From positions 1 to 21,147 of the IMG/VR virus record IMGVR_UViG_3300024317_000018: a stretch of DNA of 21,147 nt; one strand, 5' to 3'. Below, piece by piece: positions 1 through 21,147 of the stretch; position 1 is the stretch's first letter, and every line of letters begins with the position of its first letter. The translations under genes and the position numbers were made by a program. This DNA is from a virus. The notes below the pieces were generated by a model, which worked only from the letters and a program-made list of their open reading frames with translations, was not told the DNA's origin and did no database searches.

Positions 1-498
1 CCAGGCGTCGTCCTCGGCGTCGTCCCCGGCGGCGGCCCAGGCGGCGTTCCCGGCGGCGGCCCAGGCGGCGTTCCCGGCGGCGGCCTTCTTACTCTCGTCT
101 CCTGTCTCCAGATATTCGCGCACGATGGTAGGTGCATCCCATAGGTGAATTACCGAGAGCGCCACCTTGCGAGCAAACGCCCGTAGCATTTGGGTAGAAT
201 CCCGCTTCGCTATCGCAGTTCTCTCACTCGCGGCGTGCTTGTCATTGTCATTCGGCACGATCTTACCGGATAGCCGCACCTTGTAGAGTAGCGGCCCAGG
301 CGCGTATTGAAGTGCATCGAATGGATCAACGCTGGCGTGCAACCCCCACCGGCAAGGGACAATCTTGCCCTTGACGGTCAGCGTCTCACCGATAACGACT
401 TTGCGCCCATCGCCGTGCGGCAACTCACCGGAGGCCGCAAACCACCACCCTATGATCTCGGTCGGCGCGTCTGTCTTTTTTTTCCGTGCCGCACCCAT
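1..498 (-). CDS. Hypothetical protein with Ala/Trp octapeptide repeats, partial at left edge
   Basis: An open frame reads leftward from ATG at 498 to the window edge (166 codons, no stop), so the C-terminus is missing. A purine-rich GGAGAG lies just upstream of the ATG. The N-terminus is basic (MGAARKKK). The middle contains GLHAS, an APGPLLYKVRLSG stretch and a KHAASERTAI stretch, the pattern I associate with DUF7666-type phage hypothetical proteins. From about residue 139 the protein becomes tandem AAAGNAAW octapeptides, then a diverged acidic copy at the edge. Function is unknown; the repeats look like a solvent-exposed low-complexity tail. It is transcribed divergently from the regulator at 615 and shares its operator region, so it may be under the same repressor. 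The reading frame is well supported by composition; the family name is from memory and only moderately sure. Confidence 0.75.
   Translation of the reverse strand, partial: MGAARKKKTDAPTEIIGWWFAASGELPHGDGRKVVIGETLTVKGKIVPCRWGLHASVDPFDALQYAPGPLLYKVRLSGKIVPNDNDKHAASERTAIAKRDSTQMLRAFARKVALSVIHLWDAPTIVREYLETGDESKKAAAGNAAWAAAGNAAWAAAGDDAEDDAW
37..84 (-). repeat. Two exact 24-bp tandem repeats encoding AAAGNAAW
   Basis: Positions 37-60 and 61-84 are identical 24-base units. Positions 1-36 hold a diverged, longer unit in the same coding frame. The unit length is a multiple of three, so copy-number changes would keep the frame. Confidence 0.9.
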
Positions 499-536
499 CC
501 CATCTCTCCATCTCGCCGAATGGGGCGAGTGACCGG

Positions 537-566
537 AGGATGCCGATATTTTCGGCGGCCTGTCAA
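537..566 (-). promoter_or_regulatory. Candidate leftward promoter for the gene starting at 498
   Basis: On the minus strand there is a perfect -35 TTGACA (566 to 561), followed after 18 bases by a weak -10 CATCCT (542 to 537). The predicted start is about 30 bases upstream of the ATG at 498, leaving room for the GGAGAG ribosome site. It overlaps the operator dyad at 542-556. Confidence 0.4.
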
Positions 567-599
567 GCCGATATTTTCGTTGACGCCGATTTTATCGTG
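542..599. promoter_or_regulatory. Three operator-like dyads, GCCGA-N5-TCGGC
   Basis: The copy at 542-556 is a perfect 15-bp inverted repeat (GCCGA TATTT TCGGC). The copy at 567-581 shares its first 13 bases but loses the right-hand GC. The copy at 585-599 keeps GCCGA and TCG with a changed core. Centres are 25 and 18 bp apart. They straddle both candidate -35 boxes of the divergent promoters, the arrangement of a phage repressor/Cro operator array. The adjacent HTH gene at 615 is the obvious candidate binder. Confidence 0.65.
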
Positions 600-608
600 C
601 GCTAGGGT
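580..608 (+). promoter_or_regulatory. Candidate rightward promoter of the early operon
   Basis: TTGACG at 580-585, a 17-base spacer and TAGGGT at 603-608. The predicted start point falls at about 614-616, on the ATG at 615, so the first message would be essentially leaderless. The third operator-like dyad lies in the spacer, suitable for repression. Confidence 0.45.
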
Positions 609-614
609 CCGTCC

Positions 615-908
615 ATGAAAGACGCACCAGCTATCGCCGCGAGGCGCATTATTAAGAAGTTCGGTGGCCCGGCCACGCTTGCCCGCTATCTATCGATAGA
701 TGGTAATCCTGTTCCGGCGTCAACCGTTCAGAGTTGGCAAAACGCGGGCATTCCGGTCAAATGGCATCATCCGGTAATCCTGGCAGGAGCCAGGGCGGCG
801 GTGCCGATTGAGCCCGAAGATTTTTTTGAGCCCGTTCACGATCCTCTGGCGACCGCCGTTCCCGCGGAAGCGGTACGCGGCATCTTGCGGGAGCGCGCCG
901 ATGGCTGA
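615..908 (+). CDS. Small HTH phage regulator (Cro/carph-isopro-like)
   Basis: A 97-residue protein with IIKKFGGPATLARYL (about residues 12-26) followed by VPASTVQSWQNAGIPVKW (about 33-50) and a VILAGARAA helix. This is the layout of short Cro-like helix-turn-helix regulators in proteobacterial prophages: FGG, a helix, then V..W...GIP. It likely binds the operator-like dyads just upstream and controls the divergent promoters. No Shine-Dalgarno precedes the ATG, and the predicted transcription start coincides with it, so translation may be leaderless. Its last codons overlap the next gene by 8 bases (901-908). No larger CI-type repressor is seen in the window, so whether this is a repressor or a Cro-type protein is open. 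HTH assignment is confident; the exact role is inferred. Confidence 0.75.
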   Translation: MKDAPAIAARRIIKKFGGPATLARYLSIDGNPVPASTVQSWQNAGIPVKWHHPVILAGARAAVPIEPEDFFEPVHDPLATAVPAEAVRGILRERADG

Positions 909-1065
909 CGCCGATCTAACGCCGGCAGAACGGCGCACATTGGCCCGTGAGATTGCCGATGATCTGATGCTGAACATCGAGGCGCTGCGACATGCTACTG
1001 AACCGCTGCTGCGGGAGGATGTGTATAAGATTGTCGAGGCGCGGCTTGACGAATGGATTGGGTGA
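901..1065 (+). CDS. Small hypothetical protein
   Basis: A 54-residue acidic, helix-rich protein (MADADLTPAERRTLAREIAD at the N-terminus). I chose ATG at 901 because it overlaps the end of the preceding regulator by 8 bases, as is usual in this operon; the open frame extends further upstream but only through the regulator's coding sequence. Its stop overlaps the ATG at 1065 of the nuclease gene as TGATG. No family is recognised. Position in a tightly coupled early operon suggests an accessory or regulatory role, but nothing in the sequence defines it. Confidence 0.65.
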   Translation: MADADLTPAERRTLAREIADDLMLNIEALRHATEPLLREDVYKIVEARLDEWIG

Positions 1066-1505
1066 TGGCTGACGATCTGGCCCACACAAAAGCCGAGCGC
1101 GACGCGGATTTCGACCGCCTCTACCTGCATCCGAAACCCAAGCGGCGCGCCCCTGAGCAGGCTCTGCAAAAACAGATCGCGCAGTTCCTCGATGCAGCTC
1201 TCGCCGGGAACTCCTTTTATAGTGCGTTGCCTTTGGGAGGCGGCGGTCGGGTGCGCGGCGCTCTGCTGCGGGCGACCGGGACCAAGATCGGCCTTCCAGA
1301 TGTAATGGTCCTTGACGGTGGACGCGCTCTGTTTCTAGAGCTGAAAACCCCCAAGACCGGCCGCGTCTCCCCCGCGCAGGAGGCGTGCCACAAGGCGCTG
1401 CGTCGCGCCGGGTGCGCGGTCTACGTGATCCGCTCGCTCGATGAGGCGATTATCGCGCTGCGGGAATGCGGCGTGCCGATGCGCATAGCGGAGGCGGTGG
1501 GATGA
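1065..1505 (+). CDS. VRR-NUC domain nuclease
   Basis: A 146-residue protein with the features of stand-alone phage VRR-NUC nucleases of the PD-(D/E)XK superfamily. An early Glu (E31) lies in PEQALQKQIAQFL, the catalytic GLPD is at 76-79 (D79), ELK is at 92-94, and a C-terminal YVIRSLDEA helix follows. Family members cleave branched or structured DNA and are often Holliday-junction or recombination-associated enzymes. I chose ATG at 1065 (TGATG overlap with the upstream stop) over the in-frame ATG at 1053. The end overlaps the methyltransferase start by ATGA. Lying next to an adenine methyltransferase, it could serve replication/recombination or a modification-linked nuclease role; the former is usual for the family. 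Confidence 0.88.
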   Translation: MADDLAHTKAERDADFDRLYLHPKPKRRAPEQALQKQIAQFLDAALAGNSFYSALPLGGGGRVRGALLRATGTKIGLPDVMVLDGGRALFLELKTPKTGRVSPAQEACHKALRRAGCAVYVIRSLDEAIIALRECGVPMRIAEAVG

Positions 1506-2218
1506 CGGAAACGTGGCCCTTCGGCGATCTGCCGCGCAGGCATTATGGCGCGATCTATGCCGACCCGCCATGGCAATTCAAAACTCTGTGGGGTACGGCG
1601 ACCGGACCCGGCAACCGCAACGCCGATTATCAGACGCTGGACATTCCCGATGTTGGGCGCCTGCCGGTTGCGGACCTCGCCGCCGACGATTGTGTGCTAT
1701 TCATGTGGGCAATCTGGATTCTGATGCCCGAGGCATTCGAGGTTATCAAGGCATGGGGCTTCGAGTATAAGACCTGTGCGTTCTCATGGATGAAGGCGCG
1801 CGGCACGCAGCCCGATTTCTTCCGCGACGAGATGGAAGTGCAATTCGGCCTTGGCTATTGGACACGCGCCAACAGCGAAGTGTGTCTACTCGCCACACGC
1901 GGCAAGCCGAAGCGCCTCAACGCCGATGTGCGGCAGGGTATCATCGAGCCGCGCCGAGAGCATAGCCGCAAGCCGGATTGTGTGCCCGGGCGCATCGAGC
2001 GGCTGGTTGCTGGTCCTTATCTGGAGTTGTTTGCCCGCACGACGCGGCCCGGCTGGGACAGTTGGGGGAACGAGACGGACAAGTTCGCGCCGCCTCGCGT
2101 TTACGACGAAACCGCTGATGCCATAGGCTCTTACGCCGACGCTGTTAAAGCGATAGGTGAGCGTGTCGCAGCAGGCGAGCCGGTGCCCGATTTCTTCCTG
2201 AGCGAGCGAAAGCCATGA
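1502..2218 (+). CDS. MT-A70 family DNA N6-adenine methyltransferase
   Basis: A 238-residue protein of the MT-A70 family, which transfers a methyl group from S-adenosylmethionine to N6 of adenine. The catalytic DPPW motif is at residues 21-24, after the strand YGAIYA. WAIWILMPEAFEVIKAWGF and FSWMK segments follow, then a typical C-terminal block (REHSRKPD, PYLELFAR, WDSWGNE). The start ATG at 1502 overlaps the nuclease stop (ATGA). The in-frame ATG at 1466 lies inside the nuclease gene and is less likely. The enzyme could mark phage DNA against host restriction or affect replication timing. No cognate restriction enzyme is evident apart from the neighbouring VRR-NUC protein, which is not a typical restriction partner. 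Confidence 0.93.
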   Translation: MTETWPFGDLPRRHYGAIYADPPWQFKTLWGTATGPGNRNADYQTLDIPDVGRLPVADLAADDCVLFMWAIWILMPEAFEVIKAWGFEYKTCAFSWMKARGTQPDFFRDEMEVQFGLGYWTRANSEVCLLATRGKPKRLNADVRQGIIEPRREHSRKPDCVPGRIERLVAGPYLELFARTTRPGWDSWGNETDKFAPPRVYDETADAIGSYADAVKAIGERVAAGEPVPDFFLSERKP

Positions 2219-2403
2219 AGCCGAACATGAAGGACTGGAACCACCTTTCGTTGAAAGAGGTCGCCGAGGTCGAGGCGCTGTCGCTGGTGATCGTGGGCGA
2301 GATGCCGGTATGGGGCCGGCAGGGCCGCTCCGCGCGTCTCGCGGAGCTGCTGGCGCGCCGGGTGCGACCGCTGTACGACGATAAGCCAACGGACGCAGCA
2401 TGA
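2215..2403 (+). CDS. Small hypothetical protein
   Basis: A 62-residue protein beginning MKPNMKDWNHLSLKEVAEVEAL, starting at ATG 2215 with an ATGA overlap with the methyltransferase stop and ending in an ATGA overlap with the next gene. It is predicted mostly helical, with a basic C-terminal half (RQGRSARLAELLARRVRPL). No motif or family is recognised. The coupling on both sides and the GC-rich third positions support a real gene. Confidence 0.7.
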   Translation: MKPNMKDWNHLSLKEVAEVEALSLVIVGEMPVWGRQGRSARLAELLARRVRPLYDDKPTDAA

Positions 2404-2576
2404 TACCAGGCGATGTTAAAGCGGCGCGCGAGGTCGCCGATGAGATGATCAGACACTGGAAGTATTGGGACGTAAGTGCCCGCGACGCCTCGGTTGCGCT
2501 CGGCTACACAACGCATCGGCGGGGGTGGGAACGGGTGCGCAAGGCGCTGGTGCGCTGGTGGCTGCAACACGGATGA
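2400..2576 (+). CDS. Small hypothetical protein, possibly HTH-like
   Basis: A 58-residue protein from ATG 2400 (ATGA overlap with the upstream stop) to TGA 2574-2576, itself overlapping the next ATG at 2573. It is rich in Trp, Arg and Lys, with DVSARDASVALGY followed by TTHRRGWERVRKAL, reminiscent of a short helix-turn-helix but too divergent to assign. Strong evidence for coding comes from stop/start coupling on both sides. Confidence 0.65.
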   Translation: MIPGDVKAAREVADEMIRHWKYWDVSARDASVALGYTTHRRGWERVRKALVRWWLQHG

Positions 2577-2833
2577 CCTTTCATCGGCTCCGAGAGCGCA
2601 CAGAGGCTGGATACGTGATCCATGCGGACAACAATGCCTTTGACGCCACGCTCTGCGGCTACGCCTACGAAGGCAGCGCCATCCAAGGCGAAGGCGACAG
2701 CGGGGTCGAGGAAGTGGCGCGCGGCAAGATCAACTGCGCCGACTGCCTCCGCATCATCTGGCACAGCAAGGGCATCCCCAACCGGGTGCTCTCCGAGCCT
2801 GATCCGCGCCGCATCGTCAAAGTCAAGAGGTAG
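2573..2833 (+). CDS. Small phage protein with CxxC pair
   Basis: An 86-residue protein starting at ATG 2573, which overlaps the previous stop (ATGA). The in-frame start further upstream (2465) would lie inside the preceding gene and is rejected. Notable are THR/ATLCG near residue 28, a KINCADC pair of cysteines with two residues between them around residue 56, and a basic C-terminus (RRIVKVKR). The single-Cys-plus-CxxC layout could bind zinc, as in several small phage proteins, but a fourth ligand is not obvious. It is the last gene of the early operon. No function is assigned. Confidence 0.7.
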   Translation: MTFHRLRERTEAGYVIHADNNAFDATLCGYAYEGSAIQGEGDSGVEEVARGKINCADCLRIIWHSKGIPNRVLSEPDPRRIVKVKR

Positions 2834-2880
2834 TGGCCGTGGGTAATAACCGGATAAGCGATCGTGACGCCGGCTAAGGC

Positions 2881-2909
2881 TTGAGCTCGCCGGCCGCATC
2901 CCATATAAT
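2881..2909 (+). promoter_or_regulatory. Strong sigma-70-like promoter for the replication gene
   Basis: TTGAGC at 2881-2886, a 17-base spacer, then a perfect TATAAT at 2904-2909. The predicted start is near 2916, giving a leader of about 115 bases before the ATG at 3031. It is the best promoter match in the window. Confidence 0.7.
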
Positions 2910-2927
2910 CGCCGACGAGCGCGGGCC

Positions 2928-2952
2928 AGCCTGAGCTGATCCCTCAGGTTTT
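2928..2952 (+). terminator. Terminator-like hairpin in the leader of the replication gene
   Basis: CCTGAG (2930-2935) and CTCAGG (2943-2948) form a 6-bp stem, extendable by an A-T and a G-T pair, with a 7-base loop. It is followed directly by TTTT (2949-2952). It lies about 12-15 bases after the predicted start of the promoter at 2881. It could also end transcription arriving from the 615-2833 operon. A second stem CCGACC/GGTCGG follows at 2963-2968/2985-2990. Confidence 0.45.
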
Positions 2953-3030
2953 CCCCGTCCAGCCGACCAGCAGCCCGGCCTTTGGGTCGGTCCGCGCTCG
3001 TTTCTCTCCCGGCTGCCAAGGCTGCTGCGC

Positions 3031-4107
3031 ATGACGCTCCAGGCCGTTTGTTGGGCCTTCGACCAGGAACTCCCCTGTGCCCACAAGTTCGTCCTAGTTG
3101 CCCTCGCCGACATGACGGACAGCGACGATTGTTGTTGGCCGTCTCAAACCTTCCTTGCTGAGCGGTGCGGCCTATCTCGGCAGTATGTGAACAAGGTGCT
3201 CGGCGATCTAGAGCGCGACCGCTACATCGCCATAGCTTCCCGATCCAGGCCGAATGGTTCAGACGCTTCCTGCCGCTATCAACTGATGCTTCCGCCAGAG
3301 ATGGCCGCGGTCGAAGCCCCGAGACAGCAGGAACCTGGATTTGTCTATGTCATAGTCGGCGACAAGAGCGTGAAAATAGGCATCACGAGAGACCTTGATC
3401 GACGCATTTATGCCATACGAAGCGCGACGGGAGACAAGACACTCGCTTTGGTCGAGTCATGGGCGATGGGCATGGTTGAAGCTCGCAGGATCGAGAAAGC
3501 CGCGCACGATTATTTTGAAAGCAAACGGCTTCATGGCGAATGGTTTGACATCAAAGCCACCGAAGCCGTTGCGAAAATTAAATTATTGGTGTCAACAGAG
3601 AGGACACCACCCTGTGTCAACAGGGAAGACACCCCGGTGTCTACCAAAGAGACACCCCACTTCGTTCTAACCTCTCAGAAAGAACCTACCCCCCATACCC
3701 CCCGCAAGCGGGGGGCGAACGTTGAAGGTTTTGAGGCTTGGTGGCAAGGGTATCCGCGCAAGGTTGGAAAGGATGATGCGTTGAAGGCTTGGGCTAAGGC
3801 TCTCGCCTTGGCGTCAGTGGAGGAGCTTACCGCTGGTCGAGACCGATACGCTGCCGATTGCGCTACTCGTGGCACCGAGGAGCAATTTATCAAACACGCT
3901 TCCCGTTGGCTCAACGGTAAATGCTGGCTCGACGAGCCATCCAAGAAATCGAACGGCAACGGCGCAAGCAACGGCTTAATGAGCTACGACGAGCCCTGGC
4001 CGCAACGGGTTCGCAGCTGGAAGCGCGACGGTGTTTGGATGTTCGATCAGTGGGGGCCGCGGCCGGGTGAGCCAGGCTGTCGAGCGCCTCCGGAGCTGGT
4101 GGCTTGA
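3031..4107 (+). CDS. Replication-initiator-like protein with central GIY-YIG (T5orf172) domain
   Basis: A 358-residue three-part protein. Residues about 1-88 are a winged HTH of the HTH_36 kind (WPSQTFLAERCGLSRQYVNKVLGDLERDRYI). Residues about 103-185 match the T5orf172/MUG113 GIY-YIG nuclease pattern: FVYVIVG, KIGITRDLDRR, an IEKAAHDYF helix and GEWFDI. Residues 187-222 are a Thr/Pro linker with three TP-containing repeats. Residues about 231-303 (GFEAWWQGYPRKVGKDDALKAW ... ASRWLNGKCWLDEP) resemble the C-terminal domain of phage replisome organisers that load a helicase. The most likely role is origin binding and helicase recruitment, with an added DNA-cleaving or DNA-binding module. ATG 3031 follows the promoter and structured leader. 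The 3' end overlaps a convergent gene by 61 bases. Confidence 0.8.
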   Translation: MTLQAVCWAFDQELPCAHKFVLVALADMTDSDDCCWPSQTFLAERCGLSRQYVNKVLGDLERDRYIAIASRSRPNGSDASCRYQLMLPPEMAAVEAPRQQEPGFVYVIVGDKSVKIGITRDLDRRIYAIRSATGDKTLALVESWAMGMVEARRIEKAAHDYFESKRLHGEWFDIKATEAVAKIKLLVSTERTPPCVNREDTPVSTKETPHFVLTSQKEPTPHTPRKRGANVEGFEAWWQGYPRKVGKDDALKAWAKALALASVEELTAGRDRYAADCATRGTEEQFIKHASRWLNGKCWLDEPSKKSNGNGASNGLMSYDEPWPQRVRSWKRDGVWMFDQWGPRPGEPGCRAPPELVA

Positions 4108-4265
4108 TCGACCGCCGGCACGGTAAGCCCGCGATGGATCTGCGCCCACGAGAATCCGGGGTAGAGCGGCATCAGCGGCCTCACCGCCTCGCGCTCGGCC
4201 ATGCGCTTGTCGACCGCGGCGTTGGCGGCCTCTAGGATCGCGGCGAACTGCGCTTGCGGGATCAT
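4047..4265 (-). CDS. Small hypothetical protein
   Basis: A 72-residue protein starting MIPQAQFAAILEAANAAVDK. I chose ATG at 4265 because it overlaps the upstream stop as ATGA; the open frame extends upstream to 4349 but inside the preceding gene. It contains LYPGFSWAQIHRGLTVPA, a short pattern seen in phage hypothetical proteins, and a Gly/Pro-rich tail. The 3' end overlaps the convergent replication gene by 61 bases, so the tail's sequence may be constrained by both genes. Function unknown. Confidence 0.6.
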   Translation of the reverse strand: MIPQAQFAAILEAANAAVDKRMAEREAVRPLMPLYPGFSWAQIHRGLTVPAVDQATSSGGARQPGSPGRGPH

Positions 4266-4654
4266 GGCTCGCCCCGGGCTTTGGTAATGGCGGCATCGAG
4301 AGTATCCACCGCATCGGTGAAGCTGCTGCGGGGTGCGGTCGTGTGGCACATCTCCTCAAGAGCACGAACCGCGGCCTCGTAAAGCTCCGGCGCGGCGGCG
4401 ATCAGGCGGGCGTTAGCCTCCGCTTCAGCTCTCTCGCTATCCTCGGGAAAAATTCCTTCGGCCAGGATGACGGGAAGATAGCGTGCGTCGCTTTGAATGG
4501 TAAATTCCATGGTCGAGCCGTCATGCCCGATGAGCTTGACGTGTCGGGCACACCAGATGCGATCGTTGACGTGGCGCTCGTCAAAAACCATTGGCGCTCC
4601 AATCTCCACACGGGCGACTCCGGAAAAGAACTGGCTGTGGTGAATGGGTTTCAT
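4262..4654 (-). CDS. Hypothetical phage protein (AAAPELYEA-type)
   Basis: A 130-residue protein. Its C-terminal half carries EAEANARLIAAAPELYEAAVRALEE, a phrase that recurs in many small phage early proteins of unknown function, often next to ead/Ea22-like genes. The N-terminal half (FDERHVNDRIWCARHVKLIGHDGSTMEF) appears beta-rich. Start ATG 4654 is preceded by an AGGAG box about 11 bases upstream. The stop overlaps the next gene by ATGA. No biochemical function can be assigned. Confidence 0.72.
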   Translation of the reverse strand: MKPIHHSQFFSGVARVEIGAPMVFDERHVNDRIWCARHVKLIGHDGSTMEFTIQSDARYLPVILAEGIFPEDSERAEAEANARLIAAAPELYEAAVRALEEMCHTTAPRSSFTDAVDTLDAAITKARGEP

Positions 4655-4728
4655 ATCCGGGATTTCTCCTACGATGGCTCAAAATGCCCCGTATCTGGGG
4701 CGTGAGTGGGGGGAAGGGTCGGGGAGCG

Positions 4729-5091
4729 TCAGGTTTTCTGTGCTCGCAGGCGGGCAATTTCTTCCTTCAATCGCTTTCGATAGGCGCGGCGGGTGCATTT
4801 TGTCGAACAGAAGCGCGCCCATGCTGTTTTGATGGGAAACGGGGAGCCGCAAGTTTCGCACGCTCCTTCACCCCGGATCTTGCGATGCTCCTTGAGATTA
4901 GGTTCCTTGATGGACTGTCTGTGCAGCCGGTTGTGGTCGGTCCCCTCGATCAGAACCAGATTGTTCGGCGCATTGTTTTTCTCGTTTCCATCAACGTGAT
5001 GAAGCTCAAAGCCATCAGCGATATGTTCGGCAAGCCACGTTGCGGAGCGTTCCGGATGGGCATTTAGCCATGCGCGATTGCGTGGGCTCAT
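4729..5091 (-). CDS. HNH endonuclease with C-terminal zinc-finger-like Cys cluster
   Basis: A 120-residue HNH nuclease. The beta-beta-alpha metal motif is visible as LHHVDGNEKNNAPNNLVLIEG, with HH at 31-32, Asn at 36, 39, 40 and 43-44, and later His at 53 and 57. A second metal site is likely formed by CETC (78-81) and FCSTKC (95-99), followed by a basic RRAYRKR segment that may bind DNA. The N-terminus (MSPRNRAWLNAHPE) resembles free-standing HNH homing-type enzymes of phages. It sits alone between small genes, with 73 bases after it and 81 before it, which fits a mobile homing endonuclease rather than a packaging HNH. Start ATG 5091 has an AAGGGA box 12 bases upstream. Confidence 0.85.
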   Translation of the reverse strand: MSPRNRAWLNAHPERSATWLAEHIADGFELHHVDGNEKNNAPNNLVLIEGTDHNRLHRQSIKEPNLKEHRKIRGEGACETCGSPFPIKTAWARFCSTKCTRRAYRKRLKEEIARLRAQKT

Positions 5092-5172
5092 TGATCTGTG
5101 TCCCTTGGCTGGTTTGGTGTCAAGAGCATCCCTCCCCCGGACCCTTCCGCGCGTGTGGCGGCGTTTATGGCG

Positions 5173-5463
5173 CTATTCGATCGAGGTGTACTCCCGCCGT
5201 GCGCGCCGTGTGGTAGCGGCACGGCGTGCCGATGCGCTGCGGTCGGCGTTGAGAACCGCCTGCCACGCCTTTTCGTCTCGTTCTTGTTGAGCGAAACCGC
5301 GCTCGCGGTAAAGAGCGTGGTCGCGGGCATCAAGGTCCGGGTGAGCATCGCGTGCGGCCTGCCAGCATGCCGCACTGAAAGGATCTTTGATCGGATGCCG
5401 CCTGCGGAGTTCACGCATGTTGGCGGTGATATCTTTGTCGATCGCCGTGATTGTCCGTGTCAT
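5173..5463 (-). CDS. Small basic hypothetical protein
   Basis: A 96-residue, charged, helix-rich protein (MTRTITAIDKDITANMRELR at the N-terminus; RRAATTRRARREYTSIE at the C-terminus). ATG 5463 is preceded by an excellent GAGGAGG site 8 bases upstream, which selects this frame over the overlapping minus-strand frame ending at 5088. No family is recognised. It lies 12 bases downstream of the gene at 5476-5682, in the same cassette. Confidence 0.65.
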   Translation of the reverse strand: MTRTITAIDKDITANMRELRRRHPIKDPFSAACWQAARDAHPDLDARDHALYRERGFAQQERDEKAWQAVLNADRSASARRAATTRRARREYTSIE

Positions 5464-5475
5464 CGTCCGTCCTCC

Positions 5476-5682
5476 TCAAGCCGCGCTGTCGTCGTGATAG
5501 CGTGTGACCACGACCTTGAACGGAGCGCAGGCCCGCATCCGGCTTGCGCGCTGCCGTGTCCACCATTTGGCGTGTTTGATTGCCGCGGCCTCGTAGGCGA
5601 GTTCGCTGCAGCTGTGGCAATAGATGCCGCCGACCGCATCGCGCACGAAAACCTCGACGCTGTTGGGTTCGCTGTTGGTCAT
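5476..5682 (-). CDS. Small hypothetical protein with CxxC
   Basis: A 68-residue protein with GGIYCHSCSELAYEAA, giving Cys at about 22 and 25, and a KHAKWWTRQRASRMR basic stretch. The ATG at 5682 is preceded by GAAGGA, a reasonable ribosome site. The gap to the preceding gene is only 4 bases and to the next 12, so it is in an operon. A CxxC pair plus nearby histidine suggests possible metal binding, without firm support. Confidence 0.65.
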   Translation of the reverse strand: MTNSEPNSVEVFVRDAVGGIYCHSCSELAYEAAAIKHAKWWTRQRASRMRACAPFKVVVTRYHDDSAA

Positions 5683-5686
5683 CTGT

Positions 5687-5884
5687 TTAAATCCTTCTAC
5701 GGGAAGCGGGAAAGGTTAACCGCGTGACAGGCTCACGCGGTTGTCGATTTTCGGTGTTGATGATGTCGACGGCATAGCCGAGGTCGAGTTGTTCTTTTGC
5801 GGCGATGGCCGCGTCGACGATGTTGGTGAAATGCGCGGCGAGGGTGGAGGTTTCGCCTGCGAAAGTGCATTCGACGATGTACAT
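5687..5884 (-). CDS. Small hypothetical protein
   Basis: A 65-residue protein from ATG 5884 (MYIVECTFAGETSTLAAHF). An in-frame ATG at 5908 and an upstream start to 5962 also exist. I prefer 5884 because an AGGGG box lies upstream and the sequence before it is not protein-like. It is the first gene of the leftward six-gene cassette that ends at 4047. No family recognised; the fold is likely alpha/beta with a basic tail (RLTFPASRRRI). Confidence 0.55.
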   Translation of the reverse strand: MYIVECTFAGETSTLAAHFTNIVDAAIAAKEQLDLGYAVDIINTENRQPREPVTRLTFPASRRRI

Positions 5885-6041
5885 GATCCCAATCCCCTGC
5901 GGCACCATTGCCGTGCCCAGACAATGACGCACGGTGCGGTACAGCGCAATCGCATATCTCACATGCCAGCAATGCGCATAATGCGGTACTCGGGGTCGGG
6001 GTCATGCGGTAGGGTGGGGGTGTTGGACAAGGGGATGAGCG

Positions 6042-6344
6042 ATGACACTCTCAATTCGCGGCGTGCTTGGCTTACAGCGCAGCGTCACTATCGGCACGGT
6101 GCGCAAGTCCGATCTGGTCGATGGCGATATCGCCTTGCCGGTCGTCGTTAAGATCGGCGGGGATCAGACAGCGAGCCTCTACTTTCGCGAAGGCAAGAAG
6201 CTTTCGCGCATCTCGGGCGGGTTCGATATCAATCAGCCCTTCGAGTGGATCGAGAACTATGCGAAGCGGCTTGCCGGCCTGGGGGCCAAGGTCGCGGTCG
6301 CCGACCTCAACCTGCGCTCCTACGAGGAATTCGGGGCGGGGTAG
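6042..6344 (+). CDS. Hypothetical protein
   Basis: A 100-residue protein starting at ATG 6042, preceded by AAGGGGA about 7 bases upstream. It is beta-rich in its first two thirds (VTIGTVRKSDLVDGDIALPVVVKIGG, ASLYFREGKKL), with a helical segment around IENYAKRLAGLG near the C-terminus. I do not recognise a family. It is a single plus-strand gene between the leftward cassette and the tRNA, consistent with a stand-alone accessory gene. Confidence 0.7.
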   Translation: MTLSIRGVLGLQRSVTIGTVRKSDLVDGDIALPVVVKIGGDQTASLYFREGKKLSRISGGFDINQPFEWIENYAKRLAGLGAKVAVADLNLRSYEEFGAG

Positions 6345-6457
6345 GGACATGACTCTGATGCTTAACGGCGAGCGTCATCACTCTGACTCTTGAAAAAAGT
6401 TCTGCTGCCGCCCCATCTCTGTGTGTTACAGAAAAGCGTGCGTCGGCTCGGCGAAGA

Positions 6458-6534
6458 TGGTGCGCCCGGCAGGATTCGAACCTGCGACCGTGGACTTAGT
6501 AGGACCCCGCTCTATCCAGCTGAGCTACGGGCGC
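6458..6534 (-). tRNA. tRNA-Arg-like gene with ACT anticodon and mismatched anticodon stem
   Basis: Read leftward, 77 bases form a tRNA with a perfect 7-bp acceptor (GCGCCCG/CGGGCGC), a perfect D stem (GCTC/GAGC), a perfect T stem (GCAGG/CCTGC) with TTCGAAT loop, and encoded CCA. The body matches bacterial tRNA-Arg(UCU). The anticodon loop is CTACTAA rather than the usual CTTCTAA, so the anticodon (6498-6500) reads ACT. The anticodon stem GGGTC/GTCCA has two mismatches (27-43 G/A and 30-40 T/T). It may be a decaying or altered tRNA, or a host tRNA-derived segment. The class call rests on the body, not on the anticodon. Confidence 0.8.
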
Positions 6535-6723
6535 ATCGGGTGAAGGTCTCGGCCTTTGGCGCTCGGCTTGGTGTCACAACCACCTTGCCGAGCGTCCCGC
6601 CGGCCTTTCCGGTCTTTATCCGCCGCGCATGATTCCCTCCGCGTTCTGTGGCTAGAAGAACCGCTGCTGCTACCTCGCCGAATGCCTCGCCGATGGCGCA
6701 GTCTTCGATTGCTCGATCAACCT

Positions 6724-6912
6724 ATGAAAGCAGTTCAGCAGAAGGAAACCGGCTTTGTCGAAATCCTCCTCCGTGCGTCTGTTTACGCTCATCTGCGGGA
6801 AGTTCTCGGGCGCTATGCCTCATGCAGCGAAACCGCAGACGACAGCCTATGGCTCGAAACCTTCGTCGCCAATCTCGATCGCCGCGACGCAGAAGACCTT
6901 GGCGTCAACTGA
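6724..6912 (+). CDS. Small hypothetical protein (overlaps next frame)
   Basis: A 62-residue frame from ATG 6724 encoding a helix-rich sequence (FVEILLRASVYAHLREVLGRY, then LWLETFVANLDRRDAEDL). Composition looks like a genuine globular protein. It overlaps, in a different frame, the frame ending at 6973. The upstream plus frame ends in ATGA with this ATG, but that frame has no clear start. There is no obvious Shine-Dalgarno. Either this frame or the next, or both, may be used; I cannot decide from sequence alone. Confidence 0.45.
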   Translation: MKAVQQKETGFVEILLRASVYAHLREVLGRYASCSETADDSLWLETFVANLDRRDAEDLGVN

Positions 6913-6973
6913 ATGCGAATGGTGCCATCGCACCGATTGCATCTGCTTCGAACCGGATTACGAATGGGAATGA
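6815..6973 (+). CDS. Small Cys-rich hypothetical protein (alternative overlapping frame)
   Basis: A 52-residue frame from ATG 6815 (an earlier TTG at 6755 is possible). Its C-terminus, TECEWCHRTDCICFEPDYEWE, has four cysteines and one histidine in 21 residues and looks like a small metal-binding knuckle. Its stop overlaps the ATG of the HTH gene at 6970 as ATGA, the coupling used throughout this genome, which supports translation of at least the C-terminal part. The N-terminal part is low-complexity and overlaps the 6724 frame. Confidence 0.45.
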   Translation: MPHAAKPQTTAYGSKPSSPISIAATQKTLASTECEWCHRTDCICFEPDYEWE

Positions 6974-7227
6974 CCAAAGCTGAACTCCGCGCGTGGATAC
7001 GCGCCCGCGCCATCACGCAGGCAGAGGCCGCAACACTCCTCGGTCTCAGCTTGCCCACACTCGTCCGGCAGATCACCGAGGCGCCCTCAGGCGTCCCCGT
7101 CAGCCGTCAGACCGCTATAATCTGCAACCTCTCCGACGAGCTTGTCGCGATCAAGGTGATGATCGAATACATGAACGACCTCCAGGAAACGCCGCTTAAG
7201 ATGGCTCCTCCCGCTCCGCAGCCATAG
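6970..7227 (+). CDS. Small HTH DNA-binding protein
   Basis: An 85-residue protein with ELRAWIRARAITQAEAATLLGLSLPTLVRQIT, a clear XRE-like helix-turn-helix (about residues 4-35), followed by a helical tail and a Pro-rich end. Start ATG 6970 overlaps the upstream stop (ATGA); the frame extends back to 6913 but without a better signal. It is probably a transcriptional regulator. Its last 10 bases begin an imperfect direct repeat that also ends the gene at 7495-7668. Confidence 0.65.
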   Translation: MTKAELRAWIRARAITQAEAATLLGLSLPTLVRQITEAPSGVPVSRQTAIICNLSDELVAIKVMIEYMNDLQETPLKMAPPAPQP

Positions 7228-7267
7228 CGGCCAACAGCCGGCCGATAGGTCCGTATAATCCGGTGTT
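7196..7267 (-). pseudogene. Remnant of a second HGGxSTG-protein C-terminus
   Basis: On the minus strand the codons from 7267 to the TAA at 7198-7196 encode GPIGRLLAAMAAEREEPS, closely matching DLIGRLLAAMAAEKSEKSEE at the end of the protein at 7631-8221. An in-frame TAG (7270-7268) cuts it off upstream. It is therefore a fragment of a homologous gene end, overlapping the 3' end of the HTH gene on the other strand. Confidence 0.6.
7218..7262 (+). repeat. Imperfect direct repeat, left copy
   Basis: Begins with GCAGCCATAG, identical to the right copy at 7659-7703, and stays alignable for about 45 bases at roughly 80 percent identity by eye. It includes the stop codon of the HTH gene. The two copies are 441 bases apart and bracket the gene at 7495-7668. 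Confidence 0.6.
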
Positions 7268-7494
7268 CTAGTTTGCGTGCTTTCCAGCCCCGATTAGGTT
7301 ATATTCCTAGCGCGGCTGACACGGTGAATCTCGCGGCCGTGGCTCACCGGTAGGTGGGACATATGTGGGGTGTTTGCGAGCCCCCACGCCGTGCGCAGAG
7401 TGGGTGGCTACTGGGGTGGTCACCCACTCGTCTTATCCCATCGCAGTTGGCTGCATATTCAGCCGACCTGAGGATGTGGCCGGGGAGAATCAGG
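7228..7494. other. 267-base stretch without a gene
   Basis: No convincing coding frame. It holds a TATAAT hexamer (7254-7259) with only a poor -35 (CCAACA, 7231-7236). It also holds a long inverted repeat, GAGTGGGTG at 7398-7406 and CACCCACTC at 7421-7429 (9-bp stem, 14-base loop), not followed by a T run. The hairpin could be a leader structure for the next gene. Confidence 0.5.
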
Positions 7495-7668
7495 ATGGAC
7501 ACGAAAGGGCTAGAGAGCGATCTCTATGCCGCCTTTTTGCACGCGGCGACGCAGATGGGTGCGCGCGTGAGCGGGATGTCATGCTTTGCGCGGAACTGGG
7601 GTGCGGGCGCGCTGCGGCATGACTTCGAGCCTATTCCTCGGACTTTTCGGATTTCTCAGCAGCCATAG
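7495..7668 (+). CDS. Small hypothetical protein
   Basis: A 57-residue protein starting MDTKGLESDLYAAFLHAATQ. ATG 7495 is preceded by GGGGAGA about 8 bases upstream, a strong ribosome site, so I reject the in-frame start at 7354. Its tail (RISQQP) is encoded by the right copy of the direct repeat and overlaps the convergent HGGxSTG gene by 38 bases. No family recognised. The bracketing repeats suggest that it arrived as an inserted unit. Confidence 0.55.
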   Translation: MDTKGLESDLYAAFLHAATQMGARVSGMSCFARNWGAGALRHDFEPIPRTFRISQQP

Positions 7669-8221
7669 CCGCAAGCAACCGCCCGATCAGGTCGTAATTC
7701 CGCTCACCCTCGGCACGCTCCCGAGCCTGCTTCAGCAGCACATTCGCCATATCCCCAACCAGGCGCTGCTGCTTCAATCCCCAGTTGCTCTCCTCCCGAA
7801 TCGTCCCCTCAATGTCCAGCGGCTGAACGATAATCAGCCGTAGCTGCCGCAATCCCTCCAACGCCCCGCGCGCCATCAACTCGGCGCCGTTCAGCGTCAG
7901 CGGATCCGCAACCATGATGTCGCCAGGTATCGCCCGCTCCAATGCGCCGAGCTCCTCGTCGATCAACGCAACCGCCTTCTCAGCCATGCTCAGAACCCTT
8001 TGTGGTTTCCTCGGAGCCCCACCGGGCCAACGTAAACCCATCGCCCGATAAAGCGCTCGACGCGTTTCGAGATGCGCCTTCGCGCTCGCCGGCCACCCAG
8101 TTCTCACCAAAGCGCCAGTCGATAACCCGCCGTGCCGCCGGCACCGCTTGCGGCCCGTTTCGCGCCATTGCCGACAGCGCGTGCCGAACCGCGTTCTCGC
8201 CCCGCATCTTCCGTTCTCCAT
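7631..8221 (-). CDS. HGGxSTG domain protein (possible small-terminase candidate)
   Basis: A 196-residue protein. The N-terminus holds CGARTRFGTRC, then KRCRRHGGLSTG, the HGGxSTG signature. Cys 6, 16 and 27 and His 30 could form a zinc site. A basic, Ala-rich segment follows, and then a long helical C-terminus (NWGLKQQRLVGDMANVLLKQ ... YDLIGRLLAAMAAEK). HGGxSTG proteins are common in proteobacterial prophages, with no agreed function. No other small-terminase candidate is seen near the large terminase. The zinc/DNA-binding head and helical oligomerising tail would suit one, but this is inference and the gene is on the opposite strand, 1.7 kb away. Start ATG 8221. Confidence 0.78.
   Translation of the reverse strand: MENGRCGARTRFGTRCRQWRETGRKRCRRHGGLSTGALVRTGWPASAKAHLETRRALYRAMGLRWPGGAPRKPQRVLSMAEKAVALIDEELGALERAIPGDIMVADPLTLNGAELMARGALEGLRQLRLIIVQPLDIEGTIREESNWGLKQQRLVGDMANVLLKQARERAEGERNYDLIGRLLAAMAAEKSEKSEE
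7659..7703 (+). repeat. Imperfect direct repeat, right copy
   Basis: Partner of 7218-7262. It lies inside the 3' end of the HGGxSTG gene (minus strand) and contains the stop codon of the 7495-7668 gene. Confidence 0.6.
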
Positions 8222-8808
8222 GTGTGGTTAGCGTTGCAGCATGGCTGCCCATGCCGTCAAGGCATTTCAGCACAAATCATGCACGTCCGCGCCGCACCGC
8301 ACGCGTTCTCATTTTCCATAATGGCCCTTGCGCGACGTTCTCATTGCAACGTTATCAACCACTTACGCGATTGCTGCGCTGCACCACAGCCCGATCGGCC
8401 GGTCGAGCACAAGATGTTGGTTGCTGCGGTGCCGAGGCGCTGGCCCAGCCGGCGTTCGGGGAAAACCCGGGACGCGGCGGCGCGGCGGGTGAATTTGCAC
8501 CCCCCCGAGAAAACTGCGCGAGGTTTTTCGGAATTGGGGCGTCTGCGGTCCCGCTTGTCCGACACGGGGTGCACGTAGAGGGGGAGACTTCCCAGTCACG
8601 GCTGTTGAGCCACCGCAGGCCCGGGCGGGCGCTTTCCCGCTTAGAGGGGCATCGCAAGCAACGATGCCGATTGAAGGAGGTCTTTTAGCAACACCACCCC
8701 CAAACCCCCTCCTAAGACAGGAGAAGGTGGGTGGGAACCGGCACGTGGGCTTGGGAGCTACCCCTCACCGGCTGGGGCGCTTCCCCAGCGAGTGGCCTGA
8801 GCGGCGGT
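8222..8808. other. 587-base stretch without a convincing gene
   Basis: No frame here has both a good start signal and protein-like composition. Contents include short dyads near 8240-8263 (GCATGG..CCATGC and ATGCC..GGCAT) and a C7 tract near 8500. A perfect hairpin GGCATCG-N7-CGATGCC spans 8648-8668. An AAGGAGGT (8674-8681) has no start codon nearby, and a CCTCCT (8708-8713) could pair with it. A small GTG frame at 8727-8819 (30 codons) is possible but weak. This could be a structured RNA, a DNA packaging site or an origin. Confidence 0.5.
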
Positions 8809-9012
8809 TTATATTTTGAGCATGGCGCGGCGATACCGGGCGACGAGGGCCGGGTTTCGCTTGGCCTGCTCTGCCGCGGCGCGGGTTTTACGCTTGGCGG
8901 CTTTGCGGTCCTTTTTGGCTTGTGGGTCGTTCCGTTCGAGCCAGCGGGTTGCGGCGCGATCTCGGCGCGCGATCTCGGCTGGCGGGGTTGCGTGGTTGGG
9001 GCCGATGTTCAC
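8809..9012 (-). CDS. Small, highly basic hypothetical protein
   Basis: A 67-residue protein, very rich in Lys, Arg and Ala (RRDRAATRWLERNDPQAKKD, then KAAKRKTRAAAEQAKR), predicted as one long helix. Start ATG 9012, with AAGG about 10 bases upstream. The opposite strand also has open frames (starting at 8731 and 8816), but their products are Gly/Trp- or Arg-rich and unlikely. A nucleic-acid-binding role is plausible from charge alone; no family recognised. Confidence 0.6.
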   Translation of the reverse strand: MNIGPNHATPPAEIARRDRAATRWLERNDPQAKKDRKAAKRKTRAAAEQAKRNPALVARYRRAMLKI

Positions 9013-9017
9013 CGGCC

Positions 9018-9046
9018 TTGACCTTTTGGTGTGGGATGGATATGTG
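9018..9046 (+). promoter_or_regulatory. Candidate rightward (late) promoter
   Basis: TTGACC at 9018-9023, a 17-base spacer, TATGTG at 9041-9046; predicted start near 9053. It lies upstream of the terminator at 9121-9167, and only 26 bases separate that terminator from the first late ATG (9194). Confidence 0.4.
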
Positions 9047-9085
9047 CCATATCAGCTCCTTGGGTCTCGGCAACCCACCGACGCT

Positions 9086-9115
9086 AGGCTAGACGCTGTC
9101 GGTTCCCGGCGTCAA
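9086..9115 (-). promoter_or_regulatory. Candidate leftward promoter for the basic protein gene
   Basis: On the minus strand, TTGACG (9115-9110), an 18-base spacer and TAGCCT (9091-9086). Transcription would start near 9079 and run into the gene at 9012. It faces the rightward candidate promoter, so the two transcripts would overlap by about 25 bases. Confidence 0.35.
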
Positions 9116-9120
9116 GGCCG

Positions 9121-9167
9121 AAAAAGAGCGGCCCCGCTTCCATCCCCGGCGGGGCCGCTTCGTTTTT
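9121..9167. terminator. Strong bidirectional intrinsic terminator
   Basis: A perfect 11-bp GC-rich stem, AGCGGCCCCGC (9127-9137) and GCGGGGCCGCT (9149-9159), with an 11-base loop. It is flanked by AAAAA (9121-9125) on the left and TTTTT (9163-9167) on the right, so it can act on both strands. Confidence 0.85.
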
Positions 9168-9193
9168 CGGCAGAAGCGTGCTATGAGGGCGGG

Positions 9194-9478
9194 ATGACCA
9201 ACGATATGCCCTGGCAGGTAAAGGCCGCGCTCGGCTCCTTCGTCTATCTTCTGCTCGGCGTCGCGCTCGCGCTTTCGTACTGGAAGGGCGACACCTCCTC
9301 GAACAGCATGATCGTCGGCGCGATCATCGGGCAGTTCGCCACCGTCGTCGGCTACTACTTCGGATCGAGCGAATCGTCCCAGAAAAAGGACACGACGATC
9401 GCAGCTGCCGTTGCCGCTTCGGGCGAACCCGCCCCGCCGGCGCCGCCGGCCTTCACTCCGGCGAGGAGAGCACCATGA
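9194..9478 (+). CDS. Two-TM membrane protein, holin-like
   Basis: A 94-residue protein with two hydrophobic segments, about residues 12-30 (LGSFVYLLLGVALALSYW) and 39-57 (MIVGAIIGQFATVVGYYFG). A polar GSSESSQKK stretch and an Ala/Pro-rich tail follow. The second segment ending in YYFGSS with a Lys cluster resembles class II holins and holin-like proteins of phages. ATG 9194 has GAGGGCGGG directly upstream; the open frame extends leftward, but that part would be antisense to the basic protein gene. It overlaps the next gene by ATGA. With the next two genes it makes a likely lysis or envelope cassette. No endolysin is seen, so the holin call is inference. Confidence 0.65.
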   Translation: MTNDMPWQVKAALGSFVYLLLGVALALSYWKGDTSSNSMIVGAIIGQFATVVGYYFGSSESSQKKDTTIAAAVAASGEPAPPAPPAFTPARRAP

Positions 9479-9645
9479 CCGCAGGCATCTGGTTCTGGAT
9501 TTTCTACGTCATCTCGATCGTCTTCGGCGGCGGCTGGTTCTGGCGTAATCAGGCCGTGTTGCAGCCGTTCGGCCCGTTCAGCCTGATGTTTTTCATCCTG
9601 ATCGGCCTCCTCGGCTGGGGCGTCTTCGGAGCTCCGATCCGGTGA
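9475..9645 (+). CDS. Small two-TM membrane protein
   Basis: A 56-residue protein from ATG 9475 (ATGA overlap; GAGGAGA 6 bases upstream) to TGA 9643-9645. Two hydrophobic stretches, residues about 4-22 (GIWFWIFYVISIVFGGGWF) and 34-52 (PFSLMFFILIGLLGWGVF), are joined by a short polar loop WRNQAVLQ. It may be a second holin or an antiholin acting with the preceding protein. It overlaps the lipoprotein gene by GTGA. Confidence 0.65.
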   Translation: MTAGIWFWIFYVISIVFGGGWFWRNQAVLQPFGPFSLMFFILIGLLGWGVFGAPIR

Positions 9646-9923
9646 GGCCCCTATATATAATGTGTGCGCTCTCGCTCGCGGGCTGCGCGGTCCAGCCGCA
9701 GCCGGGCGATCCGGAGGTGACGGCGCGCATTGTCCGGGCCTGCGTCGATTCGGGCCTCTTCAAGATCGCGGACGGGCTCGTTGCGGCGGCTGTCCCGGCG
9801 GCAAGTCTGCCGGTCGCCGTGGTCAATGCGGGCGTCGACCGGGTGTGCGCCAATCCGGCAGCGTTCTCCGCCGACCTCTCGACCGCCGAGTGGGTGACGA
9901 AGAACCTCGCCGCGAAGCTGTGA
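9642..9923 (+). CDS. Phage-encoded lipoprotein
   Basis: A 93-residue protein beginning at GTG 9642 (overlapping the previous stop as GTGA). The start MRPLYIMCALSLAGC is a short lipoprotein signal: a positive charge, a hydrophobic core and a lipobox LAGC with the lipid-accepting Cys at 15. The rest is a small helical periplasmic domain (VTARIVRACVDSGLF, AAVPAASLPVAVVNAGVD, STAEWVTKNLAAKL). After two membrane proteins it could be an Rz1-like or other outer-membrane lysis factor, but it lacks the Pro-rich Rz1 sequence, and no Rz partner is visible. Its stop overlaps the large terminase GTG start. Confidence 0.7.
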   Translation: MRPLYIMCALSLAGCAVQPQPGDPEVTARIVRACVDSGLFKIADGLVAAAVPAASLPVAVVNAGVDRVCANPAAFSADLSTAEWVTKNLAAKL

Positions 9924-12070
9924 GCTCCAGCCGCCTCGCGATCCCGCCCGAGTTCCGCGCGGCGAGGAAGGCGGGCGACAAGGCCGCGCTCGCCGATTTC
10001 GCCCTCGAATCCGTCCGCCGGCTGCACGAGGACCGCTGGTTCGCCCACGCTCACCTCTTCGCCCACCGCCACCCGGACGCCTCGGCTCGAGCGCACCGGG
10101 AGATGGTCGCCGCGATCAACCGCCCGATCCCGCGCCTCTCGATCGAGGGCTTCCGCGGCATCGGCAAGACCACCTACACCGAGGAAACCGCGCTCATGAA
10201 GGCCGTTTTCCGCGAGTTCCACAACCTCGTCATCATCGGCCCCTCGTTCGCCCGCGCCTGCGACCGCGTGACCGCGATCCGCAACGAGATCGACACCAAC
10301 CCCTACTTCGCCGAGGACGGCCTCTTCGGCAAGCTGAAGGGAGAGACCTGGGCGGACGGCAAGATCGTGCTCGGCTCCGACATCATGATCCAGGCATTGG
10401 GACGCGAGCAGTCGATCACCGGGCTCAAATTTCTCCAATGGCGCCCGGATGCTTTTATCATCGACGACATCGAAGACCCCGAGGAAGAGCGCACCGACGC
10501 CGAGCGCGAGAAGACCTGGCGCTGGCTGAAGCAGACGTTCCAGCCCTGCCTCGACGATGCGCTCCTGACTTGGGGCCGCTTCCTCGGCACCCGCCGCGGC
10601 AAGAACAGCCTCCCCGAACGGCTCGAAAATGACCGGATGCCAGTCGTAAAGTTCCCGATCGAGAGCGTCGGCGAGAACGGCGAGCGCACCGCAACGTGGC
10701 CGGCAAAGTTTCCACTCGATAAGATCGATACGCTGCGGGAGGACTACCGGGGTGACCTCAACCTCTACGAGCAGGAGTTCATGTGCCGCGCCTCCTCGGA
10801 CGCGGCCCGCGTGTTCAAGCGCGAGATGTTCCGCTACGAGGAGCGCATCCGCACCTGGGAGGCAGTCTATGGAATGGTCGACCCCGCCCGCACCAGTCAC
10901 GGCAACGCCGCCGCGACCGGATACGCCATCTGGTCCTGGGTCAAGAACCGCCTCGTGGTTTGGGCCTGCGATGCCCTGTTCCTTGCTCCCGACGAGATCG
11001 TGGCCCTCGCTTTTGATCTTTGCGAACGGTACGACCTCATCCAGCTTGGAGTGGAGCGTGACGGACTGGAGCAGTTTCTCCTTCAGCCGCTACGCCACGA
11101 GCAGGTAAAGCGCGGGGTCATGCTGCCGCTGAAGCCTATCGCAGCAATCAGCGGGACGCAGGGCCGCGGCCAGACCCGCTTCATCGAGGGGCTGCAACCC
11201 TATTTTCAGGCCCGGGAGGTGATCTTTGCCCAACCTTTCCCTGCCCTTGAGGCTCAACTGCTCAGTTTCCCGCACGGCATTCGCGACGCGGCAAATGCGC
11301 TTGCATATGCGCCGACGCTGCGCCCAGCCCAGCCGATCTACGACGGCTTCGATCCCGTCAGCCACGTCGTCGAAGGCGTCGACATCGCCGCCGGCCAGCC
11401 CATCGCCCTCGCCGCCAACGCCACCGGAGGACTGACCTGTGCGATTCTGGTTCAAGCGTTCGAAGGCACGCTGCGCATCCTCGCCGATTGGGTCTACGAG
11501 GGAAGCCCCGCCGAGCGTGTTGCCGACATCGCCCAAGCCGCCGCCCAGGTCGTCGATTCCTCTCGATTCGTGGCTGTTCCTGTGCCCCGTCCATGGGATG
11601 ATATGCTCAAAGGTCCGCTGCCGGATCGAATGCTTGCTCGACCCAACCGACCCGCCTGGATCGTCCCCCAACTACATTCGGACCGACACATGAATGTCGG
11701 GCTGATGCAGGCGGTGCGCGCGATCCCGAACGAGGTCCGGGTCGGTGGCACGGAAGTCGACGGCACACTCTATATAAGGGACGCGCTCGCGCGCACGGTG
11801 CGCGGGATGCCGGTGGTCGAGGTCAGCCCCGCCGCCAAGTGGACGCTGCGGGCGCTCGCTGGAGGCTACACCCGCGGAATGATCCGGGGCCGCCTGCAGG
11901 ACAGCGCCGAGGAAGGCCCCTATCGCGTGCTGATGGAGGGCCTCGAAGCGTTCTGCGGCTCGATCCGCTTCGCCGCGGTGGACAATGACGAGGATACCGC
12001 GCAAAACTACCGCGTCGATGAGCGAAGCGGGCGCCGCTACGCGAGCGCGATGCCGATGAGGACGCGGTGA
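9920..12070 (+). CDS. terL: Terminase large subunit
   Basis: A 716-residue packaging motor that pumps DNA into the procapsid using ATP and cuts it to length. The ATPase part has Walker A GFRGIGKTT (77-85), Walker B FIIDDIED (179-186) and a coupling region WGRFLGT (218-224). The RNase-H-like nuclease follows: MVDPARTSHG with D321, VERDGLEQF (E379, D381) and RDAANALAY (D456). After that comes an unusual C-terminal part of about 240 residues, starting GVDIAAGQPIALAANATGGL, which looks like a second, degenerate nuclease-like fold. The start GTG 9920 overlaps the lipoprotein stop (GTGA). The frame is open upstream to 9662, but that overlaps the lipoprotein gene completely. No small subunit is adjacent. 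Confidence 0.92.
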   Translation: MSSSRLAIPPEFRAARKAGDKAALADFALESVRRLHEDRWFAHAHLFAHRHPDASARAHREMVAAINRPIPRLSIEGFRGIGKTTYTEETALMKAVFREFHNLVIIGPSFARACDRVTAIRNEIDTNPYFAEDGLFGKLKGETWADGKIVLGSDIMIQALGREQSITGLKFLQWRPDAFIIDDIEDPEEERTDAEREKTWRWLKQTFQPCLDDALLTWGRFLGTRRGKNSLPERLENDRMPVVKFPIESVGENGERTATWPAKFPLDKIDTLREDYRGDLNLYEQEFMCRASSDAARVFKREMFRYEERIRTWEAVYGMVDPARTSHGNAAATGYAIWSWVKNRLVVWACDALFLAPDEIVALAFDLCERYDLIQLGVERDGLEQFLLQPLRHEQVKRGVMLPLKPIAAISGTQGRGQTRFIEGLQPYFQAREVIFAQPFPALEAQLLSFPHGIRDAANALAYAPTLRPAQPIYDGFDPVSHVVEGVDIAAGQPIALAANATGGLTCAILVQAFEGTLRILADWVYEGSPAERVADIAQAAAQVVDSSRFVAVPVPRPWDDMLKGPLPDRMLARPNRPAWIVPQLHSDRHMNVGLMQAVRAIPNEVRVGGTEVDGTLYIRDALARTVRGMPVVEVSPAAKWTLRALAGGYTRGMIRGRLQDSAEEGPYRVLMEGLEAFCGSIRFAAVDNDEDTAQNYRVDERSGRRYASAMPMRTR

Positions 12071-12205
12071 ATGGGGAAAATCGTCGTCGTGGTCGCCGAT
12101 CTAGGTAAAAGCCACCACTCGCGCCGTCGCTGCCATAAGCGTATATCTGTCTGGCTCAGAGTCGGCAATGTTGCCGTCGAACTGATACCGAACGGAGTTA
12201 TCCAC

Positions 12206-12523
12206 ATGGACTTCACCCTTGACGTAGGCAAAGCCGAAAACCTCTCGATCGAAGTGCTCGACCAGAACGGCCAGCCGATCGCGAACCCGGTCTTCGATGC
12301 GCCGCCCGCATGGTCGCAGGCCGATGCGACGATTGGCGATCTGGCCGCATCGCAGGACGGGCTAACCGCCGTCGAAACCGGGCTCAAGGCCGGGGTCGAT
12401 ACGGTCCAGGTCGACGCCAAGATCGGCGGCACCACGTTCACTGCGACGGCCCGGGCCACGATCAACGCGGTCGTGCCGGCGCAAGTGCCGACCAGCATCA
12501 ACATCATCGCCAACCCAGCGTAA
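12206..12523 (+). CDS. Small beta-rich structural-type protein
   Basis: A 105-residue protein from ATG 12206, preceded by CGGAG about 10 bases upstream. The frame opens at 12071, but the first 45 codons read like untranslated sequence, so the later start is preferred. The sequence (LSIEVLDQNGQPIANPVFDAPPAW, then AGVDTVQVDAKIGGTTFTATARATIN) alternates beta strands and resembles a single Ig-like (Big_2 style) domain. In phages such domains often decorate capsids or tails. The 135 bases before it contain a CGGCAA-TG-TTGCCG dyad (12163-12176). Confidence 0.65.
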   Translation: MDFTLDVGKAENLSIEVLDQNGQPIANPVFDAPPAWSQADATIGDLAASQDGLTAVETGLKAGVDTVQVDAKIGGTTFTATARATINAVVPAQVPTSINIIANPA

Positions 12524-12638
12524 GAGGTAGACCGGGCTCCACAGCGTTAACACCGCGGCAGTACCCGGCTTTGACGGGAGAGAGCGGGGGTAGCTCGTCG
12601 AGAAAACAATGAAGCCCCGCACAGATTAGGAGAATCAG

Positions 12639-12860
12639 ATGGCAGAGACAATGACCCCGGCGAAAGTTGCCGCAGCTAAGGCACAGGCGGCGCTCGACGA
12701 AGCTCCGCCGGTCGCCGATCCCGTTCACTCGATGCTCGGCTCGATGCTGGTTGCAATGCAGGTGCTGGCGGACCTGGTGCCCGGCTCGCACCTCTTCGTC
12801 AAGCAGCACCTCGATCCGCTGAAGGCCGCGCTTGCCGCGATGACGGCGCCGCTCAAGTAG
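12639..12860 (+). CDS. Small hypothetical protein
   Basis: A 73-residue Ala-rich helical protein (PAKVAAAKAQAALDEA, HSMLGSMLVAMQVLADL, QHLDPLKAALAAMTAPLK). ATG 12639 is preceded by an excellent TTAGGAGAA site. It ends one base before the next ATG (12862). Not recognised; its place between terminase and portal suggests a minor structural or assembly role. Confidence 0.7.
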   Translation: MAETMTPAKVAAAKAQAALDEAPPVADPVHSMLGSMLVAMQVLADLVPGSHLFVKQHLDPLKAALAAMTAPLK

Positions 12861-12861
12861 C

Positions 12862-13071
12862 ATGATCGAAGTTCGGATCACGCCCGCCGATCGTTATAAT
12901 TTGCCGTTCGGAATACCGGAGCTGCAGATTGCTCGGCTGTTGACCGAGCGCGGGATCAGATTCCGCCGGGATTGTTCCTTCATTCCGCAGGCGGATGATA
13001 TGGAGCCACCGTGGGAGTGGTGGCATGATATCCGAACGGGTGATCTTGTCGTGCGGCAGGGCGATGTCTGA
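12862..13071 (+). CDS. Small hypothetical protein
   Basis: A 69-residue protein (MIEVRITPADRYNLPFGIPE; ending WEWWHDIRTGDLVVRQGDV), probably alpha/beta with a Trp-rich segment. Its stop overlaps the portal start: the portal ATG is at 13064, eight bases before this gene's last base. No family recognised. Confidence 0.65.
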   Translation: MIEVRITPADRYNLPFGIPELQIARLLTERGIRFRRDCSFIPQADDMEPPWEWWHDIRTGDLVVRQGDV

Positions 13072-15280
13072 CGCCGGGCTTGTGCTTGAGCCGGAACCCG
13101 CTACGGCGCCGGACGGCTCTGGCGATGGTGGGGAGGAACGCGCCGCGCCAACGCGCGACCGCGACCTCCTTGCCGGGCGCAACCAAAAGCTCCGCGACAA
13201 GCTCGACGATGTGTTCAATCACGTCTTGCGCGCGTTCGAGGACCAGAACGAACGCTCGGCCGACATCGACGATTATTGGGACTGCTACAACTGCCAAGCG
13301 AACGGCAACCAGTATTACAACGGCATCGCGAACATCTTTTTCCCGATCATCCACGATGCCGTCAACGCCATCGTCACCCGGTTTTCCAACCAGATGTGCC
13401 CGCAATCCGGGCGATACCTGGAGATCGTTGCGGCAGACGGCACGCAGCCGCAGCCGCTGATCGGCCTCCTCGAACACTATCTGCGCGATGCCCGGTTCGA
13501 GACGCAGGTCCTGAAGCCCCTCATTCGCCTCGCGATCATCGAGGGCCAATACAACCTCTACGTCGATTGGGCTGAGCTCGAACGCGAGATTGTTTCACGT
13601 GAAACACATGGTCCCCGGGTCGAGGTCGCAGGGCAGCAGATGGAGGCCCCGGGCGAGGACATTGAGGACATGGGTGAGCCCGAGCTGATCCGTGAGGGCC
13701 GACCCGTTTTCGACGTGCTGCACGATAGCGATGTCGTGGTGTGGCCGGCCAACGTCGACTCGCTGGAGGAGGCGTTCGCGATCGGCGGAGGCGTCGCCAT
13801 CGTCCGCCATTGGACCAAGGCCAAGATCGACCAGATGGTTGAGCAGGGATGCATCCGGCGTCCTGAGGGCAAGGCGCTCAAAGAGTCGATGGACAAGGTG
13901 TCCAAGGATCAGCCCAACGTCGAGAAGCACTTGGCCGAGGCGGTCGGCATTCATCCCAAGGGCGTCGGCGCAACGGTCTGGGAGGTGTGGCTGACGCTGC
14001 CCCTCGACAAGAACGGCGGCTACAGCGAGGATGGCGACCATCGGCTCTGCCGGGTCTTTCTCGGCCCGAACCGGGCGCAGCTCGGGGCCAAGCGCAACCC
14101 CTACTGGAACGACCGCTGCCCGCTCCTCTCGGTGCCGATCGAGAAAACCCCGGGCGTCTTCAAGGGGAAGTCGCTCATCAGTTATGTCGACAGCCTGCAA
14201 TACGAGGCCAACGATGCTATTAATGAGGGGGCGGATGCGGCTACGTTATCCGCGGCGCCCATCGTCTTGCGTGACCCCGAGAAATCCAACGGTCCATTGG
14301 TATTCGGAGTTGGTGCCATCTGGGACGGCGGAAAGGACGCGATTAGCCTACTTACGTTCCCAGATCTCACCCCCAGGGCACAGACCCGCGTACAGATGGC
14401 GCTTGCCGCCATATTCCAGTCGCTAGGCGTCAACCCGTCGATGCTCCCGCAGCAGACCCGCGCCGGGAAGCCAAATCAGGCGATGGTAGCGCAGGAGCAG
14501 CAGGTCGACCTCCTGACGACGGCGGAAGGGGTCAAGGTGCCGGTCGAGGGCATCCTGACGCCGATGCTCGGGCTCATCGTCGATTACGATTACCAATTCC
14601 GCGACACCGATTTGACGATCCGCCAGTTTGGCGAGATGGGCGTGCGGGCCCGGCTCGAACAGGTGCCGCCGCTGCAGAACCGCCACGGCTACACGTTCCT
14701 CTGGCGTGGGGCCGAGCAGGTCAAGATGGCAGGGATGATGGCGCAGGCCGGCACCGCATGGATGGCTGCGCTGATGCAGCCGGCGATGCAGGCCGCTCTC
14801 GCCAAGGCCGGGTACGAGTTCGATCCCGCTCCGCTCGTCATCATGCAGAACCAAAACCTCTTTGGGGCCTACCTCGGCAACCAGGTGCTCATTAATCAGC
14901 GCGAGATGCTGACGATGGACCCGGAGATGGAGAACCAGATCCTCAACAGCGGGCAGCATCTGCACGTCCACCCGCTCGACCAGGACATCCCGCACCTGAA
15001 AAGCCACATGGCCGACAAGCAGATGAGCGGCGATCCGTTCGGCACGGTCGGCGAGCACATCGCGGCACATCTCCAGTCGATGCAGATGAAGAACATGGCG
15101 GCGATGCAGGCCGCCCAGGCGAGGACCGGCGGCGGGGCTCCGGCGGGCGGCCAAGGATCGCGCGGGCCGCAGCCGGGCGCGCTGCCCGCGGGGCCGCACG
15201 CTCCGCCTCGCCCGCCGGGCCTGCCGCATCCCGACCAGAATGCGCAGTCTGGTATCGTGGCGATGCCGAGGAGGCAATGA
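13064..15280 (+). CDS. Portal protein
   Basis: A 738-residue protein with the size and gene position of a podovirus-type portal: after terminase, before scaffold and capsid. The N-terminal segment (about residues 41-115) has DDYWDCYNCQANGNQYYNGIAN then IFFPIIHDAVNAIVTRF, like other large portals of the N4/P22-type class. Mid-region segments include KSLISYVDSLQYEANDAINEGADA and RVQMALAAIFQSLGVNPSM, typical of the portal crown/stem helices. The last 50 residues are Gly/Pro/Ala-rich and probably disordered. ATG 13064 follows GGCAGGGCG; the in-frame upstream start (12995) lies in the preceding gene. It would form the 12-subunit ring that admits DNA and joins head to neck. Confidence 0.88.
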   Translation: MSDAGLVLEPEPATAPDGSGDGGEERAAPTRDRDLLAGRNQKLRDKLDDVFNHVLRAFEDQNERSADIDDYWDCYNCQANGNQYYNGIANIFFPIIHDAVNAIVTRFSNQMCPQSGRYLEIVAADGTQPQPLIGLLEHYLRDARFETQVLKPLIRLAIIEGQYNLYVDWAELEREIVSRETHGPRVEVAGQQMEAPGEDIEDMGEPELIREGRPVFDVLHDSDVVVWPANVDSLEEAFAIGGGVAIVRHWTKAKIDQMVEQGCIRRPEGKALKESMDKVSKDQPNVEKHLAEAVGIHPKGVGATVWEVWLTLPLDKNGGYSEDGDHRLCRVFLGPNRAQLGAKRNPYWNDRCPLLSVPIEKTPGVFKGKSLISYVDSLQYEANDAINEGADAATLSAAPIVLRDPEKSNGPLVFGVGAIWDGGKDAISLLTFPDLTPRAQTRVQMALAAIFQSLGVNPSMLPQQTRAGKPNQAMVAQEQQVDLLTTAEGVKVPVEGILTPMLGLIVDYDYQFRDTDLTIRQFGEMGVRARLEQVPPLQNRHGYTFLWRGAEQVKMAGMMAQAGTAWMAALMQPAMQAALAKAGYEFDPAPLVIMQNQNLFGAYLGNQVLINQREMLTMDPEMENQILNSGQHLHVHPLDQDIPHLKSHMADKQMSGDPFGTVGEHIAAHLQSMQMKNMAAMQAAQARTGGGAPAGGQGSRGPQPGALPAGPHAPPRPPGLPHPDQNAQSGIVAMPRRQ

Positions 15281-15546
15281 TGGCGCTGAAGCCCAAGGAA
15301 AAACGGGACATTGCGATGTATGCGGCCCGCGGTCTGTCGGGCAATGAGATCAGGATCGTCACCCAGATTCCGCTCACAGAGATCCGCGCCTATTGTGAGC
15401 GGGAGGGGATTGTCTTGGTGCACGCCCATGAGGGCCGGCTTCGTTCAATCGAGTCGAGCCCGGCAGACATGAGAGAGCGTTGGGCCGGGCTTATTGGTCC
15501 GATGAAGGCGCGTCTTCGGGAGGCTATTTTGTATGACGTTGCTTGA
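15277..15546 (+). CDS. Small HTH-like hypothetical protein
   Basis: An 89-residue protein starting at ATG 15277 (ATGA overlap with the portal stop; a second in-frame ATG follows at 15280). It contains IAMYAARGLSGNEIRIVTQIPLTEIRAYCE, which resembles a sigma-like or resolvase-like HTH, and a helical C-terminal half. It could be a DNA-binding or regulatory protein in the structural operon. A candidate promoter with a dyad begins at its stop codon. Confidence 0.65.
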   Translation: MMALKPKEKRDIAMYAARGLSGNEIRIVTQIPLTEIRAYCEREGIVLVHAHEGRLRSIESSPADMRERWAGLIGPMKARLREAILYDVA

Positions 15547-15572
15547 CGCACACTATGGGTTGTGCGTATAGC
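15543..15572 (+). promoter_or_regulatory. Candidate promoter with central dyad upstream of scaffold gene
   Basis: TTGACG (15543-15548), an 18-base spacer and TATAGC (15567-15572). The spacer holds the inverted repeat CGCACA (15547-15552) / TGTGCG (15561-15566). The layout resembles a promoter with a regulator site between its two boxes. Predicted start near 15579, ahead of the scaffold ATG 15635. Confidence 0.45.
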
Positions 15573-15634
15573 CAATACACGAGCGGGCGATCGCAGTCCG
15601 CAACGAGCGGGGGAACGCACCCCGAGGAGAGAGA

Positions 15635-16477
15635 ATGGCACGCACACGCGGCGAGGTCGCCGATCCTGTTGACGTACCCGAGGAGGAAGTCCTTGGCCCG
15701 GAAGATGCCACCGAAGATGAAGACGCCCAAGGGCAAGCCGATGGTGCCGGTGGGGAAGGGCTCGATGATGTCGAGCCAGAACCCGATGAGGCGGAAGAGA
15801 GACAAGAAGATGAAGTAGCCGACGAGCCTCCGGCTCCCAGGCGCTCGGGCGGTGGTTCCGAAACCATCAGAGCCCAGCGACGGGCAAGGCAGGAGGCGGA
15901 GGAAAGGGCGGCCCGCCTGGAGCGGGAGTTGGCCGAGGCGCGCGGCTTCCAACAGGGAATGCAGGCGCGACAGGTCGACCCCCAGGCGCAAGCGAGGGCA
16001 GAGCAAGAGTTCTATGCGTCGTTGGAGTTGATGCCTCCGGCACAGGCGTATCAGGCAATCGTCGCGCGGGAACGGCAGAACGTAGGAACGGCGCTACAGC
16101 AGATCGAGTTCAGGTCGAACGACAGGGCGGACAAACAGTCGTATGACATCGCGGCGCGTACATCGAGGGTTCACCAGCAATATCGCTCCCAGGTCGAGCA
16201 GACCTTGGCGTCTGAGCGTGCGGCTGGCCGCAACCCGGATCGTGAAGTCATCCTCAAATTTCTCGTTGGCAATGACGTGTTGGAGCGTTCTGCGCGGGCG
16301 GTGCCGGCTCAGCGTAACGGGGCCGCCGCGCGCATTGCTCAGCAGCGGACGCAGCCGACCGGGGCTCGTTCCAACGTATCGCCGGGAGGGCGCAGGCCCG
16401 CGCCCGGCAGTCGAGAGGCCGATGAGGCGGCGCTCGCCGATGCTGCGGCCCGAGGACTCAATCTCTGGGATTTGTAG
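15635..16477 (+). CDS. Scaffolding protein (inferred)
   Basis: A 280-residue, highly charged protein located directly before the major capsid gene. Residues about 10-65 are strongly acidic (EEEVLGPEDATEDEDAQGQA, EPEPDEAEERQEDEV). Residues about 75-120 form a likely coiled coil (RAQRRARQEAEERAARLERELAEARG). The C-terminal half is basic and polar. Position and composition match phage scaffolds, which fill the procapsid and leave before DNA entry; sequence alone does not prove it. ATG 15635 is preceded by GAGGAGAGAG. Confidence 0.75.
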   Translation: MARTRGEVADPVDVPEEEVLGPEDATEDEDAQGQADGAGGEGLDDVEPEPDEAEERQEDEVADEPPAPRRSGGGSETIRAQRRARQEAEERAARLERELAEARGFQQGMQARQVDPQAQARAEQEFYASLELMPPAQAYQAIVARERQNVGTALQQIEFRSNDRADKQSYDIAARTSRVHQQYRSQVEQTLASERAAGRNPDREVILKFLVGNDVLERSARAVPAQRNGAAARIAQQRTQPTGARSNVSPGGRRPAPGSREADEAALADAAARGLNLWDL

Positions 16478-16517
16478 CGGGAGGCCGCCGCGCCCCCGCA
16501 TAAGGGAGGCGTGAGGC

Positions 16518-17870
16518 ATGGCCCAAGGTTCGACCCCAAATCAAAGCAATCAGTATGCCGGCATTACGACCCGGTTCATCGCCCGAGAGGCGATGGAGCA
16601 GACCCAGCGGTATCTCGTCCTCTATCAGTTCTCCGACAAGAAGACGATCCCGCACGGTCGCGGCGTCCAGTGGGAGGCGTTCCGCTGGAACTACATGAAC
16701 CTGCCGCGGTTCCCGACCGCGGAAGGTGTGCCGCCCAATCCGAACAGCCTCGATTTCACCCAAGTCACCGGCACCGCCGTTCAGTGGGCGGGGCGCTGGG
16801 TTGGTACCGATGTCGCGACGATCACGACCCAACAGGATCTGATGCGCGCGGCCGGGAAGCAGCTCGGGATGCAGCTCGCGCAGCTGAAGGAGCGCAACGG
16901 CTTCGTCAACATGAATGCCGGAACGCAGATCAACTACGCAAACGCGGTGGGATCGCGCGCCAGCCTCGCGGCAACCGACATCCTCAACCCGACCGATGTC
17001 AACCGGACCTACGCCAATCTCTCGAACCTCGGCGCGCAGAAATGGAACGGGCAGACCGGCGAGACCGTCGAGCGCTCGATCGACTACACTGCGCGTAATT
17101 CCGAGAAGACGATCAAGGGCGTCGAGCACTATGTCGCCGTCGCTTCGATCTTCCCGCTGGAGGATCTGCGCAACAATCCGACCGTCGTCAACGCCTGGAG
17201 CCGGTCGGACATCGACCGCCTCTACATCAACCAGATGGGCTATTGGGGCGGGATCACGTTCTGCGAAACCAACATGGCCCCGAATTGGCTCGGCACCGAT
17301 GCTCCGACCGGAGTGAACGCCATCGGGAACCTGACCACCGGCACCTATACCATCGTCGTCACCGGCTGGGACGATGCGAAATTCTACGAGAGCCGGATTT
17401 CGCAACTCTCCGCCGACATCTCGGTCACGACCGGCGGCATCCAGGTCACGGTGCCCTCGACCACAGGCTTCACCTACGCGGTCTATGTCGGCGTCGGCTC
17501 GGCAGCCCTGCCCACGCAATTGGGCCTCACCACCTCTGGCCCAACCACGGGTTCATTCGCGGGCCAGGCGATCGAGATCCCGCCCGGGACCGTCGTGACG
17601 ATCACCGGCCTTGGCGCCCAGATGATCCCGCCGGCCGCGCCGACCAGTGGCGTCACCGTCTACCCCGTCTACATCTTCGGGCGCGAGGCCTTCGCCTGTC
17701 TCAAGCTGGAAGGCGTCCAGTGGCTGCGCCCGAGCGGGGCCGATAAGGCGGACCAGCTCGATCAGCTCCGCGTGATCGGGTACAAATTCATGGAGGGGTG
17801 GACGATCCTCGACCAGCGCAAGATGGCCCGCATCGAGTGCTCGGCCAGCAACTCCGGCACGTTCAATTAG
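16518..17870 (+). CDS. Major capsid protein, N4-gp56 family
   Basis: A 450-residue coat protein of the N4-gp56 type (HK97 fold). Recognisable parts: N-terminal FIAREAMEQTQRYLVLYQF, then KKTIPHGRG, NLPRFPTAEGVPPN, and QWAGRWVGTDVATITTQQD. A mid region YVAVASIFPLEDLRNN leads to an end YPVYIFGREAFACLKLEGV with VIGYKFMEGWTILDQRKMARIE. Residues about 268-376 form an extra beta-rich, Ig-like segment (NLTTGTYTIVVTGW to VVTITGLGAQMIPPAAP) inserted before the C-terminal part. ATG 16518 lies 11 bases after a GGGAGG site. Several hundred copies would form the head shell. Confidence 0.88.
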   Translation: MAQGSTPNQSNQYAGITTRFIAREAMEQTQRYLVLYQFSDKKTIPHGRGVQWEAFRWNYMNLPRFPTAEGVPPNPNSLDFTQVTGTAVQWAGRWVGTDVATITTQQDLMRAAGKQLGMQLAQLKERNGFVNMNAGTQINYANAVGSRASLAATDILNPTDVNRTYANLSNLGAQKWNGQTGETVERSIDYTARNSEKTIKGVEHYVAVASIFPLEDLRNNPTVVNAWSRSDIDRLYINQMGYWGGITFCETNMAPNWLGTDAPTGVNAIGNLTTGTYTIVVTGWDDAKFYESRISQLSADISVTTGGIQVTVPSTTGFTYAVYVGVGSAALPTQLGLTTSGPTTGSFAGQAIEIPPGTVVTITGLGAQMIPPAAPTSGVTVYPVYIFGREAFACLKLEGVQWLRPSGADKADQLDQLRVIGYKFMEGWTILDQRKMARIECSASNSGTFN

Positions 17871-17881
17871 GAGGCCGTCAC

Positions 17882-18202
17882 ATGAGCCAAGTCAGAATCG
17901 AAGTTGAGGTTCGCATCATGCAGGTCGGGGCCGGCACCGGCACCGTCCTCATGGGGCAGCCGCAGGCCAACAATCCCGGCGTCGGCCCGCTGCCGCAGGG
18001 CAACGGCTCGCTCGGCAACGGGCAGATGCTGTTCATGAACGATGCGACGATGGTACCGGGCACGGCGGGCGCGATCACCGAAGCGAACCTTTTGACGGCG
18101 TTGCAGACCATCGCCAGCGATTTCGCGGCGGCGACCGGCACGCCGCTCATCACGGCGGACATCCTCGCCCAGATCAACGCCTGGCAGACCGGGAGCCCGT
18201 AA
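17882..18202 (+). CDS. Small structural-module protein
   Basis: A 106-residue protein (MSQVRIEVEVRIMQVGAGTGTV at the N-terminus). ATG 17882 is preceded by TAGGAGG, an excellent ribosome site; an in-frame start at 17798 inside the capsid gene is rejected. It is Gly-rich with a helical C-terminal half (EANLLTALQTIASDFAAATG). It directly follows the capsid gene and may be a head-decoration or head-completion protein. No family recognised. Confidence 0.75.
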   Translation: MSQVRIEVEVRIMQVGAGTGTVLMGQPQANNPGVGPLPQGNGSLGNGQMLFMNDATMVPGTAGAITEANLLTALQTIASDFAAATGTPLITADILAQINAWQTGSP

Positions 18203-18517
18203 ATGGCCCTGCAAACACTCGGCACCAACGCCAACACCAGCCTTTCCGCGCTGGTGTGGAACGGTATGGCGACGCCTACGGCTGATGTTGCGGCGATCAA
18301 CGCGCTCATCAAAAATGATGTGAATCCCCGGCACCCGGTCGCGCAGATCGGCGGCAGTGGCGCCTTCGTCAAGGAAGGGCTTCTCTATGTGCCGAACCGG
18401 GGGAGTGACCCGCTTGTGCTCCGGCCGGGCGATGCGGTTGCGGTGGATTCGGTCTCCGGGCAGGTCATTCTCGTGACTGCTTATGGTCTTTCGGCCGGAC
18501 CCTGGCATTTGGTGTAA
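18203..18517 (+). CDS. Small structural-module protein
   Basis: A 104-residue protein whose ATG follows the previous stop directly (TAA-ATG). It has a helical first half (ADVAAINALIKNDVNPRHPVAQ) and a beta-rich second half (GLLYVPNRGSDPLVLRPGDAV then QVILVTAYGLSAGPWHLV). It resembles small neck or decoration proteins in phage virion operons but is not recognised. Confidence 0.7.
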   Translation: MALQTLGTNANTSLSALVWNGMATPTADVAAINALIKNDVNPRHPVAQIGGSGAFVKEGLLYVPNRGSDPLVLRPGDAVAVDSVSGQVILVTAYGLSAGPWHLV

Positions 18518-18526
18518 GGAGTTTTC

Positions 18527-19237
18527 ATGCCGAGAGAATGGACCGAGGAGGAGCGCCGAGCTTCTTCGCTTGCGGCCACGGAGCGTCATCGTCTGAAGCG
18601 GCTCGAGGCCGCCGAGGCGAGAGCTGTGGCCGCTGCCGCGCCTGAACCGGAGCCGACCCTTATGCCGGCCGTGCCGCGTGAGGGCGAGGCACCGGAGCCG
18701 ATCGTTGAAGCCGACGACGGAATTGGAATTTCCGAGCCGCCGGCTGCTGGTCTCCCCGATCCGTTCGAGGCGTTCCTCGCGGCGCAGGATGCCGAGACGC
18801 GGGCGGTGCTGACCGACGCCGAGTTGCGCATCATCTACGAGGTCGAGACCAAGCGCGCCGCGGAAGCGAAGCACGCCGCGGCGAAGAAGGCCGCCGCGCA
18901 GCGGGCGCAGCGCCATGCCCAGGCCGTGGCCGGGCTCATCCCTGCCGAGCAACTTGCCGCAGCCGCCCAGCGAGAGCGGCTTAACCGCAAGGTCTCGTGG
19001 GTCGTCAACATGCCCGAGGCCGGCAACTCGGGCAGGCTGATCGACGAAGGCGTGCGCATTGATGGGCGCCTCCTCTATCACGGCCAGAAAGTCACCGGCA
19101 CCCTGGCCGAGTACGAGAGTTACCGCTCGATCGAGTGGCTGGCCCATCAGAACGAGCTCGACTTCCAGGGGCGCGGGCGGCTGTCGCGGTTGCGCCAGAC
19201 GGCGACCGGCTTTATCAACAACAGGATATCGGCATGA
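18527..19237 (+). CDS. Ala/Glu-rich coiled-coil protein of the virion module
   Basis: A 236-residue protein. The N-terminal 50 residues are charged and helical (EEERRASSLAATERHRLKRL); a Pro/Glu-rich linker follows. A long Ala-rich coiled coil comes next (about residues 100-150, KRAAEAKHAAAKKAAAQRAQ). A compact C-terminal domain ends with TGTLAEYESYRSIEWLAHQNEL. ATG 18527 follows TAAGGAGTTTTC. Overlaps the next gene by ATGA. Function unknown; possibly internal head or assembly protein. Confidence 0.72.
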   Translation: MPREWTEEERRASSLAATERHRLKRLEAAEARAVAAAAPEPEPTLMPAVPREGEAPEPIVEADDGIGISEPPAAGLPDPFEAFLAAQDAETRAVLTDAELRIIYEVETKRAAEAKHAAAKKAAAQRAQRHAQAVAGLIPAEQLAAAAQRERLNRKVSWVVNMPEAGNSGRLIDEGVRIDGRLLYHGQKVTGTLAEYESYRSIEWLAHQNELDFQGRGRLSRLRQTATGFINNRISA

Positions 19238-19746
19238 GCGGCGAGGACAAGACGGTGGTGCGGCCGGTCGAGATACCGGGGATGCAGATCAAGTTCGAGA
19301 GCCCAGTAGGTGCGCTGGGCAAGACTTTGAGTGTCATCACCGTCGCCGACGCCGATGAGGATCTGGAGGCGCTCAACAAGCGTCTCGATGTCATCGCGTC
19401 TGCTGTGCGACGGCAGGAAGCCTTCGAGATGTTGCGATACGACCAACAGGCCGTGCTTTCCAAACGAAAGGAAATAGCCAAAAACAAGGCCAAAATCGTC
19501 GCGACGAATAACACCATCCAGAGCAAGATTGCGAATTTTCCTGGCTCGGGCAGGCGAGGAGTGGATGCCACGAAGGCTGCGCCGCAGGAAATTTCCACCA
19601 TCGCCCAGACTGAAGGGCTCATTGCCGAAGCCGAGGCGATAATGCTTCTTTGCGAGGAGCGTATCCCGTTCTGGAAGGCAGTCCTGCGCGGCGAGGAGCC
19701 GCTCGACCTCGATGACGATGAGCCATCGAAGATGGCGGCGGAATGA
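19234..19746 (+). CDS. Coiled-coil hypothetical protein of the virion module
   Basis: A 170-residue protein starting at ATG 19234 (ATGA overlap; the in-frame 19135 start lies inside the upstream gene). A central helical region (about residues 44-95, DLEALNKRLDVIASAVRRQE and QQAVLSKRKEIAKNKAKIVA) predicts a coiled coil. The third quarter is polar, and the C-terminus is acidic (EEPLDLDDDEPSKMAAE). Codons in the middle part are more AT-rich than neighbours. No family recognised. Confidence 0.72.
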   Translation: MSGEDKTVVRPVEIPGMQIKFESPVGALGKTLSVITVADADEDLEALNKRLDVIASAVRRQEAFEMLRYDQQAVLSKRKEIAKNKAKIVATNNTIQSKIANFPGSGRRGVDATKAAPQEISTIAQTEGLIAEAEAIMLLCEERIPFWKAVLRGEEPLDLDDDEPSKMAAE

Positions 19747-19749
19747 TCC

Positions 19750-20700
19750 GTGCTCACCGCGGCGGCCATCATCGATCGGGCCAACCAGATTGCCAAGGGC
19801 CGCGGCATGGCCCCGCAGGGTCTCGACGGGCTCAACGCGATTCTGTCCGACCTCTGCGAGGTGCATGACCTCGCGCTTGCGCGCGGCCAGTTCAATTTCA
19901 ACTTCAACCCGCAACTGACCTCGCTGTTCGGCAGCGGTCCCTACTCTCTGCCGCTCGACTACCTCAGAACCTCGGGTTCGTCCGGGGCACGCGGCGTTAC
20001 CCGCTCGGCCTGGTATCTCTACCCGGCCCCGACTCTGCCGGCGGCGCAGCCGATCTTTATGACACCGATCGACCTCGCCGAATTTGACCTCTATGCCAAG
20101 CTGCCGAGCCAATCGACGCCGAATCTCTGGTGTACCGATATGGCGGTCCAGAAGATCGTCATCTCGACATCGGCAAACCTGACGGCGGGAAGCGCGGCGG
20201 GAACGGTTGTCTTGGCGACGGGCATCCTCAACGGCATGTCGATCGCGGGCGAGGGCATCGTGCCGGGGACGACGATTACGATCGCAGGACTCAACATCAC
20301 GCTCTCCCAGGCGGCGACGATCACCAACCCGGATTCCAGCGTTTTCTTCGGATATCCACCGCTCGCCTACGTCTATCCGGCGCCGCTTGGCCCCTACCCG
20401 GTGACGGTGCGCTATCAGCGCAAGATGCCGCCGATCATCGACGACGGGGTGATCCCGTGGTTTCCCAACGAGGGGTTCCTGATCGAGAAGCTGGCCTCGT
20501 TTCAGATGCCGATCACCGGCGACAGCCGCAAAGACACGATGGAGGCGAGCGCCGACAAGAAGCTCGGCAAGTACCTCGGGCTTTCGGACGACAAGACCAA
20601 CCGCAGCCAAGCGGTGCAACTCGATGGCCGGAATTACGGCCGCGGCGGCGGCGGCGGGCGCGGGCTCAGGGACACGAAGACGATGGGGTGGGGGTGCTGA
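19750..20700 (+). CDS. Head-tail connector/adaptor-like protein with inserted beta domain
   Basis: A 316-residue protein from GTG 19750. The N-terminal helical part (IIDRANQIAKGRGMAPQGLD, GLNAILSDLCEVHDLALARG) and then FNFNFNPQLTSLFGSGPYSLPLDYLR match the style of podovirus head-tail adaptor or stopper proteins. Residues about 135-198 are a beta repeat (GIVPGTTITIAGLNITLSQA) of a type found on phage surface proteins, inserted between strands of the main domain. Helix FLIEKLASFQMPI follows, then a Gly-rich tail (GRGGGGGRGLRD). It probably extends the portal as the neck ring. The GTG start is the first after the upstream stop. Confidence 0.7.
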   Translation: MLTAAAIIDRANQIAKGRGMAPQGLDGLNAILSDLCEVHDLALARGQFNFNFNPQLTSLFGSGPYSLPLDYLRTSGSSGARGVTRSAWYLYPAPTLPAAQPIFMTPIDLAEFDLYAKLPSQSTPNLWCTDMAVQKIVISTSANLTAGSAAGTVVLATGILNGMSIAGEGIVPGTTITIAGLNITLSQAATITNPDSSVFFGYPPLAYVYPAPLGPYPVTVRYQRKMPPIIDDGVIPWFPNEGFLIEKLASFQMPITGDSRKDTMEASADKKLGKYLGLSDDKTNRSQAVQLDGRNYGRGGGGGRGLRDTKTMGWGC

Positions 20701-20703
20701 TCT

Positions 20704-21147
20704 GTGCCCTCCTCGATCCCGAATAGCGCACCGATCAAGTGGGTCTTCAAGGGGCTGACTGACGCAGCGGACGGGACCAACTCGTTCCCGGGCGCGATGT
20801 CGGATCTGATAAACCTGATCCCCGATCCCTCGACCGCCGGGGTCTACGTGCCGCGGCCGGCCGCCAAGATCAAGACCGATTTCACCGGATCGAACGCGCC
20901 GACCGGCGCGGGCGTCCTCTCGGCGATGCTGACGGTCGGCGATCTCGAATACGGCATGGTCGCCTCGACCCTCAACCCCGGCAAAGATGAACCGTTCTGC
21001 TACGACCTGGCGAACGACGTGTTTCTGCCGGTCTCGGGCATCACTAACGCCAACACGCCGACATCGCCTGCGGCCTCGGGCGATTGGGTGCCGCCGATCA
21101 TGGCGCAGGTCGCGAGCCGCATCATCGTCTGCCATCCGGGCTTCCCC
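20704..21147 (+). CDS. Structural protein, partial at right edge
   Basis: An open frame from GTG 20704, three bases after the previous stop, runs through the window edge (148 codons). It begins MPSSIPNSAPIKWVFKGLTD and continues with GAMSDLINLIPDPSTAGVYV, PRPAAKIKTDF and later DWVPPIMAQVASRIIVCHPG, a beta-rich pattern of neck or tail-hub proteins such as P22 gp10-like factors. The similarity is suggestive only. TGA at 20698-20700 is in frame upstream, and no ATG occurs before residue 37, so GTG is the best start. Confidence 0.65.
   Translation, partial: MPSSIPNSAPIKWVFKGLTDAADGTNSFPGAMSDLINLIPDPSTAGVYVPRPAAKIKTDFTGSNAPTGAGVLSAMLTVGDLEYGMVASTLNPGKDEPFCYDLANDVFLPVSGITNANTPTSPAASGDWVPPIMAQVASRIIVCHPGFP

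Follow-up and report, generated by a model that had tools for sequence, protein, structure and literature searches.

The roles of phage tRNAs are debated and have been assigned to codon supply, to the evasion of nucleases and to lysogeny. In tRNAs of mycobacteriophages of cluster C1, altered anticodon loops were proposed to resist anticodon nucleases (PMC10264068), and phage tRNAs were also proposed to act in the evasion of retrons (PMC11555353). In the case of tRNA-dependent lysogeny, phage tRNAs are linked to integration, and anticodon loops are common sites of crossover by integrases (PMC10865867). Here we describe a phage tRNA gene that combines the body of a tRNA-Arg(UCU) with an ACU anticodon placed on a mispaired stem. 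Our search of the literature on phage tRNAs with an ACU anticodon found no paper.

Results

Genomic setting of the tRNA gene

The analysed stretch of DNA, which we refer to as the window, comprises 21,147 bases of an IMG/VR virus record (IMGVR_UViG_3300024317_000018) with a G+C content of 63%, and its source is a tailed phage. The following features are relevant for the description of the locus:

6042–6344, plus strand, 100-aa open reading frame without family match that borders the slot on the left
about 6049–6970, accessory slot with the tRNA, occupied in relatives by other sequence without tRNA (alignment of L008 and L041–L043 on both flanks)
6458–6534, minus strand, tRNA gene with Arg(UCU)-type body and ACU anticodon (ARAGORN, Rfam RF00005, arm parsing)
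6458–6460, encoded CCA of the tRNA gene
6491–6507, minus strand, anticodon arm GGGTC-CTACTAA-GTCCA with the mispairs G27.A43 and U30.U40 (direct reading)
6498–6500, minus strand, anticodon ACU formed by A34, C35 and U36 (direct reading, ARAGORN)
6560–6594, imperfect inverted repeat located 26 nt upstream from the tRNA gene, whose 14-nt arms show 86% complementarity
6970–7227, plus strand, small HTH-like protein that delimits the slot on the right and is conserved (sub-threshold Pfam HTH_17; relatives)
9920–12070, plus strand, terminase large subunit, part of the phage context (phrog_38, E 1.5e-49)
12995–15280, adjacent open reading frame of 761 aa, assigned as portal from its position
16518–17870, major head protein

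A set of 30 loci that encode a related portal-like protein was assembled. In the surroundings of the tRNA, two contigs are near-identical to the window, and other relatives are 68–93% identical over the structural genes. The flanks of the slot are kept in more distant relatives, and L008, L041 and others hold a different insert without tRNA. The gene is found in one near-clonal lineage only and is missing from phages that are 68–93% identical elsewhere; it constitutes the single tRNA of a relative of 32.6 kb, and relatives of 39–46 kb contain no tRNA above threshold. Neither a promoter nor a terminator was recognised near the gene. The idea of the slot as a host chromosomal flank that had been carried along was rejected, as it does not match the flanks of 39 genomic tRNA loci. 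Since the same gene is present without difference within 1,901 identical bases of the contigs 3300028072_000110 and 3300024179_000009, a read error is unlikely, and an error of reading or assembly was rejected on the basis of the identical bases in both contigs. As a separate observation, the window encodes an O-like replication-initiation protein (3031–4107, plus strand) with a T5orf172/MUG113 (GIY-YIG-like) domain inserted between its DNA-binding and C-terminal parts.

An arginine tRNA body with an altered anticodon arm

ARAGORN, whose scoring had been proposed as a check, calls a single tRNA in the window (6458–6534, minus strand) with the label tRNA-Ser(act), and the Rfam tRNA model matches the gene over its full length with 59.7 bits (E 7e-11). 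On the minus strand, the 5' half reads GCGCCCG-TA-GCTC-AGCTGGATA-GAGC-G-GGGTC-CTACTAA-, followed after the anticodon loop by -GTCCA-CGGTC-GCAGG-TTCGAAT-CCTGC-CGGGCGC-A-CCA. The initial observation of an Arg(UCU) body with A instead of T at base 34 and two stem mismatches was confirmed. By arm parsing, pairing is complete in the acceptor (7/7), D (4/4) and T (5/5) arms, which match a proteobacterial tRNA-Arg(UCU/CCU) body, and the mismatches G27.A43 and U30.U40 leave 3/5 pairs in the anticodon stem. For canonical tRNA-Arg(UCU) genes that share this body, the Rfam model gives 75–78 bits, which places the window gene 15–18 bits lower. With respect to a functional elongator tRNA-Arg(UCU), the acceptor, D and T arms, the CCA end and A20, C35 and U36 are thus all present, the UCU anticodon is replaced by ACU and the five-base-pair anticodon stem is reduced to three pairs.

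The identity bases of the arginyl-tRNA synthetase (ArgRS) encompass A20, C35, U36 or G36 and a purine at position 73. Since A20, C35, U36 and A73 are all kept, the window tRNA is a plausible ArgRS substrate and we infer that its charging with arginine is plausible. The seryl-tRNA synthetase uses a long variable arm as a recognition feature. In the window tRNA the variable loop is confined to 5 nt (CGGTC) and this short length argues against charging with serine. A34 and the open stem together make the decoding of AGA and AGG unlikely. It could be envisaged that the molecule instead acts as a working but miscoding tRNA, which, once charged with arginine, would read the serine codons AGU and AGC and cause Ser-to-Arg substitutions, as it retains the identity bases for ArgRS, ACU can pair with AGU, and class I bodies with G34 exist too. 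However, the opened stem should weaken its use by the ribosome, and since AGC is an ordinary codon in the phage (13 per 1000), miscoding would damage the phage's own proteins, and we consider this explanation highly improbable. Two further candidates were set aside: a shift in register towards an amber suppressor (CUA is found twice in CUACUAA), where no shifted register retains U33, and a chimera with tRNA-Arg(ACG), prompted by G26 and A34, which is unsupported by known ACG stem sequences.

Comparison with chromosomal tRNA-Arg genes

A comparison with bacterial tRNA-Arg genes found the body of the window tRNA to be identical in 39 bacterial genomes, most of them Alpha- and Gammaproteobacteria, with the anticodons UCU (37) and CCU (2), U or C at position 34 in 39/39 and A34 in none. 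Base 26 is G in the window tRNA and A in all 39 of these genomes and in 88/89 chromosomal Arg(UCU) genes, which were obtained from 120 Pseudomonadota genomes and served as chromosomal control. Within this control, stem pairs 28–31 are intact in 88/89 genes and the 27-43 mispair also occurs in 8/89, so that the truly abnormal features of the window gene are U30.U40 and A34. No chromosomal A34 tRNA was found among 754 Alpha- and Gammaproteobacteria; a lone match, in G283, was judged to be due to chance.

Recurrence of the altered arm in unrelated phages

tRNAs with an ACU anticodon are rare in IMG/VR, where a pattern that included an Arg-like D stem retrieved 16 stretches, about 13 of them distinct, from 2.9 million viral contigs. 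A second pattern added L110 and L114 and also gave L101, which is unclear, and L106, an ACU tRNA-like gene whose stem is paired and contains G39-U40. An ACU loop on an Arg-like body recurs, together with mispairs in the anticodon stem, in several contigs that are unrelated to the window (L098, L089, L093, L094, L095, L110 and L114), and in L098 the exact 17-nt anticodon arm of the window is found on a different body. In tests that were devised after the data had been seen, on small sets and with only nine sequences in the best control of phage UCU tRNAs, at least two anticodon-stem mispairs are found in 6/13 distinct A34 phage tRNAs, compared to 0/16 in a G34 control retrieved with the same pattern (20 stretches, about 16 distinct; Fisher p 0.004) and 0/89 in the chromosomal Arg(UCU) control (p 1e-6), and G39-U40 is tied to A34, with 6/13 compared to 1/89 chromosomal Arg(UCU) genes (p 8e-6) and to 1/16 G34 controls (p 0.03). 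Among other phage tRNAs in the fetched contigs, two stem mispairs were observed in 1/90.

In an alignment of eight ACU cases, pairing reaches 95%, 100% and 95% in the acceptor, D and T helices, with many changes on both sides, and the outer anticodon pairs 27-43 and 28-42 similarly covary. In the same arm, all eight have C-G at 31-39, and pairing is absent at 29-41 in 6/8 and at 30-40 likewise in 6/8. The search patterns had prescribed the loop, some parts of the D and T arms and, in the case of L110 and L114, G39-U40 as well, so that the invariance of the loop and of these arm parts provides no evidence. The eight phages have no gene neighbourhood in common. Since three arms and the outer anticodon pairs are spared, random decay is argued against at the level of the group, and similar damage of the anticodon arm in unrelated phages is commoner than expected by chance and may thus reflect a kept feature instead of decay.

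For the window gene itself, these data have to be weighed against the possibility of a recently acquired passenger tRNA-Arg(UCU) that was inactivated by about three substitutions in its anticodon arm and is now functionless. Its confinement to a near-clonal lineage, its location in a variable slot where no promoter was recognised and the loss of 15–18 bits relative to intact genes all speak for a passenger, and three changes would suffice to derive the gene from a paired UCU tRNA. In contrast, every lesion is located within the anticodon arm, lesions of the same type are found in unrelated phages where the other arms covary, and the mispaired arm is identical in L098 but the body is not. The decaying gene that was considered in the original prediction is thus disfavoured for the group, where lesions cluster in the anticodon arm and the other arms covary, but it keeps a sizeable, if minor, chance for the window gene. 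Because only one near-clonal lineage carries this gene, we regard a passenger as nearly as likely in its case as the favoured role as bait that is described in the Discussion.

Relation to attachment sites

The anticodon arm might alternatively constitute a recombination core, either as attachment site or its descendant, or as the joint between two tRNA halves that were connected at the loop by a tyrosine integrase. Such an origin would be in line with the frequent use of anticodon loops for integrase crossover (PMC10865867), with the integrase gene that adjoins the ACU tRNAs of L098 and L110, with a repeat of GGGGTCCTACTA, which comprises 12 bases of the arm, at a distance of 73 nt upstream from the L098 tRNA and with the 5' stem strand GGTGC of L095, which, as predicted for a chimera, is found in a normal chromosomal tRNA too. 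Conversely, the closest relatives of the window, whose records may be incomplete, show no match to PF00589 integrases or PF00239 recombinases, a relative of 32 kb is devoid of a second copy of any part of the tRNA, and both tRNA halves that flank the loop are complete. The integrases of ACU-tRNA contigs are mutually less than 30% identical over their main alignments, which rules out a shared integrase clade as source of the shared arm. The locus therefore shows neither the integrase with a short core in a host tRNA gene that characterises tRNA-dependent lysogeny nor the organisation of an attP, where solely the 3' part of a tRNA is found next to int. An attachment-site relic, as suggested initially, is thus unsupported for the window, and we consider this origin improbable, ranking third after a bait and a passenger.

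Additional tRNA-like genes in viral contigs

In 20 viral contigs (L139–L158), a GCU (Ser AGY) anticodon is combined with class I, mostly Arg-like bodies, the stems of which are for the most part intact. ACU tRNA-like genes whose anticodon stem is fully or almost fully paired are present in L033 (about 10180–10300, minus strand), L096 (about 3726–3850, minus strand) and L106 (about 2650–2740, plus strand), where the D loop seems to hold an insertion of some 35–55 nt; L033 and L096 receive no tRNA call by ARAGORN. In L094 (454–1544, minus strand) and L095 (5993–7067, plus strand), the ACU tRNA is placed directly before a homologous IS1-like transposase gene, as judged by eye, and a second small gene is common to both upstream. 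On the contig of L098 (L119, 7426–7572, minus strand), the GGGGTCCTACTA repeat is located between the tRNA and a tyrosine integrase gene and looks like part of an attachment region. Finally, an ACU tRNA-like element follows just after a Q-like gene in the related lambdoid-like phages L087 (1636–1711, plus strand), L092 (4847–4922, minus strand) and L093 (2682–2757, minus strand). The body of this element is more alike than its flanks. As judged by eye, it is preceded by a promoter-like sequence and followed by a hairpin that resembles a terminator, and L092 also contains the Rfam Proteo-phage-1 RNA at 4681–4759 (minus strand).

Discussion

Our study favours, albeit tentatively, a non-decoding tRNA-Arg that the phage keeps as bait for a host factor with activity on the anticodon arms of tRNA-Arg. 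The phage-borne gene would be a non-decoding derivative of tRNA-Arg(UCU), whose product is predicted to still fold, to end in CCA and to be a plausible substrate of ArgRS, and where A34 and the opened anticodon stem would abolish the normal reading of AGA and AGG. It resembles tRNAs of unrelated phages in the common YUACUAAGU loop and 3' strand and in arms that are paired apart from an internal loop at 29-41/30-40, and as a look-alike of tRNA-Arg it would occupy, or be cut by, a host factor that is aimed at these anticodon arms. Such a bait would fit a molecule that is non-decoding but foldable, in line with the conflicts in which phage tRNAs were described to oppose anticodon nucleases (PMC10264068, PMC11555353). 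Its assignment is favoured by the identical bodies without A34, the excess of mispairs in the A34 set, the link to G39-U40, the covariation and the arm found in L098. Against it count the single near-clonal lineage, the lack of a recognised promoter or terminator and of a common gene neighbourhood among the eight phages, and the fact that known nuclease-evading phage tRNAs keep decoding, whereas the window tRNA should not decode.

With more reserve, since we find it rather doubtful, we propose that mimics of tRNA-Arg without decoding activity constitute an unrecognised family in phages, characterised by a fixed YUACUAAGU loop, by an anticodon stem with an internal loop and by a function outside translation, where the common design could for example serve as bait for tRNA-Arg-directed defence. 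The stretch ACUaAGU (34–40) is self-complementary, which may be chance, and, freed by the open stem, it might permit the loop-to-loop pairing of two such RNAs. If true, a recurrent tRNA that is foldable and chargeable but no longer decodes sense codons would allow the remaining roles of phage tRNAs to be distinguished from decoding and offer a direct handle on tRNA-directed phage defence. In phage annotation, labels such as tRNA-Ser(ACT) can hide non-decoding derivatives of tRNA-Arg.

The properties of the window tRNA overlap with those of several known systems. Similar to the tRNA-dependent lysogeny of Fionnbharth and Gaia (PMC10865867), a phage tRNA is found near an integrase in some of the ACU cases, but in these phages the tRNA must replace its host counterpart, whereas the window tRNA has the wrong anticodon and no integrase was found. 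The element following the Q-like gene in L087, L092 and L093 equally combines an ACU loop and a tRNA-Arg-like body in a phage, but it differs in its shortened acceptor stem, a mispair in the T stem, the absence of CCA, its promoter- and terminator-like flanks and its occurrence in another phage family and position. With the nuclease-evading tRNAs, the window tRNA shares its phage origin and, in the mycobacteriophage case, an altered anticodon loop. Evasion of this kind would combine an altered site of cleavage with continued decoding. However, those tRNAs retain the anticodon and substitute for host tRNAs that have become depleted, whereas in the window tRNA the arm is altered and the anticodon is changed too, and the molecule should not read AGA or AGG. 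Finally, with bacterial tRNA-Arg(UCU) of the E. coli argU type, it has in common the acceptor, D and T arms, A20, C35-U36-A37-A38, A73 and CCA, and it is distinguished from it by A34 in place of U34, the mispairs U30.U40 and G27.A43 and by G26.
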